DNA of 37,110 bases from an uncultured Granulosicoccaceae bacterium (GTDB taxonomy: Bacteria > Pseudomonadota > Gammaproteobacteria > Granulosicoccales > Granulosicoccaceae): assembly GCA_937951345.1 (NCBI GenBank), contig CALFCF010000081.1:1-37110 (forward strand), read 5' to 3'. The notes beneath the pieces were generated by a model, which did not search any database, was not told the origin of the DNA, and saw only the letters and a list, made by a program, of their open reading frames with translations. Shown here in pieces: positions 1 to 37,110 of the stretch; position 1 is the stretch's first letter; every line of letters begins with the position of its first letter. Position numbers and translations under genes: made by a program.

Positions 1-491
1 TTTCCATTTAGAAAAGCAGTGTTAGCGTCGCTGTGGGTATTCGCACACTGTTTTCTATTCACCCCAGTGCCCGTCTGCCGTCGCAGCTCACTCGATTGAG
101 CTCAACCCGTAGATTTCTACGAATTTCGCTGAATCGAGCGAACTGCTTAGGTAGCCAGACTCTGGTGGCGAACCCTTCATGAGTAGAGCAGACTAGTCTG
201 ATCTACTCACGAACAGCTCACTACCGAACATCACCTAATTTTTAGTGCTGATGAATACAGATTGAGTTGAGTTTGCTAAACATTTCCCGGGCCAGCCTGG
301 TTGTTCTGACTTCAGACTCGACAACTACCAACAACCGGTTTTGCGCCATTTACACCTTTTCAGGCGCACGGGCTCACACCACATGCTGTTTTCGTGTCGC
401 TTAATGATCACTTGATCCTTCTTTAAGCATTGGTTGATGGGAAGGTAATCCCCTGGTTGTTAAATTAGTCTGTCTAAAACAAAGTGGATTC
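1..491. other. Gene-free region rich in inverted repeats
   Basis: No convincing reading frame is present. Between about 85 and 370 there is a run of inverted repeats: 85-90/97-102 (AGCTCA/TGAGCT), 108-113/116-121 (CGTAGA/TCTACG), 125-130/137-142 (TTCGCT/AGCGAA), 155-159/161-165 (CCAGA/TCTGG), the long palindrome at 180-209, 300-309/312-325 (GTTGT-TCTGA with TCAGA-ACAAC, broken by a 4-base bulge) and 342-347/363-368 (TGCGCC/GGCGCA). The 9-mer CAGCTCACT occurs at 84-92 and 214-222. This density suggests a structured RNA, a repeat element or a recombination/replication site, but none is recognised. Positions were read by eye. Confidence 0.5.
180..209. repeat. 30 bp near-perfect palindrome
   Basis: The arms TGAGTAGA (180-187) and TCTACTCA (202-209) are exact reverse complements. 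The inner 12 bases CAGACTAGTCTG (189-200) are a perfect palindrome. Only the pair 188 (G) with 201 (A) fails to match, so 28 of 30 bases pair. There is no T-run after it, which argues against a simple intrinsic terminator. A binding site for a dimeric protein, a cruciform-forming site or an element end are possible. Confidence 0.6.
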
Positions 492-1574
492 TCAGACCGT
501 TTCGCTCTCGGTCTGTTTCGCTGTTATGCGGTTATCAGCAGTGACGCGACCTGCATTGACACTGAGGTCATATTCCCATGTCGTACACATGCGAATCGAA
601 CCCATATTCAAATCAAGCATTATCTTATCCCCCGGCTTTACTGGCTGGCTGTCGGCTCTAAAGAACCGGTTGCCCCAGTGCGTGTGGGTATTGAATGGTG
701 AAGTATCGAACCCGATAATATCAGTGAAGCGACAACGGAAGTAGAGCACCAACCCATCCAGCCGCCCGCCGGCGATTGTCGTTCGCAGCGAACGATGTTG
801 TAGCTTGATTTCGTCAAGCGATTTCAATGTGTTCAGGTCCAGCGACAGTACCGGCTCGGGCTTGCACAGCAAACCGGAAAAAGCGCTAGCAATCAGAAAG
901 TGCCTGTCGTAGCTATGCGTTCTGTATTTATCGGTGAGTGGATTATCTTTAAAAACAGAAAAATCTACACCTTCTATCCGATGCTCATGGAAACGCTGCA
1001 CACGGTATTCGTCATGCAATGAAACAGGCTCCAGGTACAAATCGAATTTTGCCGGAACAACAATACCATTGGGTTTTAGCATGCGCTCTTTCAGTTCAAG
1101 AATATTCTCCAGCATATTTTCACTGAAGAGATCGTCTCCCATCTGTTCGTGCAGAATGACATCAACTTTTTCTGACGGCTCGAATGATCGACTGTTTTTG
1201 TTAATAAATTCGATGCAGTCTATATTGTTGGAATCTGCAAGCTGACGTGCCACGTCAATAAAGCGCGAATGATCTAAAGCGTAAATTTTCTTCGGTTTTC
1301 GTGCTGCGGCAAGCATACTGAGAATGCCATTTCCAGTACCTAGATCTACGACAGTCTGGCCGGGTTGAATCAGGGATTTTATACCGGCAGCATAGTTTCC
1401 AACGCGGACACGGTCGGAGAGCATTTTTTCGTGTTCATAGAGATCACTGAATGCCTCACGATTCCACCGGTTATAACGAACCCGACGCAAAATCACACGC
1501 AACGTATCCAGCGGCAGGTAAGCAGCGAGTGGACCATGCAGTAACCAGCGTTTGATTGACGTACGTAGCATCAT
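492..1574 (-). CDS. Protein arginine methyltransferase-like SAM-dependent methyltransferase
   Basis: Class I SAM-dependent methyltransferase with the layout of the PRMT family. Residue numbers count from the TTG at 1589. The N-terminal helix motif HEKMLSDRVR (53-62) matches the family's H-E-x-M-L-x-D-x-V-R. SAM motif I is VDLGTGNGIL (81-90). A double-E loop HEQMGDDLFSENM has E148 and E157, the same spacing as E144/E153 of PRMT1. After a beta-rich stretch comes a THW loop (303-305) followed by VKPGDKI, as in the PRMT beta barrel. These loops normally clamp the substrate arginine, so protein arginine (or similar guanidino) methylation is likely. The longest frame starts at a TTG (1589). I prefer the ATG at 1574 (next ATG 1571), although no strong ribosome binding site is visible. 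The gene stands alone, so the context gives no substrate. An arginine-like small-molecule substrate remains possible. Confidence 0.8.
   Translation of the reverse strand: MMLRTSIKRWLLHGPLAAYLPLDTLRVILRRVRYNRWNREAFSDLYEHEKMLSDRVRVGNYAAGIKSLIQPGQTVVDLGTGNGILSMLAAARKPKKIYALDHSRFIDVARQLADSNNIDCIEFINKNSRSFEPSEKVDVILHEQMGDDLFSENMLENILELKERMLKPNGIVVPAKFDLYLEPVSLHDEYRVQRFHEHRIEGVDFSVFKDNPLTDKYRTHSYDRHFLIASAFSGLLCKPEPVLSLDLNTLKSLDEIKLQHRSLRTTIAGGRLDGLVLYFRCRFTDIIGFDTSPFNTHTHWGNRFFRADSQPVKPGDKIMLDLNMGSIRMCTTWEYDLSVNAGRVTADNRITAKQTESETV
493..515 (-). terminator. Hairpin at the stop codon of the PRMT-like gene
   Basis: CAGACCG (493-499) and CGGTCTG (509-515) form a 7 bp stem with a 9-base loop. Read on the minus strand, the hairpin covers the last codons and the TGA of the gene, and a loose T-rich stretch (CTTTGTTTT) begins about 8 bases later. 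It may be a weak terminator for the minus-strand gene. The U-tract is not directly adjacent, so confidence is limited. Confidence 0.35.
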
Positions 1575-1589
1575 ATAAGCAGATACCAA

Positions 1590-2598
1590 AGGGACTTATG
1601 TTTTATTGAAACTTGCGGATCAACAGTTTAAGGTAAAGAAGAGAAAACCACATGCGGTACAGTCCGGTACAGACAAGAAAAAGTAGTATAAAAATCCAAT
1701 TGGAATTCCTGCCCATCACCTGATTCAATCTCAAGGGCCATACCAAGAGATCTGTCAATGCGCCGACAACATAAAGGCAAAAACGACCTGGTCCAAACCG
1801 TGTCCGGATTATCGCATTCGAGTGCCTCTATTATATTGAATGTGATCACCCCGAACATACCCAACATCAGACATACCTAATCTGAAAGCCGTCTCTAAAT
1901 TGAGATTGTGTACTCGGACGAGTCCTGTGGCGCTCGAGCAGCGCAGCTTACACGTACTAAATGATCAGCGCGGAACGGCACCCAGCACAGAGTCAGCGTG
2001 CAGCATCGATTTTGAGATGGCGTCGACATAACCCATAGTCCGAATCCACGAATCCATAGGAAAGACAACAAGTCCATATATGTCCCCTTTATTCGCAATG
2101 AGCCCTGCAGACTAGACCGGAAAACTTGCTCATCCTCACAGTGATCACTCCAGATTAGTGCACTCTGGCCTGAGTGACCGTCCGTGCTTGTTGCAGCCTG
2201 TCCCATCTCGCGTAAATCCTCTCAGGATTGTCTGGATAACCCCGTCTACGCCGTTTTTGAACAATTTTTCTCCTGACCTGATTGTTCATTGGCATACGCG
2301 CGCCGTTCTATATTTCCGAAAAAAAGACAGTTCACTGACAACATCTGTTCATTGTTGACAGACTCTCTACTGAGACCATATTGCCGTACGCGACAGCAAT
2401 AGGTTCATAAATGACCATTCCGCAATTGATAAACCGTGACCCTTTTTCGGGAAACATGTTCTGATTGAGGCATCTATCTTGCCGCGCCTTTTTTATATGC
2501 TGGTGTTGATCAGTCGTCTGTGATTCAATTGCGATTGCAGTGAAGAATGCACCCGAGAGGGGTCTGAATTCTCAATAAACCGACTGGCACTCCCTATT
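1590..2598. other. About 1 kb without a convincing gene
   Basis: Short frames on both strands (at most 103 codons) have no recognisable motif and look like noise. Small inverted repeats are seen: CACTC/GAGTG at about 2160-2175, ATCCT/AGGAT at about 2216-2228, and a near-perfect 9 bp pair CTGACAACA/TGTTGACAG at about 2335-2361. The stretch could be decayed coding sequence or regulatory DNA. Nothing further can be supported. Confidence 0.4.
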
Positions 2599-3318
2599 GT
2601 GACGAACAGCAATATTTCCTATCACCTTAGCGAGCTAAGTTGTGCTGAAGATCCTTCAAACACACACCATATTCTCCCGGTAGTAGCTGACGACGACCGC
2701 TACATTCTGGATGTGGGTTGTGGTATCGGACAAACGCTTAAAGCGATGCGACTAGGAGAGTCTGTTGAGCGATGTGTCGTCGGTGTTGATATAGATTTTG
2801 ACGCACTCGAGTATGGCAATTTGCACTTCGAAGGAATCAACTACACGCAATGCGAAGCCGAAGCCCTGCCGTTCGCGAACGATACATTTGATCTGGTATT
2901 TTCCAGAGTTGCCATTCCTTATACTCATATTCCATCAACGTTAGCAGAGATCGCCCGTATCTTAAAACCGGGTGGGCGCATATGGCTCACACTGCATCCA
3001 CCGTCCAAAACCATGACGCAGATGAAAAACACCCTGCACAATAAACATTACAAAGATGTTGTATTCAGGCTGTATGTTCTGCTGAATGGATGTGTACTTC
3101 ATTTTTTTGGCAAATCTTTCAGACTTCCTCATCCCAGTCGCATCCGCAGTATCTTAACTAGCAGGCCCCAGCGTAAACGCAGTAAAAGTGAATCTTTCCA
3201 GACGGTTCGCGGTATGCGACTCGCTATGAGGCAATCAGGCTTCGACGAAATTGCAGTCAAGCGTGGTCGTCATTTTGTGGTTGAAGCCAGGCTGCATGTT
3301 GACGCCTCTAACCACTGA
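2599..3318 (+). CDS. Class I SAM-dependent methyltransferase (UbiE/Methyltransf_11 type)
   Basis: A protein of 239 residues with a GTG start. SAM motif I is ILDVGCGIG (36-44), the acidic residue after strand 2 lies in VGVDIDFDAL (61-70), and motif IV/post-motif signatures appear as FDLVFSRVAIPY and ARILKPGGRIWL. This is the classic Methyltransf_11 pattern, usual for small-molecule methyltransferases such as those in quinone, lipid or natural-product pathways. A loop with basic residues (about 175-200) follows the core, and no membrane segment is present. No neighbour points to a substrate: the gene is flanked by about 1 kb of apparent non-coding DNA upstream and 0.6 kb downstream. The family call is sure, the reaction is not. 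The start could be moved if a better ribosome site is found, since GTG at 2599 has little Shine-Dalgarno support. Confidence 0.8.
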   Translation: MTNSNISYHLSELSCAEDPSNTHHILPVVADDDRYILDVGCGIGQTLKAMRLGESVERCVVGVDIDFDALEYGNLHFEGINYTQCEAEALPFANDTFDLVFSRVAIPYTHIPSTLAEIARILKPGGRIWLTLHPPSKTMTQMKNTLHNKHYKDVVFRLYVLLNGCVLHFFGKSFRLPHPSRIRSILTSRPQRKRSKSESFQTVRGMRLAMRQSGFDEIAVKRGRHFVVEARLHVDASNH

Positions 3319-3919
3319 TTGACTGCAAATCAGGGCTGGTTCTGATACCCCGCGCCACGCGAGTGCATTAGCGTCCAATCTGACTGGTGGGTAGTCGGGT
3401 GTAATTTCTTACAAACTGCCCCAGAACCATGAGGATGACAAAATTTGTTGGTGTGAATATGGGGGAAACGGCTTTACGAGGGCGTTTTGACAGAGGTTTG
3501 AAGTGGTTCAATTTTGCATCTCCACCAACTGAGGCAGTCTGTAATCGTTTGCTGACAACCTGCGACGTATACAAAGCAAAGTCCAGCACACCCGGGGCTG
3601 TCGGAAAGCAGCTTAAACACTGTCAAATGACCATACTCTGGCGAATTCGCGGTCTCCAACGGTTTTATCACCTGTGTGCAGAATCAAGCGCGATCCGATT
3701 TAGGACACGCTACCGGCTTCGATCAATTCAGGCAAAACTGTTGAACGGAATTTGACGCCAAGATCTGACTAAGGAAAGGCGACCCTCTCGACCTGTCTTT
3801 GTCGGGTTCTATCGCAGCCGCTGGCAGCGCCAAAGCGTTGACCTGTCCGACAATCCTGATCGTTTGGAAATTCGGATACTCTGTGTAAAATACGTTTATA
3901 AATATTGTTCGGAGCATAC
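3319..3919. other. About 600 bp intergenic region
   Basis: A plus-strand frame at 3429-3755 (108 codons) has no motif, a basic composition and overlapping open frames on the other strand, so I do not call it a gene. The last 60 bases hold the likely promoter and ribosome binding site of the downstream OmpA-like gene. Nothing else is seen. Confidence 0.4.
3864..3891 (+). promoter_or_regulatory. Possible sigma-70 promoter of the OmpA-like gene
   Basis: TTGGAA (3864-3869) and TAAAAT (3886-3891) are separated by 16 bases. They lie about 30 bases upstream of the GGAG ribosome binding site (3911-3914) and the ATG at 3920. The -10 matches 5 of 6 consensus bases and the -35 matches 4 of 6. Confidence 0.35.
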
Positions 3920-5143
3920 ATGTTTAACTGGAATACCTTGTTTTTATCTCGTATTAGCCAACAAAGCCAACAAAGCCAACAACCGCCGAAGAGTTTAACG
4001 ATGACCGTAAACATCATCCGTATTTCCGTAATATCTGCAGTATTTATGGGTACAAGCGTATTCCAGCATCTTCACGCACAAGAGGAGACTGCCGAAGCGC
4101 TACAAGCGAAAGTAGCGGGGCTTGAAAAGCAAATTACCGCTATCCGTAAGGATCGAGATGCATTGTATGACCAGTTGTCAGCAGCAATAGATGACCTGGA
4201 GGGTCTCGAGCAGAAGCTCACAGATACAGATACTGGCCGCTCTCACATCCGCAACAAATACCTGGAGCTAAGCAATCAAACCGACTCTCTGAAATCGCAA
4301 GTTATTGAGCAAACTAGACAGCTTGATTCGCTTTCCGCTCAAATTGAAACAGGTCGCGCAAATAACGAAGCTGAATCGCAGCGACTGGTTGATTCGTCAT
4401 TGGCTCAGATCAAAAGTGCGCTAGCTGAGCGTGACCAGGCGCGTCAGCAACTGTCAAATGCGGAGCAACTTGCAGATAGCAGCAAGCAATCACAGGAAGA
4501 ACAGATGCAGCGATTGGCAGATTCATCATTTGCACAAATTCAGAATGCGTTGAACCAACGTGACGAAACCAACGAAAAACTTGGCAAAGCAGAAGAAAAG
4601 ATTCTCGAATTGCAGGCGCGGCTATCTTCAACAGCTAATGCAGTTAAAGAGCAGAATTCGGTTAGGGCCGATGAAGTAGACCAATCTGTTGTGTGGTCAT
4701 CCAAGCTCTCTAAATCGCTTGCTAACCAATACCGTGGCTTAGCGAACGTGGAGGTCACGCAGCTGGATGGTAATCGAGTGTCAATCCGCATCGGAAATGC
4801 CGGCTTGTTTGGATCTGGCGCTTCGGGATTAAGCAAAAACGGTAGGAATCTTCTGAGTCGAATAGGAGATGCGCTTGTAGCACAAACTGATGCGAAAATT
4901 TTGATAATCGGACATACAGATAACATACCTGTCGGTGCCAACAGTACCTACGTTGACAATACAGATTTATCCAACCGGCGCGCTCGTAAGGCGTTGCAGC
5001 ACCTCGGTGAAGTCGTTGGCATACCGTTCGAGCGTCTCGCATCTACCGGTCTGGCCGATACAATCCCGATAGCCACTAACAGTACCGCTGAAGGCAGGGC
5101 ACAGAATCGTCGCATCGAACTGGAACTTACTCAAGTTCGATAA
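3920..5143 (+). CDS. Exported coiled-coil protein with OmpA-type peptidoglycan-binding domain
   Basis: Residue numbers count from 3920. The N-terminus carries a hydrophobic export segment (about residues 30-50), with likely cleavage near LHAQ|EE. A long Gln/Glu/Asp-rich coiled coil follows (about 55-250), then an OmpA/MotB C-terminal domain (about 280-407). The last contains the signatures ILIIGHTDNIPVG, DLSNRRARKAL and EGRAQNRRIEL, which bind peptidoglycan. The protein probably sits in the periplasm or outer membrane and contacts the cell wall. Two starts compete. ATG 3920 has a good GGAG five bases upstream but adds 27 residues including a SQQ repeat. ATG 4001 gives a standard-length signal peptide with a weaker site. 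The coiled coil contains an internal 43-residue duplication. The gene stands alone. A cell-envelope spacer or division/motility-related role is possible but unproven. Confidence 0.8.
   Translation: MFNWNTLFLSRISQQSQQSQQPPKSLTMTVNIIRISVISAVFMGTSVFQHLHAQEETAEALQAKVAGLEKQITAIRKDRDALYDQLSAAIDDLEGLEQKLTDTDTGRSHIRNKYLELSNQTDSLKSQVIEQTRQLDSLSAQIETGRANNEAESQRLVDSSLAQIKSALAERDQARQQLSNAEQLADSSKQSQEEQMQRLADSSFAQIQNALNQRDETNEKLGKAEEKILELQARLSSTANAVKEQNSVRADEVDQSVVWSSKLSKSLANQYRGLANVEVTQLDGNRVSIRIGNAGLFGSGASGLSKNGRNLLSRIGDALVAQTDAKILIIGHTDNIPVGANSTYVDNTDLSNRRARKALQHLGEVVGIPFERLASTGLADTIPIATNSTAEGRAQNRRIELELTQVR
3958..3981 (+). repeat. 9 bp tandem repeat (CCAACAAAG) near the start codon
   Basis: The unit CCAACAAAG occurs at 3958-3966 and 3967-3975, with a partial third copy to 3981. 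It lies between the two candidate start codons of the OmpA-like gene and encodes SQQ repeats if the first start is used. Copy changes would keep frame. Confidence 0.6.
4379..4564 (+). repeat. 43-residue internal duplication in the coiled coil
   Basis: The 57 bases at 4379-4435 (QRLVDSSLAQIKSALAERD) and those at 4508-4564 (QRLADSSFAQIQNALNQRD) are offset by 129 bp. Thirteen of 19 residues are identical. This is a tandem duplication inside the coiled-coil rod, suggesting growth of the rod by repeat gain. Confidence 0.6.
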
Positions 5144-5168
5144 AACAGATACATCAATGCCGGACTAA

Positions 5169-5203
5169 GGCGGATAACTGGTGCCCTGCTCCATCTATCC
5201 GCC
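5169..5203. terminator. Hairpin between convergent genes
   Basis: GGCGGATA (5169-5176) pairs exactly with TATCCGCC (5196-5203) across a 19-base loop. It sits between the end of the OmpA-like gene and the end of the convergent aminotransferase gene, and overlaps the latter's stop codon. A nearby second pairing AAGGCGG/CCGCCTT is possible. No U-tract follows, so a bidirectional terminator role is tentative. Confidence 0.35.
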
Positions 5204-6598
5204 AGCCGCCTTCATTAACCCTTCTTTATGTAACGTATCCAGTGTTTTGTCCAGAGCGTTGGTGACTCTTTCCATCAGAATATCAATTTCACTTTGAGTA
5301 ATGATTAAGGGTGGAGAAATGACCATTCTGTCGTAGACATGTCGCATCACCATCTGACTGGCAAAACAATGCTCTCTGCAAATCTTGCCTACCGTGCCGG
5401 CTTCAGCAGAAAATGACGCCCGACTGGATTTATCCGGTGTCAAAGCGATTGAACCAAGTAATCCGATCGACTTAGCCTCACCAACAAGCGGATGCTCAGC
5501 GAGCTCCTGCCAGCGGCTTGCCAGGTAAGGTGCAGTTTGTTCGCGCACGCGCTCAACTATTTTCTCCTCCTGCAAGATGCGAAGGTTTTCCAGGGCGACT
5601 GCGCACGCAACCGGATGCCCGGAATAGGTGTATCCGTGATTGAACTCGCCACCACTATTGATCACATCGGCGACGCTGTCAGTGACGATAGATGCGCCGA
5701 CAGGCGCATAGCCTGAGGATAATCCTTTGGCGATCGTCATAACGTCCGGACGGATGTCGTAGGTTTCTGATCCGAACCAGTTAGCGGTTCTCCCAAACCC
5801 GCAAATGACTTCATCTGCGATCAACAGAATCTCATGCTCATCGCAAATAGCCTGTATTTCAGGCCAATAGCTCGCTGGCGGTACAATTACGCCTCCCGCA
5901 CCTTGCACTGGCTCAGCGATAAACGCGGCGACCCGGTCTTCTCCATACTGCTCGATAGCCAGTCGCAGTTGCGCAGCACGCTCACGACCAAAATCATCAG
6001 GCGACATGTCGCCACCTTCTGACCACCAGTCTGGTTGATCGATATGCACGATATCGGGGATCGGCATGCCACCTTGCGCATGCATCGGCTTCATACCACC
6101 GAGACTTCCGCTACCCAGCGACGAGCCGTGATAGGCGTTGCGACGGCTGATAATGATATTCTTCTGCGGTTTATTCTGAAGCGCCCAGTAATGGCGTACG
6201 AGACGAATATTGGTGTCGTTTGCCTCGCTACCACCACTAGCAAAAAAGACGTGGTTTAAGTCATTCGGAGTGAACTCGGCGATTCGCGCTGCCAGTGTCA
6301 GAGCCGGCACATGAGTGGTTTGGAAAAACGTATTGTAATAAGGCAGTTCGCGCATTTGCCGTGCAGCCGCATCTGCCAGTTCCTCGCGTCCATACCCGAT
6401 ATTCACACACCACAAGCCAGACATAGCATCGAGAATTTCCTCACCCTCACTGTCCGTGAGATAGACACCTTGGGCAGACTTTATAACCCGTGCACCTTTA
6501 CTTGCTAGCTCATTACCGGCAGTAAACGGATGAAGATGATGTCTCGCATCTAATTCCTGTAATGCGTCAGTGGGTAAGTGATTGGTATGGATAGACAT
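5195..6598 (-). CDS. Class III (omega) PLP-dependent aminotransferase
   Basis: A protein of 467 residues, normal for the omega-amino acid/polyamine:pyruvate aminotransferase group. Seen in order: the phosphate-binding SGGSEAND (121-128), the ring-stacking YHG at 156-158, D262 in the ADEV motif that holds the pyridine nitrogen, and the Schiff-base lysine K291 in IAKGLSSGYAPVGA. The C-terminus VYDRMVISPPLIIT is typical of the beta-alanine/putrescine:pyruvate enzymes. The likely reaction moves an amino group from an omega-amine (putrescine, taurine, beta-alanine or an amino alcohol product) to pyruvate. The gene is 40 bases downstream of the GMC flavoenzyme on the same strand, so it is probably cotranscribed with it. 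A divergent amine oxidase further up fits amine catabolism. The exact donor cannot be read from sequence. Confidence 0.85.
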   Translation of the reverse strand: MSIHTNHLPTDALQELDARHHLHPFTAGNELASKGARVIKSAQGVYLTDSEGEEILDAMSGLWCVNIGYGREELADAAARQMRELPYYNTFFQTTHVPALTLAARIAEFTPNDLNHVFFASGGSEANDTNIRLVRHYWALQNKPQKNIIISRRNAYHGSSLGSGSLGGMKPMHAQGGMPIPDIVHIDQPDWWSEGGDMSPDDFGRERAAQLRLAIEQYGEDRVAAFIAEPVQGAGGVIVPPASYWPEIQAICDEHEILLIADEVICGFGRTANWFGSETYDIRPDVMTIAKGLSSGYAPVGASIVTDSVADVINSGGEFNHGYTYSGHPVACAVALENLRILQEEKIVERVREQTAPYLASRWQELAEHPLVGEAKSIGLLGSIALTPDKSSRASFSAEAGTVGKICREHCFASQMVMRHVYDRMVISPPLIITQSEIDILMERVTNALDKTLDTLHKEGLMKAAGG

Positions 6599-6638
6599 AT
6601 CAGGTATCCGCTTGCGAGAGTTGAAAATCCAGGAAATA

Positions 6639-8243
6639 TTAGTTTTTGTCTTGTAACATGAAGTCTGCTAAACGCTCGCCGATCATTATACAAACTGCAT
6701 TTGTGTTTCCCGAGGGCACAGTCGGCATAACGGATGCATCAGCAACACGCAGATTAGTGACACCACGCACACGTAGTTTATTGTCAACAACTGCTGTGCT
6801 GTCATTGCCCATTCTGCAGGTTCCGCACGGATGAAAAATAGTCGTGCCGGAATCTTTGATGTAGGTGCTTAAAGCTTCATCAGAATCTGCTTCGACACCA
6901 GGTATGCGTTCTTTGGCAACGAATTTTTCCAGCGCTGGTGTGTCCGATATGCGCCTTGTCAGTTTCACACCGTCAAGCATAGTCTGTCTGTCAAATTCGG
7001 TAGACAGGTAGTTTGGTCGGATCGAAGGGTGCACTTTTGGGTCACTGGATACAATATTTACCGACCCACGACTTTCTGGTCGTAGTTGGCAGACAGATGC
7101 GGTAAACCCTGAAAATTTATGCAGCCCCTGCCCCGGTCCGACTGCGCTGAACGGTATAAAGTGAATTTGTACATCCGGTCTCGACGGACTCTGAGGTGTC
7201 GATGCGAAAACGCCAACCTGACCGGCACCGAGTGTCATCGGCCCTCGACGATAAAGCGCATACTCAACAGCGGCCCGAACTTTTTTCAACGGACTGTGAT
7301 AGAGGTCGTTTAGCGTGATAGGTTTTGTGCACTCGAATACGACGCGTGACTGATAGTGATCTTGTAATTTTTGCCCTACATCCGGAGCGTCAACTACTAC
7401 CGGTATGTCTAGATCCTTCAGCAGAGACTGAGGGCCAATACCTGACAGTTGAAGCAATTGCGGGCTATTGATAGCACCCCCGCTGATGACGATCTCACCG
7501 TTACACGTAGCGCGTACCAATTTGCCATTCTGCACATACTCAACCCCACTAGCACGCTTGTTCTCGAAAATTACACGCTGTGCCAATGCGTCAGTTGCTA
7601 TATGGAGGTTTGAACGTCGTTTAATTCCGTGCAGGTAAGCCTGGGCAGAGCTAGCCCGCCTGCCGTTACGAGTAACAGTAAGCTGAAAATACCCGGCCCC
7701 GACTTGCTGAGCCCCATTAAAATCATCATTTGCTGGTATTTGCGCCTGTTCGCATGCCGTGATGTACGCATCCCCTAATTCGCTGCGCATGCTGTCGGAC
7801 ACCTGAAGCGGCCCTTCATCACCATGAAACTCGTTAGCGCCATGCTGCTGGTTTTCTGCCTTAATAAAATACGGCAACACGTCCGAGTACTGCCAATTGC
7901 TAACTTGTTCACTCCAATCGTTGTCGTAATCTTCTCTTTGACCACGGATGTACACGAGTCCGTTGATCGAGCTGGTACCTCCTAATACTCGACCACGAGG
8001 CCATATCATTTCGCGATTACCGCTACTGGCCTCAGCCTCAGTTTTATACGACCAGCTGACCTTGGGGTTTAAAACATTTCGATAATAGCCGATTGGAATA
8101 TGAATCCATGGGTTACGATCAACCGGCCCCGCTTCCACGAGTAAAACCTTCGTTTGCGGATCTTGCGACAGACGGTTGGCAAGCACCGCACCGCTTGAGC
8201 CTGCACCTACTACGATATAATCGTATTGCATCAATTCGTTCAT
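6639..8243 (-). CDS. GMC-family FAD oxidoreductase (choline dehydrogenase-like)
   Basis: A glucose-methanol-choline oxidoreductase of 534 residues. The N-terminal FAD site is GAGSSG at 13-18. Then come the GMC signature GRVLGGTSSINGLVYIRGQ and the C-terminal catalytic block: H471 in HPCGTCRMG and the Asn pair in SGNTNA (N513/N515), which fit the His-Asn catalytic pair. The enzyme should oxidise a primary alcohol to an aldehyde with FAD. Close relatives are often named choline dehydrogenase, but no BetB, BetI or choline transporter is nearby, so another alcohol (for example an amino alcohol or a polyethylene glycol) is equally possible. The ATG at 8243 has AGTAGG directly against it, which is too close. 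The second ATG at 8231 places that site at a more usual distance and starts MQYDYIVVGAG, so it may be the true start. Confidence 0.85.
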   Translation of the reverse strand: MNELMQYDYIVVGAGSSGAVLANRLSQDPQTKVLLVEAGPVDRNPWIHIPIGYYRNVLNPKVSWSYKTEAEASSGNREMIWPRGRVLGGTSSINGLVYIRGQREDYDNDWSEQVSNWQYSDVLPYFIKAENQQHGANEFHGDEGPLQVSDSMRSELGDAYITACEQAQIPANDDFNGAQQVGAGYFQLTVTRNGRRASSAQAYLHGIKRRSNLHIATDALAQRVIFENKRASGVEYVQNGKLVRATCNGEIVISGGAINSPQLLQLSGIGPQSLLKDLDIPVVVDAPDVGQKLQDHYQSRVVFECTKPITLNDLYHSPLKKVRAAVEYALYRRGPMTLGAGQVGVFASTPQSPSRPDVQIHFIPFSAVGPGQGLHKFSGFTASVCQLRPESRGSVNIVSSDPKVHPSIRPNYLSTEFDRQTMLDGVKLTRRISDTPALEKFVAKERIPGVEADSDEALSTYIKDSGTTIFHPCGTCRMGNDSTAVVDNKLRVRGVTNLRVADASVMPTVPSGNTNAVCIMIGERLADFMLQDKN

Positions 8244-8264
8244 CCTACTTTGATCGCCAATACG

Positions 8265-8807
8265 CTATAAAGTCGCTGCGAGTCCATCGGGAAAAAGTGC
8301 TAAAGCGCCGCTGCGTAAATCGCGTACATTGAACCAGCGTGCCCGCACGTGCGAACCGCTGTCTTCGGAAAATACCATCAAAGGTTGCTCATATAATGAT
8401 TTGTCTACCAGTCCGATACTGATTGCGTGTATGTACTCGTGGCCCAGCAGGCCTTCATGTTGATACATATTCTCAAATGTGCGCCAGTTTCCGGACGTAA
8501 CGATCCCGCACCCGAGCTCCTCCTGAAACTCCCGCTGCAGAGCCTGCTCGCGTGTTTCACCAAATTCAACATGACCACCCAGGGGACGAACTCCTTTAAT
8601 CTCTCCCGCGTCATCATATACCTCGGCAGCCAGCAGCCGGCGGCGGTTGATACAGACGCCTATAACCTTGGTTTGAATGGTTTGCTGAGGCCGCCAGTGA
8701 AATCCATTAATATCGTCAGCCAGTGCCCCACCGGATTTTTCGCCGCGATCGGATCTGGAACCTGTCATGTGACTGGCGGAGTTTCGGGATTTGCTACGCG
8801 TATTCAT
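8265..8807 (-). CDS. Nudix hydrolase
   Basis: A protein of 180 residues holding a complete Nudix box, GX5EX7REUXEEXGU, read as GHVEFGETREQALQREFQEELG (shown here only as motif: start GHVEFGE, end REFQEELG). This binds Mg2+ and hydrolyses a nucleoside diphosphate linked to another group. The N-terminal 35-40 residues are polar and basic and probably disordered. An internal ATG at 8768 would trim 13 of them. The stop is 21 bases before the GMC gene on the same strand, suggesting cotranscription. That fits either a housekeeping enzyme carried at the head of the operon or removal of a nucleotide-linked by-product. The preferred nucleotide cannot be told from this sequence. Confidence 0.85.
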   Translation of the reverse strand: MNTRSKSRNSASHMTGSRSDRGEKSGGALADDINGFHWRPQQTIQTKVIGVCINRRRLLAAEVYDDAGEIKGVRPLGGHVEFGETREQALQREFQEELGCGIVTSGNWRTFENMYQHEGLLGHEYIHAISIGLVDKSLYEQPLMVFSEDSGSHVRARWFNVRDLRSGALALFPDGLAATL

Positions 8808-9313
8808 GGGCAGTAGTTTACCAGAGGCAGACCAATTGAATTTATCGCGTGACGAATTGAATCTGATCCAAAGACAGGCAGCCAGATAACATCATTCGCT
8901 GGTTCAACGCGCATGTCATTCCACAATAATGAGTCTATATTGGTTGTGAGATATCAGAGCAATCACTGTGCTGCAAAGACGTTTCCTGACAATATAAAGC
9001 AGGTAAAAGAACCCCATACTGATATATAGTTTCAAATACTTTCCGAATCCGGGAATATTTAATAACAGGTCTATCGCGCAAACAAGCTGAACGGTCCCGG
9101 AATAATCCACTTATGTGTTCGCTGGCCATTTTTGTCTGAATTCGAGTAAATACCCAACCTTCCTCGAATTATGCCGACACTCGGTAACCGATGTACGGGC
9201 GCTGGCCCGGACACACTGGTCGAGCCTACGCCGTATTCATGTGCGCCATGTGTCACTAATATTACGCATCACAAGAGATATCATCAGTTAACAGCTTGTA
9301 GTTAAAATCGAGC
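8808..9313. other. Divergent intergenic region of about 500 bp
   Basis: It lies between the minus-strand Nudix-GMC-aminotransferase run and the plus-strand amine oxidase gene, so it should hold both promoters. An exact 8 bp inverted repeat AATTCGAG (9139-9146)/CTCGAATT (9163-9170), 16 bases apart, is a candidate regulator site. A small hairpin CGGGC/GCCCG lies at 9196-9209. Short frames on the minus strand have no motif. Confidence 0.45.
9139..9170. promoter_or_regulatory. Inverted repeat, candidate operator
   Basis: AATTCGAG and CTCGAATT are perfect reverse complements with centres 24 bp apart, a little over two helical turns. The site lies about 145-175 bases upstream of the amine oxidase start, in a divergent promoter region. 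No regulator gene is adjacent, so the assignment is only positional. Confidence 0.3.
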
Positions 9314-10696
9314 ATGTCATTAAACAATAGACACCCTGAAGAACCGTATTGGTGGCGAGATTCACCACCCGCAGTCATGGCGCAACAGGAGGTGCAACCA
9401 AACTGCGATGTTGTGATAGTCGGTGCGGGCTATACCGGACTTACTTCTGCATTAATACTTGCAACTGCCGGTTGTTCCGTTCAAGTGTTTGATAGCGCCA
9501 ACCCCGGTTACGGCGCATCAACACGTAACGGTGGTATTACCAGTGGTAATCTGCGCCTGAACGCCACTGCTGCCCTTAAACAATTAGGTGAAACGCGTGC
9601 TAAGGCAGTATTTGCCGAAAGCGTTAACGCAAGGACCTATTTGCGTAACCTAATTGAAGAACACAATATTGACTGTGATTATCAGTTAACTGGGCGATTC
9701 ACCGGAGCTATGACCCACCGGGACCTGGAGTCGATGGCACGTGAGTCTGAAGTTTTCGCGCGTTTATCGGGCATAGAGCCTGCCGTCATTAAACAAGCAG
9801 AGCTATCAAACTATGTTGGCTCAGAAACCTATGTGGGTGGAATATATCGTGAGGACATAGGTCACTTGCATCCGGCAAAATTCCATGCCGGGTTATTGAA
9901 AGCGGTTATGCAACGCGGAGGTGTTGTACATGCAAATACCCCTATAACAAAGATAATTCAAACGACGGATACAAAGCGATTACTACACAAATCGCAAACT
10001 GTGACGCTACGATCATCGCGCGGTGATGTATCTGCAGCTCATGTGCTGATAGCTACGAATGGTTACAGTGGCTCTTTCAACCCATGGATCAACCGGAGAA
10101 TCGTACCGGTTCGTAGCCGCATTGTTGTCACTGAGAAACTATCTCGAAACCTGATTAGCACATTGATACCTGGTCTTCGGGCAATGGGCGAAAACCGGAA
10201 TCTCTATCGCTACTACCGACCAACACCAGACGGTGAACGACTGTTATTTGGAAGCCGTGAGCCGGCATTTTACCGTTCACATGCACAGGCAGTTGAACAT
10301 GTACGACAAGGTATGGCGGGGGTGTTTCCTGAGCTCAAAGACGTAGCAGTGAGCTCATCATGGGCAGGTAACGTTGCGTTCAGCCGTTCTCATTTGCCGC
10401 TGCTGTTCAATCACGAGGGTATTTACTATGCCATGGGATATTGTGGATCGGGCACTGTGTGGGCACCCTGGTTTGGTCGTAAAGTGGCTGAATCAATACT
10501 TGATGAAATAAATGGACCGGGCATCGAACGAAAGAAAGCAGGCATGTCATCAAATGCGCCTAAAATTCAGTCAGCACTAGCTGGCCAGCCCCCTGCAGCA
10601 GTACCGTTTTACAGAGGGAATCCGTGGTTTTTACCAGCTGCGATTTTGTGGAACGGCTTGCAGGACAAACGCCACGGACGACTTGACAAGGCATGA
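9314..10696 (+). CDS. FAD-dependent amine oxidoreductase (DadA/PuuB type)
   Basis: A DAO-family flavoprotein of 460 residues. The early EPYWWRDSPP segment (10-19) is usual in the gamma-glutamylputrescine oxidase/PuuB-like branch. The Rossmann FAD motif is VIVGAGYTG (35-43), followed by the signature GYGASTRNGG (65-74). The C-terminal FAD contact is seen in GIYYAMGYCGSGTVWAPWFG. The expected reaction is oxidative deamination or N-dealkylation of a secondary or primary amine, releasing an aldehyde, with electrons passed to O2 or the respiratory chain. The aldehyde could then be handled with the aminotransferase encoded divergently. No gamma-glutamylputrescine synthetase (PuuA) or hydrolase (PuuD) is present, so the full Puu pathway is not shown. 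The upstream ribosome site is weak. Confidence 0.8.
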   Translation: MSLNNRHPEEPYWWRDSPPAVMAQQEVQPNCDVVIVGAGYTGLTSALILATAGCSVQVFDSANPGYGASTRNGGITSGNLRLNATAALKQLGETRAKAVFAESVNARTYLRNLIEEHNIDCDYQLTGRFTGAMTHRDLESMARESEVFARLSGIEPAVIKQAELSNYVGSETYVGGIYREDIGHLHPAKFHAGLLKAVMQRGGVVHANTPITKIIQTTDTKRLLHKSQTVTLRSSRGDVSAAHVLIATNGYSGSFNPWINRRIVPVRSRIVVTEKLSRNLISTLIPGLRAMGENRNLYRYYRPTPDGERLLFGSREPAFYRSHAQAVEHVRQGMAGVFPELKDVAVSSSWAGNVAFSRSHLPLLFNHEGIYYAMGYCGSGTVWAPWFGRKVAESILDEINGPGIERKKAGMSSNAPKIQSALAGQPPAAVPFYRGNPWFLPAAILWNGLQDKRHGRLDKA

Positions 10697-10720
10697 AGCA
10701 TTATCGGTAAAGAGCAGTAT

Positions 10721-10780
10721 CGGCATAGTCCTGCTGGCACGAAATCTACCAGCACGAAGCCTTTCGGCATAACCCTGTTG
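10721..10780. repeat. Short direct repeat and hairpin
   Basis: CGGCATAGTCCTGCTG (10721-10736) and CGGCATAACCCTGTTG (10765-10780) match at 13 of 16 bases, 44 bp apart. Between them TGCTGG (10732-10737) pairs with CCAGCA (10749-10754). The element lies between convergent genes and may act as a terminator structure, but no T-run follows. Confidence 0.35.
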
Positions 10781-10848
10781 ATACACGCGAGGCACTCATG
10801 CAAAAACCGGTAGCCCGAGAGTCGAATATTATCTGGGCTTTGGTTAAC

Positions 10849-11322
10849 TCAGGGGATCACAACACTCCAGGTTTGGGAGCGACACGGCCAGCCTAGAGCT
10901 ATACAGCCGGTGACTTTTAACGTACCGCCGTTGAGCACCATGCCGGATTTATAGGTTTTATCATTGTCAGGCGCCCATATTCGTCCCTTTCCCCAACTGG
11001 GTAATTCTGTTTCGGATTTAGGCTGCATATCCCAGATCATTTTCTTGCCTTTATTTTCATAATCCTCGTCCACCTTATCCCCTTTACGAAACAAATTAAG
11101 TATGGTTCCGCAGACCTTATCTTCACAAGGGTGTATTTCGACATGCAGATAAGATCCTTCATCATTAACCTGCGTTTTCCAAACGCCAAAAATACGTTCC
11201 TCGTTTGCGGAAACTGATAATGACGAAAGGCAGAACACAGTTACAAGACTCATCACAAATAAGAAGGGTCGGATGATCACTGTACGTAAAGTGTGTGAAA
11301 TATTTGAGATTTGTCGATTCAT
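10849..11322 (-). CDS. DUF2147 family exported protein
   Basis: The frame opens further upstream, but the ATG at 11322 follows a good AGGTGG ribosome binding site and gives an ordinary signal peptide: MNRQISN, then a hydrophobic run ending SLSVSA|NEE. The mature part has the DUF2147 pattern: GVWKTQVNDEGSYLHVEI, a Cys pair around HPCEDKVCGTIL, then KGKKMIWDMQP and the closing GGTLKVTGC with a second Cys pair (GCIALGWPC). About 157 residues is the usual length. Members are small periplasmic proteins, probably lipocalin-like, of unknown role. The gene ends next to a convergent gene. Upstream, on the same strand, lies the thioesterase gene about 120 bases away, so an operon is possible but the separate strong ribosome site suggests independent translation. 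Confidence 0.85.
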   Translation of the reverse strand: MNRQISNISHTLRTVIIRPFLFVMSLVTVFCLSSLSVSANEERIFGVWKTQVNDEGSYLHVEIHPCEDKVCGTILNLFRKGDKVDEDYENKGKKMIWDMQPKSETELPSWGKGRIWAPDNDKTYKSGMVLNGGTLKVTGCIALGWPCRSQTWSVVIP

Positions 11323-11442
11323 AGTATCCACCTTTGTCGCAATAAGATGATAGTTGCGCCTATTGTACCGACGAAAGAAGCAAATCCCGAGAAAAACGTC
11401 ATAAAAATTGTAAATCACAGGTATTTTTCCTTTTTGTATCAT

Positions 11443-11985
11443 TTAGCTGACAATGTAATTCGCATTACCTGTCGCTATAAGCACATTCTCCTCGTTACGC
11501 AAACGCATTGATGTTGCGGCAATACGTCTCCCCAGTCTGACCACTTCAGCTTCAGCATAAAACGTTTCACCGATACCCTGTCGCAAATAGTCCACACGCA
11601 TGTCCACTGTACCGAGATGCCGGAATCGAGACATAATCTCAAGTGTGGACTCGGACTTGTAGAACTCAGCGATTTTCCATATAACCGCCAGTCCACCGGT
11701 GGCGTCCAGCACAGATGAAATTACCCCGCCATGCAAACGTCCGTATAAATAGTGCCCAACCAGCTCCGGTCGCATCGGAAATTGTATGATTACCTTATCT
11801 GCCTGCAGTGCTTCCAACCGAAAGCCGAGGAAACCATTAAACGTAATACGATTTTCAAACAAATCTGTTACAGCGTCGATTAGTTTTTCGTTTTCCGCAG
11901 GCGATCGTAAATCGGTTGATTTCACAGCATCGGAACGATCCTCGACGTCATCGGACTTTATGCCAGAATTTTCTGATTCTTTCAT
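11443..11985 (-). CDS. Hotdog-fold thioesterase family protein
   Basis: A protein of 180 residues. A polar, Asp/Glu/Ser-rich N-terminal tail of about 30 residues is followed by a single hotdog domain. The core motif is GRLHGGVISSVLDATGGLAV (about 83-102), the HGG helix that binds the acyl-CoA thioester in the PaaI/YiiD-type family. Then come strands with TVDMRVDYLRQG and FYAEAEVVRLGRRIA, also typical. The likely activity is hydrolysis of an acyl- or aryl-CoA. Members of this branch are commonly annotated only as thioesterase-family proteins. The nagA gene lies 59 bases upstream on the same strand, so cotranscription is possible. The substrate cannot be set from the sequence. Confidence 0.8.
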   Translation of the reverse strand: MKESENSGIKSDDVEDRSDAVKSTDLRSPAENEKLIDAVTDLFENRITFNGFLGFRLEALQADKVIIQFPMRPELVGHYLYGRLHGGVISSVLDATGGLAVIWKIAEFYKSESTLEIMSRFRHLGTVDMRVDYLRQGIGETFYAEAEVVRLGRRIAATSMRLRNEENVLIATGNANYIVS

Positions 11986-12043
11986 GAGCGATCACTATTA
12001 GTTATTTTTGTCATCAAACAATAATGCCCCAATAGGCTTAACC

Positions 12044-13318
12044 TCAGGTTGGGACTGCCCAATGCTCTATGGGATGCGCCTGCGTGATTGACTGATTGAT
12101 TCGTATATATTGCTGAAAAGTGCCATCATTCTCTGCACTGGATTCCGCTGGGCCGCGAAATGAGTCAAGGATAGCCTTGGGGGCAGTAGTTGCAGCAGCT
12201 AAGGCGTCAGCCAACGAAACACCAGCGCCTGTATTTATCATTCGAACGGCACTGACCATATCGAGGTCAGCACCAGCTAATGTGCCGTCTGCGAGGCGCA
12301 GCGCCGAATCGCTTCGAACAATGCGGCGCCCGTTCAGAGTGAACTGCGTAATTAAGCTGCCATGGGTAGCCATTGCGTCTGTCACCAGAAATAACCGTCC
12401 CTTGCCAACACGGGTGTTCCAGGCGCTACGTATTGCTCCGGTATGAACATGTATACCATCTGCTATCAAACCAGCGGAAATATTTGATCGACTAAACATA
12501 GCGCCAACAAGACCGGGTTCGCGACTACGCAGAGGACTCATTGCATTGTACAGATGTGTAACCAGACCAACACCGGCATCAAAGTATTCACAACACGTAG
12601 CGTAATCAGCATCAGTATGACCCAGTGATAACACGATTCCATTGTCAGCAAGCCGTCTGACCTGATCGATCGTGACACTCTCCGGCGCAATCGTAATGAA
12701 CAACAACGGCAGGCGAGTCGCTGCTTCGATTAGAAAGTTCATATCATCACCGGACATCGGGCGAATTAAAGCAGGTGTATGTGCACCACACCGAGCTATC
12801 GATAAATGGGGTCCTTCGAGATGAAGACCCGCGATACCAGGCACTCCTTTTCTAACTGCATCTTCAACAGCGTCCACTGCAGCAGCGGTTATTTGCGGTG
12901 AATCAGTGATCAATGTTGGCAGAAACTCAGCCGTTCCAGCTGCAAGTTGCGCATCGGCCATCAACGTCAGGGTTTCGACATCCGGTCTGTTATTAAACAT
13001 ATGTCCCCCGCCACCGTTAACCTGCAAGTCAACAAATCCGGAACTCAGAATATCGCCATCAAAATTAATATGCCGCAGCGGCATTTTCTGCTGTTCTGGA
13101 CAGAGATCTGCAATCCACGCTTGCACCAATGCTTCCGGTTGTGAGGTAATGTTGCTGGCTACCTGCAGGGGCTTACAGGATATAGAGGAACCCGGGCTTG
13201 CCAGCTGCAGGGCATCGGTTGCGTACTGGCGGCATTGAAGCAGCACAACAGAATTTTCTCGTAGCGATTCGCCGTCGAAATAGGTTGTGCCTGTGATTGC
13301 CAGTAAATTATCTCCCAT
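12044..13318 (-). CDS. nagA: N-acetylglucosamine-6-phosphate deacetylase
   Basis: An amidohydrolase-superfamily protein of 424 residues, slightly longer than the usual 380-390 because of an insert near residues 30-75. Seen in order: DLQVNGGGGHMFN after the first beta strand, GLHLEGPHLS carrying the metal-binding Glu, LSLGHTDADY and THLYNAMSPLRSREPGLVGAMF with the two metal-binding His residues, ADGIHVH, and FLVTDAMATHGS with the catalytic Asp. It removes acetate from GlcNAc-6-P, feeding glucosamine-6-P to glycolysis or wall synthesis. There is no NagB, NagK or NagE in the window, so it acts with genes elsewhere. It is divergent from the reductase gene across 73 bases. The family call is firm. 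Confidence 0.9.
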   Translation of the reverse strand: MGDNLLAITGTTYFDGESLRENSVVLLQCRQYATDALQLASPGSSISCKPLQVASNITSQPEALVQAWIADLCPEQQKMPLRHINFDGDILSSGFVDLQVNGGGGHMFNNRPDVETLTLMADAQLAAGTAEFLPTLITDSPQITAAAVDAVEDAVRKGVPGIAGLHLEGPHLSIARCGAHTPALIRPMSGDDMNFLIEAATRLPLLFITIAPESVTIDQVRRLADNGIVLSLGHTDADYATCCEYFDAGVGLVTHLYNAMSPLRSREPGLVGAMFSRSNISAGLIADGIHVHTGAIRSAWNTRVGKGRLFLVTDAMATHGSLITQFTLNGRRIVRSDSALRLADGTLAGADLDMVSAVRMINTGAGVSLADALAAATTAPKAILDSFRGPAESSAENDGTFQQYIRINQSITQAHPIEHWAVPT

Positions 13319-13391
13319 GTTGGCTATTCTATACTTTCGTTAATCTAACAGTCGTTTTCCTGACGCTACCCTGATTCTATAGCTACAACCT

Positions 13392-14660
13392 ATGCAGAAC
13401 ACAGTGATAATCGGTGCCGGTCAAGCAGGTTATTCTGTTGCCAGCCAATTGCGTAAAGAGGACTATAGCGGCTCTATCACCCTTCTGGGTGACGAGCCGC
13501 AGTTACCTTATCAACGCCCGCCTCTATCAAAAAAATACCTACTGGGACAGATGGACTCTGCCCGTCTCGCTTTACGTAAAGCAGGTTTTTATGAAGAGCA
13601 TTCGATCAATCTGATCACTGGATGCACCGTCTCCACAGTTGATACCGAAAAGCAACTAGTGCAATCAAGCAGCGGTGAATTTCACTATGATCAGTTGGTG
13701 TTTGCTACAGGATCACAAGCCAAAGCACTACCGGAAAAACTCGGTGGCAATCACGAGAGAGTATTCACACTTAGAAATATCGCAGATATCGATCTTATTC
13801 GGAATGTTATTAATGAGATCGGACATCTTGCGATTATAGGCGGTGGTTACATCGGGTTGGAAGCTGCAGCTGTTTTTTCAAGCCTAGGCAAGCAGGTAAC
13901 CGTTATTGAGGCGGCTGATCGGATCCTGCAACGAGTCGCTTGCGAAGAAACGTCAAGGTATTTTCGCGAGCTACACCAACTAAATGGCGTTGAAATTCGT
14001 GAGAGTTCAGCGTTGGCTGAGATCCAACCGACAGCAACCGCCAGTAAGTCACTAATGGTGCGCTTGAACGACGACACCCGCATCGCCGCTGACGCTGCAT
14101 TGATTGGTATAGGTGCTGATCCGGCCGTGTCACTAGCCAAATCGTGTGGTCTGACACTAGATAGCGACACAGGCGGAATCCGGGTTGACAGCCACGGACT
14201 GACCAGTAAGTCGAATATATGGGCAACCGGCGATTGCGCCTCATTCGAATTTCGTGGCCGTCAGATACGACTCGAGAGTGTGCAGAACGCTATCGATCAG
14301 TCGGAGATAGTTGCCAGCAATATAGCGGGCCAAAAACGTGCCTATGAACCCGTACCCTGGTTCTGGTCGGATCAGTACAAAACCAAGCTGCAAATTGCCG
14401 GACTCAATCAAGGCTACAAGCGGGTAGTACAGCGCCAGGGTGCCAAACCCGGGTCTATGTCAAATTGGTATTATGACGACATCGTGGTGACCGGACCAGA
14501 TGGTGATCACCCTCGGTTACTGGCTGTCGATGCCATCAATGATGCAATGGCATACATGACGGCCCGTAAACTACTGGAAAAAGGCTTAAGTATTGATCCA
14601 ATGGTTGTTGCAGATACTCAAATTGACCTTAAAGCCATACTATCTGCAAATAAAACATAG
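13392..14660 (+). CDS. FAD-dependent ferredoxin/rubredoxin-type reductase
   Basis: A protein of 422 residues of the pyridine nucleotide-disulphide oxidoreductase class-I fold, in the branch of putidaredoxin and rhodocoxin reductases. FAD motif: VIIGAGQAG at residues 5-13. NAD(P) motif: LAIIGGGYIGLEAA at 146-159. Second FAD motif: IWATGDCASF at 276-285. The C-terminal domain contains PWFWSDQYKTKLQIAG, a hallmark of this branch. No redox-active CxxxxC is seen, which fits electron transfer to a ferredoxin rather than a dithiol. Its partner would normally be a [2Fe-2S] ferredoxin serving a P450 or Rieske oxygenase, but neither is in the window. It is the first gene of a long plus-strand run. Its link to the sugar-acid genes that follow is not clear. 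Confidence 0.85.
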   Translation: MQNTVIIGAGQAGYSVASQLRKEDYSGSITLLGDEPQLPYQRPPLSKKYLLGQMDSARLALRKAGFYEEHSINLITGCTVSTVDTEKQLVQSSSGEFHYDQLVFATGSQAKALPEKLGGNHERVFTLRNIADIDLIRNVINEIGHLAIIGGGYIGLEAAAVFSSLGKQVTVIEAADRILQRVACEETSRYFRELHQLNGVEIRESSALAEIQPTATASKSLMVRLNDDTRIAADAALIGIGADPAVSLAKSCGLTLDSDTGGIRVDSHGLTSKSNIWATGDCASFEFRGRQIRLESVQNAIDQSEIVASNIAGQKRAYEPVPWFWSDQYKTKLQIAGLNQGYKRVVQRQGAKPGSMSNWYYDDIVVTGPDGDHPRLLAVDAINDAMAYMTARKLLEKGLSIDPMVVADTQIDLKAILSANKT

Positions 14661-14760
14661 TTACTTGCAAATAGAGACACACAATGCAAATTATCAATAA
14701 TCGAACTTAAAATAAGCACACTATTTTTGTCTAACGATTTATAAATTCTGAGTATCCGAC

Positions 14761-15792
14761 ATGGGATCAAACTACAACGCAGCCTTTTTTGTTCACAATC
14801 GTCAATTTGAACTGGCAACGCAACCGATTCCACAATTGCAACCTAATGACGTGACGGTTGATATAGCCTACTGCGGTATCTGCGGAACGGATTTGCACAT
14901 TTTTCATGGCGCGATGCCACATCGACTGGGTGACAGACGAGTGCTTGGGCATGAAGTCTCCGGTACGGTTTCGGCCGTCGGTAGCGATGTTAGCAACGTG
15001 ATCGTTGGTGAAAAAGTTGCGATCAGGCCATTGTCCTCGTGTGGAGAGTGTCCGGCCTGCAAGAACGGTAACAACCATGTGTGTTACAACTTGAAATTTC
15101 TCGGTATTGATACCAACGGCGGTTTCGCGGAAAAATGGACCGTACCTGACTATACCCTCCATACACTGCCGGCTTCGCTGTCGTTACGTGATGCGGCGTT
15201 GGTCGAACCGCTAGCTGTTGCCTGCCATGATGTATCGCGTGGGCGAGTACAACCCGGTGAAGATGTTCTGGTCATCGGTGGTGGCCCAATCGGACTGTTG
15301 GTTGCGATGGCGGCCAAATCCGCAGGCGGCAACGTCATCGTCTCAGAAATCAATGAAACAAGACTAAAAATCATAGACTCCCTTGGCTACAAAACGATCA
15401 ACCCTATCAAAGAAAATTTACAGGATGCTGTTAATCAACTGACCAACAACAAAGGCGCTGAAGTTGTATTTGAAGTTTCAGGCAGCCAGGCAGGTGTCAA
15501 AGCCTGTACTGAAACGGCGGCTGTGCGCGGGCGTATAGTGATGGTGGCCATTCATCCAGAACCTCAGCCTATCGATCTTTTCCAGTTCTTCTGGCGTGAG
15601 CTTGAATTGTTTGGTGCCCGTGTGTACGAACCGGAAAATTACGATCAGGCTATCGATATGCTGGCAAAAGGTGACGTTGCCACTGATATCATGATTACGG
15701 ATGTCACACCTTTATCGGGAATTCAAAAAGCTTTCGAATCGCTCGAGGGTGATGCCAGCGCGATGAAAAGCCTGATCGAAATCAATGCCTGA
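14761..15792 (+). CDS. Zinc-dependent alcohol/polyol dehydrogenase (MDR family)
   Basis: A medium-chain dehydrogenase of 343 residues. The catalytic zinc region is CGICGTDLHIFHG (C41) with LGHEVSG. Four structural-zinc cysteines lie in CGECPACKNGNNHVC, and VEPLAVACHDV follows. The NAD(P) Rossmann motif is VIGGGPIGLL. This layout is that of the threonine, sorbitol and L-idonate/L-galactonate dehydrogenases. The two genes directly downstream encode KduD-like and KdgK-like proteins, so oxidation of a sugar acid such as L-gulonate, L-idonate or L-galactonate to its keto form is a reasonable inference. The gene is 100 bases after the reductase and 62 bases before kduD. Which polyol or aldonate it uses cannot be fixed. 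Confidence 0.8.
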   Translation: MGSNYNAAFFVHNRQFELATQPIPQLQPNDVTVDIAYCGICGTDLHIFHGAMPHRLGDRRVLGHEVSGTVSAVGSDVSNVIVGEKVAIRPLSSCGECPACKNGNNHVCYNLKFLGIDTNGGFAEKWTVPDYTLHTLPASLSLRDAALVEPLAVACHDVSRGRVQPGEDVLVIGGGPIGLLVAMAAKSAGGNVIVSEINETRLKIIDSLGYKTINPIKENLQDAVNQLTNNKGAEVVFEVSGSQAGVKACTETAAVRGRIVMVAIHPEPQPIDLFQFFWRELELFGARVYEPENYDQAIDMLAKGDVATDIMITDVTPLSGIQKAFESLEGDASAMKSLIEINA

Positions 15793-15854
15793 ACCACAAA
15801 AAATATCAAGGCAAATATTAACCAACTGCATTCACTCGATAACTCACCTTTAGT

Positions 15855-16625
15855 ATGAAAACACTGGATAGTTTTAACCTCTCAGGTAAAAAGGCCTTAG
15901 TGACCGGCTGCAAACGGGGCATAGGAAAGAGTATCGCCATTGGTCTTGCCGAAGCAGGCGCCGACATTATCGGCGTATCAGCTTCGCTTGAATCGCAAGG
16001 TTCAGACGTACAAAAAGCAGTTGAAGCTGCCGGCACAACATTCACTGCCTATCAATGTGATTTCAGCGACCGTGCAGCAGTCAAATATTTTCTAACCGCA
16101 GTCGTCGAAGAAAATCCGATCATAGATGTGCTGTTTAATAACGCCGGCACAATAAAACGCGCACCAGCTGCTGAACATCCAGATGAGTTCTGGGATGAGG
16201 TAATTGAAGTAAATCTGTCAGCACAATTTCTTATTAGCCGTGAAATCGGTAAACAAATGCTTAAACAAAAAAGCGGAAAGATTGTGTTTACCGCATCGTT
16301 GTTAACATTTCAGGGCGGTATTACTGTACCTGGGTACAGTGCATCGAAAGGTGCCATCGGTCAATTAACGATGGCTTTAGCCAATGAGTGGGCATCTAAA
16401 GGTATCAATGTAAATGCTATCGCACCGGGTTACATCGCAACCGATAATACACAGGCATTACAAGATGATACTGAGCGCTACAAAGCGATACTGGAACGCA
16501 TCCCTGCCGGTCGATGGGGTAATCCTGATGACTTCAAAGGACCTGCCGTGTTTCTGGCATCTGCCGCGTCAGACTACATGAACGGTGCAATCCTGACGGT
16601 CGATGGCGGATGGATGGGACGCTAA
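15855..16625 (+). CDS. kduD: 2-dehydro-3-deoxy-D-gluconate 5-dehydrogenase-like SDR
   Basis: A short-chain dehydrogenase of 256 residues, normal for the family. The cofactor motif is TGCKRGIG (17-24), with NNAG at 95-98 and the catalytic triad S148, Y161, K165 in TVPGYSASKGA. The C-terminal block ERIPAGRWGNPDDFKGPAVFLASAASDYMNG is characteristic of KduD (quoted here as motif PAGRWG). KduD interconverts 2,5-diketo-3-deoxygluconate (or 4-deoxy-hexoseulose uronate in alginate users) with 2-keto-3-deoxygluconate. The kinase for that product lies directly downstream, about 50 bases away, which supports the assignment. No KduI isomerase, polysaccharide lyase or transporter is present, so the starting uronate or aldonate is unknown. 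Confidence 0.85.
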   Translation: MKTLDSFNLSGKKALVTGCKRGIGKSIAIGLAEAGADIIGVSASLESQGSDVQKAVEAAGTTFTAYQCDFSDRAAVKYFLTAVVEENPIIDVLFNNAGTIKRAPAAEHPDEFWDEVIEVNLSAQFLISREIGKQMLKQKSGKIVFTASLLTFQGGITVPGYSASKGAIGQLTMALANEWASKGINVNAIAPGYIATDNTQALQDDTERYKAILERIPAGRWGNPDDFKGPAVFLASAASDYMNGAILTVDGGWMGR

Positions 16626-16677
16626 TCTACATTTTCCTTTAACACTCTGTTTTTCAAACTACCCGCGCGTTACATCA

Positions 16678-17661
16678 GTGGCAGATCACACTCCAGATAG
16701 CACACGAACCCCGGACATATTTGCAATCGGCGAAGCGTTGATTGAGTTTGTGCGTTTGGATGTTAAACAAGACTCTCTAAAAAATATCAAAGAAAACCAT
16801 CGACCGTTATACCAGCAAGGTTATGGTGGTGACACATCCAATGCGCTCATAGCAGCAGCCCGCCAGGGAGCATGTTGTGGGTATATAACAGCTGTCGGTA
16901 ATGATATTTTCGGTAAGGATTTGCTCGATCTCTGGAGCCGCGAAAAAATCTGCACCGACTATATTAAAACAACCCCGGAGAATCCCACCGGCGTGTATTT
17001 TGTACAACCGCACGCCAGTGGCAGACAGTACACCTATGCCCGCAAAGGCTCTGCGGCCAGCCAGTATCAGCCGGATTGGCTGCCGCTGGATGCGATAGCC
17101 GCGGCAAAAGCCCTGCATGCATCTGCACTATCTTCAGCTATATCACAACCTATGCGCGACAGTGTGATCGTCGCCTTCGAGCAGGCTAGAGCACATAACA
17201 CACTAGTGTCGTACGACACCAATTTGCGTTTGAATTTATGGTCTCTCGAGAATGCAGTTGCAGCCATAGAAAAAGTTTTACCACTGGTGGATATTGTATT
17301 TCCGAGTGACGATGAAGCACAGCAAATAAGCGGTAGAGAAAATGCTGACGATCTCATCGATTATTTTCTCGAGTTCGGCTGCAAGCTGGTTGTTCTAACA
17401 AGGGGTGACGCTGGCGCTGTTGTCGCAAGTAAACAGGGACGTACCACTATCCCGCCTGCTCCGAGCACACCCGTTGATGCAACAGCTGCGGGTGACAGTT
17501 TTGCCGGTAGTTTTCTCGTTCATTACCTGGAAACCGGTGATACCACTTTTGCTGGTCGTTGTGCAGCTGCTACTGCAGCGAGCACTGTCAGTGGTCTGGG
17601 TGCCCTGGATCCTATACCGTATCGTGACAGTGTACTCGCTACCGTAAAAACTTCCGGATGA
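16678..17661 (+). CDS. kdgK: 2-keto-3-deoxygluconate kinase-like PfkB sugar kinase
   Basis: A PfkB/ribokinase-fold kinase. The open frame begins at an ATG (16603) inside the kduD gene, but the conserved N-terminus DIFAIGEALIEF begins well after that. The GTG at 16678 is the better start (about 327 residues, the family's usual length), although its ribosome site is weak. Substrate-side residues appear in GYGGDTSNALIAAARQG. The C-terminal PfkB signature DATAAGDSFAGSF holds the catalytic Asp in GDSFAG. The reaction would phosphorylate 2-keto-3-deoxygluconate to KDPG for the Entner-Doudoroff aldolase. No KDPG aldolase (eda) is in the window. Position after kduD supports the role. Some PfkB kinases act on related keto-sugars, so the substrate is probable, not proven. 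Confidence 0.8.
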   Translation: MADHTPDSTRTPDIFAIGEALIEFVRLDVKQDSLKNIKENHRPLYQQGYGGDTSNALIAAARQGACCGYITAVGNDIFGKDLLDLWSREKICTDYIKTTPENPTGVYFVQPHASGRQYTYARKGSAASQYQPDWLPLDAIAAAKALHASALSSAISQPMRDSVIVAFEQARAHNTLVSYDTNLRLNLWSLENAVAAIEKVLPLVDIVFPSDDEAQQISGRENADDLIDYFLEFGCKLVVLTRGDAGAVVASKQGRTTIPPAPSTPVDATAAGDSFAGSFLVHYLETGDTTFAGRCAAATAASTVSGLGALDPIPYRDSVLATVKTSG

Positions 17662-17681
17662 AGTGATTTGCAAGCTAACAG

Positions 17682-17742
17682 CGAAACGTTTCGGTAAACA
17701 CTAGGACAAACGTACAGTCAAACGTACGGGCAAACGTTTTGA
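17682..17742. promoter_or_regulatory. LacI-type palindrome plus three phased CAAACGT units
   Basis: CGAAACGTTTCG (17682-17693) is a perfect 12 bp palindrome with the central CG typical of LacI/GalR-family operators. It is followed by three contiguous 12 bp units, each opening with CAAACGT: 17707-17718, 17719-17730 and 17731-17742. The last, GCAAACGTTTTG, again resembles a LacI-type operator. The array lies 90-150 bases upstream of the hydroxy-acid oxidase gene and just after kdgK. No LacI-family gene is in the window. The regulator is therefore unknown. Confidence 0.5.
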
Positions 17743-17829
17743 AATACTCAACCAATCTATTGATTTACCTGAATCGGTGATCAGCCGCTTTGCTTTGGTA
17801 AATTTAGTGAACGTCAGGGATTAGTTCTC

Positions 17830-18975
17830 ATGGCAACAAATCTGGACCTTAAGTTTCCTGCGATCGACGATCTGCGCAAACGTGCCAAGCGCAGAATGCC
17901 ACGCTTTGCATTTGAGTATCTTGACAGTGCTACCGGACAAGAACTAGGTGTTAAATACAATCGAGATGCACTGGATGCCATCCGTTTCATGCCGGGTATC
18001 CTGAGTGGTGAGCTCAGTTATGACCTGTCGCATGAATTTATGGGTCGTAAGTATGACTATCCTTTCGGTATCGCGCCGGTAGGAATGTCAGGGGTAATAT
18101 GGCCGGGCGCAGAAACCATCCTGGCAAGCGGCGCACAACGAAACAACATTCCGTATTGTCTATCGTCTGTGGCTGCTGCAGACCCGGAGGACCTGGCTCC
18201 ACACATCGGTGATAACGGTTGGTTCCAACTCTACCCGCCAGCCGACCCGGCCATTCGCAAGGACATGCTTGCCCGTGTACAAGCTGCAGGTTTCAGCAAA
18301 CTTATTCTCACTGTCGATGTACCTGCCGAAAGCCGGCGGGAACGCCAACGAAGGGCTTTAATATCCATGCCCCCCAAGATGACCCCCTCTATTGCCTGGT
18401 CGATATTGACGCATCCGCATTGGGCATTGGCCATGGCGCGAGCTGGCAGCCCGCGTATGAAATTCCCTGAAAGTTATGTCGACCCATCCAGTACCGATCC
18501 GTTTGTTCATGCCGGTCGCATCATTCGTGGCTACCCCGACTGGCAGTATCTGGCTGACCTGCGTGCCGAGTGGCAGGGAGACTTAATAATCAAAGGCGTG
18601 CTCAATCCGGAAGATGCTGTGAAATTACTGGACAGCGGCGCAGATGCTATCTGGATCTCTAACCACACCGGACGACAGTTCGAAGCAGCGCCTGCGAGTA
18701 TTGATCAACTGCCGAAAATTCGTGATGCTGTCGGTGACGCCGTGCCACTGATTGTGGATTCCGGTGTCAGCGGTGGACTCGATCTGATGCGCTGCCTTGC
18801 CCTGGGTGCTGACTTTGTATTTCTGGGCAAAGCGTTCCACTATGCCGTGGCTGCATTCACTGATACAGGCGTGGATCATTTGGTTAATCTACTGCAGGCT
18901 GATCTGATAGCGAACATGTCGCAAACCGGTGCTCAGACCTATGCAGAATTGCCTGAAAAACTGTACAAGGTATAA
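17830..18975 (+). CDS. FMN-dependent alpha-hydroxy-acid oxidase/dehydrogenase
   Basis: A protein of 381 residues, full length for the L-lactate/glycolate/mandelate oxidase family. Likely active-site residues are Y30, Y135 (LYPPADP), D163 and R170 in VDVPAESRRER, K255 in LIIKGVL, the catalytic base H279 and substrate-binding R282 in ISNHTGRQFE. The family norm for the last motif is SNHGGRQLD, so G to T and D285 to E are changes near the active base. The FMN phosphate site is in VDSGVSGGLDLMRCLALGADFVFLG. It oxidises an L-2-hydroxy acid to the keto acid. No membrane segment is evident, unlike LldD-type enzymes with a membrane loop. It sits between the sugar-acid genes and the methylated-amine genes, with 168 and 234 bp gaps, so it may be its own transcription unit. 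Confidence 0.85.
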   Translation: MATNLDLKFPAIDDLRKRAKRRMPRFAFEYLDSATGQELGVKYNRDALDAIRFMPGILSGELSYDLSHEFMGRKYDYPFGIAPVGMSGVIWPGAETILASGAQRNNIPYCLSSVAAADPEDLAPHIGDNGWFQLYPPADPAIRKDMLARVQAAGFSKLILTVDVPAESRRERQRRALISMPPKMTPSIAWSILTHPHWALAMARAGSPRMKFPESYVDPSSTDPFVHAGRIIRGYPDWQYLADLRAEWQGDLIIKGVLNPEDAVKLLDSGADAIWISNHTGRQFEAAPASIDQLPKIRDAVGDAVPLIVDSGVSGGLDLMRCLALGADFVFLGKAFHYAVAAFTDTGVDHLVNLLQADLIANMSQTGAQTYAELPEKLYKV

Positions 18976-19209
18976 GGCGTATTTAACAGGCAAAGATACA
19001 GGGAAAGGCACAGGGAGACCTTGGAACGCCTCCGCAGAAGTATTGACAGCCTACTATCGACAGGCGTACATAGCGACGACATCCACCGGCGTGTTACCTT
19101 GAATTCGTAGCAATTTCAGTCACAATTCTTGATAACTGGCTGCTGAGCTCGCAGCATTTGCAAAACATTTCCACGCTGAGTTTTTCAGCAAACGCTCGTT
19201 GAGGTCTGA

Positions 19210-21618
19210 ATGAAAGAGCATTATCGCGTAGTTGTCATTGGTGGCGGGGTTGTCGGTTGCTCACTGATCTATCACCTGACCAAATATGGCTGGAAAGACG
19301 TCTGCCTGCTCGAGCGATCGGTTCTGACGGCTGGTTCCAGCTGGCATGCTGCCGGCGGTATCCATGCCTTGAACGCCGATCCGAATATGGCGGCACTGCA
19401 GGCTTACACGATTGATCTGCTAAAACAAATTGAAGAAGAAAGCGGTCAGAGTATTGGTTTGCATATGACCGGCGGACTTACCATCGCCGGTACGCCCGAG
19501 CGTTGGGAGTGGTTGCAATCAGCCTATCGCGTTTTTCAGTCAATAGGAATTGATGACTGCCGTCTGGTCACACCTGAAGAAGCCGGCGAGCTATGCCCCA
19601 TCATGTCAACTGACGGTGTCATCGGTGGTATGTGGGCTGACCGCGAAGGTTATCTCGACACCACCGGTACCGTGCACGCGTATGCGGCGGTCGCTAAAAA
19701 GCACGGGGCTGAATATCACGAACATACGAAAGTTGAAGCGCTAGAGCAAACGCGCGACGGTTGGCGTGTCATTACCGACAAAGGCGTGGTGACTTGTGAG
19801 CATGTTGTTAATGCCGCCGGTCTGTGGGCCAAGCAGGTGGGACGCATGGCGGGAATCGAATTGCCGGTAGCACCACTTAAGCACCACTATCTGGTGTCAG
19901 ACAGCATACCGAAGCTCGATGAGATTGACTTCGAAGTTCCGATGACTGTGGACCTTGAAGGTTTCACTTATCTGCGACAGGACCAAAAGGGGGTTCTGCT
20001 TGGCATCTACGAGATTAACTACGAACACTGGGCCATGGATGGAGCACCCTGGGACTACGGAATGGAATTGTTCCAGGAGCAAACGGACCGGATAGAACAC
20101 GAGCTAACACTCGGATTTGAACGTTACCCGTGCTTACAGGAGGTTGGTGTAAAAACCTGGGTGAACGGTGCGTTCACGTTTTCACCGGACGGCAATCCAC
20201 TGGTCGGCCCGGTCGATGGCAAGCCCGGATATTGGTGTGCCTGCGGCGTGATGGCAGGTTTCCTCCAGGGGGGTGGCGTTGGGAAGTCACTGGCTGAATG
20301 GATGATTCATGGCGAGGCCGAAGCTGATACCTACCCTATGGATATCGCCCGCTACGGACCTCATACCGAGAACCGCGAGTACATTCGTCAAACCACCGGT
20401 CAGTTCTATTCGCGACGCTTCGTCATGTCTTACCCGAACGAACAGTTGCCGGCCGGGCGACCACTAAAGATGTCGCCCGCCTATAGCGATATGACTGCCA
20501 GTGGTTGTCGTTGGGGCGAGAGCTGGGGACTTGAAGTGCCTATCTATTTCGCACCGGACGAATCCTTCGTTGAGAATCCCAGCCTGCGTCGCTCCAATGC
20601 ACATGACATCATCGGCGAGGAATGCCGCGCTGTTCGCGACACAGTCGGACTGCTCGATATCAGCGGATTTTCACGCTATGAAGTTACCGGTGCTGACGCC
20701 GAAACCTGGCTTGATCATCTGATGGCATCCAAATTACCAGCACCCGGCCGGGCGCGACTGGCGCCAATGCTTGCACCCTCAGGGCGCCTACAAGGTGACT
20801 TAACGGTTATAAACTGGGGTGATGACAAATGGTGGATCATGGGTTCGTACTATCTGCGCGGCTGGCATATGCGCTGGTTTAACAGCCACCTGACAGGCGA
20901 TGTACAGGTACGTGATGTATCGGATGCCATGGTCGGTTTCAGCCTTTCCGGCCCCAATTCGCTGAAGGTTTTAGAAAAACTCACTAACGATCCGGTAGCC
21001 GATATGCCGTTTCTCGGCTGCGGCATTATTGATGTCGGCCTTATCCGGGCACGAGTTACACGTGTGTCAGTAGCAGGAGAGCTGGGGTACGAAATCAATT
21101 GCACCAGCGCCGAGCATATTTTACTGCGCAAGTTGTTACTCGAAGCCGGTGCTGATTTGGGTATTCGCGAGTATGGCTACAACGCTATGCTAAGTCTGCG
21201 TCTGGAGAAAAGTTTCGGCATCTGGTCAGCCGAATTCACGCAAGGCTATACACCTGGACAAACCGGCATGGATCGCTGGATTGACTGGAATAAATCAGAT
21301 TTTATTGGTAAGCAGGCTGCCGTTGCCGAGAAAGACGGTAACGGCTCTCAGCAGATTCTTGTCACACTCGAAGTCGAAGCCGATGATGCTGATGCCAGTG
21401 GTTATGAGCCGGTCTGGCACGGCGATGATCTAGTCGGTTTCGTGACATCCGGTGGCTATGGTCATACTGTTGGCAAATCGCTGGCCATGGCGATGATAAA
21501 CCGCGATGCAGCAACATTGGGTACAGCCTTAAAAGTCCATGTCGTGGGGGTCGAGCGAGCAGCCAAAGTAATTGCACCCTCCCCGTACGACCCTGAAGGA
21601 AACGTCATGCGAACCTGA
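19210..21618 (+). CDS. Dimethylglycine/sarcosine dehydrogenase-like FAD-GcvT fusion
   Basis: A two-part flavoprotein of 802 residues. Part one is a DAO-type FAD domain (about 1-390). It has VVVIGGGVVG at 7-16 and the SSWHAAGG segment, where H46 corresponds to the histidine that covalently holds FAD in DMGDH and sarcosine dehydrogenase. Part two (about 430-800) is a GcvT/aminomethyltransferase domain with LLDISGFSRYEVTG and VAGELGYEINC, which binds tetrahydrofolate in relatives. The expected reaction is N-demethylation of dimethylglycine, sarcosine or a related N-methyl amine, passing formaldehyde to THF as 5,10-methylene-THF. Its stop overlaps the next start by one base (TGATG), so the MttB-like protein is translationally coupled to it. 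A GAGG site lies before the ATG. The substrate is not certain. Confidence 0.9.
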   Translation: MKEHYRVVVIGGGVVGCSLIYHLTKYGWKDVCLLERSVLTAGSSWHAAGGIHALNADPNMAALQAYTIDLLKQIEEESGQSIGLHMTGGLTIAGTPERWEWLQSAYRVFQSIGIDDCRLVTPEEAGELCPIMSTDGVIGGMWADREGYLDTTGTVHAYAAVAKKHGAEYHEHTKVEALEQTRDGWRVITDKGVVTCEHVVNAAGLWAKQVGRMAGIELPVAPLKHHYLVSDSIPKLDEIDFEVPMTVDLEGFTYLRQDQKGVLLGIYEINYEHWAMDGAPWDYGMELFQEQTDRIEHELTLGFERYPCLQEVGVKTWVNGAFTFSPDGNPLVGPVDGKPGYWCACGVMAGFLQGGGVGKSLAEWMIHGEAEADTYPMDIARYGPHTENREYIRQTTGQFYSRRFVMSYPNEQLPAGRPLKMSPAYSDMTASGCRWGESWGLEVPIYFAPDESFVENPSLRRSNAHDIIGEECRAVRDTVGLLDISGFSRYEVTGADAETWLDHLMASKLPAPGRARLAPMLAPSGRLQGDLTVINWGDDKWWIMGSYYLRGWHMRWFNSHLTGDVQVRDVSDAMVGFSLSGPNSLKVLEKLTNDPVADMPFLGCGIIDVGLIRARVTRVSVAGELGYEINCTSAEHILLRKLLLEAGADLGIREYGYNAMLSLRLEKSFGIWSAEFTQGYTPGQTGMDRWIDWNKSDFIGKQAAVAEKDGNGSQQILVTLEVEADDADASGYEPVWHGDDLVGFVTSGGYGHTVGKSLAMAMINRDAATLGTALKVHVVGVERAAKVIAPSPYDPEGNVMRT

Positions 21619-23231
21619 TGAGTCAGGATAATAATCTATCGACTGACGGATCTGACGGGACGTTACCGGCAGAAACCGCAAATAAGCAACAGCGCAGCCG
21701 CAATAGAAAGCGTCGACGTGTCGATAATCTTCGAGAAAATCGTGTAGCAGCCAAGCGTCCGGTTAACTACCGACAACTTCGAAACCCCTTCCCTCAAATG
21801 GCCGTGTTCTCTGAAGATCGCGTTCATGCAATGCATGAGGCATCGCTGGATCTTCTTGAGAACCTTGGTTTAAAAGTTTTGTTACCTGAAGCACGTGCGT
21901 TGTATAAATCAGGCGGCGCGCGCGTTAACGAATCGACCGAGATGGTTTTCATCGGGCGTGAAATGGTTGAAGCTGCACTGGTTTCAGCACCTAAATCCAT
22001 TCATTGTCGCGCTGCAAAACCAGAATACGACGTGGTGCTTGAACCAGGAGCGGTAGTCTTTCAACCGGCAGCCGGTGCACCGCACGCCACCGACCTTGAA
22101 CGTGGGCGACGTCCGGGTTGTGCCCGAGACTTCAACGAACTACTTACCCTGACACAGCATTTCGATGTGCTGCAGATGATACCGCCACTGGTTGAGCCGC
22201 AAGATGTCGCGATAAATCTGCGTCATTACTTCACCATGCGATCGCAATTGACACTGACAGAAAAGCTACCGTTTATCTTTTCACGCGGAACACCACAAGT
22301 AGAAGAAAGTTTCGAAATGCTCTGCCGTTTCAGAGGTCTGAGCGAAGAAGAATTTCAATCACATGTGCATACCCACACGATTATCAACACCAACTCTCCG
22401 CGCCAACTCGATATTCCAATGGCACAGGGGTTGATAGATTTCGCTCGTTTCAACCAGGTATCGATTGTCACGCCGTTTACACTAATGGGGGCCATGGCGC
22501 CGATCACAGTTGCCGGCGCTATGACCTTGTCTCACGCTGAAGCGCTTGCCGGCATAACACTGACACAACTCGCAAGGCCAGGCGCGCCGGTATGCTATGG
22601 CACATTTACGTCCAATGTCGATATGAAATCCGGTTCACCGGCATTCGGTACACCGGAGCATATGAAAGCATCGCTGGTAGCCGGACAACTTGCGCGACTA
22701 ACCGGTCTTCCGTGGCGTTGTGCCAGTGGCTCCGCGGCAAACATTGCAGATGCACAGGCGGCTAACGAAAATCAATTCGGTTTGTGGGGGTGCATGCTGG
22801 CAGGTGCAACGATCACCGTACATGCCGCAGGCTGGCTTGAAGGCGGTCTGAGTGTCTCCTATGAAAAACTTATTACCGATATCGAAGTGCTCCAGATGAT
22901 CGCCGAGATGTGCCACAACACCAGTGCAGATGATGCCGAAATTGGCATGGATGCGCTGGCCGAGATACAACCCGGCGGTCATTTCTTTTCAACTGAACAC
23001 ACAATGCAGCGTTATCAGACCGAGTTCTACCAGCCGCTTGCTGCCGATTGGTCAAACCACGGAACCTGGAGTGAGCGCGGAGCAAAAGATGCCAGTCAAC
23101 GTGCCACTGGCATTTGGCAGAACATTCTTCAGCAGGCACCAAGTCTTGAAATTGATGGAAGAAAACTTGAGGAACTCGACCGTTTTATTGAAAAGCAGGA
23201 AAACAACGGTGGAGCCGCTCCGGTTAGTTAA
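21618..23231 (+). CDS. Trimethylamine methyltransferase (MttB) family protein, non-pyrrolysine
   Basis: A protein of 537 residues of the MttB superfamily. An Arg/Lys-rich, probably disordered N-terminus (about 22-55) is followed by a TIM-barrel core beginning FPQMAVFSEDRVHAMHEASL. Other conserved pieces are GPxx-like stretches such as FTLMGAMAPITVAGAMTLSHAEALAG, CYGTFTSNVDMKSGSPAFGTPEH and the late ISYEK-like SVSYEKLITDIEVLQM. The frame has no in-frame amber codon, so no pyrrolysine is used. This places it with the glycine-betaine-type (MtgB-like) branch rather than with true MttB. Those enzymes move a methyl group from a quaternary amine to a corrinoid protein. No corrinoid protein or reactivase is nearby. 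Overlap with the preceding DMGDH-like gene suggests the two act in sequence on a methylated amine, with the acceptor unknown. Confidence 0.85.
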   Translation: MSQDNNLSTDGSDGTLPAETANKQQRSRNRKRRRVDNLRENRVAAKRPVNYRQLRNPFPQMAVFSEDRVHAMHEASLDLLENLGLKVLLPEARALYKSGGARVNESTEMVFIGREMVEAALVSAPKSIHCRAAKPEYDVVLEPGAVVFQPAAGAPHATDLERGRRPGCARDFNELLTLTQHFDVLQMIPPLVEPQDVAINLRHYFTMRSQLTLTEKLPFIFSRGTPQVEESFEMLCRFRGLSEEEFQSHVHTHTIINTNSPRQLDIPMAQGLIDFARFNQVSIVTPFTLMGAMAPITVAGAMTLSHAEALAGITLTQLARPGAPVCYGTFTSNVDMKSGSPAFGTPEHMKASLVAGQLARLTGLPWRCASGSAANIADAQAANENQFGLWGCMLAGATITVHAAGWLEGGLSVSYEKLITDIEVLQMIAEMCHNTSADDAEIGMDALAEIQPGGHFFSTEHTMQRYQTEFYQPLAADWSNHGTWSERGAKDASQRATGIWQNILQQAPSLEIDGRKLEELDRFIEKQENNGGAAPVS

Positions 23232-23261
23232 TTGTCAGCCGCAATAAATCAATCCAACCTG

Positions 23262-23762
23262 ATGGCAACATTTGAGGCAGCTGGCTTTGGCGGTGGATGC
23301 CATTGGTGTACAGAATCGGTATTTCTGTCGCTGCGTGGTGTAGACACAGTTGATCAGGGGTTTATCGCATCCGACGAGCCTTACAACAGTTTTTCAGAGG
23401 CTGTACGAATAAGCTTTGATACACAGCTAATTACATTCGAGACACTGATAGAAATACATTTGCACACCCACTCGAGCACCTCACCACATAAATTCAGAGA
23501 GAAATACCGAAGCGCAGTCTATGTGACTAATAAGCAGCAAGCACACATCGCAAAAGCAGCACTTGCCAATTTGCAAGAAGACTTTCCAGCCCCAATAGTC
23601 ACCCAGGTTCTGCCGCTGGTGGAATTTAAATCGTCTGAAGAGCGATATCACGATTACTACAGACACCGTAAAAATCAAGCATTCTGTATTCGATATATAG
23701 ACCCGAAACTTGAGGTACTACGGAAACGATTCGGGTTTGCATTAAAAGAAGAAAATAGCTAA
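23262..23762 (+). CDS. Peptide methionine sulfoxide reductase MsrA-like protein
   Basis: The frame opens with a TTG directly after the previous stop. I prefer the ATG at 23262, which gives 166 residues starting MATFEAAGFGGGCHWC. The catalytic motif of MsrA, GCFW, appears as GCHW. The acid in SEAV (the GHAEAV position) and YRSAVY are kept. The usual tyrosine of the GY-x-GG segment is replaced (QGFIASDEP), and the acidic stretch before YRS is altered. The C-terminus has HDYYRHRKNQAFC, with a candidate resolving cysteine. The normal reaction is thiol-dependent repair of methionine-S-sulfoxide in proteins. The altered pocket may change substrate or rate. It ends the plus-strand run and faces hutC. 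The link to the methylamine genes may be positional only. Confidence 0.7.
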   Translation: MATFEAAGFGGGCHWCTESVFLSLRGVDTVDQGFIASDEPYNSFSEAVRISFDTQLITFETLIEIHLHTHSSTSPHKFREKYRSAVYVTNKQQAHIAKAALANLQEDFPAPIVTQVLPLVEFKSSEERYHDYYRHRKNQAFCIRYIDPKLEVLRKRFGFALKEENS

Positions 23763-23829
23763 TGGCACCTAGATGCTTCGCTGGAAAATTATTTTAGTAC
23801 TTCATAATAGTGCGGACACGCGTTAGAAT

Positions 23830-24546
23830 TCACAGTCCAATTTCCATCCGATAACCAGGCGCATAGACTAAACGCACTACGGTAATTGTTGAATTACCAG
23901 AATCACGCGTTCGTCGCTCTGTCGTGAATAAAGCCGATGATTCCTTGATTTCAAGCACACTCATTTCTTCATCCGATGCAATGGATGCCGAAAATGCAAG
24001 ATCACCACCGTTAAACGGAATGTTCTCTACTAACCATTGATTCGGGCTTGTGTTTCTAAAGTTTGCATCAGCAGCTTCAGGAACAATTGTGGTATCTATC
24101 CAACGATTCTCAATAACATAAGGTTGTTCATTGGCTAAATGCAAAGCTTTGACATGTAGCAATCGAACACCTGGTGCGGGGTTCATAAGCGCTCGGATTG
24201 TTTTTGGCGGATGCTCCCGTTTTTGCGATAGAAATCGATAGGAGTAGCTAAGCTCTTTAGACTCGATTTCCTGCCGGATCACGGGAATACTGAACGTGGC
24301 TTTACGCGTTGGGTGCACAACAACGCGCGTGCCGCCTTTGCGTTTGCGCTCCAACAATCCATCATCGGCGATAGCTTGCAAAGCTCGATTCACTGTAGTA
24401 CGCGCACATCCAAATTCCGCTGCAAGTTCAGCCTCGGTTGGCAATAGATCACCGGGCATCCAATAGTTCGATCGCAGCCGGTTTAACACTTCAGTTTCTA
24501 CACTCTGCCAACTGTTGGTTGGCAGACGGCTTGTATTGCTTCTCAA
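23830..24546 (-). CDS. hutC: Histidine utilisation repressor, GntR/HutC family
   Basis: A protein of 238 residues: a GntR winged helix-turn-helix (about 12-78; recognition part EAELAAEFGCARTTVNRAL) followed by a UTRA ligand domain (about 95-235). HutC proteins bind operators in hut promoters and are released by urocanate. The start is a TTG at 24546 that overlaps the hutF stop by four bases (TTGA). No ATG lies before the winged helix, so TTG and translational coupling to hutF are likely. It is the second gene of the minus-strand hutF-hutC unit. The probable operator is the palindrome at 25959-25976, which would make the unit self-regulated. Its short, basic wing (RKRKGGTRVVV) is ordinary for the family. 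Confidence 0.88.
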   Translation of the reverse strand: MRSNTSRLPTNSWQSVETEVLNRLRSNYWMPGDLLPTEAELAAEFGCARTTVNRALQAIADDGLLERKRKGGTRVVVHPTRKATFSIPVIRQEIESKELSYSYRFLSQKREHPPKTIRALMNPAPGVRLLHVKALHLANEQPYVIENRWIDTTIVPEAADANFRNTSPNQWLVENIPFNGGDLAFSASIASDEEMSVLEIKESSALFTTERRTRDSGNSTITVVRLVYAPGYRMEIGL

Positions 24547-25928
24547 AGATCTTCTCGTAGCGTTTTCATAACGTTCAGATACCGCCGCACTATTGACTCG
24601 CGATTAATATGCTGACTATTCACTACTTGATGTCGTCCTGCAGACCAGACATCGCTTATCATTCTGTCATCACCAGCAAAAATGAATGTGTCCAAAAGCG
24701 TGTCGCCTTTGACACCCACAAGATCAGGATGTGAGTTATCCAATGACATTAAGTCAGCCCACTGCCCTGCTTCGATACGGCCGGTTTGTCTTCCAGCAGC
24801 CTGCGCTCCTCCTTCGATAACGGCTTCCAGTAATCGTCTGCCGGTTGAAAACTGCTCTGTCGCAAAAGCCGCTCGTGAGTGGTCACGTAAACGCTGCGAG
24901 TACTCCAGCGTTCTCAACTCCTCACTTAACGAGATTCTGATATTCGAATCAGAGCCTATGGCGATGCGTCCGCCTGAATTGAGAAAACTTATACCGTCAA
25001 AAATACCGTCTCCCAGGCTTGACTCTGTGATCGGGCAAAGTCCGGCCACGGCACCAGACTTTGCCAACATACTGGTTTCATGTGAAAGCATTTGAGTGCA
25101 ATGTATCAGGCACCACTTTTCATCAACCGCCACGTTGTCCAGAAGCCATTCAACGGGTCTGGCGCCCCAGGCATTTTCCACCTCAGTTACTTCCTTCTTT
25201 TGCTCCGCGAGATGCATATGAAACGGCGCTGTCTGGTCCAACGACCGCAACGATTTGAAGCTTTCGTGATCAACAGCTCTCAAACTATGCGCAGAGATTC
25301 CTATACGTGCGTCATTCGATAATTGTTCAAGCATCCCCCGCGCTTGTGTCCACAGCCGTACATAACGATCTACATCATTTCCGAATCTTTGTTGACCACT
25401 TGTGAGATTACGTTGATCGCAACCTCCATACTGGTAGTGCACTGGCAACAGTGTCAGACCGATTCCACTGGTTTGAGTGGCCGCGACAATACGTTCGGAT
25501 AATTCAGCCAGGTTGTTGTACTCAGCACCACCGGGTTGATGATGGATATAATGAAATTCAACGTTGGTCGCGTAGCCTGCCTCTAACATCTCCATTTGGA
25601 CAAAAGCAGTAATTGCCTCAATCTGATCAGGCGTTAGTTTGTCCAAAAACGAGTACATCAATTTCCGCCAGGTCCAGAACGAATCATTTGCGTCCTGACC
25701 ACGCTGTTCGGTTAAACCTGCAAGTGCGCGCTGGAATGCGTGGCTATGGACGTTAACGGGCGCGGGCAACAACGTAGAAGCGCAATGTACATCCTGCCCG
25801 TTAATCGCTGTCGCTTGATCTTCAGCACGCACTACAGACTCAACACGACCATCAGTGCCAATACTCACAAGCACGTCATTTGTCCAGCCCTCTGGTAAGA
25901 GCGCTTGCGTTGCGCGAATCATCTTCAT
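24543..25928 (-). CDS. hutF: Formimidoylglutamate deiminase
   Basis: An amidohydrolase of about 461 residues from the ATG at 25928. A longer frame to 26000 starts with TTG and would run across the operator and promoter, so it is not chosen. Metal ligands appear as HSH (61-63, in NVHSHAFQRAL), later HLAEQ and HCTQ, and the catalytic Asp in IGSDSN. HutF deiminates N-formimidoyl-L-glutamate to N-formyl-L-glutamate plus ammonia, the fourth step of the five-step histidine route in pseudomonads and relatives. The next enzyme, N-formylglutamate deformylase (HutG), is not in the window. The gene overlaps hutC and is divergent from hutH. Relatives include guanine and atrazine-type deaminases, but the hut setting makes HutF clear. 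Confidence 0.9.
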   Translation of the reverse strand: MKMIRATQALLPEGWTNDVLVSIGTDGRVESVVRAEDQATAINGQDVHCASTLLPAPVNVHSHAFQRALAGLTEQRGQDANDSFWTWRKLMYSFLDKLTPDQIEAITAFVQMEMLEAGYATNVEFHYIHHQPGGAEYNNLAELSERIVAATQTSGIGLTLLPVHYQYGGCDQRNLTSGQQRFGNDVDRYVRLWTQARGMLEQLSNDARIGISAHSLRAVDHESFKSLRSLDQTAPFHMHLAEQKKEVTEVENAWGARPVEWLLDNVAVDEKWCLIHCTQMLSHETSMLAKSGAVAGLCPITESSLGDGIFDGISFLNSGGRIAIGSDSNIRISLSEELRTLEYSQRLRDHSRAAFATEQFSTGRRLLEAVIEGGAQAAGRQTGRIEAGQWADLMSLDNSHPDLVGVKGDTLLDTFIFAGDDRMISDVWSAGRHQVVNSQHINRESIVRRYLNVMKTLREDL

Positions 25929-25947
25929 GGTTAAAACAGGCTTTAGC

Positions 25948-25976
25948 TTGACGACTTTATTATGTGCATACATAAT
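25948..25976 (+). promoter_or_regulatory. hutH promoter
   Basis: TTGACG (25948-25953) and CATAAT (25971-25976) are spaced by exactly 17 bases. Each matches 5 of 6 sigma-70 consensus bases. Transcription would begin near 25983, about 38 bases before the hutH ATG. The -10 overlaps the HutC operator. Confidence 0.6.
25959..25976. promoter_or_regulatory. Probable HutC operator
   Basis: ATTATGT (25959-25965) and ACATAAT (25970-25976) are exact reverse complements around a GCAT core, giving an 18 bp imperfect palindrome. The inner ATGTGCATACAT resembles the TGTATATACA-like sites of HutC proteins. It lies between divergent hutF and hutH. The right arm supplies the hutH -10 (CATAAT). On the opposite strand the left arm supplies an equivalent CATAAT for hutF. 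One bound repressor dimer could block both directions. Confidence 0.6.
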
Positions 25977-26020
25977 GACATGCAAACTACCACTTAGCAA
26001 TCGCGAACAAGGAACTTGCC

Positions 26021-27562
26021 ATGAGCAGCGTGCTCACACCGGGATCTACATCTTTGTCGCAACTTGAATCTATATGGCGCACAGGTAGCGCAGCCTCACT
26101 AGACTCAACTGCGCGGCCCGGCATTCAAGCCGCCGCTGATCTGGTCGCCAGTGCCGCAGACGGAAAATCAGCTGTGTATGGAGTAAATACCGGCTTTGGA
26201 AAATTGGCCAGTATAAAAATAGCGTCCGAAGACACCGCCACATTACAACGCAATCTCGTTCTTTCACATTGTTGCGGTGTTGGTGAGATTCTGGATGTAT
26301 CAACAACTCGATTAATGATGGTGTTAAAGCTTTTGTCAATTGGTCGCGGTGCTTCCGGCATCGCTCTGAAAACAGTTGATTTAATAGAAGCGATGCTGGA
26401 CAAAAATGTAACACCCGTGGTGCCAGTGCAAGGTTCAGTCGGCGCAAGCGGTGACCTGGCACCATTAGCTCATTTTGCCGCCGCACTGATAGGTGAGGGG
26501 CAAGCCATTTTTGAAAACCAAAGCCTGCCAGCCACTGAAGCACTGAAACAAGCCGGTCTAAATGCCGTAAAACTTGGTCCAAAGGAAGGGCTTGGGCTTA
26601 TAAACGGTACCCAATTCTCTACCGCCGTATGTCTCGCGGCACTATTCGATGCATGGCGAAATGCAACAAATTCCTGTATCACAGCTTCGCTGTCCACAGA
26701 CGCTATCATGGGGTCTACAGCGCCACTCAATGACGCTATTCACACTCTGCGCGGTCACTCCGGACAAATCGCTGTTGCAGACACGATGCGCGACATACTC
26801 GCCGGCTCGCAGATACGCGAAAGTCATCGGGAAAATGATACTCGTGTGCAGGATCCCTATTGCATTCGTTGTCAGCCACAGGTACTTGGCGCAGCAATAG
26901 ATCTATTGCAAAGCGCCGGGAAAACATTGCAAATCGAGGCCAATGCAGTTACCGACAACCCCTTGGTGTTGGTCGCCACAGGTGAAATAGTTTCAGGTGG
27001 GAATTTTCATGCTGAACCGGTGGCATTTGCTGCTGATCAGATTGCCTTAGCGATGGCCGAGATTGGCAGCATCGCTCAGAGACGCATAGCGTTAATGGTA
27101 GATCCAACTCTTTCGTTTGATCTACCGCCATTCTTAACACCTGAGCCCGGCCTCAACTCTGGATTTATGATTGCAGAGGTAACAAGTGCTGCACTAATGA
27201 GTGAAAACAAACATCTAGCGAACCCGTGCTCTACTGATTCAACACCGACATCAGCCAATCAGGAAGACCATGTATCAATGGCAGCACATGCGGCCTATCG
27301 ACTGAAGCGTATGAACGTCAATCTATCAAGTATTATTGGCATTGAACTACTGTGTGCGGCCCAGGGTATCGAATTTCGTGCACCACTTAAAACCAGTAAA
27401 AAACTGCGCCACGTGATCGCAAGGTTACGTTCAATTGTGCCCTCATTAACGAAAGATCGTTTTCTTGCGAACGATATCGAAGCTGCAACCAATCTGGTTA
27501 GAGAAGGTGCAATCATCGACGCGTCAGGAGTCCCCGCGTTTGCCAGTGACTTGGCACTATAA
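26021..27562 (+). CDS. hutH: Histidine ammonia-lyase
   Basis: A protein of 513 residues, normal length. The MIO prosthetic group forms from A142-S143-G144 in [12 protein letters not shown], the same position as in the Pseudomonas enzyme, and the catalytic tyrosine is Y53 in YGVNTGFG. The later segments [14 protein letters not shown] and [17 protein letters not shown] are also characteristic. It converts L-histidine to urocanate and ammonia, the first step of the pathway. A clear AAGGAA ribosome binding site (26009-26014) lies seven bases before the ATG. It is the first gene of the plus-strand hutH-hutU-hutI unit, controlled from the operator-promoter just upstream. Identity is certain on motif and context. 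No oddity is seen. Confidence 0.96.
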
Positions 27563-27610
27563 GAAATTAGAACTTACACTTTTAAAAACAACATTCCAAT
27601 CTAATAGACC

Positions 27611-27636
27611 GCGATCGGTAGTGATTGGTCGATCGC
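27611..27636. other. Inverted repeat between hutH and hutU
   Basis: GCGATCG (27611-27617) and CGATCGC (27630-27636) are perfect reverse complements with a 12-base loop, so the transcript would form a stable 7 bp stem. No U-tract follows. It may tune expression or RNA stability between hutH and hutU, or simply be an intergenic repeat. Confidence 0.35.
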
Positions 27637-27715
27637 CTGAAGCTTAAACGAAAATCTCGATTCCTTCGAAGTTGCACGAAACCAAGGGGCTCAAGGCCGT
27701 AAGGGAAAGTATTTT

Positions 27716-29431
27716 ATGAGCGCAAAATCAAAAAATGAGTCGCAAACCGAAATTGCAGAGCCCGGTCCAAGACACAATCAACGTACCGTCATTGCACCTA
27801 CCGGCACTGAACTGACGTGCAAAAGTTGGCTGACAGAAGCCCCCATGCGCATGTTGATGAACAACCTGCATCCGGATGTAGCCGAAAATCCACATGAACT
27901 CGTCGTGTACGGCGGAATCGGTCGCGCTGCTCGCACATGGGAAGACTTCGACACCATTGTAGATAGCCTTAAAGATCTGAGCGAAGAACAAACGCTACTG
28001 GTGCAATCAGGTAAACCCGTTGGAGTATTTCAAACACACAGCAATGCGCCACGCGTACTGATTGCCAACTCTAACCTTGTGCCCCAATGGGCCACTTGGG
28101 ATCATTTTAATGAACTTGATCGAAAGGGTCTGGCAATGTACGGCCAAATGACAGCAGGCTCGTGGATATACATCGGCACCCAAGGCATTTTTCAAGGTAC
28201 TTATGAAACCTTTGTCGAGGCCGGTCGCCAGCATTACGAAGGCAGCCTTAAAGGACGTTGGATACTCACCGCTGGTCTGGGTGGGATGGGTGGCGCGCAA
28301 CCATTAGCGGCAGTGATGGCAGGCGCTTGCTGCCTTGCCGTTGAATGCGACGAGACACGTGCAGACTTTCGTCTGCGAACTCGTTACGTTGATGAAAAAA
28401 CACATGATCTTGATGAAGCACTAGGGCTAATAAAGCACTGGACAGCTGCTGGTGAGGCAAAATCCGTCGCGCTTATCGGTAATGCATCGGACGTTTTTCC
28501 GGAGTTGGTTAAACGTGGCGTGCGACCGGACATCGTTACAGACCAAACCAGCGCACATGATCCTACACACGGTTATTTACCGCAAAACTGGACGATAGCG
28601 CAATGGCACGAGCAACAGGAGGTCAACCCGAAGGCGGTGGAAAAAGCAGCGCGGGCCAGCATGAAGATACATGTTGCCGCAATGGTTGACTTCTGGAGCG
28701 CTGGCGTCCCGACACTCGACTACGGCAATAACATTCGACAGGTGGCAAAAGAGGAAGGCCTGGACAACGCATTTGCATTCCCGGGTTTTGTACCCGCATA
28801 TATTCGACCTTTGTTCTGTCGTGGTGTAGGCCCATTTCGCTGGTGTGCTTTATCAGGTGACCCCAAGGATATATATAAAACGGATGCAAAGGTTAAAGAA
28901 CTATTGCCAGACGACACACATCTTCATAACTGGTTAGATATGGCCCGCGAACGCATCGCATTTCAAGGTCTTCCCGCCCGAATCTGTTGGGTGGGTTTAG
29001 GTGTTCGCGATAAATTGGGACTGGCATTCAATGAAATGGTTCGCACCGGTGAGCTATCAGCGCCTATTGTTATAGGGCGCGATCACCTTGACTCCGGTTC
29101 GGTTGCATCGCCTAACAGAGAAACAGAATCCATGCGTGATGGTTCCGATGCTGTATCAGACTGGCCACTATTGAATGCTCTACTCAACACCGCGTCAGGT
29201 GCGACATGGGTGTCTTTACACCATGGCGGTGGTGTCGGCATGGGTTTCTCGCAGCATTCCGGTATGGTGATTTGTTGCGATGGATCAAAAGAGGCTGACC
29301 AACGAATCGCACGCGTGCTTTGGAATGATCCGGCCACCGGTGTTATGCGTCATGCAGACGCGGGTTACCCTGATGCGCTTGATTGTGCACGCGAGCACGA
29401 GCTAGACCTGCCAGCTATAAACAGACTATAA
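27716..29431 (+). CDS. hutU: Urocanate hydratase
   Basis: A protein of 571 residues, about 14 longer than the Pseudomonas enzyme because of the N-terminal tail. The NAD+-binding glycine-rich stretch is [11 protein letters not shown] (185-195). C424 lies in ARICWVGLG and corresponds to the conserved active-site cysteine (C410 in Pseudomonas putida numbering). [10 protein letters not shown] (367-376) and [19 protein letters not shown] near the C-terminus are strongly conserved in the family. It uses tightly bound NAD+ to hydrate urocanate to imidazolonepropionate, step two of histidine breakdown. AAGGGAAAG before the ATG is a good ribosome site. It lies 153 bases after hutH and 100 before hutI, in the same direction. 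Identity is certain. Confidence 0.96.
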
Positions 29432-29531
29432 GCAAGTAATAACCGAGAACGTATAACCTCGATCGAGAAAAACCGACTGATCTTATCGTAAACTCAATCA
29501 TGACCTATCCAACGTCTACAGAATAAACGCA

Positions 29532-30758
29532 ATGAAGACCACTGATCTGAGTATGGCCAAACTAAAACTGGTCAACACGACTATTGCCACGCTCGATCAT
29601 GATAATGAACCTTACGGCCTTATTAGTAACGGCTCTGTTGTAGTTGAAAACGGATTGATCAGCTGGGTTGGAAACAAGTCAGAGCTACCTTCGGAATATG
29701 CCGATTATAAACCGCATGATCTAGAGGGTCGCTTACTGACTCCCTCTTTCATCGATTGCCATACCCACATTGTGCACGGCGGCCACCGGGCAGTAGAATT
29801 TGAAATGCGACTGGAGGGCTCCAGTTACGAAGAAGTTGCGCGCGCCGGTGGTGGAATCGTATCAACAGTCGAAGCAACACGCGCAGCGAGTGTCGACGAA
29901 TTGTGTGGATCAGCGTTGCCGCGCATAGATGCATTGCTTGCAGAAGGCGTTTCCGTTGTCGAGGTAAAGTCAGGTTACGGACTCGACCGAGATACCGAAC
30001 TTAACATGCTAAGAGCAGCCCGTTCGATAGAAAAAGTACGGCCAGTGCGTATTCGAACCAGCTTTCTTGGCGCACATGCAGTTCCAAACGAATACAAAGA
30101 TCGATCAGATGCCTATATCGATGAAGTATGTTTACCTACTTTAGAAGCGGCAAATGCTGAATCACTCGTCGATGCAGTAGATGGTTTTTGTGAAGGCATT
30201 GCCTTTACCCCAGCACAAATTGCGCGTGTATTCGATAAAGCACAGGAACTTGGAATACCGGTTAAGTTGCACGCCGAACAACTCTCGCACTTAGGCGGGA
30301 CTTTACTTGCCACTCAGTACGGCGCCCTGTCCGCAGATCATCTGGAATACGCCAATGATGATGACGTCCAGGCCATGGCAGCTTCCGATACCGTCGCGGT
30401 ATTGTTACCCGGCGCGTTTTACACCATTCGAGAAGCGCAAATACCACCGATCACATCGTTTCGTCTACACAACGTACCGATGGCGCTTGCAACCGATTGC
30501 AACCCCGGGTCTTCTCCAATGACTTCGCTGCTATTGGCGATGAATATGGCATGCACACTATTCCGTATGACACCTGCAGAGTCGCTTGCAGGTGTCACTC
30601 GACATGCCGCCAAAGCTCTGGGTCTTCATGACACAGGAGTAATCCGACCGGGTTTACGCGCAGACTTCACAAGCTGGAACGTGACCCACCCTGCTGAACT
30701 GAGTTACCGAATCGGTACTAATTATTTGCACGAGCGTTTTTTCGCCGGCCTGGAATAA
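29532..30758 (+). CDS. hutI: Imidazolonepropionase
   Basis: An amidohydrolase of 408 residues. The first metal ligands are H77 and H79 in [11 protein letters not shown]. Then come [20 protein letters not shown], substrate-side [12 protein letters not shown] and ADHLEY, and the catalytic Asp in [11 protein letters not shown]. All are signatures of HutI. It opens the imidazolone ring to give N-formimidoyl-L-glutamate, which HutF then deiminates. The ATG at 29532 has no strong ribosome site. A second in-frame ATG seven codons on (29553, MAKLKLVN) is an alternative. It is the last recognised hut gene of the plus-strand unit. No hairpin with a U-tract follows the stop. Identity is certain. Confidence 0.95.
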
Positions 30759-31418
30759 GCAGAAAACAGAATAAAGATATCGAAATGGCTGAAGAGGTCT
30801 AGCGTTTCTATATTGCAAATAATTGACTACGATTGTATGTAACACACCACGTTAATTCGCTACACATAGAATGTCGGACAAACCAAACTTCGTCAGCGAC
30901 AAGGGATCGTCGCTATTGAGACCAAGGAATTCCATTTTCTAATTGATCCATATAGAGTTACTTTCATCCCTTCACAAACTACTTCAACAACGCCGGATAA
31001 ATTCGTTGTGATGCACTGAACTGTGCAATCCAACAGTATTTTTGGATGACAAGCGCGTACTGGAAGCATTCGCAAAACTACACAGAACCGTCTTGAAGCA
31101 AAATAAAACCACTTATCCGCTCATTGAGTTAGAATTTTAGATTAATCATTGGGATCGAAATTATCACCACATCGATCGATGCAGGGTATGCACTGTATCA
31201 TATTGCATAACTCGTGCGATCAACCGTAAAAGATGGCGCTACGCAAATTTTAAATACCATGGCACTACTCACAATTGAATAAACGTCATGCAGGAATTTT
31301 GTAATGACCTGGCTTATTACCACAAGCACTCCTTCCACTGTTTGCCAGGCATTTCCACAAACATGAGCACTGTGTTGGACTGCAGTTATAGCTTTTGCAC
31401 CAAATGTGTGCGCCAGTA
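30759..31418. other. About 650 bp between hutI and the TRAP genes
   Basis: No convincing gene is present. Two palindromic features are close together upstream of dctQ: CATCGATCGATG (31170-31181, perfect) and TATGCA/TGCATA (31187-31192/31204-31209). They may be regulator sites for the TRAP operon. A TTGACT hexamer near 30820 lacks a matching -10. Length alone argues that the TRAP genes have their own promoter. Confidence 0.4.
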
Positions 31419-31985
31419 ATGAAAGTACTGCGAGCATATATTGCCACTATTGATTTTGTAAACCGTACTATCGGTCGGATTATGATGTACGGAATATTTG
31501 TGATGATGGCTATTTTACTGTGGTCCATTGTTAGCAAATTCGGCGAGCAACCTTCACTCTGGACACTGGAGGCTGCGCAGTTTGCAATGATCTCATACTT
31601 CGTTCTCGGTGGACCCTATGCTTTACAAATGGGTTCACATGTACGCATGGATCTGTTCTACGACAACTGGTCTGTCAAACGCAAGGCTATGACCGACATG
31701 ATCACTGTTTTCTGTTTGTTTGGTTATCTCGCAGTGCTGCTATGGGGTGGGCTCGGTTCGACCGCGTATTCTCTTGGTTACTTTGGCTCTGATTTTATTG
31801 GCTTCTTAAGTGGTCTTGTCACAGGGTCTGAAGAGACTGGCACCCTGGAGCGAAGTCGCACCATCTGGCGCCCGTATATGTGGCCAATCAAGTTGATGCT
31901 TTGTGTAGGCATTTTCATAATGTTGCTGCAGGCGTTATCCGAATTGTTTAAAGACATCCTGCGATTACGGGGCGAACACATCTGA
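31419..31985 (+). CDS. dctQ: TRAP transporter small permease (DctQ)
   Basis: Small integral membrane subunit of a TRAP transporter, about 188 residues. The longest frame begins at a TTG (31395). ATGs occur at 31404 and 31419. I chose 31419 because MKVLRAYIATIDFVNRTIGR fits the usual DctQ N-terminus, though no ribosome site is strong. Four membrane segments are visible: IMMYGIFVMMAILLWSIV, the FAMISYFVLGGPYALQM region (with the typical short GSHVRMDLFYD motif after it), ITVFCLFGYLAVLLWGG, and the C-terminal IKLMLCVGIFIMLLQALSEL. DctQ joins DctM in the inner membrane. It ends one base before dctM begins. An insert of about 30 residues between segments three and four (FIGFLSGLVTGSEETG) is somewhat long, as in the larger-substrate branch. 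Confidence 0.85.
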   Translation: MKVLRAYIATIDFVNRTIGRIMMYGIFVMMAILLWSIVSKFGEQPSLWTLEAAQFAMISYFVLGGPYALQMGSHVRMDLFYDNWSVKRKAMTDMITVFCLFGYLAVLLWGGLGSTAYSLGYFGSDFIGFLSGLVTGSEETGTLERSRTIWRPYMWPIKLMLCVGIFIMLLQALSELFKDILRLRGEHI

Positions 31986-31986
31986 A

Positions 31987-33312
31987 ATGAGTTACGAAGC
32001 TATAGCGTTACTCATGTTCGCATCGATGATGATTCTGCTCTTCACCGGTCAGCGTGTTTTTGCGGCCATCGGATTTGTGGCTGTTATCGCTGCGTTGTTA
32101 CTGTGGGGTGATCGTGGGGGTTTCGATATCGCATTCTCTCAAACTATCAAAGTGATGCGTTGGTATCCCTTACTCACTGTACCAATGTTTGTTTTCATGG
32201 GTTATATCCTGTCTGAAAGCGGTATAGCGAATGATTTGTATCGCATGTTCCATGTATGGATGGGCGGTATTCAAGGAGGGCTCGCAATCGGCACGATAGG
32301 ACTAATGGTGTTGATATCAGCGATGAATGGATTGTCTGTTGCCGGTATGGCAATTGGTGCCACCATTGCCCTGCCTGAACTACTACGCCGGGGCTACGAT
32401 AAACGAATGGTAACCGGAGTTGTTCAGGCAGGTAGTTCACTTGGAATTCTGGTACCACCATCCGTAGTGTTGGTGTTATACGCGATGATCGCCCGTCAGC
32501 CAGTGGGGCAATTATGGTTAGCTGGCGTCGTACCAGGCTTAATGATGGCTACGATGTTTATTATTTATATCGCTATTCGTTGCAAACTTAATCCAAAGCT
32601 TGGTCCTGCCCTTACTGAAGAGCAACGCGACATACCAAAAGCGGAAAAGTACCGTTTACTGCTTTCCGGGCTACTACCTCTAATCATTTTCTTCTCAATG
32701 ATGATTCCATTTGTCAAAGGCTGGACATCGTTAGTTGAAAGCTCCGCTATTGGTGCTATCGCTGCATTTTCAGCTGCAGTGTTAAAGCGCCGCATGACCT
32801 GGAAAGTATTCGATACGTCACTGAAAAACACGCTCGGAATCACGTGTATGTTCATGTGGATCATTCTCGCGGCTCTCGCCTTCGGCGCGGTGTTCGACGG
32901 CTTGGGTGCAGTCAAAGCGATTGAGAGTTTGTTTACTGAAAAACTAGGGCTTTCACCATGGGTCATTTTAATACTGATGCAGTTGAGCTTTTTGGCCATG
33001 GGTACGTTTCTGGACGATACAGCCATGCTGGTCATTGTTGCACCGCTATACATACCGTTGGTGGGCGCTTTAGGCTTTGACCTGATTTGGTACGGTGTGC
33101 TCTACACCATAACCACTCAAGTGGCTTATATGACTCCTCCGTTTGGTTACAACCTATTTTTAATGCGAGCGATGTCTCCCCCTGAAATCACCCTGGGCGA
33201 TATTTATCGTTCAATAGCGCCATTCGTTCTTGTTATGATTTTGGCACTGGCAACAATAATGGTTTTCCCACAGATCGCTTTGTGGTTACCGGAAACCGTC
33301 TACGGAAAATAA
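31987..33312 (+). CDS. dctM: TRAP transporter large permease (DctM)
   Basis: A highly hydrophobic protein of 441 residues with about 12 membrane segments, typical of DctM. Conserved pieces include VPMFVFMGYILSESGIANDLYR, GLSVAGMAIGATIALPELLRRGYDKRMVTG (given as landmarks AGMAIGATIALPELLRRGYD) and the GSSLGILVPPSVVLVLYAMI stretch. Toward the C-terminus, MGTFLDDTAMLVIVAPLYIP and TPPFGYNLFLMR are also family hallmarks. It carries the Na+-driven transport path. The ATG lies one base after the dctQ stop, so translation is probably coupled. dctP follows 31 bases downstream. The whole set forms one dctQMP operon. The permease does not reveal the solute. Confidence 0.93.
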   Translation: MSYEAIALLMFASMMILLFTGQRVFAAIGFVAVIAALLLWGDRGGFDIAFSQTIKVMRWYPLLTVPMFVFMGYILSESGIANDLYRMFHVWMGGIQGGLAIGTIGLMVLISAMNGLSVAGMAIGATIALPELLRRGYDKRMVTGVVQAGSSLGILVPPSVVLVLYAMIARQPVGQLWLAGVVPGLMMATMFIIYIAIRCKLNPKLGPALTEEQRDIPKAEKYRLLLSGLLPLIIFFSMMIPFVKGWTSLVESSAIGAIAAFSAAVLKRRMTWKVFDTSLKNTLGITCMFMWIILAALAFGAVFDGLGAVKAIESLFTEKLGLSPWVILILMQLSFLAMGTFLDDTAMLVIVAPLYIPLVGALGFDLIWYGVLYTITTQVAYMTPPFGYNLFLMRAMSPPEITLGDIYRSIAPFVLVMILALATIMVFPQIALWLPETVYGK

Positions 33313-33343
33313 GACGGTAACTAAGTATGTTAGGAGTGTACAT

Positions 33344-34384
33344 ATGACTGATAGACGTTCGTTTATAAAAAAAGCCGCAGTTGCTATACCAGCTACTGGC
33401 GTTATTACAGCAGCCCCGGCTATCGCGCAATCGAAGATCAAATGGCGTATGCAAACGTACGCAGGTACAGCACTGGCAGAACACGTCATAAAGCCCGCTA
33501 TCGATAAGTTCAACAAGATCGCTGGTGACGAAATGGAAATTGAACTGTTTTTCGCCGATCAACTGGTACCAACCGGTGAGCTGTTCCAAGCCATGCAGCG
33601 CGGCACCATAGATGCTGTTCAGTCCGATGACGATTCAATGGCATCACCCACTGAAGTAACCGTGTTTGGTGGTTACTTTCCATTCAGTACCCGCTACTCA
33701 CTGGATGTACCAGTATTGTTCAATCAATATGGACTCAATGAAATCTGGGATGCTGAATACAGTAAAGTTGGCGTCAAGCATATTTCAGCGGGTGCATGGG
33801 ATCCGTGTCACTTTGCAACCAAGGAGCCAATCAACTCGCTCAGTGATCTTAAAGGGAAAAGGGTTTTCACCTTCCCCACTGCCGGGCGGTTTCTATCGCA
33901 GTTTGGTGTTGTCCCCGTGACACTGCCTTGGGAAGATATCGAGGTTGCTGTACAAACAGGCGAACTCGACGGCATTGCCTGGTCAGGTATCACTGAGGAT
34001 TACACCGTTGGCTGGGCCGACGTAACCGACTACTTTCTGACCAATAACATCACGGGCGCCTGGGTTGGACATTTCTTTGCCAATATGGAGCGCTGGGATG
34101 AACTGCCGGAGCATTTGCAAGAATTGTTGACTGTCTGCATGGAGCAAAGCCACTACTATCGACAGTGGTGGTATTGGGGCGGTGAAGCGAACCTGCGCGT
34201 TAACGGCGACAAAATGAAACTAACCACAATCCCCGATGAAGAGTGGGCTCAGGTGGAACAGGCTGCGGTTAAATTTTGGGACGAAATTGCATCTGAATCA
34301 GATACCAAAGCAAAAATCGTTGAGATTTTCAGAAAATACAACGATGACATGCAGAAGGCTGGCCGCCCGTATCGATACGGTTAG
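33344..34384 (+). CDS. dctP: TRAP transporter solute-binding protein (DctP), Tat-exported
   Basis: A periplasmic receptor of 346 residues. The N-terminus MTDRRSFIKKAAVAIPATG carries a twin-arginine motif (RRSFIKK) and ends AAPAIA|QSK, so folded export through Tat is likely. The mature protein has the DctP fold, with FFADQLVPTGELFQAMQRGTID, the core LKGKRVFTFPTAGRFLSQFG and the hinge region VQTGELDGIAWSG. Similarity in the last two regions is nearer to the 2-oxo-acid-binding TakP branch than to the C4-dicarboxylate branch, but this is judged by eye. The ribosome site TAGGAG (33331-33336) is strong. Given its place after the hut genes, a carboxylate such as urocanate or a keto acid is possible. 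The solute is not proven. Confidence 0.88.
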   Translation: MTDRRSFIKKAAVAIPATGVITAAPAIAQSKIKWRMQTYAGTALAEHVIKPAIDKFNKIAGDEMEIELFFADQLVPTGELFQAMQRGTIDAVQSDDDSMASPTEVTVFGGYFPFSTRYSLDVPVLFNQYGLNEIWDAEYSKVGVKHISAGAWDPCHFATKEPINSLSDLKGKRVFTFPTAGRFLSQFGVVPVTLPWEDIEVAVQTGELDGIAWSGITEDYTVGWADVTDYFLTNNITGAWVGHFFANMERWDELPEHLQELLTVCMEQSHYYRQWWYWGGEANLRVNGDKMKLTTIPDEEWAQVEQAAVKFWDEIASESDTKAKIVEIFRKYNDDMQKAGRPYRYG

Positions 34385-34694
34385 TCTGCGTTACAGAACG
34401 AGAACGCATTGTTCAAATTTGATTACTATTGCCCTGTATTGCAGGGCGATAGCTCGATTTTGCGATAACTCTATTGAACACGCGAATCTCTGTTGGCTTC
34501 TACCAAAATAAAAACATTTTTTTAAACAACAAGTAGGCATAAATACCATCCAGTTTCAGGATGTTCTGGTTTCTTTCAATATTTAATAGCCTCATTTCCT
34601 GACTGCACTCGCACGCTGCATTATTTGCTCGAGCAACTGCAGAACCTGTAATATTGATACTGGTAATTCGATTAAACTTGAGGAGTGACTCAAC
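34385..34694. other. Intergenic region with a hairpin
   Basis: The region after dctP has no gene. GCCCTG (34431-34436) and CAGGGC (34442-34447) form a 6 bp stem with a five-base loop, 47 bases after the stop. This could slow 3' decay or end transcription, but the following bases (GATAGCTCGATTTTG) are not a clean U-tract. The rest is A/T-rich with the ribosome site of the next gene at its end. Confidence 0.4.
34431..34447 (+). terminator. Possible terminator hairpin of the TRAP operon
   Basis: A perfect 6 bp G+C-rich stem (GCCCTG/CAGGGC) with a five-base loop lies 47 bases after the dctP stop. A T-run appears only about nine bases later. It may be a factor-dependent or weak intrinsic terminator. 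Confidence 0.35.
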
Positions 34695-35081
34695 ATGAGA
34701 ATACTAACGCTGGCAATAATCACATCGCTGCTAAGCACCCCACTGTTTGCCGCAGAGAAAAAACTGAATGGCCAACAGATAACAGATCTTTTAACTGGGA
34801 CTACCATTAAAGGTATCCACTACGGTGTAGAGACAAGACAGTATTTCTCCGAATCAGGGTTGACTCTTTGGATAAAAAGTGGCGATGAAAAGCCATCCGA
34901 GGCACGGTATAAAATTGAAAATGACCAGTACTGTTCTAGCTGGACAGGTTTGTGGAAGGAAGAGGATTACGGCTGTTTCAATATCGTTCATGACGAAGAA
35001 CAAAACGTCTACTATTTTCTGGGGGAGAATTTCCGGGCTCCTTTTGTAGTTAATAGCAAATTTGAACTCACCTTTGACTAG
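34695..35081 (+). CDS. Small exported protein of unknown function
   Basis: A protein of 128 residues with a clear signal peptide (MRILTLAIITSLLSTPLFA|AEKK) and a good ribosome site (GAGGAG, spacing nine). The mature part begins KKLNGQQITDLLTGTTIKG, then has alternating Tyr/Trp/Gly stretches (YFSESGLTLWIKSG, CSSWTGLWKEEDYGCFNI) and a C-terminal YYFLGENFRAPFVV. Two cysteines about 20 residues apart could form a disulphide in the periplasm. The pattern of a leading leucine/threonine-glycine motif followed by a beta-rich lipocalin-like body resembles small DUF995-type proteins, but this is by eye only. No membrane segment is present in the mature part. It stands alone between gaps of 310 and 480 bp. 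The function is unknown. Confidence 0.7.
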   Translation: MRILTLAIITSLLSTPLFAAEKKLNGQQITDLLTGTTIKGIHYGVETRQYFSESGLTLWIKSGDEKPSEARYKIENDQYCSSWTGLWKEEDYGCFNIVHDEEQNVYYFLGENFRAPFVVNSKFELTFD

Positions 35082-35564
35082 CAGACTTCAACTCTACGCG
35101 AACAGCAAGCTACTTGGCTTTTGTCGTTTCTCTAGGTTGACACCTTTAGCCTTCAATACGCCGAAAGATTCCGTTTATCTGCGCTCGTTGAAAGCCAAGA
35201 AGCAAATATAGAAAATTCGCCTCCCGGGCGGGTTTCAAAAATGATCAGAGCATCAACAATCCCACACTCATGGCAAAGAATGACGAAAATCCGTTCAATT
35301 TTTCTTTAATACACTCACGCAAAATAACTACAAAGCAACCCTCTGACATCCGAATCAGACTCATTAATCCAGCCAAACCTCATACTAATTGAACGCTGCC
35401 ATGTTAGTTTGCTTTAGCATTTGATGGGTTTCGCGCGGGTGAGAGTTACGCGATTGACTATGGCACTATCACTCAAAGAGCCAAGAACCAGATCAGGAAC
35501 TCACCGGGGACAGACAGTGTTTTTTTAACCACAGATTTGACAAACGAGAACAATATATATCTTG
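35082..35564. other. About 480 bp intergenic region
   Basis: No gene is seen. Near the end the string CGGGGACAGACAGTG (35505-35519) runs straight into a T-run (to 35526). It looks like the ends of REP/RAYT-associated elements of gammaproteobacteria (see findings). The rest is A/T-rich, with no clear hairpin terminator for either neighbour. Confidence 0.4.
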
Positions 35565-36506
35565 CTACTTGAAATCGTTTACGATTTTAAAATGGATACT
35601 TTCCCGAACGTGAGCCAGTACCATTCGGGATCGTGTGTAGACCAATGTGTATTTTCCTGAAACAGGAGCTTTAAACCGTAACTTTCTGTTTAGACGCTCA
35701 ATAACAAGTGGTAATTCGTCAAACACCATTCGATTCTTGGGATCGAATAACACAACTCGTCCAGTAGTTGGTGCCTTGACAAACAGCAACTCGTACTGCA
35801 TACCACCTGTAAGATTTATTCGAAAGAGGTCGCGGTCATCCATGCACAGTATTGAAATATACTCGATTCCAGTCTTTATAAGCGTTGCAGATGTAATACT
35901 ATCGTTCTCTTCAGTTTCTTCTTCAATACAAGGCGGTTTCGTAGCATACTTTTCGCGTTTCACCACTATCGTGTTCGAGACATTATTTGCGTAGTTGGTT
36001 TCACCCGGACCTTGCGAAAGTGGTTTGCGCTTTGGATTGGGTGGGTTGAGCAGAGCGTTCGAACTACTGTCAGGATCTATTTCAATTTTCACATAGGTGG
36101 GTGTGTGGGTAAAACGTGCTACCAGACCCACCGCATGAGTGTTTTTTTCATTGGTGATTTCTATTGAATCACCAGCTTGCAGGAATTTCTCGCTCTTACC
36201 ATCAATTCGAACAATCTCATCATATGAGACTATAGGGCCGGTACTAAAATCCTCACTTGTAGATTCGGACAGGGCCATTAGCCACGGTATTCTCGCTACG
36301 CCTGGACCCAGGTTCTTTAGTGTGGCTGTCCAATCAAAACCCTCGTAATCCGATTGACGTTCTTGAAAATTCGTCAATTGAAAATCATACGGAAGAGACT
36401 GTTTTGTACTTGCAGCTATCGAGTTGGCGTTAGAGCCGACCCCTGATGCCAATGCAAAAAAAGCGATTGTTAGTATGAGAGTGGTTTTCTGTTGTCTTAC
36501 CGCCAT
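35565..36506 (-). CDS. Exported protein with a PPC-like C-terminal domain
   Basis: The frame opens at a TTG (36566), but the ATG at 36506 follows AAGGG and gives a usual signal peptide: MAVRQQKTTLILTIAFFALASGVGSNA. About 313 residues. The first half (FQLTNFQERQSDYEGFDWTATLKNLGPGVARIPW, given here as landmark LKNLGPGVARIPW) looks like a CARDB/Ig-like beta domain. After a Pro/Arg-rich linker (NPPNPKRKP), the second half has EENDSITSATLIKTG, MDDRDLFRINLTGGMQYELLF and PVSGKYTLVYTRSR, the pattern of the bacterial pre-peptidase C-terminal (PPC) domain. Such domains usually follow secreted proteases, but no protease part is present here. It may be a surface or periplasmic binding protein. The function is unknown and the domain call is by eye. 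Confidence 0.7.
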   Translation of the reverse strand: MAVRQQKTTLILTIAFFALASGVGSNANSIAASTKQSLPYDFQLTNFQERQSDYEGFDWTATLKNLGPGVARIPWLMALSESTSEDFSTGPIVSYDEIVRIDGKSEKFLQAGDSIEITNEKNTHAVGLVARFTHTPTYVKIEIDPDSSSNALLNPPNPKRKPLSQGPGETNYANNVSNTIVVKREKYATKPPCIEEETEENDSITSATLIKTGIEYISILCMDDRDLFRINLTGGMQYELLFVKAPTTGRVVLFDPKNRMVFDELPLVIERLNRKLRFKAPVSGKYTLVYTRSRMVLAHVRESIHFKIVNDFK

Positions 36507-36801
36507 GCTAAACAAGCCCTTATTCGTGTAGTGCCTGACCTTAATTATCGCTTTACGATATACCAAGAAACACGTTTAATCTTTTCTTTGCCTTGGCCAC
36601 ATCATTCGGGTCAGAAGAATCTTCGTCTGACGAACATCCGATAAGGCTTAGGAACGAATTAGCCAGAACAGCATTAACGATATTTCTAACAACCACTTTT
36701 AATACGTCCAGTACAGGATCAGTGGGATGGAAGTTTCAGTCTAGCAATTTCTCTTTGGTACAAAGCGAATATGATGAAACAGTCATATCCGAACGCATGA
36801 T

Positions 36802-37110
36802 CTAGCCGGGACTGGACTCAAACTCAGATCGCAGCTTGGTTTTCAGGACTTTTCCGTAGTTATTCTTGGGCAATGTATCGATAAGGCGATAAAAACGCGG
36901 GCGTTTGTAGCGAGCGATATGATCCAGACACAGAGCATTCATTTCCTGCACTAGTCGGGCGATCTCTGTCCCTGACTCAAAAGTGGATGTATCAGGATTA
37001 TCAGTTTCGACTAATGTTTCAATATCGATTGTTGCATCCTTTGTCACAACGAATGCAACCACTATCTCACCCCATTCCCTGTTCGGTTTACCCACCACAG
37101 AAACTTCCTG
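36802..37110 (-). CDS. Acyl-CoA synthetase (AMP-binding), C-terminal fragment
   Basis: About 103 codons at the window edge with no start; the gene continues past 37110. The segment VSVVGKPNREWGEIVVAFVV is the A8-A9 region of adenylate-forming enzymes. The end RYKRPRFYRLIDTLPKNNYGKVLKTKLR holds the catalytic lysine in NYGKVLKTKLR (the A10 motif). The protein would activate a carboxylic acid with ATP to an acyl-CoA. A 20-residue Asp/Glu/Thr-rich stretch (ETDNPDTSTFESGTE) inside this domain is unusual and may be an insert. The stop is TAG at 36802-36804. The acid substrate and the gene's neighbours lie outside the window. The family is clear, the exact enzyme is not. Confidence 0.85.
   Translation of the reverse strand, partial: QEVSVVGKPNREWGEIVVAFVVTKDATIDIETLVETDNPDTSTFESGTEIARLVQEMNALCLDHIARYKRPRFYRLIDTLPKNNYGKVLKTKLRSEFESSPG

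Follow-up and report, generated by a model that had tools for sequence, protein, structure and literature searches.

Two adjoining genes of an uncultured, marine-type Granulosicoccaceae bacterium, one for a dimethylglycine dehydrogenase (DMGDH)-type flavoprotein and one for a methyltransferase of the MttB superfamily, make up a conserved unit whose frequent companions are a TetR gene and the gene of a further flavoenzyme, probably the third N-demethylating one. The pair probably removes the first two N-methyl groups of an amino-acid betaine, a quaternary amine with a carboxyl group, feeding a corrinoid system that is shared within the genome. Nothing direct on this gene pair was found in the literature. 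The window (the whole stretch of 37,110 nucleotides that was analyzed) contains these features:

19210..21618, + strand: DMGDH-type FAD/THF oxidoreductase of 802 aa, with an FAD domain and a GcvT-like folate domain (Pfam, structure match, residues)
21616..21620, + strand: stop/start overlap TGATG coupling the DMGDH-type and MttB genes (junction sequence)
21618..23231, + strand: MttB-superfamily (PF06253) corrinoid methyltransferase without pyrrolysine, 537 aa (Pfam, closest structures)
23232..23762, + strand: MsrA-like protein in which GCHWC replaces GCFWC (PF01625, 87.8 bits)

The coupled genes and their products

The original prediction of a DMGDH-like gene and a pyrrolysine-free MttB-like gene that overlap by one base is confirmed in position and strand. 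The junction reads CTGATGAG, with a single base common to TGA and ATG. The 802-residue protein has the Pfam domains DAO, FAO_M, GCV_T and GCV_T_C. Its best match among solved structures is human DMGDH (5l46, 504 bits), and the human and rat enzymes are its closest relatives there. In the alignment, H46 coincides with DMGDH's flavin-linked His, and H225 and Y254 coincide with H225/Y259, the catalytic dyad of the dimethylglycine oxidase from Arthrobacter (AgDMGO). D530 aligns with the folate-domain Asp, a position that is Ala in 3gsi. The predicted sequence of events, in which a quaternary amine loses a methyl group and the resulting amine is then oxidized, with both steps expressed as one unit and folate as the likely acceptor in the second, is supported; the flavin-linked His, the His/Tyr dyad and the folate Asp are all retained.

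The MttB-type protein matches the MTTB profile PF06253 over nearly its full length (E 3.2e-191; residues 35-531 on profile positions 4-499 of 500). Its gene is a single open frame of 537 codons with no in-frame TAG read as pyrrolysine, and its score of 282.9 bits against TIGR02369, the model of the pyrrolysine trimethylamine (TMA) enzyme, lies under the 525-bit cut-off. Among solved structures it is nearest to 4yyc, an S. meliloti protein, and to 2qne and 9yce, the glycine betaine enzyme of D. hafniense. The MsrA-like gene, which scores under the msrA equivalog cut-off and has its first ATG at 23262, is probably on the same transcript as the pair; none of the homologous loci fetched has a relative of it close by. 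No Rfam RNA was found across 17500-30900, promoter-like matches were at chance level, and terminator-like matches were within about 1 standard deviation of shuffled sequences.

Conservation of the unit

A script count places the DMGDH-type gene next to the MttB gene in 36 of 53 homologous loci, half of which (18/36) have a 4-base overlap, ATGA or GTGA. The linkage is thus well above chance. Two further loci (L090, L148), beyond the script count, also have the pair adjacent. An unlinked pair in relatives, named beforehand as an outcome that would speak against the unit, was not what was seen, and unlinked copies usually still co-occur: among clade members without an adjacent DMGDH gene, six genomes have a 73-76% orthologue elsewhere and another has one at 66%. 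In five divergent members (G071, G067, G068, G070, G141), the nearest DMGDH anywhere is only 46-50% identical, so the partnership does not extend to the whole MttB clade. Within Ruegeria, the MttB orthologue is present in 51 of 54 genomes at 62-66% identity, in a set that leaves out R. pomeroyi with its megaplasmid DNA.

A probable third demethylating enzyme

The gene order in Ruegeria and relatives is DMGDH, MTTB and TetR, followed by a DAO-family oxidase. In four genomes with a split pair (L220-L223), the same oxidase lies directly 3' of the DMGDH gene. Other loci (L026/L164, L070, L081, L083, L099) instead have SoxB, with or without SoxA, after the pair. On contig C23 the host carries a 70% orthologue of the DAO-family enzyme. 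Its gene is convergent with frmA and frmB, whose products, S-(hydroxymethyl)glutathione dehydrogenase and S-formylglutathione hydrolase, each score above their NCBIfam cut-off. Formaldehyde release is expected of an oxidase that lacks a folate domain, and thus the position of the gene beside formaldehyde-detoxification genes fits a third N-demethylation. The oxidase is absent from four relatives within the host's family; it had no match in 29 of the 50 genomes searched and is missing from many that have the pair.

The recurrence of DMGDH together with a further N-demethylating oxidase suggests that the substrate has three methyl groups. This argues against a substrate with two, such as proline betaine, which the MttB-type enzyme would convert to N-methylproline before a single oxidation. 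P. inhibens does respond to the methyl groups of stachydrine (PMC11306105), and anaerobes are known to have members of the MttB superfamily that act on proline betaine, according to work cited in PMC12478193; no proline-specific neighbor was recognized, and this reading is improbable.

The same companions bring in glycine betaine. In L092, a GcvT gene lies downstream of the unit with genes that, by sequence appearance, are GcvH- and GcvP-like, which would fit glycine as the end product. A glycine-type betaine fits both the Sox and the glycine-cleavage neighbors. The pair could then be a second route for glycine betaine, with the MttB-type enzyme yielding dimethylglycine, the DMGDH-type enzyme sarcosine, and SoxBDAG or the oxidase glycine. 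The DMGDH-type protein is indeed nearest to dimethylglycine dehydrogenase and retains the full set of catalytic residues. The pocket of the MttB-type protein and its place on the tree, discussed below, speak against this route, which is less likely than not.

A corrinoid system on another contig

The host genome (completeness 95.5%) was searched whole by profile. The window has no corrinoid-protein match, and all B12-binding hits of the genome are on other contigs. The sole PF02607 match is a stand-alone MtgC-like protein of 237 aa (PF02607 and PF02310) on contig C48. Beside its gene are those for DUF1638, a small PF13769 protein, an MtgD-like pterin-binding methyltransferase (PF00809, above the NF005719 cut-off), and a RACo/RamA-type reactivase that carries RACo domains. 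The genome also encodes two PF02574 proteins, as in a split methionine synthase, and no MetH activation domain was found in it. By gene content, the genome is a match for the aerobic MtgBCD/split methionine synthase system that genetic and proteomic work showed in Ruegeria pomeroyi in 2025 (PMC12478193). The statement that a corrinoid protein is lacking is, therefore, true of the window and false genome-wide, since C48 carries MtgC-, DUF1638-, MtgD- and RACo-type genes as a group. The original prediction had placed both the substrate and the methyl acceptor outside known pathways, and had named a corrinoid protein and reactivase elsewhere as refuting. Their presence on C48, with the match to R. 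pomeroyi MtgBCD, refutes the claim for the acceptor; for the substrate it stands.

The host genome has nine MttB (PF06253) paralogues, five of which have a DMGDH-type or DAO-type neighbor, and three Ruegeria genomes have 8-13. Up to 7 PF06253 paralogues per genome have been reported, and action on other methylated compounds has been suggested (PMC12478193). In the proposed survey of co-occurrence with corrinoid genes, a stand-alone PF02607 protein accompanies the MttB orthologue in 32 of 35 genomes. The remaining three assemblies, 2.2-3.4 Mb in size, may be incomplete.

The tight coupling of the two genes and the folate domain of the DMGDH-type partner could also be read as direct transfer, in which the MttB-type enzyme passes its methyl group straight to folate on the partner's GcvT-like domain with no corrinoid. 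This idea deserves very little credence. It is disfavored by the complete corrinoid set on C48 and by the 32/35 co-occurrence; in addition, several genomes have the MttB gene without an adjacent DMGDH gene, and characterized members of the MttB superfamily use cob(I)alamin (PMC6855144, PMC12155760).

The MttB subfamily and its substrate

Docking on MtgB proposes substrate contacts with Y94, N199, R309, H345, and F353 (PMC6855144). When the MtgB pocket positions are mapped onto about 130 sequences, the equivalents of N199, R309, and H345 are kept in the window clade, in agreement with a glycine betaine substrate. The predicted glycine-betaine cage positions Y94 and F98, however, are occupied by A152 and H156 in the window protein. 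Throughout the clade the Y94 position is Ala, Cys, Ser or Gly, and in nearly all members the F98 position is His or Asn. In contrast, Tyr and Phe are kept at these positions in the host paralogues on C48 and C4, in S. meliloti 4yyc, and in one Ruegeria paralogue group. The F353 position is Gly in the window protein, as it is in 4yyc and other proteobacterial paralogues.

The tree agrees with this division. The C48 and C4 paralogues and 4yyc fall in a different group from the window clade, with supports of 99 and 100, and D. hafniense MtgB branches outside both groups. Together, the loss of Y94/F98 and the separate branch suggest that the window enzyme is probably not the organism's main glycine betaine enzyme; the paralogue on C48, whose gene lies about 20 kb from that of the corrinoid protein, would be the better candidate, again as a suggestion. 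The argument from specificity is a weak one, since the MtgB contacts come from docking and not from a ligand-bound structure (PMC6855144). In R. pomeroyi, SPO2108 and SPO2134 are proteins induced on glycine betaine. The missing cage residue, together with its retention in the host's separate MtgB-like paralogues, slightly favors a betaine other than glycine betaine as the putative substrate.

An altered pocket would admit a bulkier substrate, and a complete set of hutC, hutF, hutH, hutU, and hutI lies within 8 kb downstream of the pair. Hercynine (histidine betaine) was thus considered as a substrate whose full demethylation would feed histidine to the adjacent hut genes. No hut gene is near the pair in any other homologous locus fetched, and the hut enzymes are ordinary (HutU is a usual urocanate hydratase that scores under the thiourocanate models), so this link was dropped. 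Transcription of hutC and hutF is also convergent to the pair, and the Sox and glycine-cleavage neighbors in relatives indicate glycine. Nothing direct was found in the literature on hercynine or ergothioneine catabolism, and hercynine is very unlikely.

The window protein is nested within an alphaproteobacterial clade. The sequences of L026 and L027, which come from its own family, and of L070, a further Granulosicoccaceae assembly, are at separate places in the tree, and this scatter suggests that the MttB clade has spread by repeated horizontal transfer.

Proposed pathway

Gene content, linkage, co-occurrence, and the retained DMGDH residues are read from the sequences, and from them the reactions, the choice of partners, and the kind of substrate may be proposed as follows. 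In the first step, the MttB-type enzyme would transfer one methyl group of the betaine to the Co(I) of the shared MtgC-like protein encoded on C48, a pairing suggested by co-occurrence. The MtgD-like enzyme would move this methyl from the corrinoid to THF, while re-reduction of the corrinoid would fall to the RACo-type protein together with DUF1638. In the second step, the DMGDH-type enzyme would oxidize the resulting tertiary amine and pass the second methyl to THF as methylene-THF. In the third, the DAO-family FAD oxidase of C23, or SoxB/SoxA in relatives, would remove the last methyl.

A pathway of this kind has been known since 2025; as far as the literature was searched, neither the subfamily nor the coupled arrangement has been characterized. 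Glycine betaine demethylation is the only one tied so far to aerobic MtgBCD, and marine bacteria carry many MttB paralogues. A conserved, coupled unit that brings its own enzymes for the second and third demethylation is a concrete target for asking which other methylated algal osmolytes are consumed by way of vitamin B12. Tentatively, and with clearly less confidence than in the pathway itself, the clade may represent an aerobic pathway in its own right, dependent on B12, near-universal in Ruegeria and horizontally spread, for some marine betaine that is not glycine betaine and lacks a known aerobic demethylation route.

Comparison with known systems

The DMGDH-type protein shares domain order, flavin-linked His, His/Tyr dyad, and folate Asp with human and rat dimethylglycine dehydrogenase and with Arthrobacter dimethylglycine oxidase; unlike in those systems, its gene is coupled to that of a corrinoid methyltransferase. 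The MttB-type protein shares the MTTB family over nearly its whole length, and N199, R309, and H345, with D. hafniense MtgB (2qne/9yce) and S. meliloti 4yyc. It differs from them in having Ala for Y94 and His for F98, in its place on the tree, and in the aerobic type of its host.

The heterotetrameric SoxBDAG, whose SoxB subunit, with or without SoxA, is encoded directly 3' of the unit in several relatives, would perform the third demethylation there. The window has no Sox gene, and the host has the DAO-family oxidase on C23 instead. The closest known system is MtgBCD(E) of Ruegeria pomeroyi DSS-3 (PMC12478193). Both have a PF06253 methyltransferase, a stand-alone corrinoid protein beside DUF1638, a pterin methyltransferase, and a RACo/RamA-type reactivase; both lack MetH, and in both, oxidative steps handle the remaining methyl groups. 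The window MttB, in contrast, belongs to a separate subfamily without the predicted glycine-betaine cage residue, and its gene is translation-coupled to its own DMGDH-type gene, with the corrinoid genes on another contig.

Genes adjoining the pair

In the window, the DMGDH-type flavoprotein gene and the MttB-superfamily methyltransferase gene (MTTB) have a neighbor on each side:

17830-18975, lactate-dehydrogenase-like FMN enzyme gene, 5' of the pair
23232-23762, MsrA-like protein gene, immediately 3' of the pair

The FMN enzyme scores below the curated LldD cut-offs. The MsrA-like protein, whose motif is GCHWC rather than the usual GCFWC, scores below the msrA cut-off; no MsrA-like gene lies near the pair at the other loci examined.

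In two Boseongicola assemblies, a cobalamin-independent methionine-synthase-type (core-MetE-like) gene is located immediately 5' of the unit:

L056, 5622-6743, core-MetE-like gene (PF01717)
L058, 4059-5180, core-MetE-like gene

On a plasmid of Leisingera sp. S132 (L149, 5311-10488), a cytochrome P450 gene separates DMGDH from MTTB, overlapping the MTTB start by four bases. A cytochrome P450 annotation likewise adjoins MTTB on L. caerulea plasmids.

Other MttB homologues

An MttB sub-clade (L057, L059, L061, L089, and L097) lacks an adjoining DMGDH gene. On the 5' side of MttB, its members have a histidine-phosphatase-family gene, and most of them also one for a CehA/McbA-type metallohydrolase. 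The MttB protein of L085, on a contig filed under Verrucomicrobiota, is nearly identical to that of L086, from an alphaproteobacterial single-cell genome; the L085 contig is probably misplaced in Verrucomicrobiota.

Downstream of an MttB paralogue on contig C33 of the window's own genome (L019, 8787-16603) lie two DMGDH-type genes, along with one for a class III aminotransferase. The pocket of this paralogue is unusual: at the positions of MtgB Y94 and R309, predicted by docking to contact glycine betaine (PMC6855144), it has Trp and His, respectively.
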